Assembly (NCBI RefSeq): GCF_003469205.1
Contig: NZ_QSIN01000010.1
Location: 1-45,018, forward strand
DNA: 45,018 bases
Source: Collinsella sp. AM33-4BH
GTDB taxonomy: Bacteria > Actinomycetota > Coriobacteriia > Coriobacteriales > Coriobacteriaceae
Direction of reading: 5' to 3'
The number at the start of each line of letters is the position of its first letter. Position 1 is the stretch's first letter. A program made the position numbers and the translations under genes. Of this stretch, positions 1 to 45,018 are shown in pieces. The notes under the pieces are model-generated. The model saw only the letters and a list, made by a program, of their open reading frames with translations, ran no database searches and was not told the origin of the DNA.

Positions 1-157
1 TTAAAGGCTTTAGCCTGTGCGGGGCGCGCAGCGCGCCGCATCAGAAACCACCCGCTATGCGGGTGGGGACAACCGGCTTTACAAAGCCGCCCCCTCGCCG
101 GACACTTGCGATTGTTCAGGCCGCAAGGAATCCGAGTCGAGAGGGCGGTGGTGGCGT

Positions 158-628
158 ATGGCCCAGAAGGCCTACAGCCTGTCGCACACGAAGTGGATGT
201 GCAAGTACCACGTCGTGTTCACGCCGAAGTATAGGCGCAAAGTCATCTACAACCAAATAAGGTCCGACCTTGGGGAGATCTTCAGGAAGCTCTGCCAGTA
301 CAAGGGGATAGAGATCATCGAGGGGCACCTGATGCCCGACCACGTCCACATGCTGCTGGCGATACCGCCGAAGTACAGCGTGTCCAGCGTGATGGGCTAT
401 CTGAAGGGGAAAAGCTCGCTGATGGTATTCGACAGGCACGCGAACATGAAGTACAAGTTCGGCAACAGGAAGTTCTGGGCCGAGGGCTACTACGTTTCCA
501 CCGTCGGCCTGAACGAGGCGACGATCGCGAAGTACATCCGGGAGCAGGAGAAGGCCGACATCGCGCTCGACCGGCTGAGCGTCAAGGAGTGCGAGGACCC
601 CTTCGATAGGGGGCCGGGGCGCAAATAG
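158..628 (+). CDS. tnpA: IS200-like Y1 transposase TnpA
   Basis: Transposase of 156 residues that cuts and rejoins single-stranded DNA with a catalytic tyrosine. The HUH metal-binding motif is visible as His62-Val-His64 inside PDHVHMLL, and Tyr126 in the helix KYIREQ is the likely nucleophile. The length fits the family (about 130-160 residues). The ATG at 158 is chosen because homologous sequence (KAYSLSHTKWMCKYH) begins just after it; the open frame runs upstream to 17 through the left-end hairpins, which is unlikely to be coding. The reading frame is intact, so the element could still be active. It is not linked functionally to the genes that follow. Confidence 0.9.
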   Translation: MAQKAYSLSHTKWMCKYHVVFTPKYRRKVIYNQIRSDLGEIFRKLCQYKGIEIIEGHLMPDHVHMLLAIPPKYSVSSVMGYLKGKSSLMVFDRHANMKYKFGNRKFWAEGYYVSTVGLNEATIAKYIREQEKADIALDRLSVKECEDPFDRGPGRK

Positions 629-737
629 CGCCGGTTTGACCGGCCCGTCACGGGTCAACCTGCAGTGCGGCCCGAACCCCGTGAGGGCCGGCGCCTTTAG
701 ACGCGTGCCGGAAATCCAAGGGTTATACCCTAAGAGC

Positions 738-762
738 AAACCACCCCTTTTAGGGGTGGTTT
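738..762 (+). repeat. Right-end hairpin of the insertion sequence
   Basis: An 11-bp perfect stem (738-748 with 752-762) with a three-base loop lies 110 bp after the transposase stop codon. In IS200/IS605 elements a subterminal hairpin like this is bound by TnpA. It could also terminate the transposase transcript, because the stem ends in TTT. Confidence 0.6.
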
Positions 763-842
763 TGATGCCTCGCCCTTAAAGTAGTACCTTGCACTTTACG
801 CTATCAAAGTGCTTGCTGCAAAAACGATACTGGAGGGCATCT

Positions 843-2138
843 ATGGCACCAGCTTTGTCCGATCTTCAACCGCAATCAGCGCCCAAGGCCACCGCAGCGG
901 CGCAGACCGCTATCGGTGACGGTCTCGTTGCAGAAGCTCAGGCTTTTGCAGACGAGCTCGCTGCGTGGCGACACGATCTCCACCAGATGCCCGAGCTGGG
1001 TAATAGCCTCCCACAGACCTCTGCGTATATCCAAGCGCGCCTGACTGAGATGGACATCCCATTTGCCACGCTCGTTGATGGTTCCTGCGTTGTGGGCCTT
1101 GTCGGCGCCGGTGCCGCCGCGGCCCAAGGCAATGGCGTCTGCACGGATGAGCAGGCCGGTACGGTCATCATGCTCCGTGGCGACATGGATGCCCTGCCCG
1201 TTGCCGAAGAGTCAGGTGAGCCTTTCGCCTCTACGAACGGCTGCATGCACGCATGCGGACACGATATGCACGCAACGGCGTTGCTTGGAGCGGCGCGCCT
1301 GCTCAAGGCCCGCGAGTCCGCGCTTGTTGATGCCAACGCCACGGTTAAGCTGCTGTTCCAGCCGGGCGAGGAAACCTTTGAGGGTGCCCGCGCCGCCATC
1401 GCCGACGGTCTGCTGCAGAACCCGCGCCCCCAGGTCGCCTTTGCCATGCATGTCAATAGCCAGTCGCCGCTTGGCCTGGTGCTCTACGGCAGCCCGGCGC
1501 TCTCGGGCGTGTACGGTTTTCGCATCACGCTTCAGGGCAAGGGCGGCCATGGCTCGAGCCCCGAGATCTGCATCGACCCCATCACGGCCGGCGTCCATGT
1601 GCATCTGGCGCTTCAGGAGCTCATCTCCCGCGAGGTGCCGGCGGCCAAGGAGGTCGCGCTTACCGTTGGCAAGTTCGCCGGCGGTCAGGCCGCAAATGTC
1701 ATCCCCGACACTTGTGTGCTCGAGGGAACGCTGCGTGGCTTCGACGTCGAGCTCATGGAGCGCCTCAAGACCCGCATCGCGGAGGTCGTCAAAGGCGTTG
1801 CCACGACCTATCGTACGCCGGCGACTATCGAGACACTCTCGGATGTTCCCCCGCTCGTACTCGACGACGGCATGACGCAGGCGTCGCTTGGCTACGTGGG
1901 CGCGGTGCTGCCCAAGTCCGCCTTCCTGCCGCTGTTCCACGCCATGGCGAGCGAGGACTTCGCGTTGATCTCGAGCGAGATCCCGAGCGCGTACTTTACC
2001 GTGGGCGCTGCTGTGACTGATACGGACGAGCATTTTGCTCAGCATCATCCCAAGGCACGTTTTAGCGATGCCGAGCTTCCCCTTGGCGCCGCGGCTTATG
2101 CCGCCGTCGCTTTGGGCTACATCGCCGACCACCGGTAG
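843..2138 (+). CDS. M20D-family amidohydrolase (amino-acid or peptide deacylase)
   Basis: Metallopeptidase M20D family protein of 431 residues; relatives hydrolyse N-acyl amino acids (hippurate, N-acetyl-diaminopimelate, indole-acetyl conjugates) in the cytoplasm. Metal-site motifs are present: the HxxPEL region near residue 45, HACGHDMH at 136-143, FQPGEE with the catalytic Glu pair 176-177, and ASEDF near the C terminus. The lid domain starts around GKGGHGSSPE. The start is the ATG at 843, preceded by GGAGGG five bases upstream; an earlier in-frame start at 789 has no such site. It probably shared a transcript with the transporter whose remnant starts 40 bp downstream. The substrate cannot be told from sequence. 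Confidence 0.88.
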   Translation: MAPALSDLQPQSAPKATAAAQTAIGDGLVAEAQAFADELAAWRHDLHQMPELGNSLPQTSAYIQARLTEMDIPFATLVDGSCVVGLVGAGAAAAQGNGVCTDEQAGTVIMLRGDMDALPVAEESGEPFASTNGCMHACGHDMHATALLGAARLLKARESALVDANATVKLLFQPGEETFEGARAAIADGLLQNPRPQVAFAMHVNSQSPLGLVLYGSPALSGVYGFRITLQGKGGHGSSPEICIDPITAGVHVHLALQELISREVPAAKEVALTVGKFAGGQAANVIPDTCVLEGTLRGFDVELMERLKTRIAEVVKGVATTYRTPATIETLSDVPPLVLDDGMTQASLGYVGAVLPKSAFLPLFHAMASEDFALISSEIPSAYFTVGAAVTDTDEHFAQHHPKARFSDAELPLGAAAYAAVALGYIADHR

Positions 2139-2177
2139 CACCCAATCTTGCTACTCGTTTGCTTAAAAAGGAACAGT

Positions 2178-2586
2178 ATGTCTCAGCAACGTAAGTTCTT
2201 CCCCGGCTGGCTCGTGGTGGCCTCCGGCTTTGTGATCATGGCCACGTGCTACACCATTTTCGTCAACTGCATGAGCCTGTTCCAGCCGTTGATCGTCAGC
2301 GACCTGGGCATTTCCCTTGCGCAGTACACCATCTCCAACGCCCACTATCGCTGCGTCTAAGCAGTTTGGCATGGCCGACCTGGGTAAGGTCACGGGCACC
2401 ATTACCTCGCTCGAGATGGTTGGCGGCACGGTGGGCGCCATCGTCTCGGGAATACTGTTCGATGCCACGGGCTCCTTTACGAGCACATGGATCGTGTGTC
2501 TGGCGTGCTCGGTGGCAATGCTGGTGTTCCTGCTGGCGTCTGAGCCCATCGCGGCTAAGCTGCGCGCGAGCGTGGCGGGGGAGTAG
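2178..2586 (+). pseudogene. MFS transporter remnant with internal deletion and frameshift
   Basis: Two pieces of one transporter survive in different frames. The first, from ATG 2178 (after an AAAAGGAAC ribosome site), encodes about 54 residues with one membrane helix (WLVVASGFVIMATCYTIFV). It runs into a stop at 2358-2360. The second, in the next frame from about 2340 to 2586, encodes the last roughly 80 residues with helix pairs typical of an MFS C terminus (GTVGAIVSGILFDATG). About 300 central residues are missing. The junction lies near 2335-2345, where the frame changes. The neighbouring amidohydrolase is intact, so its uptake partner has been lost. The N-terminal peptide alone is unlikely to work. 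Confidence 0.85.
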
Positions 2587-2635
2587 GGACGACGTCGCTC
2601 GTAGCTCTTTGCCCCGTTTTGTCCGTGGCTGCCTT

Positions 2636-2673
2636 GGAAGCCGAATGGATGCTCGTACCGTCATTCGGTTTCC
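2636..2673. repeat. Intergenic inverted repeat after the broken transporter
   Basis: A 12-bp stem (2636-2647 with 2662-2673, one G-T wobble) with a 14-base loop. No T-run follows, so it is a weak terminator candidate. It opens a 304-bp gene-free stretch (2587-2890) that otherwise holds the longer hairpin at 2766-2825 and the hisS promoter region. Confidence 0.4.
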
Positions 2674-2765
2674 CATGTAGCCACGGGCTCAAGAGATGAC
2701 CCGAAGTCTTTCCGTCCAACGGATTTTGTGATCCGAAGAGGCGGAAGGATTGCAGATTGCACACC

Positions 2766-2825
2766 GCGGCGGCGCATCTGGCCGAACGAGTCCCCATACC
2801 CTCGTTCGGTCAGATGCACCGCCGC
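2766..2825. repeat. 25-bp stem hairpin upstream of hisS
   Basis: Arms 2766-2790 and 2801-2825 pair over 25 bp with one mismatch (2773/2818) and one wobble (2781/2810) around a 10-base loop. A T-rich stretch (TGTTTGTGTTTG) follows. It could terminate readthrough from the left. It lies upstream of the likely hisS -10 box, so it should not be part of the hisS leader. Confidence 0.6.
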
Positions 2826-2842
2826 TGTTTGTGTTTGTGCCG

Positions 2843-2848
2843 TATAAT
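2843..2848 (+). promoter_or_regulatory. Putative hisS -10 box
   Basis: A perfect TATAAT lies 42 bp before the hisS ATG, just past the large hairpin. I see no convincing -35 hexamer at the expected distance. Confidence 0.45.
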
Positions 2849-2890
2849 GACCACTACCTATGACGCGATACAAAAGAAAGGTGTTTGCCC

Positions 2891-4204
2891 ATGCAGGCAC
2901 AGAAGGCGGAGGGAACCCGCGACCTTATCGGCGCTGAGATGCGCGCTTGGCAAAAGATGCAGCAGATCGCTGCCGGCGTGTTCGAGCCGTTTGGCTTTAA
3001 GCCCATCGAGACGCCCGCCATCGAGCAGGTGGACGTGTTTGTCCACGGCATCGGCCAGTCGACCGACGTCGTGCGCAAGGAGATGTTCCGCGTGTTTAGC
3101 GGCGCCAACCTGGAGCGCGTCTTTACCGAGGGCACCGATACCAAGCTCAAGCCCAAGCAGCGCCTGGCGCTTCGTCCCGAGGGCACGGCTGGCGTGGTGC
3201 GCGCCGTCGTGGAGAACAACTTGGTGCCCCAGGGCTCCACGCCGTTTAAGGCTTACTACGCCGAGGCCATGTTCCGTGGCGAGCGTCCCCAGAAGGGTCG
3301 CCTGCGCCAGTTCCACCAGGTGGGCATCGAGTGGCTCGGTGCTCCCGATCCGGCGGCAGACGCCGAGTGCATCATTATGCTCATGGAGTTTTACAAGCGC
3401 CTGGGCTTCGATCTGTCCAAGCTCCGTCTGCTCATTAACTCGATGGGCGATGCCCAATGCCGTCCGGCCTATCGCGAGCAGGTTAAGCAGTTCATTCTCG
3501 ACCATGCCGATGAGATGTGCGACGAGTGCCGCGAGCGCGCCGAGCTTAACCCGCTGCGCGCCTTCGACTGCAAGAACGACCACTGCCGCGAGATCATGGC
3601 CGACGCCCCGCTGATGGGCGACAACCTGTGCGATGAGTGCCGCGAGCACTACGAGCAGGTCAAGCGCTATCTGGACGCCGCCGGTATCGAGTACGTCGAG
3701 GATCCCACCCTGGTGCGCGGCCTGGACTACTACACCCGTACCGTCTTTGAGGTCGAGGCTCCCGGCGCCGGTGTCGGCTCCATCGGTGGCGGCGGTCGCT
3801 ATGACGGCTTGGTCGAGCTCGAGGGCGGCAAGCCCACGGCCGGCGTCGGCTTCGCCGTCGGTTTTGAGCGCGCCCTGCTGGCCCTGCAGGCCTTTGGCAG
3901 CGACCTGGGCGCCGATGAGACCCCGTGCGTCTACGTTGCCAACGCCGGCAAGGATCTGCGTCAGAACGTCTTTGCCATTACGCAGGCGCTTCGCGCCGCA
4001 GGGATCGTGACCGAGGCCGACTACCAGGGTCGTTCGCTCAAGGCCCAGTTTAAGCAGGCCGACAAGGTGGGCGCCAAGCTCATCCTGGTCCTGGGTGGCG
4101 ACGAGCTTGCCGCCGGCAAGGTCAAGGTGCGCGACATGCAGAGTCACGACGAGGTTCTCGTCGATTTGGCCAACGTGGTCGAGGCGGTTCGCGAGCGCCT
4201 GTAG
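2891..4204 (+). CDS. hisS: Histidyl-tRNA synthetase
   Basis: Class II aminoacyl-tRNA synthetase of 437 residues that charges tRNA-His in the cytoplasm. Class II motif 2 is FRGERPQKGRLRQFHQVG starting at residue 128. The two histidine-specific motifs are visible: LVRGLDYYTRTVFE with Arg276, and GGGGRYDGL. The C-terminal anticodon-binding domain follows from about residue 330. The ATG at 2891 is preceded by AGAAAGGTG; an in-frame TTG six bases earlier is less likely. The gene stands alone between a hairpin and its own terminator at 4263. Confidence 0.97.
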   Translation: MQAQKAEGTRDLIGAEMRAWQKMQQIAAGVFEPFGFKPIETPAIEQVDVFVHGIGQSTDVVRKEMFRVFSGANLERVFTEGTDTKLKPKQRLALRPEGTAGVVRAVVENNLVPQGSTPFKAYYAEAMFRGERPQKGRLRQFHQVGIEWLGAPDPAADAECIIMLMEFYKRLGFDLSKLRLLINSMGDAQCRPAYREQVKQFILDHADEMCDECRERAELNPLRAFDCKNDHCREIMADAPLMGDNLCDECREHYEQVKRYLDAAGIEYVEDPTLVRGLDYYTRTVFEVEAPGAGVGSIGGGGRYDGLVELEGGKPTAGVGFAVGFERALLALQAFGSDLGADETPCVYVANAGKDLRQNVFAITQALRAAGIVTEADYQGRSLKAQFKQADKVGAKLILVLGGDELAAGKVKVRDMQSHDEVLVDLANVVEAVRERL

Positions 4205-4262
4205 CGCATGTTTTTTGAGCTGCGGGGCTGCTAACGTGCCCTGCTCATGGAGAGCGATTGTT

Positions 4263-4300
4263 ACGGGGGTGTTTCGCTTTTATGCGGAATGCCCCCGTTT
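4263..4300 (+). terminator. Terminator after hisS
   Basis: Arms 4263-4277 and 4284-4298 form a GC-rich 15-bp stem with minor mismatches and a six-base loop. A short T-run follows 59 bp after the hisS stop. Confidence 0.65.
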
Positions 4301-4462
4301 GCGTATGCCGTCCACCGAGAAATACGACCATTTGGGGCAAAAACCCTTGCAATGCAGAAAATACTTTTGTGTGGTAAAGCGCAATCAGCTCCGAAAGTTT
4401 TTGCCGAGTGCCTATAATGGATACCGCATGTTACGTGCATAGAAGGAGGAATGGGAGGAAAC

Positions 4463-7276
4463 GTGGCTGAGAACCTAAGCAACCAGTCTGTACCCGAAGC
4501 CGCGGCGCGCGTCGCTGCCGTGGTCAACCGCCTCGTTAACCGAATCGGCTCGAATGCCGAGTCCAAGGAGCGTCTCGCCGAGATCGAGATCCCCGAGGAG
4601 CTGCGCGACAATCTGGCGCTGTTCTTGCGCCTGGAGCGCCGTGTGCTTAGCGAGTATGATCCCGAGATCGCGGACCTGTTCGACAAGATTTTGACAGCCG
4701 AGATTGTGGCCAATGCCGGCAACCCCGGTAGCCGTGCCGCTGACGAGGCCGTCGACGAGCAGGGCGTGCCCACCGCCGACGAGCCCACCGCCGTGGCATT
4801 TCGTGAAGTCGTCGATCTGATCGATAGTCTGCCGCTCGATAAGCAGCAGGTTATCGTCCGCGCCTTTACGAGCTTCTTCCACCTGGCAAACCTGTCTGAG
4901 GAGAACTACCGTGTGGCGCAGCTGCGCGAGCGTGAGGCCGGTGCGTCGACCGATACCGAGGTCGATCCCGCCAACGAGCTCACCGTCGCCTATCACCAGC
5001 TGGTGAATGAGCTGGGCGTCGAGGGCGCCAACGAGCTGCTCGGCAAGCTTGAGTTCCACCCCGTCTTTACCGCGCATCCCACTGAGGCCCGTCGTAAGGC
5101 CGTCGAGGGCAAGATTCGCCGTATCTCCAACCTGCTGGAGGAGCGTCCGCGTCTGGGTGGCTCCGACCTGGTGGAGAACGAGCGCCATATGCTGCAGGAG
5201 ATCGACGCCCTGGTGCGTACGAGCCCCATCGCGCTCAAGAAGCCCACGCCGGTCGAGGAAGCCGATACCATCATCGACATCTTCGATAACACGCTGTTCG
5301 ACGTTATCCCTGTCATCTATCGTCGTTTTGACGACTGGGTGCTGGGCGACAAGGCCGGCACCGTGCCGCCGCTGTGCCCGGCGTTCTTCCATCCCGGCAG
5401 CTGGATCGGTTCCGACCGCGACGGTAACCCTAACGTCACCGCCAAGGTGAGCCGTGAGGTCGCCGCCAAGTACTTCACCCACATGGTGCTCAAGCTCGAG
5501 GACAAGTGCCGCCGCATTGGCCGCAACCTTACGCTCGAGGCCACCTACAGCAAGCCGTCTGCCGAGCTCATCAACCTGTGGAACCATCAGGTCGAGATGA
5601 GTACCCAGTACACGGCTCGCGCCGAGCTGATTTCCGAGCACGAGCCGCATCGCGCCGTCATGCTCGTCATGGCCGACCGTCTGAACGCCACCGTGCGCCG
5701 TATCACCGACACCATGTACCACAGCGCCGATGAGTTCCTGGAGGACTTGCGCGTCGTCCAGCGCTCGCTGGCTGCCTGCGGTGCCGTCCGTGCTGCCTAC
5801 GGCCCGGTCCAGACCATCATCTGGCAGGTTGAGTCCTTCGGCTTCCACATGGTCGAGATGGAGTTCCGTCAGCACTCCGTGGTGCACGCCCGCGCCCTCA
5901 AGGATATCCACGAGAACGGTATCCATGGCGATCTGCAGCCCATGACACGCGAGGTCATCGACACCTTCCGCGCTATCGGCTCCATCCAGAAGCGCTACGG
6001 CAAGAAGATGGCGCATCGCTACATCATCTCGTTCACCAAGAGCGCCCAGCATGTGGCCGACGTCTTTGAGCTTGCCCACCTGTCCTTTGCACACGAGGAA
6101 GACGTTCCCGAGCTCGATGTGATCCCGCTGTTTGAGCAGCTCGAGGACCTCGAGGGCTGCGTCGACGTGCTCGACCAGATGCTTACGCTGCCCGTGGTGC
6201 AAAAGCGCCTTGCCCAGACCAACCGTCGCATGGAGGTCATGCTGGGCTATTCCGACTCCTCCAAGGATGCCGGTCCTACCACGGCCATGCTCGCGCTGCA
6301 CTCCGCGCAGGAGCGCATTGCCAAGTGGGCCGAGAAGAACGATATCGACCTGGTGCTCATGCACGGTCGCGGCGGTGCCGTGGGCCGTGGCGGCGGTCCG
6401 GCCAACAAGGCCGTGCTGGCGCAGCCCAAGGGTTCGGTCAACTGCTTCTTTAAGCTCACCGAGCAGGGCGAGGTCATCTTTGCCCGTTACGGCAACCGCA
6501 CGCTGGCTCAGCGTCATGTTGAGTCCGTTGCCGCCGCAACGCTTTTGCAGTCGGCCCCGAGTGTCGAGAAGACCAACACCGAGACCACGCAGAAGTTCTG
6601 GGATATGGCCGAGAAGCTCAACGCCGCAAGCCACGAGCGCTATCTGGACCTGCTGAACACCGAGGACTTTACACCGTGGTTCTCGACCGTGACGCCGCTG
6701 ACCGAGGTCGGTCTGCTGCCGATTGGCTCGCGTCCCGCCAAGCGCGGCCTGGGCGCCAAGTCGCTTGATGACCTGCGTACCATTCCGTGGATCTTCAGCT
6801 GGAGCCAGGCGCGCATCAATCTGGCCGCTTGGTACGGCCTGGGCACCGCTTGCGAGCAGCTGGGCGATCTGGACCAGCTTAAGGCTGCCTACCAGGAGTG
6901 GCCGTTCTTCCGCACGTTCATCGACAACATCGAGATGTCGATCGCCAAGACCGACCAGCGCATCGCCAAGATGTATCTGCACCTGGGCGATCGCCAGGAT
7001 CTGTCCGAGAAGGTCTTCACCGAGATGCAGCTCACCCGTAAGTGGGTCCTTGCCATCGTCGGTGACGAGTGGCCGCTGCAGCGCCGCCGCGTGCTCGGCT
7101 GCGCCGTTCGCGTGCGCAATCCCTACGTCGACGCCCTGTCCATCGCCCAAGTCCGCGCCCTTCGCGAGGTGCGTATGAACCAGGACGAGATGGCGGAGGA
7201 GAAGAAGGCCGAGTATATGAGCCTGATTCTTTCGACTGTGACCGGCGTCTCGGCAGGACTGCAGAACACGGGGTAA
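4463..7276 (+). CDS. ppc: Phosphoenolpyruvate carboxylase
   Basis: Converts phosphoenolpyruvate and bicarbonate to oxaloacetate, feeding the reductive branch of the citrate cycle and fermentation to succinate. The 937-residue length is typical. Visible motifs are TAHPTEARRK with catalytic His near 205, GSDRDGNPNVT, GYSDSSKDAG, the mobile loop LMHGRGGAVGRGGGP with His634, and the C-terminal QNTG that is characteristic of the family. The start is uncertain. GTG 4463 has GGAGG four bases upstream, while ATG 4451 has GGAGG only one base away, so GTG is preferred. A TATAAT at 4413-4418 is the likely -10 box. Long open frames on the other strand are codon-bias shadows. Confidence 0.96.
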   Translation: MAENLSNQSVPEAAARVAAVVNRLVNRIGSNAESKERLAEIEIPEELRDNLALFLRLERRVLSEYDPEIADLFDKILTAEIVANAGNPGSRAADEAVDEQGVPTADEPTAVAFREVVDLIDSLPLDKQQVIVRAFTSFFHLANLSEENYRVAQLREREAGASTDTEVDPANELTVAYHQLVNELGVEGANELLGKLEFHPVFTAHPTEARRKAVEGKIRRISNLLEERPRLGGSDLVENERHMLQEIDALVRTSPIALKKPTPVEEADTIIDIFDNTLFDVIPVIYRRFDDWVLGDKAGTVPPLCPAFFHPGSWIGSDRDGNPNVTAKVSREVAAKYFTHMVLKLEDKCRRIGRNLTLEATYSKPSAELINLWNHQVEMSTQYTARAELISEHEPHRAVMLVMADRLNATVRRITDTMYHSADEFLEDLRVVQRSLAACGAVRAAYGPVQTIIWQVESFGFHMVEMEFRQHSVVHARALKDIHENGIHGDLQPMTREVIDTFRAIGSIQKRYGKKMAHRYIISFTKSAQHVADVFELAHLSFAHEEDVPELDVIPLFEQLEDLEGCVDVLDQMLTLPVVQKRLAQTNRRMEVMLGYSDSSKDAGPTTAMLALHSAQERIAKWAEKNDIDLVLMHGRGGAVGRGGGPANKAVLAQPKGSVNCFFKLTEQGEVIFARYGNRTLAQRHVESVAAATLLQSAPSVEKTNTETTQKFWDMAEKLNAASHERYLDLLNTEDFTPWFSTVTPLTEVGLLPIGSRPAKRGLGAKSLDDLRTIPWIFSWSQARINLAAWYGLGTACEQLGDLDQLKAAYQEWPFFRTFIDNIEMSIAKTDQRIAKMYLHLGDRQDLSEKVFTEMQLTRKWVLAIVGDEWPLQRRRVLGCAVRVRNPYVDALSIAQVRALREVRMNQDEMAEEKKAEYMSLILSTVTGVSAGLQNTG

Positions 7277-7297
7277 TCGATAGCCCTGTAGTCGTCC

Positions 7298-7424
7298 GGG
7301 CCCGCCATCAGCTTACTTTTAAGCACGTCCTCGGACATGCAAGAAGCCCTCGCTGCGCACTTCGTGCGGCGAGGGTTTCTTGCGTCCTGCGGAGTGTGCC
7401 TATAAGTAAGCTGATGGCGGGCCC
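7298..7424. repeat. Palindromic element, copy 1 (conserved core, private arms)
   Basis: A 127-bp structure 21 bp past the ppc stop. Outer arms 7298-7326 and 7396-7424 are complementary with 21 consecutive matches and a few mismatches at the inner end. The 69-bp core (7327-7395) starts GTCCTCGGACATGCAA, ends TTGCGTCCTGCGGA and folds into an inner hairpin with a CTTCG-type tip. The core recurs at 9916-9982, but the outer arms do not. TAGTCGTCCG-like sequence lies before it and TGCG after it, as at copy 2. Confidence 0.85.
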
Positions 7425-7433
7425 TGCGATGTC

Positions 7434-7591
7434 CGGTCTTCGGCGGATTACTGCTGAGGAAAAGATAGCGCGCTTCGCGCACTCTGATGGGGCTTCGTGC
7501 TGCGGAATGCATTCAGAGGGAAACCCATCGGGCCCCTTCGTCCTCGGTCTTCGGGGATTAAAGCTGAGGAGAAGAATTGTGCGCTTCGCGC
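7434..7591. repeat. Imperfect direct repeat pair in the ppc-larA gap
   Basis: Two 47-bp units, 7434-7480 and 7545-7591, share CGGTCTTCGG, a GCTGAGGA block and an end hairpin GCGCTTCGCGC, with roughly 80% identity by eye. Between them, CTCTGA (7482-7487) can pair with TCAGAG (7513-7518), and GATGGG can pair with CCCATC. The rest of this 530-bp gap holds the palindromic element and a terminator; I see no gene in it. Confidence 0.6.
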
Positions 7592-7650
7592 CTCGCGTCT
7601 TATCGATTGGGATTGAGATGCATTTGGCGCTTCTCGCCTTACGACTGTTC

Positions 7651-7684
7651 CGGCCGCGGTCCTTTTTGGGATCGCGGCCGTTTT
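7651..7684 (+). terminator. Terminator distal to ppc
   Basis: Arms 7651-7662 and 7669-7680 form a 12-bp stem with one wobble, followed by TTTT. It lies 375 bp after the ppc stop, so the palindromic element and repeats may be transcribed with ppc. Confidence 0.65.
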
Positions 7685-7806
7685 GTTGTGGGTCAAATAT
7701 GAACGTTGTGTTAATGGGTCGGTAGACGGTGGTGTTTTTCGGTGAGCGGCGTATCCTTCCAACGGTTTATCTAGTGTGTCAGTTGAAAGGAAGAGGGCGC
7801 TCGTCA

Positions 7807-9084
7807 TTGTTTGAATGTGAACTGCCGTTTGACCACAAGACGTTGCATCTGGAACTCGAGGATAAGAACTTCGCGGGTGTGATGGAAGGTCACCAAAACG
7901 AGTTTAAGACTACGAAATCGCAGGAAGAGCTGGTAGAGGAGTCGCTTGCCAACCCTTATGGCTCGCCTTCGCTCGAGGAGCTTTGTGCTGGCAAAAAGGA
8001 CATCGTCATCATTAGCTCCGATCATACGCGTCCCGTTCCCTCGCGTGTGACGATGCCTATTCTGCTGCATCACATTCATGCCGCTGCGCCCGAGGCCCGT
8101 GTGCGTATTCTGGTTGCTACGGGCATGCACCGTCCGTCGACGCACGAGGAGCTCGTCAACAAGTATGGCGAGGAGATCGTTGCCAACGAGGAAATCGTCA
8201 TGCACGTCGCAACTGACGACAGCATGATGAAAAAGATCGGCACCCTGCCTTCTGGTGGCGAGTGCATTATCAACAAGATCGCTGCCGATTGCGACCTGCT
8301 GCTTGCAGAGGGCTTCATTGAGCCGCACTTCTTTGCCGGTTTCTCTGGTAGCCGCAAGTCCGTCCTGCCTGGCATCGCCAGCTACAAGACCATCATGTAC
8401 AACCACAATGGTCAGTTTGTGAACGATTCCCACTCGCGTGCCGGCAACCTGTGCCACAACCACGTGAGCGAGGATATGTTTGCCGCTGCCGAGATGGCTC
8501 ACCTTGCCTTTGTGCTCAACGTGGTGCTCAACGGCAAGCACGAGGTCATTGGCTCCTTTGCCGGCGACATCCACAAGGCGCACGAGGCCGGCTGCGACTT
8601 CGTGAAGAGCCTTGCCGGCGTTGAGCCCGTCGAGTGCGAGATTGCCATCACTACCAACGGTGGTTACCCGCTCGACCAGAACATCTATCAGGCCGTGAAG
8701 GGCATGTGCGCTGCCGAGGCCACGCTTCCCGAGGGCGGTGTGATCATCGATGTCGCCGGTTGTGCCGACGGTCACGGTGGCGAGGGCTTCTATCACAACA
8801 TCGCCGACAACGATCCGGCAGAGTTTGAGCGCGCCTGCATCGACCGTCCCAAGGACGAGACCCTGCCCGACCAGTGGACGAGCCAGATCTTTGCCCGCAT
8901 CCTGGCGCATCACCCCGTGATCATGGTCACCGACCTGTGCGATCACCAGATGCTCAAGGATATGCACATGACGCCGGTCAACACTATCGAGGAGGCGCTC
9001 AAGCTCGCCTTTGAGATGAAGGGTGCCGATGCCAAGGTTGCCGTCATTCCCGATGGCCTGGGCGTTGTCGTCGCGCAGCACTAG
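7807..9084 (+). CDS. larA: Nickel-dependent lactate racemase
   Basis: Interconverts L- and D-lactate using the nickel-pincer nucleotide cofactor. From the TTG at 7807 the protein has 425 residues, and every active-site residue known from Lactiplantibacillus plantarum LarA falls at the same number. These are Asp72 and Arg75 (SDHTRPVP), His108, His174, Lys184 (the covalent cofactor anchor, in FSGSRKS), His200 (the nickel ligand), Tyr294 and Lys298. That agreement supports the TTG start; the ribosome site is GGAAGAGGG about ten bases upstream. An earlier GTG at 7729 would add 26 unlikely residues. It is followed 49 bp later by the lactate channel gene, so the two form an operon. Confidence 0.95.
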   Translation: MFECELPFDHKTLHLELEDKNFAGVMEGHQNEFKTTKSQEELVEESLANPYGSPSLEELCAGKKDIVIISSDHTRPVPSRVTMPILLHHIHAAAPEARVRILVATGMHRPSTHEELVNKYGEEIVANEEIVMHVATDDSMMKKIGTLPSGGECIINKIAADCDLLLAEGFIEPHFFAGFSGSRKSVLPGIASYKTIMYNHNGQFVNDSHSRAGNLCHNHVSEDMFAAAEMAHLAFVLNVVLNGKHEVIGSFAGDIHKAHEAGCDFVKSLAGVEPVECEIAITTNGGYPLDQNIYQAVKGMCAAEATLPEGGVIIDVAGCADGHGGEGFYHNIADNDPAEFERACIDRPKDETLPDQWTSQIFARILAHHPVIMVTDLCDHQMLKDMHMTPVNTIEEALKLAFEMKGADAKVAVIPDGLGVVVAQH

Positions 9085-9133
9085 TGCGTGGCCCAAACGA
9101 ATCGTTTATAACCGACAAGAAAGATAAGGTTTT

Positions 9134-9865
9134 ATGCTTACCAAACTCCTCTGCGAATTCGGCGCGACGGCCCTCATGATCGTCTTTGGCGTGGGCGTGC
9201 ACTGCGATACCGTGCTCAAGGGCACCAAGTATCAGGGCTCTGGTCATATGTTTGCCATCACCACCTGGTCTTTTGGTATCTCGGCCTGCCTGTTTATCTT
9301 TGGCGGCGCCGTGTGCATGAACCCCGCCATGGTGCTTGCCCAGTGCATCGTCGGCCTGGTGCCGTGGGGCAACTGCATCCCCTTCATGCTTGCCGATATG
9401 CTCGGCGGCTTTGTGGGTGCCGTGATCGCTTGGTTTATGTATGCCGATGAGTTCAAGGCTTCCGAGGGCGTCGTCGACCCCATTGCCCAGCGCAACATCT
9501 TCTCGACCAACCCCACCACCGAGGGTACGAACTATGCCCGCAACTTCTTCTGCGAGGCCATCTGCACCTTCGTGTTCATTAGCGCCATCCTTGCTGCTGC
9601 TAGCCGTGCTGGCGAGAACGTTCTGTTGCTCGCCATCTGCGTCGGCCTGATTGTCTGGGCCGTTGGCATGGGCATGGGCGGCATCACCGGCTTCGCCATG
9701 AACCAGGCCCGTGACCTTGGTCCTCGCATGGCCTATCAGGTGCTGCCGATTAAGAACAAGGCTGACAACAACTGGAAGTATGGCCTGCTTGTTCCTGGCA
9801 TCGCGCCGTTTGTCGGTGCTATTGTGGCCGCGCTGTTTGTGCATGGTTTCTTGGGCATGTTCTAG
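9134..9865 (+). CDS. larD: MIP-family lactate channel (LarD/GlpF-like)
   Basis: Aquaglyceroporin-family membrane channel of 243 residues with six predicted helices, presumed to pass lactic acid for the racemase encoded just upstream. The first pore motif is a normal Asn63-Pro-Ala. The second is Asn190-Gln191-Ala192-Arg-Asp, where Pro is replaced by Gln (codon CAG); the rest of that block (ARDLGPR) is standard. The ATG at 9134 follows AAGATAAGG. The assignment to lactate rather than glycerol rests on the larA neighbour, not on a residue signature. Confidence 0.85.
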   Translation: MLTKLLCEFGATALMIVFGVGVHCDTVLKGTKYQGSGHMFAITTWSFGISACLFIFGGAVCMNPAMVLAQCIVGLVPWGNCIPFMLADMLGGFVGAVIAWFMYADEFKASEGVVDPIAQRNIFSTNPTTEGTNYARNFFCEAICTFVFISAILAAASRAGENVLLLAICVGLIVWAVGMGMGGITGFAMNQARDLGPRMAYQVLPIKNKADNNWKYGLLVPGIAPFVGAIVAALFVHGFLGMF

Positions 9866-9886
9866 TCGAAGGCTACATAGTTGTCC

Positions 9887-10011
9887 GCTGGCCGCATGGG
9901 GTAACTTCCCAGCGCGTCCTCGGACATGCAAAAAGGCTCGCTGCGCACTTCGTGCGGCGAGCCTTTTTGCGTCCTGCGGAATGCGCTGGGAAGTTACCCC
10001 ATGCGGCCAGC
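9887..10011. repeat. Palindromic element, copy 2 (conserved core, private arms)
   Basis: A 125-bp structure 21 bp past the larD stop. Outer arms 9887-9915 and 9983-10011 are perfectly complementary over 29 bp. The 67-bp core (9916-9982) matches that of copy 1 at both edges and at the tip. Its inner stem GCAAAAAGGCTCGC pairs perfectly with GCGAGCCTTTTTGC; relative to copy 1, changes on one side are matched on the other. The remaining 154 bp to the end of the TetR gene show no gene. Confidence 0.88.
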
Positions 10012-10165
10012 TGCGGGATCTTTGCTGCGCTCGAGCAAGCAACCCAACATATATCTGAATTTGGATGGGAGGGGCTTGTTGCTGATAGGGGCGTTGAGCT
10101 GTTGTTGACACTTTGGGATGCGTGGCGCCCTAGGTTGGGGTGATGCTTTGGGATGAGCTTCTTAC

Positions 10166-10705
10166 TTAGCTGAAGAGGGGCTGTATGGCTGAGAGGTAGT
10201 CTTTGGCTACGTTGGATTTGTTGGCTTGGAAGTTGTGCCAGGCCCACCATTGGACCATTCCTACGAAGCTTGAGGCTATGTGGTGTAGTAGGAAGCTTCG
10301 GTCCATGGTGGCGGCGGGGCCGTTTGGGTCGGTGGGGACGGTTTCGGCTGCTCGTGACATGATGGTCTTGCGTAAGCAGTCGGCGAAGACGCGTGAGCCG
10401 GCGCCGGCTACGAGGGCTCGTACGCCCTGGCGGCGTTCCCAGAGGTTGTTGAGGATATGCTCGACTTGTACGAGCGGATCATCGAGCGGTGTGCCATCGT
10501 CGTCGAGGGCGTGGGTGCAGATGTCGCTCACGAGTTCGGACAGTAGGTCATCTTTGCTCTTGAAGAGGCCGTAGAACGTGGCCCGACCCACATGGGCGCG
10601 AGCGATGATGTCGCCGACGGTGATCTTGCCGTAGTCCTCCTCGCGAAGGAGCTCGGAGAATGCTGCAACGATGGCGGCGCGGCTTTTTTCCTTGCGGGCA
10701 TCCAT
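10166..10705 (-). CDS. TetR/AcrR-family transcriptional regulator
   Basis: DNA-binding repressor of 179 residues. The N-terminal helix-turn-helix spans residues 27-54 (ITVGDIIARAHVGRATFYGLFKSKDDLL), a clear TetR signature. The C-terminal ligand domain has no recognisable specificity. Its ATG lies two bases after the larC stop, so it is translationally coupled as the third gene of larB-larC-tetR. By position it is a candidate regulator of the lactate racemase genes. The inverted repeat at 12463-12496, in front of larB, is a plausible binding site. Confidence 0.9.
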   Translation of the reverse strand: MDARKEKSRAAIVAAFSELLREEDYGKITVGDIIARAHVGRATFYGLFKSKDDLLSELVSDICTHALDDDGTPLDDPLVQVEHILNNLWERRQGVRALVAGAGSRVFADCLRKTIMSRAAETVPTDPNGPAATMDRSFLLHHIASSFVGMVQWWAWHNFQANKSNVAKDYLSAIQPLFS

Positions 10706-10707
10706 GG

Positions 10708-11625
10708 CTATGCGTCCGCGTGAACGAGCAGGCAGCGGAGCGTGCCGGAGCAGCCCTCGTAAGGGCGCTTGCCGGCGCCGTAGCCGACGGCCTCGATGTG
10801 GTAACGGACCGGCAGGTGCTCGGACGTGCGCAGTGCGGCGACGACGGCAGCGCCCGTGGGCGTCACGAGCTCACCAGCGACCGGTGCAGGCGTGAGGGCG
10901 ATATTGCCCGCCTGACACAGGTTGACGACAGCGGGGACGGGAATGGGCATAAGGCCGTGGGCGCAACGGATGGTTCCGTGGCCCTCGGAGAGCGACTCGA
11001 CCACGATATCCTCAATACCCAGATCGTCGAGGCAGATGGCAACGGAGCAGACGTCGACGACGGAGTCGACGGCGCCCACCTCATGAAACAGGACGGTGTC
11101 GGGCGTTTTGCCGTGAGCCTTTGCCTCGGCATCAGCGAGTACGGAAAAAATGGCGAGGGCGCGACGCTTGGCGCCATCGCTTAGCTGCGAGCCATCGATG
11201 ATGGCGGTGACGTCCGCCAAAGAACGGTGGTGATGGCCGTGGGCGTGATGGTGACCCTCGTGGCCATGACCGTGGGCCTCATGGTCATGCTCGTGGCAGT
11301 GCTCGTGCTCGTGCTCGCCATGATCATGATGGTGGTGCTCATGCTCGTGTGTGTGCTCGGCAGCCGCTTTGTTGCCGTAGAGCCAGGCCATATCGTGATC
11401 GTGGTTCTCGAGTTCCTCTGCAAGCTGGACGTCAAAGTCGCAGGCGTCGATGCCATGCTTGCTTACGCGTGTGACGGCGATCGTAAAGCCGTCGACCGGC
11501 AGCGTGGCGAGCTGCTCGCGCAGGTGCTCCTCGCTGGCGCCTAGGTCGAGCAGGGCCGCGACGGTCATATCGCCGCTGATGCCCGAGGTGCCGTCGATGA
11601 TAAGCGTGTGCTGATGATTGGACAT
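10708..11625 (-). CDS. larC: LarC-type cofactor maturation protein, N-terminal (LarC1) part only
   Basis: LarC inserts nickel into the pincer nucleotide of lactate racemase, using CTP. This protein has 305 residues. It shows the N-terminal signature GTSGISGDM at residues 12-20, the family motif HEVGAVDS, and a histidine-rich insert at residues 91-133 with 24 His, presumably for nickel binding. It stops after KRPYEGCSGTLRCLLVHADA, where LarC1 ends in L. plantarum. The following LarC2 domain, reached there by ribosomal frameshifting, is absent: the TetR gene begins two bases later. Whether LarC2 is encoded elsewhere is unknown. The ATG at 11625 follows AAGGAG. Confidence 0.9.
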   Translation of the reverse strand: MSNHQHTLIIDGTSGISGDMTVAALLDLGASEEHLREQLATLPVDGFTIAVTRVSKHGIDACDFDVQLAEELENHDHDMAWLYGNKAAAEHTHEHEHHHHDHGEHEHEHCHEHDHEAHGHGHEGHHHAHGHHHRSLADVTAIIDGSQLSDGAKRRALAIFSVLADAEAKAHGKTPDTVLFHEVGAVDSVVDVCSVAICLDDLGIEDIVVESLSEGHGTIRCAHGLMPIPVPAVVNLCQAGNIALTPAPVAGELVTPTGAAVVAALRTSEHLPVRYHIEAVGYGAGKRPYEGCSGTLRCLLVHADA

Positions 11626-11635
11626 GGAATGCTCC

Positions 11636-12418
11636 TTAACGGGCGCAGGGCGTGCCGGCGCCCAGATGATTGATAAGACTTGCCTGGTAGGCGGCACCAA
11701 AGCCGTTGTCGATGTTGACGACCGAAACGCCGCTGGCGCAGGAGTTGAGCATGGCGAGCAGCGCGGCTACGCCACCAAAGCTCGCGCCGTAACCCACGCT
11801 GGTGGGAACGGCTATGACCGGACAGCTTACCAGGCCGCCGACAACGCTCGCCAGTGCGCCCTCCATGCCGGCGATGGCGATGACCACCTGCGCCTGAGCA
11901 AGCTCCTCGGCATGCGCGAGTAGGCGGTGCAGGCCGGCGACACCTACGTCGTAGAGGCGGTCGACCTCGTTGCCATAGAACTCGGCCGTCAACGCGGCTT
12001 CTTCGGCGACGGGCAGGTCGCTCGTGCCGGCGCAGGCGACGACGATGCGTCCGTTGCCGGTGGGGGAGGGCTTGCCGCCCACGAGGGCGAGCTGGGCGTC
12101 CGGGACATATCCCAGGTCGATGCCGTTGCCGAGAAGCTCAGCGGTGCGCGCGGCTTTTTCGGCATCCAAGCGCGTGACCAGGATGCGCTCCTGGCCGGCA
12201 TCGCGCAGTGCTTCGATAATGGCGGCAATCTGATCGGCGGTTTTACCGGCCCCGTAGACAACCTCGCCGGCTCCCTGGCGCACCCCGCGCGAAAGATCGA
12301 GCTGCGCAAAGCCCAAATCGGCGGTCGGAGCCGTCTGGATGCGCGTGAGGGCGTCGGCAGGGGTGACTGCTCCGCCGGCAACATCGCTCAGCAATTGCTC
12401 AAGATCTCGCTTATCCAT
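11636..12418 (-). CDS. larB: LarB, pyridinium-3,5-biscarboxylate mononucleotide synthase
   Basis: Carboxylates nicotinic acid adenine dinucleotide in the first step of nickel-pincer cofactor synthesis. It has 260 residues. The C-terminal two thirds resemble PurE-type AIR carboxylase, with DVGVAGLHRLL, GMEGALASVVGGL and the terminal VNIDNGFGAAYQA block typical of LarB. The start is the ATG at 12418 (MDKRDLEQLL), preceded by GAAGGGAAC; the in-frame ATG 33 bases upstream is less likely. It is the first gene of larB-larC-tetR, with larC starting ten bases after its stop. LarE, the sulfur insertase also needed, is not in this window. Confidence 0.93.
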   Translation of the reverse strand: MDKRDLEQLLSDVAGGAVTPADALTRIQTAPTADLGFAQLDLSRGVRQGAGEVVYGAGKTADQIAAIIEALRDAGQERILVTRLDAEKAARTAELLGNGIDLGYVPDAQLALVGGKPSPTGNGRIVVACAGTSDLPVAEEAALTAEFYGNEVDRLYDVGVAGLHRLLAHAEELAQAQVVIAIAGMEGALASVVGGLVSCPVIAVPTSVGYGASFGGVAALLAMLNSCASGVSVVNIDNGFGAAYQASLINHLGAGTPCAR

Positions 12419-12462
12419 ATATGTTCCCTTCGACGGCGCAAAGTCTAGCACTCAAAGGGTAT

Positions 12463-12496
12463 GTTTCCGAACACTAAGACAAAATTGTTCGGAAAC
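12463..12496. promoter_or_regulatory. Inverted repeat in front of larB (candidate operator)
   Basis: Arms GTTTCCGAACA (12463-12473) and TGTTCGGAAAC (12486-12496) are perfect inverted copies with a 12-base spacer, 45 bp upstream of the larB start. No T-run follows in either direction. Its place fits a repressor site for larB-larC-tetR, possibly bound by the TetR protein of the same operon. Confidence 0.5.
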
Positions 12497-12532
12497 TATA
12501 GGACAGACTGATTCACTTGTTAGATGGATTGA

Positions 12533-13168
12533 CTAGTCGCGCAGGATGATGTCCATGGCGAGCATCAGGTTGCGTTCGTCGATGGCAAACGGGGCCGCCT
12601 CGCGCGTCTTGGGCTTGGCGCAAAACGCGATGCCCGTGCCCGCGGCCTGAATCATGGGGATGTCGTTGGCGCCGTCGCCGATCGCGACCGTGTGGGCCAT
12701 ATCGACGCCGCACTCAACTGCCCAATCTAGCAGCTGGATGAGCTTGGACTCCTTGGTCACGATGTCGGCCGCCAGCTTGCCGGTGAGCTTGCCGTCCACG
12801 ACTTCCAGGCGGTTGGCCAGGCAAAAATCGATGCCCGCGGCGGCCACGATCTTGTCGGCGACCTCGTGAAAGCCGCCGCTTACCACGCCGACCTTCCAGC
12901 CCTTGCTGTGCGCTGAGCGCACAAGCTCCAACGCGCCGGGGGTAAATGTCACGCGCTCAAAGGTGCGCTCGAACACGCTCTCGTCCAGGCCGGCGAGCAG
13001 CCCCACGCGCTCCTCGAGCGCCTGCTTAAAGTCAAGCTCGCCGCGCATGGCGCGTTCGGTGATCTGTGCCACCTGCTCGCCCACGCCGGCCTCTTCGCCC
13101 AACAGGTCGATGACCTCCTGGTTGATGAGCGTGGAGTCGATATCCATAACGATGAGGCGTGCAGTCAT
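12533..13168 (-). CDS. serB: Phosphoserine phosphatase (HAD superfamily)
   Basis: Last step of serine synthesis: removes phosphate from phosphoserine. A 211-residue HAD-superfamily enzyme with the nucleophile motif MDIDSTL (Asp9 and Asp11), the second motif VVSGGF, and the fourth motif IGDGANDIPMI. It lacks the N-terminal ACT domain found in some SerB proteins. The ATG at 13168 is preceded by AAAGG and aligns with the family start. It stands upstream of larB on the same strand, separated by 114 bp that hold the candidate lar operator, so the two are probably not one operon. Confidence 0.92.
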   Translation of the reverse strand: MTARLIVMDIDSTLINQEVIDLLGEEAGVGEQVAQITERAMRGELDFKQALEERVGLLAGLDESVFERTFERVTFTPGALELVRSAHSKGWKVGVVSGGFHEVADKIVAAAGIDFCLANRLEVVDGKLTGKLAADIVTKESKLIQLLDWAVECGVDMAHTVAIGDGANDIPMIQAAGTGIAFCAKPKTREAAPFAIDERNLMLAMDIILRD

Positions 13169-13424
13169 GGCGGGCCTTTCCGAGTGCTGTTTTATTGGGG
13201 CATATTGTCGCACGTGACGAGTGCGGGCGGGTGCCGCGGCGTGTCAATTGTTTCGTCTCCGTCAAGTCTTTGGGCAAGAGCTACTTTTTCGCGGCACATC
13301 GACACAGGTGCGATAAGATAGAACGCCATGTCTGGCTGCGCGGTTTACGCAGGCCAGGCAAATCTGTACGACGCCGCCCGGAACGACACGGGGCGGCACA
13401 GATCCATAAAGGAGGATCACTGGT

Positions 13425-15212
13425 ATGAGCCAGACCCGTCCCATCGACGAGCATTCCATGCACACCCGTACCTGCGGCGAGCTTCGCCGCGAGAACGTGG
13501 GCGAAGAGGTCACCCTCACCGGTTGGGTGAGCCGTCGCCGCGACCACGGCGGCCTTATCTTCTGCGACCTTCGCGACCGCGAGGGCATCACGCAGCTCAC
13601 CTTCGACCCCGAGCACTCCGACGGCGACGCCTTTAAGATCGCCGAGACCATGCGTCCCGAGTGGCCCATCAAGATTCACGGCGTCGTGCGCGCCCGTGGC
13701 GAGGAGACCACCAACACCAAGCTCGCGACCGGCGAGATCGAGGTCCTGACCGACCACGCCGAGGTGCTCAACACATCCGTCACCCCGCCGTTCCAGATTG
13801 AGGACGGCATCGAGACCAGCGAGGACACCCGTCTGCGCTATCGCTATCTGGACCTCCGTCGTCCCGAGATGATGGCCAACCTCAAGCTGCGCTCCGACTT
13901 TACCTTTGCCATTCGCGAGGCGCTGCACAACCGTGAGTTCATGGAGGTCGAGACGCCCTCCCTGTTCAAGTCCACGCCCGAGGGCGCCCGCGACTTCATC
14001 GTTCCCAGCCGCATCCAGCCGGGCAACTTCTACGCCCTGCCGCAGTCCCCTCAGCTCCTGAAGCAGCTGCTTATGGTCGGTGGCGTCGAGCGCTACTACC
14101 AGGTTGCCAAGTGCTTCCGCGACGAGGACTTGCGTGCCGACCGTCAGCCCGAGTTCACCCAGGTCGATATCGAGATGTCCTTCGTGGACCAGAACGACGT
14201 TATGAGCGCGCTCGAGGAGGTCCTGGCCGACGCCTTCGGCCGCATGGGTGTCGAGATGCCCACGCCGCTGCGCCGCATGGACTATTGGGAAGCCATGGAC
14301 ACCTATGGCTCTGACAAGCCCGATACCCGCTATGGCATGCACCTGGTCGACCTGACCGACATCTTTGCCAACTCCAAGTTCAAGGTCTTTGCGACTGCCG
14401 CAAACGAGGAGGGCTCCGTCGTCAAGGCCATCAACGCCAAGGGCGCCGGTGCCTGGGCTCGCGCCAAGATCGATAAGCTCGCCGGTGTGGCCTCCACGTT
14501 TGGCGCCAAGGGCCTGGCCTGGATCGCATTCCGCGAGGACGGCTCCATCAACAGCCCCATCGTCAAGTTCTTCTCGGACGAGGAGATGGCGGCTCTGCGC
14601 GAGCGCATGGGCGTCGAGCCCGGCGACCTTGTGATGTTCGCCGCCGGTCCGCGCCTGCTCTCCGACGAGATCCTGGGCGGCATGCGTTCCCACATGGCCA
14701 ATGCGCTCGAGATCAAGCGCGAGGGCCACGACTTCCTGTGGGTCGTCAACTTCCCGCTGTTCCACTGGGACGAGGATCGCAAGGCTTACGCTGCCGAGCA
14801 CCAGCCCTTCACCCTGCCGACCGAGACCGACATCGCCAAGATCGAGGCCGACCCGCTGGCAGCCGGTTCGTGCACCTACGACTTTGTCATGGACGGCTTT
14901 GAGGCCGGCGGCGGCGGTATGCGTATCCACAACGCCGAGATGCAGATGTCCATGCTCAAGCTCCTGGGCTTTACCGAGGAGCGCGCCGAGTCGCAGTTTG
15001 GCTTCCTCATGGAGGCGCTCAAGTTTGGTGCACCCCCGATGGGCGGTTTCGCTCTGGGTCTGGATCGCGTGTGCATGCTGCTCACCGGTTCCGACTCCAT
15101 CCGCGACGTCATGGCGTTCCCCAAGACGGCCAGCGGCTCCGACCTTATGTCGGGCGCTCCGAGTGCCGTTTCCGGCGCCCAGCTCAAGGATGTCAGCCTG
15201 CGCCTGATGTAA
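13425..15212 (+). CDS. aspS: Aspartyl-tRNA synthetase, probably non-discriminating
   Basis: Class II synthetase of 595 residues with the bacterial layout: OB-fold anticodon domain (about residues 12-120), catalytic domain with the GAD insertion, and motif 3 GFALGLDRVCMLLTGSDSIRD near the end. Motif 2 reads YYQVAKCFRDEDLRADRQPE. In the anticodon domain the loop is RRRDHGG with His41. In Pseudomonas aeruginosa a His at this position marks enzymes that charge both tRNA-Asp and tRNA-Asn, while discriminating ones have Leu. The ATG at 13425 has GGAGG eight bases upstream; an in-frame ATG at 13458 is an alternative. Confidence 0.96.
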   Translation: MSQTRPIDEHSMHTRTCGELRRENVGEEVTLTGWVSRRRDHGGLIFCDLRDREGITQLTFDPEHSDGDAFKIAETMRPEWPIKIHGVVRARGEETTNTKLATGEIEVLTDHAEVLNTSVTPPFQIEDGIETSEDTRLRYRYLDLRRPEMMANLKLRSDFTFAIREALHNREFMEVETPSLFKSTPEGARDFIVPSRIQPGNFYALPQSPQLLKQLLMVGGVERYYQVAKCFRDEDLRADRQPEFTQVDIEMSFVDQNDVMSALEEVLADAFGRMGVEMPTPLRRMDYWEAMDTYGSDKPDTRYGMHLVDLTDIFANSKFKVFATAANEEGSVVKAINAKGAGAWARAKIDKLAGVASTFGAKGLAWIAFREDGSINSPIVKFFSDEEMAALRERMGVEPGDLVMFAAGPRLLSDEILGGMRSHMANALEIKREGHDFLWVVNFPLFHWDEDRKAYAAEHQPFTLPTETDIAKIEADPLAAGSCTYDFVMDGFEAGGGGMRIHNAEMQMSMLKLLGFTEERAESQFGFLMEALKFGAPPMGGFALGLDRVCMLLTGSDSIRDVMAFPKTASGSDLMSGAPSAVSGAQLKDVSLRLM

Positions 15213-15235
15213 GCGAGCGGCTACATATTGCCCGC

Positions 15236-15270
15236 AACGAGGGAAGGACGCGTGCCTTCCCTCGTTTTTT
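15236..15270 (+). terminator. Terminator after aspS
   Basis: Perfect 10-bp stem (15238-15247 with 15255-15264), extended by two A-T pairs, followed by TTTTTT. A strong intrinsic terminator 25 bp after the stop. Confidence 0.9.
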
Positions 15271-15311
15271 ATGCGCCGAGATTGTGAGGGCATGGGATGA
15301 CCGGGCGTCGC

Positions 15312-15511
15312 GGAAAGTGCGTCCCGGAATCTGCGTCCAGAACGGGTCGCGCTTTCCCAAAGGGGGTCCTCTGGGAAAGCGCGACCCAGAATTCGGCAAA
15401 ATAATGGGACACAGTTTCCGGTTGAGCTGTCTAACGGAAACTGTGCCCCAGAATGAGCGCTCAAAACGGGCCGGGCTTTCCACAGCAACTGTCTGGCGGA
15501 AAGCCCGGCCC
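15312..15511. repeat. Array of related hairpins between convergent aspS and lacI genes
   Basis: Three consecutive hairpins share one plan: GGG, six bases, TTTCC, a 12-16 base loop, GGAAA, six bases, CCC, then AGAAT or similar. Unit A pairs 15344-15359 with 15372-15387 (16 bp, perfect), B pairs 15406-15420 with 15435-15449 (one mismatch), and C pairs 15468-15481 with 15498-15511 (14 bp, perfect). Half of a fourth unit (GGAAA, six bases, CCC, GGAAT) sits at about 15312-15330. The variable six-base part differs between units but stays paired. The last unit ends seven bases from the lacI stop codon. Confidence 0.8.
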
Positions 15512-15517
15512 AGTTTC

Positions 15518-16534
15518 CTACAGCGAGTCTCTCTGAACGAGCTGCATGTGCATGACGGTGGTGGTGGGCTCGGCACCCTTGATCATGTCGAGCGCAATGT
15601 TGGCGGCCATGTGGCCTTCTTCGCGCAGGGGCTGGCGGACGGTCGTGAGTGCGGGGACGCAGCGCGTCGCAATCTCGTGATCGTCGAAGCCGACGACAGA
15701 AACTTCCGCCGGAACAGATAGGCCTGCCTCGTTGAGTGCGGTGATGACGCCAGCCGCGATACGGTCCGATCCGCAGAGCACGCCATCGAAAGCAATCTTG
15801 CGCGCGAGGATCTGGCGCATGGCCTGATAGCCGTCTCCGCTGTTCCAGCCGGTATAGATAACGTTTGCGTCTGGGAGGTCTTCGCCCAAGACGGCGCGGT
15901 AGCCGCGCAGGCGGTCGACAACAGCGGGGTTGTCTTGCGGTCCCAACACGGCGACGATATCTTTGCGCCCGCGCTCCTTCATGGCGTGTGCCGCAAAGCG
16001 TCCGCCCTCTTCGTCGTCAGAGTAGACCGTCGAGAACACATCGCGATAGGGGTGGCCCTCGAGCTGGCCGCACAACACGGTGGGTACGCCCAGCTCGCGC
16101 AGCACCTCGAGCAGCTCGCTGCCCTTGTAGGGGGAGACGTCGATCACGGCGTCGAACGAGCGGCGCTCAAAGTGCTCGCGTGCGCGGTTGCGCTCATGCG
16201 TAGAAGACGCCTGCAAGATAACGGGCAGATAGGACGACTCCGACAGTTCCTCGGTAATACCGCTCAAAAACTCGCTATAGGTGGGGTCGCTGAAGAGTTC
16301 ACTCAGGGGCTCGGTCACGAGCACGGCGATGATTTCCGTGCGCCCGACAGCGAGCGCTCGGCCACGGGCATTGGGGACAAAATTGACTTTCTTGGCCGCC
16401 GCACGGACGCGCTTTTTGGTTTCCTCGCTAATGCGGGGCGAATCGTTGAGGGCGCGCGATGCCGTGGAGCGCGACACGCCGGCAGCTGCGGCAACCTCGG
16501 CAAGCGTAGGTGCGGTGCGAACTGGTTGGGTCAT
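15518..16534 (-). CDS. LacI-family repressor of the beta-galactosidase operon
   Basis: Transcriptional regulator of 338 residues. The N-terminal helix-turn-helix (TLAEVAAAAGVSRSTASRAL, residues 10-29) and hinge helix (RGRALAVGR) are followed by a periplasmic-binding-protein-like sugar domain with the usual end motif VVGFDDHEIATRCVPALTTV. The ATG at 16534 follows AGGAGA. It is divergent from the beta-galactosidase gene, and the 376-bp gap between them holds three ACAACCGGTTGCAC operators. CCGG-centred palindromes are typical LacI-family sites, so local control of the galactosidase is the likely role. The ligand is probably a beta-galactoside or its product. Confidence 0.92.
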   Translation of the reverse strand: MTQPVRTAPTLAEVAAAAGVSRSTASRALNDSPRISEETKKRVRAAAKKVNFVPNARGRALAVGRTEIIAVLVTEPLSELFSDPTYSEFLSGITEELSESSYLPVILQASSTHERNRAREHFERRSFDAVIDVSPYKGSELLEVLRELGVPTVLCGQLEGHPYRDVFSTVYSDDEEGGRFAAHAMKERGRKDIVAVLGPQDNPAVVDRLRGYRAVLGEDLPDANVIYTGWNSGDGYQAMRQILARKIAFDGVLCGSDRIAAGVITALNEAGLSVPAEVSVVGFDDHEIATRCVPALTTVRQPLREEGHMAANIALDMIKGAEPTTTVMHMQLVQRDSL

Positions 16535-16790
16535 GGCGTCTCCTGGAAAATGCGGTCGATGTTGTCACTGATACGGGCTGGTGCGGATACAGCTTACTAT
16601 AGTGCACCTGAACAGCGTTCATGATATCCGGTGACAGGTGTCGTTTTGCAACCAAGCCGCAATCGAATACGTCTCGTGTGGGTGAGATATCAGCGGGCGT
16701 GGCGGTTGCCTACGAGCTTAAGAACGATGTTTTGCGCTGAGTTTCGATACTCAGGGTGACATAAGTGTCGCAGCTGTACAACCGGTTGCA

Positions 16791-16818
16791 CCGTTAATCC
16801 GACCAAATCGACCGTTCA
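16791..16818 (+). promoter_or_regulatory. CCGTT direct-repeat module (beta-galactosidase copy)
   Basis: CCGTT at 16791 and CCGTTCA at 16812 are 21 bp apart with CCAAATCG between. The same module lies before uxaC, the GPH transporter and the GH105 gene. Its second repeat starts 19 bp before the -35 box; at the other three promoters the distance is 27-29 bp, about one helical turn more. Confidence 0.65.
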
Positions 16819-16830
16819 GCGGACAACCGG

Positions 16831-16860
16831 TTGCACAATTTTTTGCATCGCCCGTAAGAT
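16831..16860 (+). promoter_or_regulatory. Beta-galactosidase promoter
   Basis: -35 TTGCAC (16831-16836) and -10 TAAGAT (16855-16860), spacing 18 bp, 51 bp before the start codon. The operators overlap both ends, so repression by blocking RNA polymerase is expected. Confidence 0.65.
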
Positions 16861-16895
16861 AAGGACAACCGGTTGCACAAGAATCACTACGATGA

Positions 16896-19919
<3,024 letters not shown>

Positions 19920-19922
19920 GTC

Positions 19923-20378
19923 ATGCATGTCTTTAACTCGCGCGCCGATTTCGACGCTCAGATGAAGTCCGTCAAGAAGTGGATGCGCACCGGTCAGGCG
20001 CTCGATGGCGTTGCCGACCTGCAGCACGACGTGGCTTACTCCATCGGCGACTCGTTGGTGTACTGGTGGGTCTATGCCCGCGAGGCCGCTACCGCCGATC
20101 TGGTCGGTCACCGTCGCTACCATGCCGTGCTCGCTCCGCTCGACGGCGACCTGACCGTCGAGGTTGCCCCCAAGGCAGACCTCACCTGCATCCGTGCTTA
20201 CAGCGATATCGATGATCGCGAGCGCTTTGAGGGTGCGGGGGAGACCGTGACGATTCCCGCCGGCGGCGTTGCCGTCGTCGAAATTGACGAGGCCTACCGT
20301 GTCGTGGCCGATGCCGCGGATTCCCGCGTCGTGGTACTGCACGTGACGGTTGAAGGTTATTCCTTCCCCAACAAGTAG
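19923..20378 (+). CDS. EbgC/YhcH-family partner protein
   Basis: Protein of 151 residues of the YhcH/YjgK/YiaL (DUF386) cupin family. EbgC, a member, is the small subunit of the evolved beta-galactosidase of E. coli and is needed for its full activity. Visible features are the HRRYHAVL motif around residue 61, AYSDIDDRERFEGAG, and a C-terminal VLHVTVEGY carrying the metal-site His. Its ribosome site GGAGG lies at the end of the galactosidase gene, three bases before which the two genes meet, so translation is coupled. Other family members act on sialic acid or gluconate sugars, but the context favours the EbgC role. Confidence 0.88.
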   Translation: MHVFNSRADFDAQMKSVKKWMRTGQALDGVADLQHDVAYSIGDSLVYWWVYAREAATADLVGHRRYHAVLAPLDGDLTVEVAPKADLTCIRAYSDIDDRERFEGAGETVTIPAGGVAVVEIDEAYRVVADAADSRVVVLHVTVEGYSFPNK

Positions 20379-20411
20379 TATTCGTCCGTTTGGACGTTTG
20401 CTTCGCGCCGT

Positions 20412-20455
20412 TAAGGGGGATGGCTTTGTTGACTCCCTTTTCCCCATTCCCCTTA
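20412..20455. repeat. Weak hairpin after the beta-galactosidase operon
   Basis: Arms 20412-20423 and 20444-20455 pair over 12 bp with one wobble and a 20-base loop. There is no T-run on the plus strand, so termination here is doubtful. Confidence 0.35.
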
Positions 20456-20519
20456 GCAGGTGCGCCGTCCACGATTGCGCTTGCAGTCCGGACGGTTTTA
20501 GATGAGATATAACGGATGA

Positions 20520-21995
<1,476 letters not shown>

Positions 21996-22042
21996 CGGCT
22001 AGGATTAATCTACGGCTGTGGAATAAATCGATTCCCTTTCCT

Positions 22043-22072
22043 AAGGAGGGGCCTTACGAGGCCCCTCCTTTT
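22043..22072 (+). terminator. Terminator after the APC permease
   Basis: Perfect 12-bp stem (22043-22054 with 22059-22070), tetraloop TACG, then TTGTGTTTTG. Confidence 0.88.
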
Positions 22073-22098
22073 GTGTTTTGGGGCATGGTTTTGGACCC

Positions 22099-22320
22099 CG
22101 TGGTCAAAAAATGCCAAATATGAGTACTGTTGCAAAAGAGGTGTCATATTTTTCGGCCTGTTCTGAGCAAAAACGGGCTCAAAATCAATTTATCTAACCC
22201 CCTTTAAAGGGCGTTTGACGGCTTTCAACCTCTTCGAATCGCTCAAAGCAGGCACTTTGCTCGCGATTTTGCTGCTACTAAATCGGTGACAGTACTCATA
22301 TTTGCCACTTTTTGCCCACG
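22099..22320. repeat. MITE-like element with 33-bp terminal inverted repeats
   Basis: Ends 22099-22131 and 22288-22320 are inverted copies matching at 29 of 33 positions, both carrying CAAATATGAGTACTGT. The 156 bp between them are AT-richer than the flanks (about half A+T) and hold no convincing open frame. No clear target duplication is seen at the borders. It fills most of the 420-bp gap between the permease and the HPr gene. Confidence 0.65.
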
Positions 22321-22416
22321 AGGTGTTCAGAGGAGCTCTCGACAAGCATCTAACGCTACAATAACTACCACGTGGTTGGGTTTGCCGGCCGAATGTGCGA
22401 TGCCGCGGGAGGGGAC

Positions 22417-22665
22417 ATGGTCGAGTTTACAAAGACGATTAAAGATCCGTTGGGACTGCATGCCCGCCCGGTTGCGCTGCTTTACGACATCATTGCCAAG
22501 CATCGTAGCAACGTATCGGTCAGTATCGGCGATCGCCATACCGACGGCCGCGATGTAATGGGGCTCATGGCTCTCTACGGCGAGTGCGGCGAGGACATCA
22601 TCTTCCGCGTTTCGGGCGTAGACGAGGCTTCCTGCGTCACATCGATCAGAAACCTCTCGCTCTAA
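22417..22665 (+). CDS. HPr-family phosphocarrier lacking the regulatory serine
   Basis: Small cytoplasmic phosphocarrier of the sugar phosphotransferase system, 82 residues, matching HPr in length. The phospho-accepting His is in GLHARPVALL. The segment that normally reads KSIMGVMSLG in Gram-positive HPr, with regulatory Ser46, here reads GRDVMGLMALYG: the serine is an Asp. HPr kinase could therefore not phosphorylate it, or the Asp could mimic the phosphorylated state. The ATG at 22417 follows GGGAGGGG. It stands alone with its own terminator, not beside ptsI, so it may be a paralogue with a special role rather than the main HPr. Confidence 0.87.
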   Translation: MVEFTKTIKDPLGLHARPVALLYDIIAKHRSNVSVSIGDRHTDGRDVMGLMALYGECGEDIIFRVSGVDEASCVTSIRNLSL

Positions 22666-22674
22666 GCATGACAG

Positions 22675-22710
22675 GGCGCGGCAAAGGACAGCTCTTTGCC
22701 GCGCCTTTTT
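22675..22710 (+). terminator. Terminator after the HPr gene
   Basis: Perfect 12-bp stem (22675-22686 with 22694-22705), seven-base loop, then TTTTT. Confidence 0.9.
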
Positions 22711-22757
22711 GTTTCGTATAGGAAACTTTTTCGAAATCTAAATGGGGACCCTTTCCA

Positions 22758-22811
22758 AAAAGTTAACCACGTGCTAGTTTACTATAGCGAACATAGACGT
22801 GGTTAACTTTT
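22758..22811. promoter_or_regulatory. Paired inverted operators at the feo promoter
   Basis: AAAAGTTAACCACG (22758-22771) and CGTGGTTAACTTTT (22798-22811) are perfect inverted copies with centres 40 bp apart. Each contains GTTAAC. A -10-like TACTAT lies near the midpoint at 22780-22785. The layout suggests a metal-dependent repressor (DtxR/IdeR or Fur type) acting on both sides of the feo start site. Confidence 0.6.
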
Positions 22812-22854
22812 GCTGCGTCGATGTTGAGGACGAACTGACGTTAGGAGCTCACTC

Positions 22855-23097
22855 ATGTCTTGCGGACCGCAGATGCCGGCTATGCCGCTTTCGATGGTAA
22901 AAGCGGGCGAAACCGTGCGCGTGTCTCGCGTAAAGGGCAATGAGGATATGAAGCACCATCTCAAGGACCTCGGCTTTGTCGAGGGCAACGAGATCCACGT
23001 GGTGAGCTCGAGTGGCGCCAATATCATCGTCACGGTGCTGGGTGCACGCTTTGGTATCGATTCCAAGGTTGCCATGCACATCATGACCGTCGGTTAG
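22855..23097 (+). CDS. feoA: FeoA-domain protein 1
   Basis: Protein of 80 residues with the SH3-like FeoA fold, which assists FeoB in ferrous iron uptake at the inner face of the membrane. The core runs from VKAGETVRVSRVKGN through HHLKDLGFVEGNEIHVV to GARFGIDSKVAMHIMT. Compared with the second FeoA it has a 12-residue N-terminal extension containing one Cys (MSCGPQMPAMPL). The ATG at 22855 follows AGGAG by seven bases. It opens the operon feoA-feoA-feoB behind the paired operator. Confidence 0.92.
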   Translation: MSCGPQMPAMPLSMVKAGETVRVSRVKGNEDMKHHLKDLGFVEGNEIHVVSSSGANIIVTVLGARFGIDSKVAMHIMTVG

Positions 23098-23137
23098 TTC
23101 GTAGCATTTCGCAAAAAGCTGAAAGGGGGACAAGTAC

Positions 23138-23359
23138 ATGAAGACGTTGGGTGACGTCAAGGTGGGCGAGAGCTCTACCATCGTCAAGCTTCACGGTGAG
23201 GGTGCACTGCGCCGTCACCTTATGGACCTGGGGCTCATCAAGGGCACGTCGTTTAAGGTCGTAAAGGTCGCACCGCTCGGAGATCCGGTCGAGATCAACG
23301 TGCGCGGCTACGAGCTTTCCATCCGCAAGGAGGAGGCTGCCGTCGTCGAGGTCCAGTAA
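23138..23359 (+). CDS. feoA: FeoA-domain protein 2
   Basis: Second FeoA of the locus, 73 residues, with the typical pattern HLMDLGLIKGTSFKVVKVAPLGDP and ending in a strand IRKEEAAVVEV. It differs clearly from the first FeoA, so the pair is not a recent duplication. The ribosome site AAAGGGGG precedes the ATG at 23138. Two different FeoA proteins beside one FeoB may bind the transporter together or at different iron levels; that is inference. Confidence 0.93.
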   Translation: MKTLGDVKVGESSTIVKLHGEGALRRHLMDLGLIKGTSFKVVKVAPLGDPVEINVRGYELSIRKEEAAVVEVQ

Positions 23360-23387
23360 GGGCCAGCGGCATGTATTCTTGCAGGTA

Positions 23388-23407
23388 AAGTTAGGTTTTT
23401 CTAACTT
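23388..23407. promoter_or_regulatory. DtxR-like palindrome between feoA and feoB
   Basis: AAGTTAG (23388-23394) and CTAACTT (23401-23407) are perfect inverted halves with spacer GTTTTT. The TTAG/CTAA halves resemble DtxR/IdeR boxes. It lies 76 bp before feoB and could drive separate iron control of feoB. Confidence 0.5.
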
Positions 23408-23482
23408 AGCAATGCAACGTTGAAGCACAATATCCAGCCCGCTCGGAGATGACAGCGCGGGCACACAAGGAAGAAGGATTGA

Positions 23483-25810
23483 ATGGCGGATTCTCAGATC
23501 CATGTCGCGCTGGCGGGTAACCCCAACTGCGGCAAGACCACGCTTTTCAACCTGATCACCGGCGCCAACGGCTACGTTGGCAACTGGCCCGGTGTCACGG
23601 TTGAGAAAAAGGAAGCCAAGCTCCTGAGTGACAAGAACGTCACGATTACGGACCTCCCCGGCATCTACTCGCTTTCCCCCTACAGCCCCGAGGAGCAGTG
23701 CTCGCGCGACTACCTCATGAGCGGCGAGCCCGATGTCGTTGTCCAGGTGGTCGATGCCACCAACCTCGAGCGCAACCTGTACCTGGCGCTTCAGGTTATC
23801 GAGACCGGCCTGCCCGTGGTCGTGGCCCTCAACATGGCCGACCTCGTGGAGAAGAACGGCGACAAGATCGACACGGACAAGCTTTCCAAGAAGCTTGGCT
23901 GCCCGGTCATGATGATCTCGGCCCTTAAAAACAAGGGTATCAAGGAGCTGTTCGAGCAGGTCAAGAAGTCTGCTGCTTCCAAGGGCCAGGTGCCGGAGCA
24001 CAAGTTCGATTCCTCCATCGAGGACGTTCTGGACCACATCGAGAACAACCTGCCGGCGAGCGTTCCCGCCAACAAGCGTCGCTACTACGCTGTCAAGCTG
24101 TTTGAGCGCGACGCGGACGCCTGCAAGCTCATCAACCTCACCAAGGAGAAGGCCGCTCGCGTCGAGCAGCTGGTCGCCCAGTGCGAGCAGGATTGCGACG
24201 ACGACGCCGAGTCCATCATCACCGGCGAGCGCTATGGCGTGATTGCCCACATTATCGACGAGTGCATGACCAAAGCTCCGGCCAAGATGAGCGCCTCCGA
24301 GAAGATCGACCGCGTGGTTACCAACCGTATCCTGGGCCTGCCGATCTTTGTGGTCATCATGTTCTGCGTGTACTACATCGCCGTTTCCACCCTGGGCGGC
24401 ACGGTGACCGACTTCACCAACGACCAGCTCTTTGGCACCGACGGTTGGTATGTGCTCGGCCAGGGCCGCGACGCCTACGACGCAGCTGTCGAGGCTGCGG
24501 GTGACGCCGCCGACTCGGTCGACCCGGCACAGTACGGCCCCTATGTTCCGGGTATTACCACCGTGGTGCACGATGCCCTTGTGGCGGGCGGCACCGAGGA
24601 CGGTGGCCTGGTCGATTCGCTGGTCTGTGACGGTATCGTCGGCGGTCTGGGCGCCATCTTCGGCTTCGTGCCGCAGATGTTCCTGCTGTTCGTGATGCTG
24701 TCTTTCTTGGAGGACTGCGGCTACATGGCCCGCGTCGCCTTCATCATGGACCGCGTGTTCCGCCGCTTTGGCCTGTCCGGTAAGTCCTTCATCCCCATGC
24801 TCGTGTCCTCGGGCTGCGGCGTCCCCGGCGTCATGGCCACCAAGACCATCGAGAACGAGAAGGACCGCCGCATGACGGTCATGACCACCACGTTCATTCC
24901 CTGTGGCGCCAAGCTGCCGATCATCGCTCTGCTCATGGGTTCCATCATCGGCGATTCTTCCACCACCGCCGCATGGATCAGCCCGCTGTTCTACTTCTTG
25001 GGCGTCTTTGCCGTCATCGCCTCGGGCCTCATGCTCAAGAAGACCAAGCTCTTCGCCGGTCGCCCGACGCCGTTCGTTATGGAGCTTCCCGCCTATCACT
25101 TCCCGGCAATCCGCTCTTGGGCGCTGCATGTATGGGAGCGCTGCTGGGCCTTTATCAAGAAGGCCGGCACGGTCATCTTCGCGTCCACCGTCGTGGTTTG
25201 GTTCCTCTCCAACTTTGGTAGCTACAACGGTTCCTTCGGCTTCCTGCCTGCGATGGACGGCATCCCTGAGGAGTTTATGGACTACTCCGTGCTCGCCATG
25301 CTGGGCAACCTGGTCGCTTGGATCTTCGCCCCGCTCGGCTTTAGCACCTGGCAGGCCACCGCGCTGACTGTCTCTGGACTTGTCGCCAAGGAGAACGTCG
25401 TCGCCACCGCCGGCTCGCTGCTGTCCGTTGCCGACGCCGCCGAGACCGACCCGAGCCTGTGGACCGCGTTTGCGGGCATGTTTCCCACCATGGGCGCTTG
25501 CGTTGCCTTTGGCGCCTTTAACCTGCTGTGCGCCCCGTGCTTTGCCGCCATGGGCACTATCCGCAACCAGATGGACTCCGGCAAGTGGACCGCGATTGCC
25601 ATCGGCTACGAGTGCGCCTTTGCCTGGGTGATCGGCCTGTTCATCAACCAGTTCTACAACCTGCTTGTCCTTGGCCAGTTTGGTATTTGGACGGTTGTAG
25701 CCATCGTTCTGCTGGTTGCGATGCTCTTCCAGATCTTCCGTCCCATGTCCAAGCACGCTTGGACCGACGAGGACGAGACCAACACCGCTTCCGCTGCAGT
25801 TTCCGCTTAA
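23483..25810 (+). CDS. feoB: Ferrous iron transporter FeoB
   Basis: Inner-membrane ferrous iron transporter of 775 residues with an N-terminal GTPase. G motifs: GNPNCGKTT at 12-20, switch I GNWPGVTVEKKE, DLPGIYSL, NMAD (for NKxD) and SALK. A helical GDI-like region follows to about residue 270. The membrane part contains two Gate domains; the iron-path Cys of the first is in SSGCGVPGVMATKTIEN. A periplasmic loop of about 70 residues (GTDGWYVLGQGRD onward) is longer than in E. coli FeoB and is acidic. The ATG at 23483 follows AAGGAAGAAGG. It is the last gene of the feo operon. Confidence 0.96.
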   Translation: MADSQIHVALAGNPNCGKTTLFNLITGANGYVGNWPGVTVEKKEAKLLSDKNVTITDLPGIYSLSPYSPEEQCSRDYLMSGEPDVVVQVVDATNLERNLYLALQVIETGLPVVVALNMADLVEKNGDKIDTDKLSKKLGCPVMMISALKNKGIKELFEQVKKSAASKGQVPEHKFDSSIEDVLDHIENNLPASVPANKRRYYAVKLFERDADACKLINLTKEKAARVEQLVAQCEQDCDDDAESIITGERYGVIAHIIDECMTKAPAKMSASEKIDRVVTNRILGLPIFVVIMFCVYYIAVSTLGGTVTDFTNDQLFGTDGWYVLGQGRDAYDAAVEAAGDAADSVDPAQYGPYVPGITTVVHDALVAGGTEDGGLVDSLVCDGIVGGLGAIFGFVPQMFLLFVMLSFLEDCGYMARVAFIMDRVFRRFGLSGKSFIPMLVSSGCGVPGVMATKTIENEKDRRMTVMTTTFIPCGAKLPIIALLMGSIIGDSSTTAAWISPLFYFLGVFAVIASGLMLKKTKLFAGRPTPFVMELPAYHFPAIRSWALHVWERCWAFIKKAGTVIFASTVVVWFLSNFGSYNGSFGFLPAMDGIPEEFMDYSVLAMLGNLVAWIFAPLGFSTWQATALTVSGLVAKENVVATAGSLLSVADAAETDPSLWTAFAGMFPTMGACVAFGAFNLLCAPCFAAMGTIRNQMDSGKWTAIAIGYECAFAWVIGLFINQFYNLLVLGQFGIWTVVAIVLLVAMLFQIFRPMSKHAWTDEDETNTASAAVSA

Positions 25811-25839
25811 GTCCGAATAAGGATCAGCCCCTTTCCACG

Positions 25840-25872
25840 AGCCCGGGTGTCCCAGCGACACTCGGGCTTTTT
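25840..25872 (+). terminator. Terminator after feoB
   Basis: 12-bp stem (25840-25851 with 25857-25868, one wobble), five-base loop and a T-run. Confidence 0.85.
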
Positions 25873-25985
25873 GGTGAGGGAGATGTGGCGTTTCTGCAGA
25901 TAAAACCGACCAAAATATACCTGTCCCTTATTGGCAGGTGGAGAATGGGGTAAAGTAAGTGATGGTTAACTAGAGGAGGCTTGCT

Positions 25986-26186
25986 ATGGCACCTATCGAT
26001 ATTGTTGTACTGGCTATTATCGGTATTGCGTTTGTCGCCGTGTGCGTGCGCATTTATCGCAAGGGCACCTGCGCCGACTGCGCTCAAGGTGGCGTTTGCA
26101 CAGGACATTGTTCCAACAAAAAGACCTGCGCCGCACTTAAGGGCGTGGACAAAATTGCCGAAGACTTGGGCCGCGGTATCAAGTAA
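25986..26186 (+). CDS. FeoB-associated Cys-rich membrane protein
   Basis: Small protein of 66 residues. One membrane helix spans residues 4-21 (IDIVVLAIIGIAFVAVCV), followed by a basic stretch and a cysteine cluster at Cys29, Cys32, Cys38, Cys42 and Cys48. This layout matches the FeoB-associated Cys-rich membrane proteins found after feoB in Gram-positive bacteria; a role in handling iron on the cytoplasmic side is likely but not shown. The ATG at 25986 follows GAGGAGG. A terminator separates it from feoB, so it needs its own promoter, and it has its own terminator too. Confidence 0.85.
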   Translation: MAPIDIVVLAIIGIAFVAVCVRIYRKGTCADCAQGGVCTGHCSNKKTCAALKGVDKIAEDLGRGIK

Positions 26187-26198
26187 GGTCCGTCATCC

Positions 26199-26234
26199 AA
26201 GCGCCCCGCGAGCATCCGTTCGCGGGGCGCTTTG
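26199..26234 (+). terminator. Terminator after the Cys-rich protein gene
   Basis: Perfect 13-bp stem (26199-26211 with 26220-26232), eight-base loop; the T-run is short (TTTG). Confidence 0.8.
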
Positions 26235-26329
26235 CACATTTGGGGGCGAGCGTGGCGAGTTGAAGGGTGATTTTGGGGTATCGTTACCTGTACTGTTAAT
26301 TGGCAACTTATCTATAACGGAGTAACCCC

Positions 26330-27409
26330 ATGAGCGCTCGCGTAACCATGAAGGACATAGCCGCCGAGCTTGGCGTTTCCATCAATACCGTGCATAAGGC
26401 CCTGACGGGCAAGGCCGGCGTGAGCGAATCCGTGCGTGCCAAGGTGAATGCCAAGGCCGAGGCCATGGGTTACCACCGCAACACAAGTGCCTCGAGCCTG
26501 CGCCGCAAGGATATCAACTTGGTGTTTTGCCTGCCCCGCGCATCGCGCGAGGGGGCGTACTTTTTCCGTTACCTTTGGGAAGGCTGCAACCGCTTTGAGC
26601 AGGAGGTCATCGATCAGGGCATTACGGTTGAGCGCGTTGAATTTGGCGTGGGTGGCTACGCCGATGCGCTCGAGCAGATTGATGAGCGTCTGCAGGTGGG
26701 CGAGAAGATTGATGGCCTGCTTGCCTATGTTCCGGGCGATGACCGCGCAACCGAGCTCTTGAGGCAGATTGCCGAGGCGGGCGTGACAATCGAGCTCGTA
26801 GACGGCGACCGCCCGCACCTCGATCGCCTGGGTGCCAGTCTGGCGGACTATTCCGCGGCGGGCAGTCTTATGGCGGAGCAGGCGGCAAATCTGGTCCACG
26901 CTTCTGGGGCTGACGCCCGCGTGCTCCTGTTGGCGGGCGACCCTTATACCGACTCGCACTATCTGACCGCCCGCGCCTTTCATAATTACCTGCGCGAGCA
27001 CGATATTCCATGGCGGGTTGAGGACCTTGCCGGTGCCCATGCGCAAGTCAAACAGCTCGAGCGCGAGCTTGAGCAGCGCTTGAGTGCGCCGGATGCTCCC
27101 GAGCTCATCTGTAGCGTTTTTGCCGTTGGTTCCGAGGTGGTCGCCGATGCGCTTGTTTCGAGCGGCAAGGCCGGCAAGGTCATGGTGATCGGCAACGACC
27201 TGTTCCCCGAGAGCGCCCTGGCCTTACGCCGTGGCATTTTTACCAATATCGTCTATAAGGACCCGGTGAGCTTGGCCTACCGTGGTGCCAAGACCTTGGG
27301 CGAGTATTTGCTGTGGGGTAAAACTCCGGCGGAGCCCGTGCAGAAGGGTGCTGTGGAGATGGTGTTTGCCAGCAACGTCGACCGCTACTGCGAGCTTGCG
27401 GGAATTTAG
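26330..27409 (+). CDS. LacI-family regulator, probably of the uronate/pectin genes
   Basis: Transcriptional regulator of 359 residues. The helix-turn-helix MKDIAAELGVSINTVHKALTG begins at residue 7; in the recognition helix His replaces the usual Ser (NTVHKAL). A sugar-binding domain follows. The ATG at 26330 comes after CGGAG. It is followed by a strong terminator and then by the uxaC promoter, which carries two GTGAACGTTCAC palindromes that recur at the transporter and GH105 promoters. Position makes this protein the best candidate to bind them, but no such site was seen before its own gene. The inducer may be galacturonate, tagaturonate or a pectin dimer. Confidence 0.88.
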   Translation: MSARVTMKDIAAELGVSINTVHKALTGKAGVSESVRAKVNAKAEAMGYHRNTSASSLRRKDINLVFCLPRASREGAYFFRYLWEGCNRFEQEVIDQGITVERVEFGVGGYADALEQIDERLQVGEKIDGLLAYVPGDDRATELLRQIAEAGVTIELVDGDRPHLDRLGASLADYSAAGSLMAEQAANLVHASGADARVLLLAGDPYTDSHYLTARAFHNYLREHDIPWRVEDLAGAHAQVKQLERELEQRLSAPDAPELICSVFAVGSEVVADALVSSGKAGKVMVIGNDLFPESALALRRGIFTNIVYKDPVSLAYRGAKTLGEYLLWGKTPAEPVQKGAVEMVFASNVDRYCELAGI

Positions 27410-27499
27410 CCGTTTGGTCAGGTACCCCCTCTTGCGGCGTGCATTTTTTGGAGTATTCAGCAATGGCGTGTTCCGAAAGAGGCTCAGAACGACTGTTTT

Positions 27500-27542
27500 A
27501 AGTGCCTCCGATGGCGTAAATCGCCATCGGAGGCACTTTTTT
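27500..27542 (+). terminator. Terminator after the LacI-family regulator
   Basis: Perfect 17-bp stem (27500-27516 with 27522-27538), five-base loop, then TTTT. No gene lies between here and 27871. Confidence 0.93.
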
Positions 27543-27723
27543 ATGCCGATCGGGCGCGATATGCGCATCAAATAGGGCGTCGAGGACGGTGCGCAGTACG
27601 CCCCGATGCTGAATATTCCCAAAAATGTACGCCGAGACATGACCCACCTGAGCAAAAACGCCCAGGTTCGGTGTTCGGGGACGTTAGTCCATCCGCAATG
27701 CATGCGTGTCACGGCTCCAACAA

Positions 27724-27751
27724 CCGTTGAACGGACAAAATCGACCGTTCA
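27724..27751 (+). promoter_or_regulatory. CCGTT direct-repeat module (uxaC copy)
   Basis: CCGTT at 27724 (inside the palindrome CCGTTGAACGG) and CCGTTCA at 27745, 21 bp apart with ACAAAATCG between. It lies 29 bp upstream of the -35 box. Confidence 0.65.
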
Positions 27752-27764
27752 CCCCATGGTGGTT

Positions 27765-27818
27765 AGGTGAACGTTCACCTTTTAAGTCGCAATGAATTAG
27801 TATAGTGAACGTTCACCT
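27765..27818. promoter_or_regulatory. uxaC promoter with paired operators
   Basis: The 16-bp palindrome AGGTGAACGTTCACCT (27765-27780) and GTGAACGTTCAC (27805-27816) have cores 38 bp apart. The first supplies the -35 box TTCACC (27774-27779). A -10 box TAGTAT (27798-27803) lies 18 bp on, and the second operator covers the start site. Confidence 0.8.
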
Positions 27819-27870
27819 AGAGGATAACGAGCGCATCGTGTGCCCGCTCCGCCAACAAAGGGGTTGTTTG

Positions 27871-29298
27871 ATGAAAAACTTCATGGACGATCAGGATTTC
27901 CTGCTGAGCACCAAAACCGGCGAGGAACTGTTCCACAACTTTGCCGAGGGTATGCCCATCGTTGACTACCACTGCCACATTTCTCCCAAGGAGATCTGGG
28001 ACGACAAGCGTTTTGAGAACATTACCGAGGTTTGGCTGGGCGGCGACCACTACAAGTGGCGCCTAATGCGTGCCAACGGCGTCGACGAGCGCTTCATTAC
28101 CGGCGATGCCCCTGCTCGCGAGAAGTTCCAGAAGTGGGCCGAGACCCTGGGCCGCTGCGTGGGCAACCCCGTCTTTGAGTGGAGCCACCTGGAGCTTAAG
28201 CGTTACTTTGGCTACGAGGGCGTCCTGAACGGCAAAACCGCTCAGGAGGTCTGGGACCTTGCCAACGCCAAGCTCGCCGAGGCCAGCTTTACCTGCCGCA
28301 ACCTCATCAAGCAGTCCAACGTCCGCATGATCTGCACTACCGACGACCCCGCCGACAGCTTTGAGTGGCACAAGAAGATTGCCGCCGACGACAGTTTTGA
28401 CGTTCAGGTCGTTCCCGCCATGCGCCCCGATGCCGCCCTGCGCATCGAGCGTGGCCAGGAGTTCGCCGACTACTGCAAGCATCTCTCCGAGGTTGCTGGC
28501 GTTGAGATCAGCGACTTCGAGGGCATGAAGGCTGCCATCTCCAAGCGCTACGACGTTGCCCACGAGCTGGGCTGCCGCGCTTCCGACCACGCGCTCGACT
28601 ACGTTATGTACGTTCCGGCTACCGCCGACGAAATCGAGACTATCTTTGCCAAGGGCCTTGCCGCCGAGCCGCTTACCGAGGACGAGGTCCTCAAGTACAA
28701 GACGGCCTTTATGCAGTTCGTCGCCGGCGAGTATGTCCGCCTTGGCTGGGCCATGCAGCTGCACTTTGGCTGCAAGCGTGACAACAACCGCGCTATGTTC
28801 GCCAAGCTCGGTCCCGACACCGGCTACGACTGTATCTCCAACTACACGCCGTCCGACCAGCTGGCCGATTTCCTCAACTCCATCCAGGAGTCCACGGGTC
28901 TGCCCAAGACCATCCTGTACAGCCTGAACCCCATCGACAACACCATGATCGATACCGTGATGGGCTGCTTCCAGGAGGCTCCGACCGCCGGCAAGATCCA
29001 GAACGGCTCTGCCTGGTGGTTCAACGACAACGAGATCGGTATGCGCGAGCAGCTCACGGCTCTGGCTAACGAGGGCGTGCTGGGCAACTTTGTGGGCATG
29101 CTTACCGATTCCCGCTCCTTCCTGTCCTACCCGCGTCACGAGTACTTCCGTCGCGTGCTGTGCGGCGTAATCGGCGAGTGGGTCGAGCAGGGCAAGTATC
29201 CGGCCGACATGGAGCTGCTGGGAGCCATCGTGCGCGACATTAGCTACAACAACGCGGTCCGCTACTTTGGCTTTGACCTGGATACCGTCGAGGCCTAA
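27871..29298 (+). CDS. uxaC: Uronate isomerase
   Basis: Isomerises D-galacturonate to D-tagaturonate (and D-glucuronate to D-fructuronate), the first step of uronate breakdown. It has 475 residues, the usual UxaC size, in an amidohydrolase-like barrel. The metal motif is DYHCHISPKEIWDD with His34 and His36. Further family blocks are GYDCISNYTPSDQLADFLN and the C-terminal LLGAIVRDISYNNAVRYFGF. The ATG at 27871 follows AAAGGGG; the open frame extends upstream into operator sequence, which is not coding. It heads uxaC-uxaB-uxaA. Confidence 0.96.
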   Translation: MKNFMDDQDFLLSTKTGEELFHNFAEGMPIVDYHCHISPKEIWDDKRFENITEVWLGGDHYKWRLMRANGVDERFITGDAPAREKFQKWAETLGRCVGNPVFEWSHLELKRYFGYEGVLNGKTAQEVWDLANAKLAEASFTCRNLIKQSNVRMICTTDDPADSFEWHKKIAADDSFDVQVVPAMRPDAALRIERGQEFADYCKHLSEVAGVEISDFEGMKAAISKRYDVAHELGCRASDHALDYVMYVPATADEIETIFAKGLAAEPLTEDEVLKYKTAFMQFVAGEYVRLGWAMQLHFGCKRDNNRAMFAKLGPDTGYDCISNYTPSDQLADFLNSIQESTGLPKTILYSLNPIDNTMIDTVMGCFQEAPTAGKIQNGSAWWFNDNEIGMREQLTALANEGVLGNFVGMLTDSRSFLSYPRHEYFRRVLCGVIGEWVEQGKYPADMELLGAIVRDISYNNAVRYFGFDLDTVEA

Positions 29299-29322
29299 AT
29301 CCGCATCGAATCACACCGAACT

Positions 29323-29358
29323 CGGGAGCGCCGTTGCCACACGCGGCGCCCCCGTTTT
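29323..29358 (+). terminator. Intercistronic hairpin between uxaC and uxaB
   Basis: 11-bp stem (29323-29333 with 29344-29354, one mismatch) followed by TTTT. It could reduce readthrough into uxaB or protect the uxaC message end. Confidence 0.55.
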
Positions 29359-29394
29359 GCCTGCACGCTAACAGCAATCTAAGGAGAGACATCG

Positions 29395-30909
29395 ATGGAG
29401 AACATCAGCTACGAGACGCTCGAGAAGATCGGCTACAAGGGCTACCTGCTGCCCAAGGACGCGCCCGAGAAGGTTCTGCAGTTTGGCGAGGGCAATTTCC
29501 TGCGCGCCTTTGTCGACCGCTTCTTTGACATGGGCAACGAGGCAACCGGCTGGAACGGCAAGGTTGTCATGGTCCAGCCCATCAGCGGTGCCTTTGGCTT
29601 TGCCGACGGCATTAACGCTCAGGACGACCTGTACACCGTGCTGGTGCGCGGCAAGGAGAACGGCAACACGGTCGACGAGTCCCGTGTGATCAGCGCCTGC
29701 AGCCGCTGCCTCAATCCGTATCGTGAGGACGACTACCGCGCCATGATGGAGGTCGCCGTCTCCGACGATTTGGAGATTATCGTCTCCAACACCACCGAGG
29801 CTGGCATTGCCTACGATCCGTCCTGCAAGGCCGACGACATGCCGCCCGCGAGCTTCCCCGCTAAGCTTGCCCAGGTGCTCCACACCCGCTGGGCCGCCGG
29901 CAAGCCGGGCGTCATTGTGCTCGCCTGCGAACTCATCGATCACAACGGCGAGGAGCTGCTGCGCATCATGAACCAGTACGTGAGCGACTGGGGCTGGGAG
30001 GACGAGTTTGCGCAGTGGATGGCCGACGACTGCACCGTCTGCACCACGCTCGTCGACACTATCGTCCCCGGCCGCATCCGCGACCCCAAGGAGGCCGCTG
30101 CCGTGGCCGAGCGCCTGGGCTACGAAGATCCCTTCCTGGCCGTGCGCGAGCCCTTCCAGATGTGGGGTATCCAGGGCGACGAGTCACTTGCCGAGAAGCT
30201 GCCCTTCGTGAAGGCCGGCCTGCCGGGCGTCTTTGTGACCCCCGATGTCACCCCGTACAAGAAGCGCAAGGTCCGCATCCTCAACGGCGCCCACACTGCC
30301 TTTGTTCCGGGCTCCTGGGTTGCCGGCTTTGACATCGTGCGCGATTGCATGCACGACGAGACCGTCCGTGGCTTCATGAACACCATGCTCTACGACGAGG
30401 TCATCCCGACGCTTGCCGCCGATCTGGATGTCGAGGACTGCAAGGCCTTTGCCGCCGCCGTCGAGAACCGCTTCGACAACCCGTTTATCGACCACGCGCT
30501 GCTCTCCATTTGCCTCAACTCAACCGCCAAATGGCGTGCTCGCGACCTGCCCACGCTCAAGGACTATGTTGCCGAGACCGGCAGCCTGCCCAAGTGCCTG
30601 GCGACGAGCCTCGCTACGCTCATTGCCTTCTATACGCAGGAGCTTGTGTCCCGCGAGGGCGATGGCCTGCACCTGCGCCGTGCCGACGGCACCGAGTACA
30701 CCGCTCAGGACGACGCCTTCGTGCTCGATTTCTACGCTGCCCACGCCGGTGCAGACGATGCCGAGCTGGTGCACGACGTGCTCAGTAACGAGCAGATGTG
30801 GGGCGAGGACCTTACGCAGATTGCCGGCCTTGAGGAGTTCGTCGTCAACGCGCTTGCCGTCGTGCGCGTCGAGGGCGCCAAACAGGCCTTCGCCAACGCC
30901 CAGGCCTAA
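29395..30909 (+). CDS. uxaB: Tagaturonate reductase (altronate oxidoreductase)
   Basis: NAD-dependent enzyme of the mannitol dehydrogenase family that reduces D-tagaturonate to D-altronate. It has 504 residues. The N-terminal nucleotide-binding site reads LQFGEGNFLRAFVDRF (residues 23-38), and the C-terminal catalytic region has KKRKVRILNGAHTAFVPG, with the family Lys and His in order. The fructuronate reductase UxuB is a related alternative, but the size and the presence of uxaA next to it favour UxaB. The ATG at 29395 follows AAGGAGAG. It is 96 bp after uxaC and 78 bp before uxaA. Confidence 0.93.
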   Translation: MENISYETLEKIGYKGYLLPKDAPEKVLQFGEGNFLRAFVDRFFDMGNEATGWNGKVVMVQPISGAFGFADGINAQDDLYTVLVRGKENGNTVDESRVISACSRCLNPYREDDYRAMMEVAVSDDLEIIVSNTTEAGIAYDPSCKADDMPPASFPAKLAQVLHTRWAAGKPGVIVLACELIDHNGEELLRIMNQYVSDWGWEDEFAQWMADDCTVCTTLVDTIVPGRIRDPKEAAAVAERLGYEDPFLAVREPFQMWGIQGDESLAEKLPFVKAGLPGVFVTPDVTPYKKRKVRILNGAHTAFVPGSWVAGFDIVRDCMHDETVRGFMNTMLYDEVIPTLAADLDVEDCKAFAAAVENRFDNPFIDHALLSICLNSTAKWRARDLPTLKDYVAETGSLPKCLATSLATLIAFYTQELVSREGDGLHLRRADGTEYTAQDDAFVLDFYAAHAGADDAELVHDVLSNEQMWGEDLTQIAGLEEFVVNALAVVRVEGAKQAFANAQA

Positions 30910-30919
30910 ATCCTTCTGT

Positions 30920-30945
30920 GCGCCCGCCGGGCAACTGGCGGGCGC
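30920..30945 (+). repeat. Intercistronic hairpin between uxaB and uxaA
   Basis: Perfect 9-bp GC stem (30920-30928 with 30937-30945) without a T-run. Perhaps an mRNA stability or processing element. Confidence 0.45.
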
Positions 30946-30987
30946 CCGCTGACTTCTGCTCAACCTGTAGGGTTAGGACCATTTGTA

Positions 30988-32472
30988 ATGAACACTATCC
31001 AGATCAATCCGGCCGATAACGTGATCGTCGCGCTGTCGCCGCTTGCCAAGGGCACCGCTGTCGCGGTTCCCGGGGTGGGCGAGGTCGTTGCCGCGGAGGA
31101 TATTCCGCAGGGCCACAAGATGGCCGTGCGTGCCATTGCGGCGGGGGAGGACGTCGTCAAGTACGGTCTTCCTATCGGCCACGTGACGGGCGACATCCAG
31201 CCCGGTCAGTGGCTTCATACGCATAACGTCAAGACCAACCTTTCGGGCGAGGTCGAGTACGCTTACAACCCGACGCATCCGGTCGTTGAGCCGGTTGCGC
31301 CCGAGACCTTTATGGGTTTCCGCCGCGCTGACGGCCGCGCCGCCACGCGCAACGAGCTGTGGATCATCCCCACGGTCGGCTGCGTCAACGAGGTCGCACG
31401 TGCCATGTGCGAGCAGGCTCAGGATCTGGTCGAGGGCTCGCTGGAGGGCGTTTACTACTTCCCGCATCCCTTTGGCTGCTCGCAGACCGGTGCCGACCAT
31501 GCCCAGACGCGCCGTCTGCTGGTGGCGCTCTCGCGTCACGCAAACGCTGCGGGTGTGCTGTTCCTGTCCCTCGGTTGCGAAAACTGCACGCACCAGCAGG
31601 TACTCGACGAGCTCGGTGACTTCGATCGCGAGCGCGTTCGATTCCTCGCCTGCCAGGATGTAGCCGACGAGCAGGTCGAGGGTCACAAGATCCTGTCCGA
31701 GCTTGCCGACCTGGCCAAGCAGGCCAAGCGTGAGCCCATTCCTGCCTCCGAGCTGGTCATTGGCCTTAAGTGCGGCGGCTCTGACGGTCTTTCGGGCATT
31801 ACCGCCAACCCCACGATCGGTCGCGTGAGCGATATGGTCGTCGCCCGCGGCGGCACGTCGGTGCTCACCGAGGTTCCCGAGATGTTTGGCGCGGAGAGCA
31901 TTCTGCTCGATCGCTGTGAGAGCCAGGACGTCTTTAACGCAGCTGCCGACATGCTCAACGGCTTTAAGGACTACTTTATCAGCCACGGGGAGGTCGTCTA
32001 TGAGAACCCGAGCCCCGGCAACAAGGACGGCGGCATTACCACGCTCGAGGACAAGAGCTGCGGCTGCGTGCAAAAGGGCGGATCTGCCCCCATCGTCGAC
32101 GTGCTGCCGTATGCCGGTCAGGCTACCAAGCATGGCCTGAACATGCTGTGCGGCCCGGGTAACGACATGGTATCCACCACGGCCCTGACGGCTGCCGGCT
32201 GCCACGTAATCCTGTTCTCGACCGGCCGCGGCACGCCGTTTGGCGCACCGGCGCCTACACTCAAGGTGTTCACCAACCAGCGTCTGTGCGACCACAAGGC
32301 CAACTGGATGGACTTTAACGCCGGCGTGGTCGCCACGGGCGAGCGTACGCTCGACGAGGCTGCCCACGACCTGTACCAGCTGGTGCTAGAGACGGCGAGC
32401 GGCAAGCTTACGAGTGCCGAGCGCCGCGGCTGTCACGAGATCAGCATCTGGAAGGACGGCGTCTGCCTGTAG
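30988..32472 (+). CDS. uxaA: Altronate dehydratase
   Basis: Dehydrates D-altronate to 2-keto-3-deoxy-D-gluconate, the end product of this operon. It has 494 residues. An N-terminal SAF domain (residues 1 to about 90) precedes the large UxaA domain with FHPFG-like PHPFGCSQTGADHAQT, GCENC, LKCGGSDGLSGITANP and the C-terminal SCGCVQKGG with clustered cysteines, which are expected to bind iron. The kinase and aldolase that would act next (KdgK, KdgA) are not in the window. The ATG at 30988 has only a weak upstream site (TAGGGTTAGGACC). Confidence 0.95.
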   Translation: MNTIQINPADNVIVALSPLAKGTAVAVPGVGEVVAAEDIPQGHKMAVRAIAAGEDVVKYGLPIGHVTGDIQPGQWLHTHNVKTNLSGEVEYAYNPTHPVVEPVAPETFMGFRRADGRAATRNELWIIPTVGCVNEVARAMCEQAQDLVEGSLEGVYYFPHPFGCSQTGADHAQTRRLLVALSRHANAAGVLFLSLGCENCTHQQVLDELGDFDRERVRFLACQDVADEQVEGHKILSELADLAKQAKREPIPASELVIGLKCGGSDGLSGITANPTIGRVSDMVVARGGTSVLTEVPEMFGAESILLDRCESQDVFNAAADMLNGFKDYFISHGEVVYENPSPGNKDGGITTLEDKSCGCVQKGGSAPIVDVLPYAGQATKHGLNMLCGPGNDMVSTTALTAAGCHVILFSTGRGTPFGAPAPTLKVFTNQRLCDHKANWMDFNAGVVATGERTLDEAAHDLYQLVLETASGKLTSAERRGCHEISIWKDGVCL

Positions 32473-32504
32473 CGGTAAATGGGTTCGCATAGGGCGCTAT
32501 TGAC

Positions 32505-32543
32505 CATGGCCCCGTCGGGAGTGTTCCCGGCGGGGCCATGTTT
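32505..32543 (+). terminator. Terminator after uxaA
   Basis: 16-bp stem (32505-32520 with 32525-32540, one wobble), loop GTGT, then TTTG. Confidence 0.83.
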
Positions 32544-32594
32544 GTTCTGTCTGTTCGGGCGTGTCTTTCTGAGGGTACGGGAGCGGCGAAAACA

Positions 32595-32606
32595 ATAAAC
32601 GTTCAC
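32595..32606. promoter_or_regulatory. Distal operator half-site upstream of the GPH transporter
   Basis: ATAAACGTTCAC matches one half of the uxaC operator exactly (AACGTTCAC). It lies 120 bp upstream of the full operator at 32715, like an auxiliary site for looping. Confidence 0.5.
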
Positions 32607-32672
32607 CTAATCGACCTCAAATTTAAACCCACTCAATACCCATGTAATCGTGATTTTTTTCAAGTCAGATGT

Positions 32673-32700
32673 CCGTTTAACGGCAAAAAACGACCGTTCA
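32673..32700 (+). promoter_or_regulatory. CCGTT direct-repeat module (transporter copy)
   Basis: CCGTT at 32673 (inside CCGTTTAACGG) and CCGTTCA at 32694, 21 bp apart with CAAAAAACG between. It lies 28 bp upstream of the -35 box. Confidence 0.65.
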
Positions 32701-32714
32701 AGGATAATATACAA

Positions 32715-32766
32715 GTGAACGTTCACCTATCATAAGCAATCGCGCATAATCTAGCTAAACGTTCAC
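32715..32766. promoter_or_regulatory. GPH-transporter promoter with paired operators
   Basis: GTGAACGTTCAC at 32715-32726 and CTAAACGTTCAC at 32755-32766, 40 bp apart. The -35 TTCACC (32722-32727) lies in the first, with the -10 CATAAT (32745-32750) 17 bp on. This is the same design as at uxaC. Confidence 0.75.
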
Positions 32767-32845
32767 CCTGAACGACATGCAGACGGATGTCGGTATGGAT
32801 TCCAATGTCTTGTTACAAGACAATCGAGAGAAGAGAGGGAGCTCG

Positions 32846-34405
32846 ATGACTAATAAGATTGGAAAAAAGCGCAAAATCACATTCTGGACGCGCTTGGGCT
32901 TTGGTATGGGCGGCATGCTCAACTCCGGTGCCCTGAGCTTTACGCACAGCTACATGGTGCTGTTCCTGTCCACGGAGTGCGGCCTGTCCGCAGGCGAGGC
33001 TGCGCTGATTAGCTCGTTCGCCATCTATCTCAACGCCATTCTTTGCCCGCTGATGGGTTTTGTGGCCGATAACTTCTATGCCACCAAGATCGGCCGCATC
33101 TTTGGTCGTCGCCGTTTCTGGATCTTGCTCGCTATCCCGATGATGGTCGCTGAGCCGCTCATCTTTGTGGCTACGCCGTTTGGCTTCCCGTACTACTTTG
33201 CGCTGTACCTGATCTACAACGTCGCGTACACATTCTGCACTGCCAACCTGTCGCCGCTTACCATCGAGATGACCGATGACTTCAAGGAGCGTACGTACCT
33301 CACCGGCTACAAGCACCTCTTTGGTAACGCCGCCGGCTTCCTGATGGCAGCACTCGTCGGCTTTGGCTTTGGCACCTTCGGCGAGACCAACCCGTTCAGC
33401 TACTTCATTATTGCTACGATTAACGCTTCGGTCATGGCAATCTCGCTGCTCTGCGTGTACCTGTCTACGTGGGAGCACACCCCCGAGGAGGTCGCTCAGG
33501 AGAAGATCGAGAGCGTCGGCGAGGGTATCAAGAAGTTTTTCATCGACGTTATCTCTACCTTCCGCAACAAGTCCTTCCGCAAGGTCCTGTATGCGCAGGT
33601 CTCCACGAAGCTCGCCGCTGCCTGCTGGTCTGCGTGCCTGTCCTTCTTCATCGTCTACTGTCTGCAGATTCCTAAGTCCTACGAGTCCGTGATGGAGATG
33701 CCCGGCAAGGTCGTCGCTATCGTCTGCACCGCCATCTGGGTCGCCCTCATGGCCAAGAAGGGCTTCCACAAGTCTTGGTACCTGGCAAACGTCGGTTGCG
33801 CCGCGTGCATCATCGCCTACAACTACTTCGCCTTTGGTCAGATCAACGGCACCTCCACGGTCGCCATCGCCATGATCGCCTACCCCATCATCTTCGCCAT
33901 CTGGAAGTTCTTCTACGTTGGCTTCCAGTATCTGCCCGATGTTCTGCTCAACTACATCCCCGATGTCGATGAGCTCATCACCCTGCGTCGTCGCGAGGGC
34001 ATCTACAGCTCCGCACAGCAGCTCTGCCAGCAGATCGCCCAGGCTGTTGCCGTCAACGTATGGGCTATCGTCCTTGCTGCCTCCGGCTTCATTCAGACCG
34101 CCGGCAACAGCGACGCCGTGACCCAGCCCGCCACCGTGCCTCTGTACATCTGCGGCTACATGCTCATTGGCTGCGCCGGCTTCTTCCTGCTCGCGGCCGT
34201 CCTTGCCCGCGGCATCAAGATTGACAAGGAGCAGTGCGACATCCTTTGCGACGAGATTCACCGTGTCAAGGAGGGTGGCAAGATGGCCGACGTCAAGCCC
34301 GAGGTCAAGGCGCTTTGCGAGGAGCTCTCCGGCTTTAAGTACGAGGACTGCTTCGCCCACAACAATGTTGGCTTCCAGGACGGCAGCGTAATTCCCGCCG
34401 AGTAG
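32846..34405 (+). CDS. GPH-family sugar:cation symporter, likely for (oligo)galacturonides
   Basis: Inner-membrane transporter of 519 residues with about twelve helices, of the glycoside-pentoside-hexuronide (MelB/GusB-like) family within the major facilitator superfamily. Visible features are the first-helix start RLGFGMGGMLNSGALSF, LMGFVADNFYATKIGRIFGRRRFW (the loop 2-3 signature) and a charged loop around residue 235. The C-terminal tail of about 60 residues is soluble. The ATG at 32846 follows AGAGAGGGAG. Shared operators with uxaC and GH105, and the pectin enzymes immediately downstream, point to uptake of galacturonate or pectin oligomers; the exact substrate is inferred. Confidence 0.88.
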   Translation: MTNKIGKKRKITFWTRLGFGMGGMLNSGALSFTHSYMVLFLSTECGLSAGEAALISSFAIYLNAILCPLMGFVADNFYATKIGRIFGRRRFWILLAIPMMVAEPLIFVATPFGFPYYFALYLIYNVAYTFCTANLSPLTIEMTDDFKERTYLTGYKHLFGNAAGFLMAALVGFGFGTFGETNPFSYFIIATINASVMAISLLCVYLSTWEHTPEEVAQEKIESVGEGIKKFFIDVISTFRNKSFRKVLYAQVSTKLAAACWSACLSFFIVYCLQIPKSYESVMEMPGKVVAIVCTAIWVALMAKKGFHKSWYLANVGCAACIIAYNYFAFGQINGTSTVAIAMIAYPIIFAIWKFFYVGFQYLPDVLLNYIPDVDELITLRRREGIYSSAQQLCQQIAQAVAVNVWAIVLAASGFIQTAGNSDAVTQPATVPLYICGYMLIGCAGFFLLAAVLARGIKIDKEQCDILCDEIHRVKEGGKMADVKPEVKALCEELSGFKYEDCFAHNNVGFQDGSVIPAE

Positions 34406-34429
34406 GGCAGGCGCATCGTCCAAACCAAA

Positions 34430-34473
34430 GGGTCGTGCCACCGGAGATCCACCGGCGGGTACGGCCCTTTTTT
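34430..34473 (+). terminator. Terminator after the GPH transporter
   Basis: GC-rich imperfect stem (34430-34444 with 34452-34467), seven-base loop, then TTTTTT. It implies partial or full separation of the transporter from the enzyme genes. Confidence 0.8.
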
Positions 34474-34519
34474 AAAAACGAGTAGTATGAACTTCTGATT
34501 ACATTTGAGGGAGAGACCC

Positions 34520-36115
34520 ATGGAGACGAACGTTATCTGGCGCAACGCCCGCGCGGCCGTTATCGAGCTCGACGATGGCGGCTACTTTACCTGTGCCGAT
34601 ACGTGGGAGATTTTTGTCAACGATGAGCCCGCCGGTACCACGAACACGGTCGAGACCTATGTTGACGGCCTGGTTCCCGGTAAGCGCAACCTGATCCGCT
34701 TTGTCTGCGGCGAGCGCGAGCTGAGTGTGGGCGTCACCACGCCGGCCGAGCCCTTTACCATCAACGTTCGCGACTGCGGAGCCAAGGGCGATGCCGAGCA
34801 CGACGACACCACTAATATCCAGGCTGCCATCATGGCCTGCCCCAAGGGCGGTCGCGTGCTGATCCCCGCCGGCAACTACCGCATCAAGTCCCTCTTCCTT
34901 AAGAGCAATATCAACATCGAGCTCGCCGAGGGCGCGGTGCTGCTGGCCCGTCACGACCGCGCGGCGCTTGCCTACATTCCGGGCATGGTCACGGGTGACG
35001 AGGGGGCTGGGTACGCCGGCACCGATATGCTGCCCCTGGGCCGTTGGGAGGGCGAGAGCTTCTCGACCTACTGTTCGACCTTTACGGGCCTGAGCGTGCA
35101 CGACGTGTGCATCTATGGCCGCGGCGCCATCGACGGCCAGACCGATTTTGCCGAGGACAACTGGTGGAACAAGGACTTTAAGAACATCTTCCGTCCCGAG
35201 GAGGGCCGCGAGATCGCCCGCCCGCGCATGATCTTCCTGTCCGAGTGCGAAAACGTGAGTCTTGCCGGCTTTACCGTGCGCAACAGCCCGGCGTGGAATA
35301 TCCATCCCATTCTGTGCGAGCACGTCGATGCCCTGTGCCTGTCCATCGAGGGTCCCAAGAACTCCCACAACACCGACGGTTTCGATCCCGAGAGCTGCGG
35401 TTTTGTCCGCATCCTTGGCTGTCAGTTCTCGGTGGGGGACGACTGCATCGCCATCAAGAGCGGCAAACTGGGCATTGAACCCGAGCTCCGTCCCGCCACG
35501 CACGACGTGCTGATCTCGCACTGCTACATGCACGACGGCCACGGCGCCGTGGTGCTGGGATCCGAGGCCGCCGGCGGCATCAAGGACCTCACCGTGAGCA
35601 AGTGCCTCTTTGAGCGCACCGACCGCGGCCTGCGCGTCAAGACACGCCGCGGACGCGGCAAGGACGCCGTCAACGAGGGCATCACCTTCGAGCACATTCG
35701 CATGGATAAGGTGCTCACGCCCTTCGTGGTCAACTCGTTCTACTTCTGCGACAAGGACGGCAAGACCGACTACGTGCAGTCTCGCGAGGCGCTGCCCGTC
35801 GACGACCGTACGCCCGGCTTTGGCGCCACGACGTTTTGCGATATCGAGGCCATCAACTGCCATGCGGCCGCGGCCTATATCACGGGCCTTCCCGAGAGCA
35901 AGGTGACGCGCCTGACGTTCCAGGATGTCCATGTGACCTTTGCCGCCGATGCCGAGCCCTTTGTGCCGGCCATGGCCTGCGGCGTGGAGCCCATGGTGCG
36001 CCAGGGCATCATCGCGCAGAACGTGAAAGTCCTCGACCTGCAGAACGTGCGCATCGAGGGTCAGGATGGCGACGAGCTGCAGCTGCAAAACGTCGACAAG
36101 GTTATCCGCGCGTAG
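34520..36115 (+). CDS. GH28 polygalacturonase, cytoplasmic
   Basis: Glycoside hydrolase family 28 enzyme of 531 residues that hydrolyses alpha-1,4-galacturonan. The right-handed beta-helix carries all four family motifs: NTDG with Asp286, GDD with Asp307 and Asp308, GHG with His341 and RVK (Arg372, Lys374). An N-terminal beta domain of about 75 residues precedes the helix, as in exo-acting PehX-type enzymes. There is no signal peptide, so it should act inside the cell on imported oligogalacturonides and release galacturonate for UxaC. The ATG at 34520 follows GAGGGAGAG. A possible -10 TAGTAT precedes it, but no operator was seen. Confidence 0.93.
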   Translation: METNVIWRNARAAVIELDDGGYFTCADTWEIFVNDEPAGTTNTVETYVDGLVPGKRNLIRFVCGERELSVGVTTPAEPFTINVRDCGAKGDAEHDDTTNIQAAIMACPKGGRVLIPAGNYRIKSLFLKSNINIELAEGAVLLARHDRAALAYIPGMVTGDEGAGYAGTDMLPLGRWEGESFSTYCSTFTGLSVHDVCIYGRGAIDGQTDFAEDNWWNKDFKNIFRPEEGREIARPRMIFLSECENVSLAGFTVRNSPAWNIHPILCEHVDALCLSIEGPKNSHNTDGFDPESCGFVRILGCQFSVGDDCIAIKSGKLGIEPELRPATHDVLISHCYMHDGHGAVVLGSEAAGGIKDLTVSKCLFERTDRGLRVKTRRGRGKDAVNEGITFEHIRMDKVLTPFVVNSFYFCDKDGKTDYVQSREALPVDDRTPGFGATTFCDIEAINCHAAAAYITGLPESKVTRLTFQDVHVTFAADAEPFVPAMACGVEPMVRQGIIAQNVKVLDLQNVRIEGQDGDELQLQNVDKVIRA

Positions 36116-36152
36116 GGTAGTGCTCCTGCACAAGTGAATACGGCATGTTGAG

Positions 36153-36188
36153 GCGTGCGACGGTCGGGTCTGCCCGGCTGTCGCACGC
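36153..36188 (+). repeat. Hairpin between the GH28 and esterase genes
   Basis: 16-bp stem (36153-36168 with 36173-36188, two wobbles) with loop TCTG and no T-run. Possibly an mRNA stabilising or processing hairpin. Confidence 0.5.
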
Positions 36189-36246
36189 AATCTATAGGTG
36201 CCGGTATTGCACGGTGGGTGTTCTGTGACAGAAAGCGTAATGACAG

Positions 36247-38412
36247 ATGAGTGGTAAAGAACAGCTCTTTGAGGTATCGCTCGAACGCGAAGGCGCGTAT
36301 CGCAGCATTTCGGCGGCGCTCGAGGCGGCGGAGCGGTGTGTGCCCGATGCGACCGTGCCGGTGCGCGTGCTGGTGGCGCCGGGTGAGTACCGCGAACGGG
36401 TCGAAATTCGTCGTCCGCATGTGACGCTCGAGGGCGAGACGGCCGACAGCGTGCGTATCGTGGGAGGCCTGGGTGCCAAGATGCCTTCGGAAGATGGTAG
36501 CGGCCAGGATGGAAGACTCGGCACCTTCCGTACGTACACGGTGCTGGTCGATGCCGACGACGTGACGCTTGCGGGTCTAACAATCGAAAACAACGCCGGT
36601 GATGGGCGCGAGGTCGGCCAGGCGATTGCCCTGTATGCCGATGGTGACCGCCTGGTTGTCGATGTCTGCTGCATTAAGGGACACCAGGACACGCTCTTTT
36701 TGGGGCCGCTGCCGCCGCGCGAGGCCAAGCCGGGCGGCTTTATAGGCCCCAAGCAGTTCGCCCCGCGCCGCGTGGGGCGGCAGTATTTTCGACGTTGCCG
36801 GATCGAGGGCGATGTCGACTTTATCTTTGGCGGCGCGCGTGCCTACTTTGAGGGGTGTGAGATTCGCTCGCTCAACCGCAATATGGATGTCAACGGGTAT
36901 GTAACGGCAGCCTCCACGCCTCAGGGCGAGCCGTACGGATTTGTGTTTCATGGCTGTTCGTTTACAGCCGATGAGGGCATTGCCCCCGGATCGGTCTATC
37001 TGGGTCGTCCATGGCGCGAGTGGGCCCAGACCGTTTTGCTCGAATGCTGGCTGGGCCCCCATATTTCACTCGAGGGTTGGTGGGATTGGAATAAGCCAGC
37101 GGCACATGACGGCACCCTGTATGCCGGCGGTGCCCTGTTTGGCCCGGCGGGTGATACTGCCGCTTGGGTGCCGTGGGCGCATTGCCTGACCGGTCAGGAT
37201 TCCGAACGCTATGCGCGTGACCGAGTGCTTGCCGGCACGGATGGTTGGGATCCCGAGGGCGGCGACGGTGATGCGGTAGAGACGGCCGGGCTATCTGCCA
37301 ATGGCCGCACCGTGCACATCGAGACGTACTACGAGGACGAACCTGCGCTGCGCGCCCGACTGAAGCGCGAGGGGCGCTCGGCCGCATTTACGGGCAAGAC
37401 TCCCATAGACTTTGAGGCATGGAAGGCTGCGACCAGGACTCGTCTGTACGATATTTTGGGTCTTTCGCTTATGGACCGCGCCCCGATTGAGATTCGTGAG
37501 CTCAATCGCGTGCGGGTTGCCGGCAGCATCGTGCGTACTCATGCGGTGTTGCAGGTTGAGCACGATGTGTGGATGCCGTTTTACCTGTTGGAGCCGTCCC
37601 GCCCCAAGCTTGACGAGCGGGGACTCAAGCGCTGCTATATCTGCCCGCATGGTCACCAGGGGGCGGGTGCTGCAAGCATAGCCGGCGTTGCGGGCGTGCC
37701 GGCGGTCGACGATGCCGTGCGTAAGTTCAATTACGACTACGGTCTGCGTTTGGCGCGCATGGGTTACGTGACCGTCTGCCCCGATGCGCGTGGTTGGGGA
37801 TACCGTCGTGACTGGAAGGGTCAGGGCGACGACGAGAACAGCTACCTGCGCGGTACGTGTCTGAATCAAGCACGTATGGCCGAGCCGCTGGGTCTTACGG
37901 TCGCGGGCCTCAACGCCTGGGACAACATGCGCTTGATTGATTACTTGGAGACACGCGGTGACATTGCCATGGACGACCTGGGCTGCTTTGGTTTTTCGGG
38001 CGGCGGTTACATGACGTTGTACCTGTCCGCGCTCGACCCGCGCGTGCGCAAGGCGTTTGTCTCGGGCTATCTGTACGGCGTTGATGATTCGCTACTGCAC
38101 CTCAACGGCAATTGCAGCTGCAATTACACGCCTGGACTCTGGCGTCTGCTCGACATGGGCGACATTGCATCGCTTGTCGCGCCACGGCCGCTCTTGGTTC
38201 AGAGCTGCGAGAAAGACCATCTCAACGGCGCCCGCGGGCTTGCGAACGTAGACGAGCAGCTCGATATCGTTCGCGACGCCTACGCGCTGCTGGGCAAGGA
38301 CGAAAACCTTCTGCACGAGGTCTGCCCGGGTGGACACCACCTGGGCGTGGCGCATCTTGCCGAGGATATCGAATGGCTCGATTCGCAAGTTGCGGAATGC
38401 GCCCACGCATAG
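36247..38412 (+). CDS. Fused CE8 pectin methylesterase and alpha/beta-hydrolase esterase
   Basis: A two-enzyme fusion of 721 residues. Residues 1 to about 330 are a family CE8 pectin methylesterase: GHQDTLF with Gln147 and Asp148, GDVDFIFGGA with Asp191, and LGRPW with Arg254. Residues from about 385 are a serine esterase of the acetylxylan-esterase/dienelactone-hydrolase type with nucleophile Ser584 (GFSGGGY), Asp657 (EKDH) and His697 or His698 (GGHH). Both catalytic sets look complete. It probably removes methyl and acetyl groups from imported pectin fragments, so that GH28 can act. There is no signal peptide. The ribosome site before ATG 36247 is poor, so translation may be weak. Confidence 0.9.
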   Translation: MSGKEQLFEVSLEREGAYRSISAALEAAERCVPDATVPVRVLVAPGEYRERVEIRRPHVTLEGETADSVRIVGGLGAKMPSEDGSGQDGRLGTFRTYTVLVDADDVTLAGLTIENNAGDGREVGQAIALYADGDRLVVDVCCIKGHQDTLFLGPLPPREAKPGGFIGPKQFAPRRVGRQYFRRCRIEGDVDFIFGGARAYFEGCEIRSLNRNMDVNGYVTAASTPQGEPYGFVFHGCSFTADEGIAPGSVYLGRPWREWAQTVLLECWLGPHISLEGWWDWNKPAAHDGTLYAGGALFGPAGDTAAWVPWAHCLTGQDSERYARDRVLAGTDGWDPEGGDGDAVETAGLSANGRTVHIETYYEDEPALRARLKREGRSAAFTGKTPIDFEAWKAATRTRLYDILGLSLMDRAPIEIRELNRVRVAGSIVRTHAVLQVEHDVWMPFYLLEPSRPKLDERGLKRCYICPHGHQGAGAASIAGVAGVPAVDDAVRKFNYDYGLRLARMGYVTVCPDARGWGYRRDWKGQGDDENSYLRGTCLNQARMAEPLGLTVAGLNAWDNMRLIDYLETRGDIAMDDLGCFGFSGGGYMTLYLSALDPRVRKAFVSGYLYGVDDSLLHLNGNCSCNYTPGLWRLLDMGDIASLVAPRPLLVQSCEKDHLNGARGLANVDEQLDIVRDAYALLGKDENLLHEVCPGGHHLGVAHLAEDIEWLDSQVAECAHA

Positions 38413-38480
38413 CCCCTCGGATGTTGCGAATGAACGGTATGTACCTGTATGACCGCCGGTGTGCGGGTGAGGAGAAGAAT

Positions 38481-39149
38481 ATGGAAACGAAAAACTTGAG
38501 CGAATCGACCATCTGCTGCTTTGGCGATTCGACCACCTGGGGCGATAACGGATGCGGCGGGGGAGGCAACGATATCTCCTGGACTTCGCACCTGGGTGCG
38601 CTGCTGGGCGGCGCTACGATCGAGAACTTTGGTATTAAGGGTTCGCGTATTGCCGTCAAGGCCGACCGTAGCGATTCGTTTGTCGAGCGCTTGGACGGCA
38701 TCGATCACACGGCAGATATCTGCATCGTCTTTGGCGGCGTTAACGACTTTAGCCGTAACGTGCCGCTGGGAGAGCTGGGCAGCACGGACGTGCACGAGTT
38801 CTACGGTGCGCTCGACTACCTGATCCGCACCATCACGGCGCGCTCGCCTCAGGCAAAGCTGGTGTTTATGACGCCGTGCAAGACGAGCGGCAAACACGAG
38901 AAGGATATTCCGGCAAGCAACGAGGCCAACCATCTGGGCCTGACGCAAGACGCCTATGTGCGCGCGATGCTGGAGGTCTGCGATCGCTACTCGGTGCCGG
39001 TGATCGACCTGTATGCGCAAAGCGGCATCAGCCCGTTTTTGCCGGAGCACCGCGAGCTCTACATGCCGGACGGTCTGCATTACAGCCCTACCGGCTATGA
39101 GCGCCTGGCGCATCGCATCGCTGCGGGCCTCACCGCCGTTTGCCGTTAA
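38481..39149 (+). CDS. SGNH/GDSL esterase, rhamnogalacturonan acetylesterase-like
   Basis: Esterase of 222 residues of the SGNH hydrolase superfamily. Block I is CFGDSTTWG with Ser17, block III is GGVNDF, and block V is DGLHYSPTGYERLA with Asp197 and His200. In the setting of pectin genes, deacetylation of rhamnogalacturonan fragments (family CE12-like) is the likely role, though the sequence alone would allow other acyl esters. There is no signal peptide. The ATG at 38481 follows GAGGAGAAG; the long upstream extension of the open frame overlaps the previous gene and is not used. The last codons overlap the CCGTT module of the GH105 promoter. Confidence 0.85.
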   Translation: METKNLSESTICCFGDSTTWGDNGCGGGGNDISWTSHLGALLGGATIENFGIKGSRIAVKADRSDSFVERLDGIDHTADICIVFGGVNDFSRNVPLGELGSTDVHEFYGALDYLIRTITARSPQAKLVFMTPCKTSGKHEKDIPASNEANHLGLTQDAYVRAMLEVCDRYSVPVIDLYAQSGISPFLPEHRELYMPDGLHYSPTGYERLAHRIAAGLTAVCR

Positions 39150-39163
39150 AAGTTTGCCGTTCA
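39136..39163 (+). promoter_or_regulatory. CCGTT direct-repeat module (GH105 copy)
   Basis: CCGTT at 39136 and CCGTTCA at 39157, 21 bp apart with AAAAG between. The first repeat lies in the last codons of the esterase gene. The match between the repeats is weaker than in the other three copies. Confidence 0.55.
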
Positions 39164-39229
39164 CGGGGATTATAGGGTTAACGTTCACCCTATAATCCCC
39201 GTTCGCGTTACACTAGGGGAAACGTTCAC
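39164..39229. promoter_or_regulatory. GH105 promoter: operators inside a 38-bp palindrome
   Basis: Operator GTTAACGTTCAC (39177-39188) sits at the centre of a perfect 15-bp inverted repeat (39164-39178 with 39187-39201). GGAAACGTTCAC (39218-39229) follows 41 bp later. By analogy with uxaC the -35 is TTCACC (39184-39189) with a weak -10 near 39207-39214. A perfect TATAAT also lies at 39191-39196 and, by symmetry, on the other strand. Confidence 0.65.
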
Positions 39230-39256
39230 CCATCAATAACGTCAGAGGGGACAGCA

Positions 39257-40495
39257 ATGGGTTGCAATCAGATTCTGGACCGTTATATCGAGCAGTTGAT
39301 CGAGACCTCTACGCCTCAGGCGCCGGCCTGGAATATCGAAAAGCTTCGCGCCGGCAAGGAGAACACCTGGAATTACATTGACGGCTGCATGATCAAGGCA
39401 CTCATCGAGCTGTACGAGATCACCGGCGAGCAGCGCTACCTGACCTTCGCTGACGACTATATCGACTTTTTTGTCCAGGATGACGGCACCATCAAGCATT
39501 ACGATCCCCAGGAATACAACCTCGACAACGTCAATGCGGGCAAAACCCTCTACAAACTCTATGACCTGGTGGGCAAGCCCAAGTACCGTGCCGCCATGGA
39601 TACCATCTATCGTCAGCTCGAAACCCAGCCGCGTACCAAAGAGGGTGTGTTTTGGCACAAAGCCGTCTACCCCAACCAGATCTGGCTCGACGGCATGTAC
39701 ATGGCGCAGCCGTTCTACATGCAGTACGAGCTGAGCTTCCACAACCGCCGTGCCTGCTCGGATAGTTTCCATATGTTCCAGGTCGTGCATGACCTGATGC
39801 GCAACCCCCTCAACGGCCTGTACTATCACGCCTACGACGCGAGCCGCAAGCAGTTCTGGTGCGATCCCGTCACCGGCCTTTCGGCCAACTTCTGGCTGCG
39901 CGCCGAGGGCTGGTTCGCCATGGCGCTCATCGATACCTGGGAGCTCATGCCGCCCTCGATGTCGGCCGAGAAGGACGAGATCCGCAAGATGTTCCACGAC
40001 CTGATCGACGCCATGCTGCCGTATCAGGACGAGAAGACCGGCATGTGGCACCAGGTCATCAACCTGCCCAATATCGCCCCCAACTATCTGGAGGAGTCGG
40101 GCAGCGCCATCTTTGCCAACGCCATCATGAAGGGCGTGCGCCTGGGCGTGCTGGGCGAGCGCTACTACCAGTACGGCCGCCGTGCGTTTGACGGCATCTG
40201 CGACACGTGCCTGTCCGAGCGCGACGGGCAGCTGGCGCTCGACAACATCTGCCTGGTGGCGGGTCTTGGCAACACCGCGCACCGCGAGGGCACGTTTGGC
40301 TACTACATGAGCGAGCCCGTCGTCAAAAACGACGCGAAGGGCGTGGCGCCGCTGGTGCTCGCCTATATCGAGACTATGCATCATGACAAGTTGGCCGGTA
40401 AGCGCGATCCGCTCGCCCCTTCGGGCGTGTGCTCCATCGATGACCCGTTTGGCGGCTACACCCCGGGCATCAACGCTCAAAAGGGGCGTGAATAG
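39257..40495 (+). CDS. GH105 unsaturated (rhamno)galacturonyl hydrolase
   Basis: Cytoplasmic (alpha/alpha)6-barrel enzyme of 412 residues that removes the unsaturated uronic acid left at the non-reducing end of pectin fragments by lyases. The catalytic Asp145 is in NQIWLDGMYMAQPF, matching Asp143 of YteR from Bacillus subtilis. SANFWLRAEGWFAMAL and the C-terminal DPFGGYTPGINAQ are other conserved parts. Family GH88 is related, but the length and motif favour GH105. The ATG at 39257 follows AGAGGGGA. It has its own promoter with operators and is translationally coupled to the isomerase gene after it. No pectate lyase is encoded in the window. Confidence 0.92.
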   Translation: MGCNQILDRYIEQLIETSTPQAPAWNIEKLRAGKENTWNYIDGCMIKALIELYEITGEQRYLTFADDYIDFFVQDDGTIKHYDPQEYNLDNVNAGKTLYKLYDLVGKPKYRAAMDTIYRQLETQPRTKEGVFWHKAVYPNQIWLDGMYMAQPFYMQYELSFHNRRACSDSFHMFQVVHDLMRNPLNGLYYHAYDASRKQFWCDPVTGLSANFWLRAEGWFAMALIDTWELMPPSMSAEKDEIRKMFHDLIDAMLPYQDEKTGMWHQVINLPNIAPNYLEESGSAIFANAIMKGVRLGVLGERYYQYGRRAFDGICDTCLSERDGQLALDNICLVAGLGNTAHREGTFGYYMSEPVVKNDAKGVAPLVLAYIETMHHDKLAGKRDPLAPSGVCSIDDPFGGYTPGINAQKGRE

Positions 40496-40496
40496 C

Positions 40497-41402
40497 GTGG
40501 GGGCCATTACTCCGGGCGTACGTTTGCACGATCTTGTGCAGGGAACCGTCGAGGAACGCATTCGCATGGCAGGAGAGCTGGGCTTTTCGTGCATCCAACT
40601 GCCGAGCAAGGTGCTCTACGCATCGATGGGGATCGATCGGGGCGGCCTGACTCGCGAGCTTGCCGAGCACCTGCGTGCGGTGCTCGACGAGGCGGACGTT
40701 TCGGTTGCCGTGCTCGGCTGCTATAAGAATCTGGCGACGCCCGATCGACAACAGCTCATGGATAACTTTGCCGAGTACGAGGCATGCTTGAACTTTGCCC
40801 AGATGCTCGGCGGATGTCCTGTTGGCACCGAGACCGGTCGTCCCAATGCGCAGAACCGCGTTGCTGACGACCGTATGACCGACGAGGCACTCGATGCGTT
40901 TATGGACGGACTCGCACGTGTCTGTGAGCGCGCCGAGGCCGTTGGTGGGCAAATACTGATTGAGCCCGGCTGGAACGAGACGGTCAACACACCGGATCGC
41001 TGCCGCGAGGTATTGGAGCGCGTCTCGAGCCCAGCGCTCGGCGTGATCTACGACCCGGTGTCGCTGCTGCACCCCAGCGTCGTTAACGAGGCGCAGGAAA
41101 TCACCGCGCGTATGCTCTACTTATGCGGCAGCAAGATCCGCGTGCTGCATGCCAAGGATTTTGAAGTCGTCGACAACGAGGACGAGGCCGGTTGGTGCGA
41201 CGGTACAGGTTCGCGCCTGGTGTGCCACGGCGTGGGCGAGACGGGCCGTTATGACTTTGAGCCCGTGGTGGCCTGGGCGGCTGCCGCCCGCCCTGGGATT
41301 CCCTGCGTGGTCGAGAACAGCGTGCCGGCGACGGTGGCTGGCTGCCTGACGACACTCGGGCGCATGTCCGCTCGCTGCGGGGCATCGCATCGCGAGATAT
41401 AG
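40497..41402 (+). CDS. Sugar phosphate isomerase/epimerase (xylose-isomerase-like TIM barrel)
   Basis: TIM-barrel protein of 301 residues of the AP-endonuclease-2/xylose-isomerase-like superfamily. Metal-binding positions can be seen in LIEPGWNETVNT, VIYDPVSLLHP, VLHAKDFEV and the end block GVGETGRYDFEPVV. The reaction is unknown; the place after GH105 suggests handling of the unsaturated or rhamnose-side product. The start is uncertain: GTG 40497 has AAGGGG ten bases upstream and begins just after the GH105 stop, while GTG 40488 would overlap that gene by eight bases. Confidence 0.8.
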   Translation: MGAITPGVRLHDLVQGTVEERIRMAGELGFSCIQLPSKVLYASMGIDRGGLTRELAEHLRAVLDEADVSVAVLGCYKNLATPDRQQLMDNFAEYEACLNFAQMLGGCPVGTETGRPNAQNRVADDRMTDEALDAFMDGLARVCERAEAVGGQILIEPGWNETVNTPDRCREVLERVSSPALGVIYDPVSLLHPSVVNEAQEITARMLYLCGSKIRVLHAKDFEVVDNEDEAGWCDGTGSRLVCHGVGETGRYDFEPVVAWAAAARPGIPCVVENSVPATVAGCLTTLGRMSARCGASHREI

Positions 41403-41505
41403 CATTGGCTTTTGCTGTGGCGGCAAATTGAGCTTGTCTGACTGGGGGCGACGGTGAAGGGTCTTTATCGTCGTCTCATTGGATTACGTCAAAAAGGGGA
41501 GTTGC

Positions 41506-42723
41506 GTGGCTATCCACATTGTCGAAGAGGCGAATCGTTGCCTAGGTTGCAAAAGGGCGTTCTGCCAGCTTAAAGGCTGCCCGGTTCAGACACCTATCCC
41601 GCAGGTCATTGACCTGTTCAAACAGCGTCGTCTGGAAGAGGCGGGCGAGCTGCTGTTCCAGAACAATCCCATGAGCGCGGTCTGCTCCATGATCTGCAAC
41701 CATTCGGGCCAGTGCGAGGGCGCGTGCATCCAGGGCCGCAAGGGCACACCGGTGCATTTTTCGAGTATCGAGAACTATATCTCGACTGCATATTTGGACC
41801 GTAAGGAGTGGAAGCCCGCGCCGTCGTGCGGCAGACAGGTTGCCGTGGTCGGTTCCGGTCCTGCTGGCATTACCGTTGCCATTAAGATGGCTCAGCTGGG
41901 CTGTGCTGTCACGGTGTTTGAGCAGCGTCCCGAGATCGGCGGTGTGCTGGAGTACGGTATCCCCGAGTTCCGCCTGCCCCGTGCACTCGTGCAAAAGTAC
42001 CGTCACGTGATGTGCTCGCTCGGCGTGCGCGTTCGCCCCTCGACCACCATCGGCGGTGCGCTGCATATCGACGACCTGCTGCGCGACGGCTACGATGCAG
42101 TCTTTGTGGGCACCGGTACCTGGCGAGCCCGCAAGCTGGGTATTCCCGGCGAGTCGCGCGGCAACGTGCTGTTTGGTATCGATTATCTGGTCGATCCCAC
42201 GAGCGTGGCGATCGGGCAGAACGTGGCGGTTATCGGCGCCGGCAATGTGGCCATGGATGTCGCCCGCACGGCCCTGCGCTCGGGCGCTCGTAAGGTTACC
42301 GTGTATGCCCGATCGCGCCATATTTCGGCCATCGATGACGAGGTTGAGCTGACCGAGCTTGACGGTGCCGAGATCGTGCGCGGCAAGGCGATCTGTGCCA
42401 TCGACGATAACGGTCCGGTGTTCGAGACGGCTATCTTTGACGAGGACAACAACGTGGTGGGCTACGAGGAAGAGCTTGACCATGTGCCCGCCGACACGGT
42501 TGTGATTGCGGCCTCGCAGGTGCCCAAGGACAAACTGGTGCTTACGACGGGCGGTCTGGAGACCGACCATCGCGGTCTTCTTTCGGTCGATGAGCACGGC
42601 ATGACCACCGTGCCTGGCGTCTTTGCCGCCGGCGACGTGGTCAACGGCCCGCTCACTGTGGTCCATGCTGTAGCTGGCGCCAAGCTTGCCGTCGAAGGCA
42701 TGACTAACTACCTGGGCCTCTAA
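41506..42723 (+). CDS. GltD-like NAD(P)-dependent flavoprotein oxidoreductase
   Basis: Flavoprotein of 405 residues resembling the small subunit of glutamate synthase. The N-terminal iron-sulfur region has Cys12, Cys15, Cys20 and Cys25 (RCLGCKRAFCQLKGCP) and a second group in CSMICNHSGQCEGACI. The FAD site is VVGSGPAGITVA and the NAD(P)H site is VIGAGNVAMDVARTA. No GltB large subunit is nearby, so it may pass electrons to another partner, as NfnB- or preA/T-like proteins do. The GTG at 41506 follows AAAGGGGAG. The functional link to the pectin genes upstream is unknown. Confidence 0.87.
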   Translation: MAIHIVEEANRCLGCKRAFCQLKGCPVQTPIPQVIDLFKQRRLEEAGELLFQNNPMSAVCSMICNHSGQCEGACIQGRKGTPVHFSSIENYISTAYLDRKEWKPAPSCGRQVAVVGSGPAGITVAIKMAQLGCAVTVFEQRPEIGGVLEYGIPEFRLPRALVQKYRHVMCSLGVRVRPSTTIGGALHIDDLLRDGYDAVFVGTGTWRARKLGIPGESRGNVLFGIDYLVDPTSVAIGQNVAVIGAGNVAMDVARTALRSGARKVTVYARSRHISAIDDEVELTELDGAEIVRGKAICAIDDNGPVFETAIFDEDNNVVGYEEELDHVPADTVVIAASQVPKDKLVLTTGGLETDHRGLLSVDEHGMTTVPGVFAAGDVVNGPLTVVHAVAGAKLAVEGMTNYLGL

Positions 42724-42738
42724 CCCATCCCATCCATC

Positions 42739-42810
42739 AGTTGCGGTGGAATACGGACTGTTTTGGCTGTCAAAGGCCTTATCTACTCCGTATTCCACCG
42801 CAACTTTTTT
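42739..42810 (+). terminator. Long-loop terminator after the GltD-like gene
   Basis: Perfect 19-bp stem (42739-42757 with 42787-42805) and TTTTTT at the end. The 29-base loop is unusually long for an intrinsic terminator. Confidence 0.8.
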
Positions 42811-42920
42811 GTGGGTCGAGCAGAAGCTGGGGAGCGCATGCGGTCGGGTACTGCGCGGTTGCTGATACGATAGGTAGGTCATCAACTGCCGCCGAGCGGC
42901 TCAAACGAAAGGAACCCTGT

Positions 42921-44870
42921 ATGGAGTCCTCCGCCTATCCGATGCTCTTTAGCCCGATCAAGGTCGGTACGACCGAGGTCAAGAACCGCGTCTTTATGCC
43001 GCCAGTGTCAACCAACCTGGCCGATCATGGCTATGTGACCGACGACTTGGTCGATCATTACCGTGCCCGCGCCAAGGGCGGCGTGGGCCTGATCATCACC
43101 GAGGTCGTGACGGTCGAGCCCACCTATACCTATCTGCCGGGCGATATGTGCTGCTATGACGACACGTTTATCCCCGGTTGGGAAAAGCTCGCCGCAGCCG
43201 TCCACGAGCATGGCTGCAAGATCATGCCGCAGCTCTTCCACCCCGCCTACATGGCCTTTAACATTCCAGGCACGCCGCGCCTGATCGCTCCGTCCTTTGT
43301 GGGTCCGTCCTATGCCCGCGAGGCGCCGCGTCCCATCACGGTTGATGAGATTCACGAGCTCACACATCAGTTTGGCGATGCCGCTGTGCGCATGCAGAAG
43401 GCTGGCGTCGATGGCGTCGAGGTCCATGCGGCGCACGCTCACGGCATGCTTGGCGGCTTTTTGACTCCGCTCTACAACAAGCGCACCGACGAGTACGGCG
43501 GTTCGCTCGACGCCCGCATGCGCTTTTTGCTCGAGGTCATCGCTGAGATTCGCGAGCGCTGCGGCAAGGACTTTATCATCGACGTCCGTATTTCGGGCGA
43601 CGAGTACACCGATGGCGGCCTGACCCTCAACGACATGATCTACGTCTCGCGTCGCCTGGAGAAGGCCGGCGTCGACATGATTCATGTGTCGGGTGGTACC
43701 ACCATCAAGCGCGGCTCCGCGATTCCTGCCGCCGGCACGCAGCAGGCCTCGCATGCCGCCTGCTCGCGCGAGATTAAGAAGCACGTCAACATTCCCGTCG
43801 CCACCGTCGGACGCATTAACGAGGCCTGGATTGCCGAGGAGCTGATCGAGGACGGCGCCGCCGACATCTGCATGATGGGCCGCGCCAACCTGTGCGATGC
43901 CGAGTTCTGCAATAAGGCGGCTGCCGGCAACGCCGACGAGATCCGTCCCTGCATCGGCTGCCTGCGCTGCCTGAACGGCATCATGTTCGGCAAGCGCATC
44001 TCCTGCACTGTCAACCCGGACGTGGAGCGCGACGAGGCCGGCTACGAGCCTGCCGCCGAGGCAAAGAACGTGCTCGTTGTGGGCGCCGGCCCCGCGGGCA
44101 TGGAGGCGGCCTACATCGCCGCCAAGCGCGGCCATAACGTGGTGCTCGTGGATAAGCAGGACGAGCCGGGCGGCGAGATGCGCATTGCGGCCGTTCCGCC
44201 GGCAAAGCAGGAGCTCACTCGTGTGATCAAGTATCAGTACCGTCGCCTGGCCGAGGCCGGCGTCACGTGCGTCTTTGGTACCGAGCTTTCGGCCGAGGAC
44301 ATTCAGCGCGATTACGCGGGCTACGAGGTTGTCCTGGCTTATGGCGCCGAGCCCATCGCTCCGGCCTTTATGCAGGGCTTTAAGCAGGTTATGACGGCTG
44401 ACGACCTGCTGGGCGGCAAGGCTTTCCCGGGTAAGAAGATCGTCATCGTGGGCGGCGGCACCGTCGGCTGCGAGACGGCCGATTACCTGGCCCCGTTGGT
44501 CAACGACCTGTCGCCGGCCAATCGCGATGTCACCGTTATCGAGATGACCAAGACGCTCGCCGCCAACGAGGGCGGCGCCGGCCGCGCGGTGCTCATCACG
44601 CGCATGCTCTCCAAGGGCGTCCACGTGCTGACCGAGGCCAAGGTGACCGAGATCACCGAGGACACCATCAGCTACGAGAAGGACGGCGAGGTCCACACCA
44701 TCACCGGTGCCGATACGCTGGTGCTTGCCATGGGCTATCGTCCCAATACCAAGCTGGCCGACGACCTGGCTGCAGCCGGTGTTGCCACCCACGTGCTGGG
44801 CGATGCCAACGAGTGCGGCAACATCCGCGAAACCATCGGCGATGGCTACAAGGTTGCCTGCGAACTCTAG
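42921..44870 (+). CDS. Old-Yellow-Enzyme family NADH:flavin oxidoreductase (enoate reductase-like)
   Basis: Multidomain reductase of 649 residues built like 2,4-dienoyl-CoA reductase and the bile-acid enzymes BaiCD/BaiH. An N-terminal FMN barrel (to about residue 340) has the substrate His pair in HAAHAHG (His169, His172) and NKRTDEYGGS. A 4Fe-4S cluster site follows, with Cys344, Cys347, Cys350 and Cys362. The C-terminal FAD/NAD domains have VVGAGPAGMEAA and IVGGGTVGCETADYL. It probably reduces a carbon-carbon double bond in an unsaturated acid or steroid; the substrate is unknown. The ATG at 42921 follows AAAGGAA. It is monocistronic as far as the window shows. Confidence 0.9.
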   Translation: MESSAYPMLFSPIKVGTTEVKNRVFMPPVSTNLADHGYVTDDLVDHYRARAKGGVGLIITEVVTVEPTYTYLPGDMCCYDDTFIPGWEKLAAAVHEHGCKIMPQLFHPAYMAFNIPGTPRLIAPSFVGPSYAREAPRPITVDEIHELTHQFGDAAVRMQKAGVDGVEVHAAHAHGMLGGFLTPLYNKRTDEYGGSLDARMRFLLEVIAEIRERCGKDFIIDVRISGDEYTDGGLTLNDMIYVSRRLEKAGVDMIHVSGGTTIKRGSAIPAAGTQQASHAACSREIKKHVNIPVATVGRINEAWIAEELIEDGAADICMMGRANLCDAEFCNKAAAGNADEIRPCIGCLRCLNGIMFGKRISCTVNPDVERDEAGYEPAAEAKNVLVVGAGPAGMEAAYIAAKRGHNVVLVDKQDEPGGEMRIAAVPPAKQELTRVIKYQYRRLAEAGVTCVFGTELSAEDIQRDYAGYEVVLAYGAEPIAPAFMQGFKQVMTADDLLGGKAFPGKKIVIVGGGTVGCETADYLAPLVNDLSPANRDVTVIEMTKTLAANEGGAGRAVLITRMLSKGVHVLTEAKVTEITEDTISYEKDGEVHTITGADTLVLAMGYRPNTKLADDLAAAGVATHVLGDANECGNIRETIGDGYKVACEL

Positions 44871-44903
44871 TCAACCCCTGGAGCTAGGGGGACAGGCTGC
44901 TTT

Positions 44904-44918
44904 GCACCAACGTGGTGC
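44904..44918. repeat. Short hairpin after the reductase gene
   Basis: GCACCA and TGGTGC pair around ACG, with AGGGGG upstream and ACCCCT downstream able to pair outside it. It is part of a short structured block without a T-run. Confidence 0.4.
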
Positions 44919-44955
44919 CTAGGTATCTGACCCCTCTGCACCATTCGATAGCAAA

Positions 44956-44995
44956 AAGCGGCGGCCGCCCCGGGCTTCGGGGCGGCCGCGGCTTG
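44956..44995. repeat. GC-rich hairpin near the window end
   Basis: Perfect 11-bp stem (44961-44971 with 44979-44989) extended by AAGC/GCTT past one mismatch. The T-run is missing, but on the minus strand the stem ends in TTTTTGC, so it may terminate a leftward transcript from outside the window. Confidence 0.5.
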
Positions 44996-45018
44996 CGTTG
45001 GCTGCGATGAGGCGTGCG

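What the first reader, a model, noticed from the sequence alone, without database searches (positions are those of the whole stretch)
7298..10011. Palindromic element with a conserved covarying core and unrelated but perfectly complementary outer arms
Two copies lie 21 bp after the stop codons of ppc and larD (7298-7424 and 9887-10011). Their 67-69 bp cores are nearly identical at both edges and at the tip, and the inner stems differ by paired changes that keep base pairing. The 29-bp outer arms have no similarity between copies, yet within copy 2 they are perfectly complementary and within copy 1 nearly so. TAGTYGTCCG before and TGCG after are shared. A simple repeat insertion does not explain private arms. 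Options are an element that creates an inverted duplication of its target, a structured RNA under selection for pairing only, or an unusual terminator.
Basis: seen in the sequence. Interest (0 to 1): 0.78.

Follow-up and report, generated by a model that had tools for sequence, protein, structure and literature searches.

The report
Gene-end hairpin family in Collinsella relatives
The two palindromes belong to a family of long hairpins that sit just after the stop codons of genes in Collinsella and related bacteria; their arms change freely yet stay matched, while a small uneven loop inside them hardly changes, which suggests an unrecognised signal at the ends of messages.

Summary
The nearest held genome (G001) has 17 places, two of them weak. 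A short form of the same design (CGTCCTC - small hairpin - TGCGGAATG inside long paired arms) matches model R2 in 60 of 65 sampled genomes of the window's family. Copies lie a few tens of nucleotides after a stop codon in one orientation (15 of 17 in G001; 18 of 20 picked short forms elsewhere), and pta and Fe-alcohol-dehydrogenase genes carry them in different genera. This fits a 3'-UTR element of the upstream transcript better than random insertion. The private but matched arms are best explained by homogenisation at the DNA level (template switching within the palindrome): in long-form arms G.T and A.C mismatches are about equally common, paired changes are at least as common as one-sided ones, and in two genomes one half has become the inverse of the other, erasing the loop. 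Elsewhere the loop is nearly invariant, so selection seems to guard it. IS3-family elements sit at the hairpin tip in three genomes. Target duplication on insertion is not supported. What reads the loop is unknown; a role in forming or protecting mRNA 3' ends is my best guess.

The parts
7298..7424 (+). Copy 1, long subtype, 21 nt after the ppc stop
   Evidence: R1 117.5 bits for 7303-7419
7298..7326 (+). Copy 1 left arm (27 of 29 complementary to 7396-7424)
7327..7340 (+). Copy 1 left core GTCCTCGGACATGC, with GTCCTC 7327-7332 and the AT bulge 7337-7338
7388..7395 (+). Copy 1 right side of the loop, TGCGGAGT
7396..7424 (+). Copy 1 right arm
9887..10011 (+). Copy 2, long subtype, 21 nt after the stop of the MIP-family gene
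   Evidence: R1 121.9 bits for 9892-10006
9887..9915 (+). Copy 2 left arm (29 of 29 complementary to 9983-10011)
9916..9929 (+). Copy 2 left core GTCCTCGGACATGC
9975..9982 (+). Copy 2 right side of the loop, TGCGGAAT
9983..10011 (+). Copy 2 right arm
7489..7538 (+). Orphan right half of a different family element (the kind found whole after ppc in 8 relatives)
7465..7480 (+). Part of the flank that occurs twice; second copy at 7576-7591
   Evidence: (D6)
7651..7690 (+). Separate canonical terminator-like hairpin (7651-7680) and T-rich tail downstream of copy 1
   Evidence: 6 terminator-like sites found, 3.3 expected in shuffles

Best explanation
A family of 3'-UTR stem-loop elements of Collinsella and its family. 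Shown: the element follows stop codons in a fixed orientation, is kept at the same genes between species and at some between genera, and has a nearly invariant asymmetric loop (C-GTCCTC / TGCGGAAT-G) between freely changing helices. Well supported: in the long form the arms stay complementary because the palindrome is repeatedly corrected at the DNA level, one half templating the other. Inferred: the loop is kept uneven by selection because it is read in the transcript of the upstream gene, most likely in forming or protecting the mRNA 3' end, by a protein or nuclease not identified here.
For: Position and orientation: 15 of 17 places in G001 start 14-41 nt after a same-strand stop; 77 of 93 distinct elements, plus 10 at the 99-codon grcA gene by my reading of the flanks; 18 of 20 short forms picked from two other genera and one other family. 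Same genes in different genera: pta, Fe-ADH. Loop: invariant in all 19 rows of A3 (partly by choice, since rows were found by that pattern) and all 16 of A1 on the left. DNA-level correction: distinct arm mismatches G.T 19, A.C 15, other 10 in 76 elements; 51 paired against 43 one-sided changes on shortest steps; whole-half inversions in G018 and G024, in opposite directions; one-base deletion in both arms (L021/L046). DNA hairpin exposed: IS3-family insertions at the tip.
Against: No expression data; transcription is assumed from position. At the hairpin base of the window copies there is no T-tract, and ppc has another terminator. G018 and G024 have lost the asymmetry at larD, so the loop is not essential there. 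Short-form arms show G.U 18 to A.C 5, as RNA selection would give, though folding favours G.U. Two of 17 places in G001 and 2 of 20 short forms do not follow a nearby stop.
Confidence: 0.6

Rival explanations
1. A REP-like miniature mobile DNA element, spread by a Y1/RAYT transposase that recognises the folded single strand and its uneven loop.
For: Multi-copy, intergenic, hairpin with a conserved asymmetric tag; near-identical cores at several loci and inner stems exchanged under the same arms; Y1_Tnp (PF01797) proteins in 36 of 42 genus genomes.
Against: R1 matches near only 1 of 30 Y1_Tnp loci looked at (L167). Three of the six genomes without PF01797 (G015, G023, G039) still have R2 matches. 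Fixed distance and orientation after stop codons are not expected of free insertion. Presence at ppc and larD is constant among near relatives.
Confidence: 0.13
2. Plain rho-independent terminators that happen to share an old apical sequence; no special reader of the loop.
For: Place after stop codons; A-tract/T-tract inner stems such as AAAAAGGCTCGC..GCGAGCCTTTTT in copy 2; T-rich tails in some short forms (L339, L345, L150, L155); the same IS also hits terminator-like hairpins.
Against: Many long forms lack a T-tract both at the base and in the inner stem; a canonical terminator follows further downstream of ppc, also in G013, which lacks the element; terminators need no invariant uneven loop.
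Confidence: 0.17
3. A DNA-level site: the extruded hairpin or cruciform is the functional form, read by a recombinase, nuclease or chromosome protein; the place after genes is only where it is tolerated.
For: Perfect arms without G.U preference, tip-targeted IS insertions, joints near hairpin tips and stacked halves.
Against: Orientation follows the upstream gene; all the DNA signs are also expected of any long palindrome, whatever it is for.
Confidence: 0.08
4. An element that makes an inverted duplication of its target when it inserts.
For: The G013 ppc site without the element keeps TCGATTCCCTTCG, like the outer end of one arm of the element found there in other genomes, TCGGGTCCCTTCG.
Against: Only 10-13 nt, and a deletion scar would look the same; arms resemble each other between loci; outer base motifs are conserved too.
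Confidence: 0.02

Closest known systems
REP sequences, GTAG and CGTC superfamilies (PMC3733652; abstract and passages seen)
   Same: Multi-copy hairpins, mostly downstream of coding regions, thought partly to act as RNA; a CGTC tag beside the stem.
   Different: REPs are 20-40 bp with 8-9 bp stems (CGTC) and constant stems per family; here the stem letters are free, the arms are 24-35 bp and the uneven loop is the constant part. That paper's passages name no Coriobacteria.
Rho-independent (intrinsic) terminators
   Same: Hairpin shortly after the stop codon; T-rich tails in some short forms.
   Different: No T-tract at the base of the window copies; a conserved asymmetric internal loop; a separate terminator downstream of ppc.
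Quasipalindrome correction by template switching (PMC8794818; abstract and start of introduction seen)
   Same: Inverse copying of one arm from the other, giving paired changes without G.U intermediates.
   Different: A mutational process, not an element; here it acts on a repeat family whose internal asymmetry is kept against it.
IS1397/ISKpn1 in palindromic units (PMC1525189; passages seen)
   Same: IS3-family elements inserting in palindromes.
   Different: Here the targets include many terminator-like hairpins, the described family being one among them.

Membership tests
CGTC REP | Unpaired CGTC tag at one end of the hairpin | tested here: inconclusive
   CGTC precedes the inner stem, but the short forms were found with a pattern that demands it, and its TCC can pair with GGA.
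CGTC REP | Stem of 8-9 bp beginning with AT, loop 4-5, CCA tail (PMC3733652) | tested here: not met
   Inner stems of the short form are mostly 3-5 bp and begin with G; no CCA tail at the conserved right side.
RAYT-mobilised REP (REPtron) | Transposase gene flanked by the repeats | tested here: not met
   30 of the listed PF01797 loci scanned; one R1 match, beside an IS200-size frame.
Intrinsic terminator | GC-rich stem followed at once by a T-tract | tested here: inconclusive
   Not met at the base of the two window copies; T-rich in some short forms; inner stem of copy 2 ends in TTTTT.
Template-switch-corrected palindrome | Inverse copying of one half onto the other | tested here: met
   G018: 53 nt perfect on each side of a 15-nt centre; G024: right half inverse of left.
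Families of Rfam 15 | Match above the gathering score | tested here: not met
   Window 7200-10100: 9 matches up to E 5, each far below its gathering score. Collinsella-1 (RF01700 by PMC2864571) is not among them; I did not check that this release holds it.
3'-UTR RNA element | Transcribed with the upstream gene and functional as RNA | not testable with these tools
   No expression data; position and orientation only.

The most novel reading that the evidence does not exclude
The uneven loop is the recognition site of an undescribed RNA-binding or RNA-cutting factor that shapes the 3' ends of many mRNAs across this bacterial family, while the hairpin around it is rebuilt again and again by DNA self-templating, so that selection guards a deliberate asymmetry against a process that tends to erase it.
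Probability: 0.35. Interest if true: 0.78.

Novelty: new variant of a known kind. Interest (0 to 1): 0.6.

Why it matters
It offers a natural set in which two usually confounded causes of covariation can be separated: DNA self-correction of a palindrome and selection on an RNA structure. It warns that near-perfect covariation in a bacterial hairpin need not mean RNA-level selection for pairing. It also points to a possible shared 3'-end signal in a group of common gut bacteria whose RNA biology is little known.

Tried and rejected
Target duplication on insertion: rejected as the main account. RAYT mobilisation: no consistent flanking. Viral carriage: the long pattern gave 0 stretches of viral contigs; the 18 stretches with the short pattern lack complementary arms and look like chance. 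Rfam lookalikes (mir-1662, Thr_leader) are far below cut-off. I first took one search's 20-26 matches per genome as copy number; one search shows that a palindrome matches on both strands. No model was built from alignment A2, whose outer parts aligned poorly. In one search, 39 right halves and 1 left half came out as orphans; six rows are larD artefacts of the opposite strand and many are the same place held twice, leaving 16 right halves at ppc (window and 12 genomes) and 4 at grcA. They may stem from about three events, so I claim no direction. In one search at most 16 candidates per genome were scored, so its counts are lower bounds.

Searches for an earlier description listed none that I recognised. 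Six papers were fetched and seen only as abstract or passages.

Full report
1. The thing itself. Two palindromes lie 21 nt after the stop codons of a PEP carboxylase and a MIP-family gene. Arms pair at 27 of 29 and 29 of 29, and share 15 of 29 letters in register between copies, more than shuffles give (P about 0.003). Folding z-scores are -14.1 and -15.6.

2. A family. The window's own assembly is not held; G001 is the nearest. The pattern GTCCTCGGACATGC..GCGTCCTGCGG is in 22 of 43 genomes of the genus. Covariance model R1, from 16 sequences, matches 34 of 43. In G001, merging strands leaves 17 places, two of them weak. In named species genomes the long pattern gave 52 stretches, each titled Collinsella, among them C. 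aerofaciens and C. bouchesdurhonensis.

3. What is constant. The first helix after GTCCTC varies in pairs (GGAC/GTCC, GGGC/CCCC, GACCA/TGGTC, GCAC/GTGC). GTCCTC on the left and TGCGG on the right stay. The pattern CGTCCTC N9-39 TGCGGAATG occurs in 50 of 297 genomes of the order, with 7 matches to the reversed control; some of the 50 are chance matches in coding sequence without arms (L140, L144, L146, L158). The real short form has a small apical stem on a long hairpin. Model R2, from 19 short forms, matches 86 of 297 genomes of the order at E <= 0.001, 60 of 65 in the window's family by my count of the table, and 8 of 198 in a sample of the phylum, five of them in that family and three weakly elsewhere. 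A further motif stands at the base in many copies (CTCCCACCGG .. CCTGCGTTTACC).

4. Where it sits. In G001, 15 of 17 places start 14-41 nt after a same-strand stop of an open frame of about 100 codons or more; L090b and L094 do not. Over the loci then held, 77 of 93 distinct elements have such a stop within 120 nt, 10 more follow the 99-codon grcA by my reading, 6 do not; 26 of 93 also have a converging stop. Of 20 short forms picked from G186, G217 and G132, 18 lie 34-55 nt after a stop; some are orthologues of each other. Upstream genes in G001 include oppF-like, pta, P-type ATPases, lactaldehyde reductase (Fe-ADH), asd, thrB, grcA, an aldolase, ilvE and a ferredoxin/TPP-enzyme protein. The groEL label of L095 is my reading of its C-terminus. 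pta and Fe-ADH recur in genus g3, Fe-ADH also in G132 of another family; the G001 Fe-ADH copy (L093) is degenerate.

5. Why the arms match. In A1, 98.1% of cells pair, 32 of 49 pairs change on both sides (153 cells), and the covariation score is 0.577 against 0.196 shuffled. In 76 distinct elements, kept only if at least 19 of 24 arm pairs were Watson-Crick, there are 1777 Watson-Crick, 19 G.T, 18 A.C and 10 other cells; 45 of 76 have no mismatch. Guided by folding, long arms give distinct G.U 19 to A.C 15, short arms 18 to 5. So G.U preference is absent in the long form but may exist in the short. Along shortest steps between similar arms there are 51 paired, 43 one-sided and 2 other changes. 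Two relatives at one locus differ by a one-base deletion in both arms (L021, L046). In G018 the larD element is perfect for 53 nt on each side of a 15-nt centre, the left loop being the inverse of the right. In G024 the right loop is the inverse of the left. These are marks of template switching within a palindrome (cf. PMC8794818). That the loop stays uneven in nearly all other copies argues for selection on it.

6. Turnover. Of 30 ppc loci returned for 43 genomes, 21 near relatives carry three kinds of element: 12 as in the window, 8 of another kind, 1 with the same core and other arms. G013 has none, L131 ends before the site, and seven distant loci show none in the 230 nt printed. In the window and 12 genomes, right halves of other elements lie downstream between copies of the flank, three in a row in G005. 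At grcA, four genomes have a short element followed by an old one without its left arm. At larD, 20 of 20 genomes looked at have the element, with two kinds of arms and exchanged inner stems. I take this as breakage or copying errors at palindromes plus exchange between strains; that is inference.

7. Insertion sequences. An IS3-family element (NF033516 above cut-off for the second frame) sits at the tip of family elements at larD in G024 and G021, with only its left end on the contig in G009, and at one more locus in G024. Of 22 regions taken from the matches, both IS ends were found in 20; 19 of 20 have a 3-4 bp duplication, and 17 of 20 a hairpin score of 14 or more, against 0.7% of random positions.

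8. Function. A canonical terminator lies downstream of ppc (7651-7680) and a similar sequence in the G013 locus without the element.

9. Known kinds. REPs and intrinsic terminators are nearest; tested features of CGTC REPs and of RAYT association were not met. PMC8040213 (passages) reports palindromic candidate RNAs and one Collinsella leader, and PMC2864571 (passages) lists Collinsella-1; I could not compare their sequences, so an earlier unlabelled sighting is possible.

Noticed in passing
L310-L330 (G024, G021, G018, G001): An IS3-family element inserts at hairpin tips: 17 of 20 copies sit at the centre of an inverted repeat, mostly terminator-like, with a 3-4 bp duplication in 19 of 20.
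   Followed up: partly
L322-L330 (G018, G001): Several of those target hairpins are near-copies of one another (CCACCACAAAGG..CCTTTGTGGTGG), perhaps a second repeated terminator-like family.
   Followed up: no
window 15311-15516: A row of several separate hairpins on the minus strand side, with a weak R1 match at 15311-15420 (28.4 bits).
   Followed up: no
window 42739-42805: A perfect 19-nt inverted repeat with 29 nt between the arms, overlapping the start of an open frame.
   Followed up: no
G015, G017, G023, G025, G039, G043: The six genus genomes without a PF01797 match; three of them (G015, G023, G039) still match R2.
   Followed up: partly
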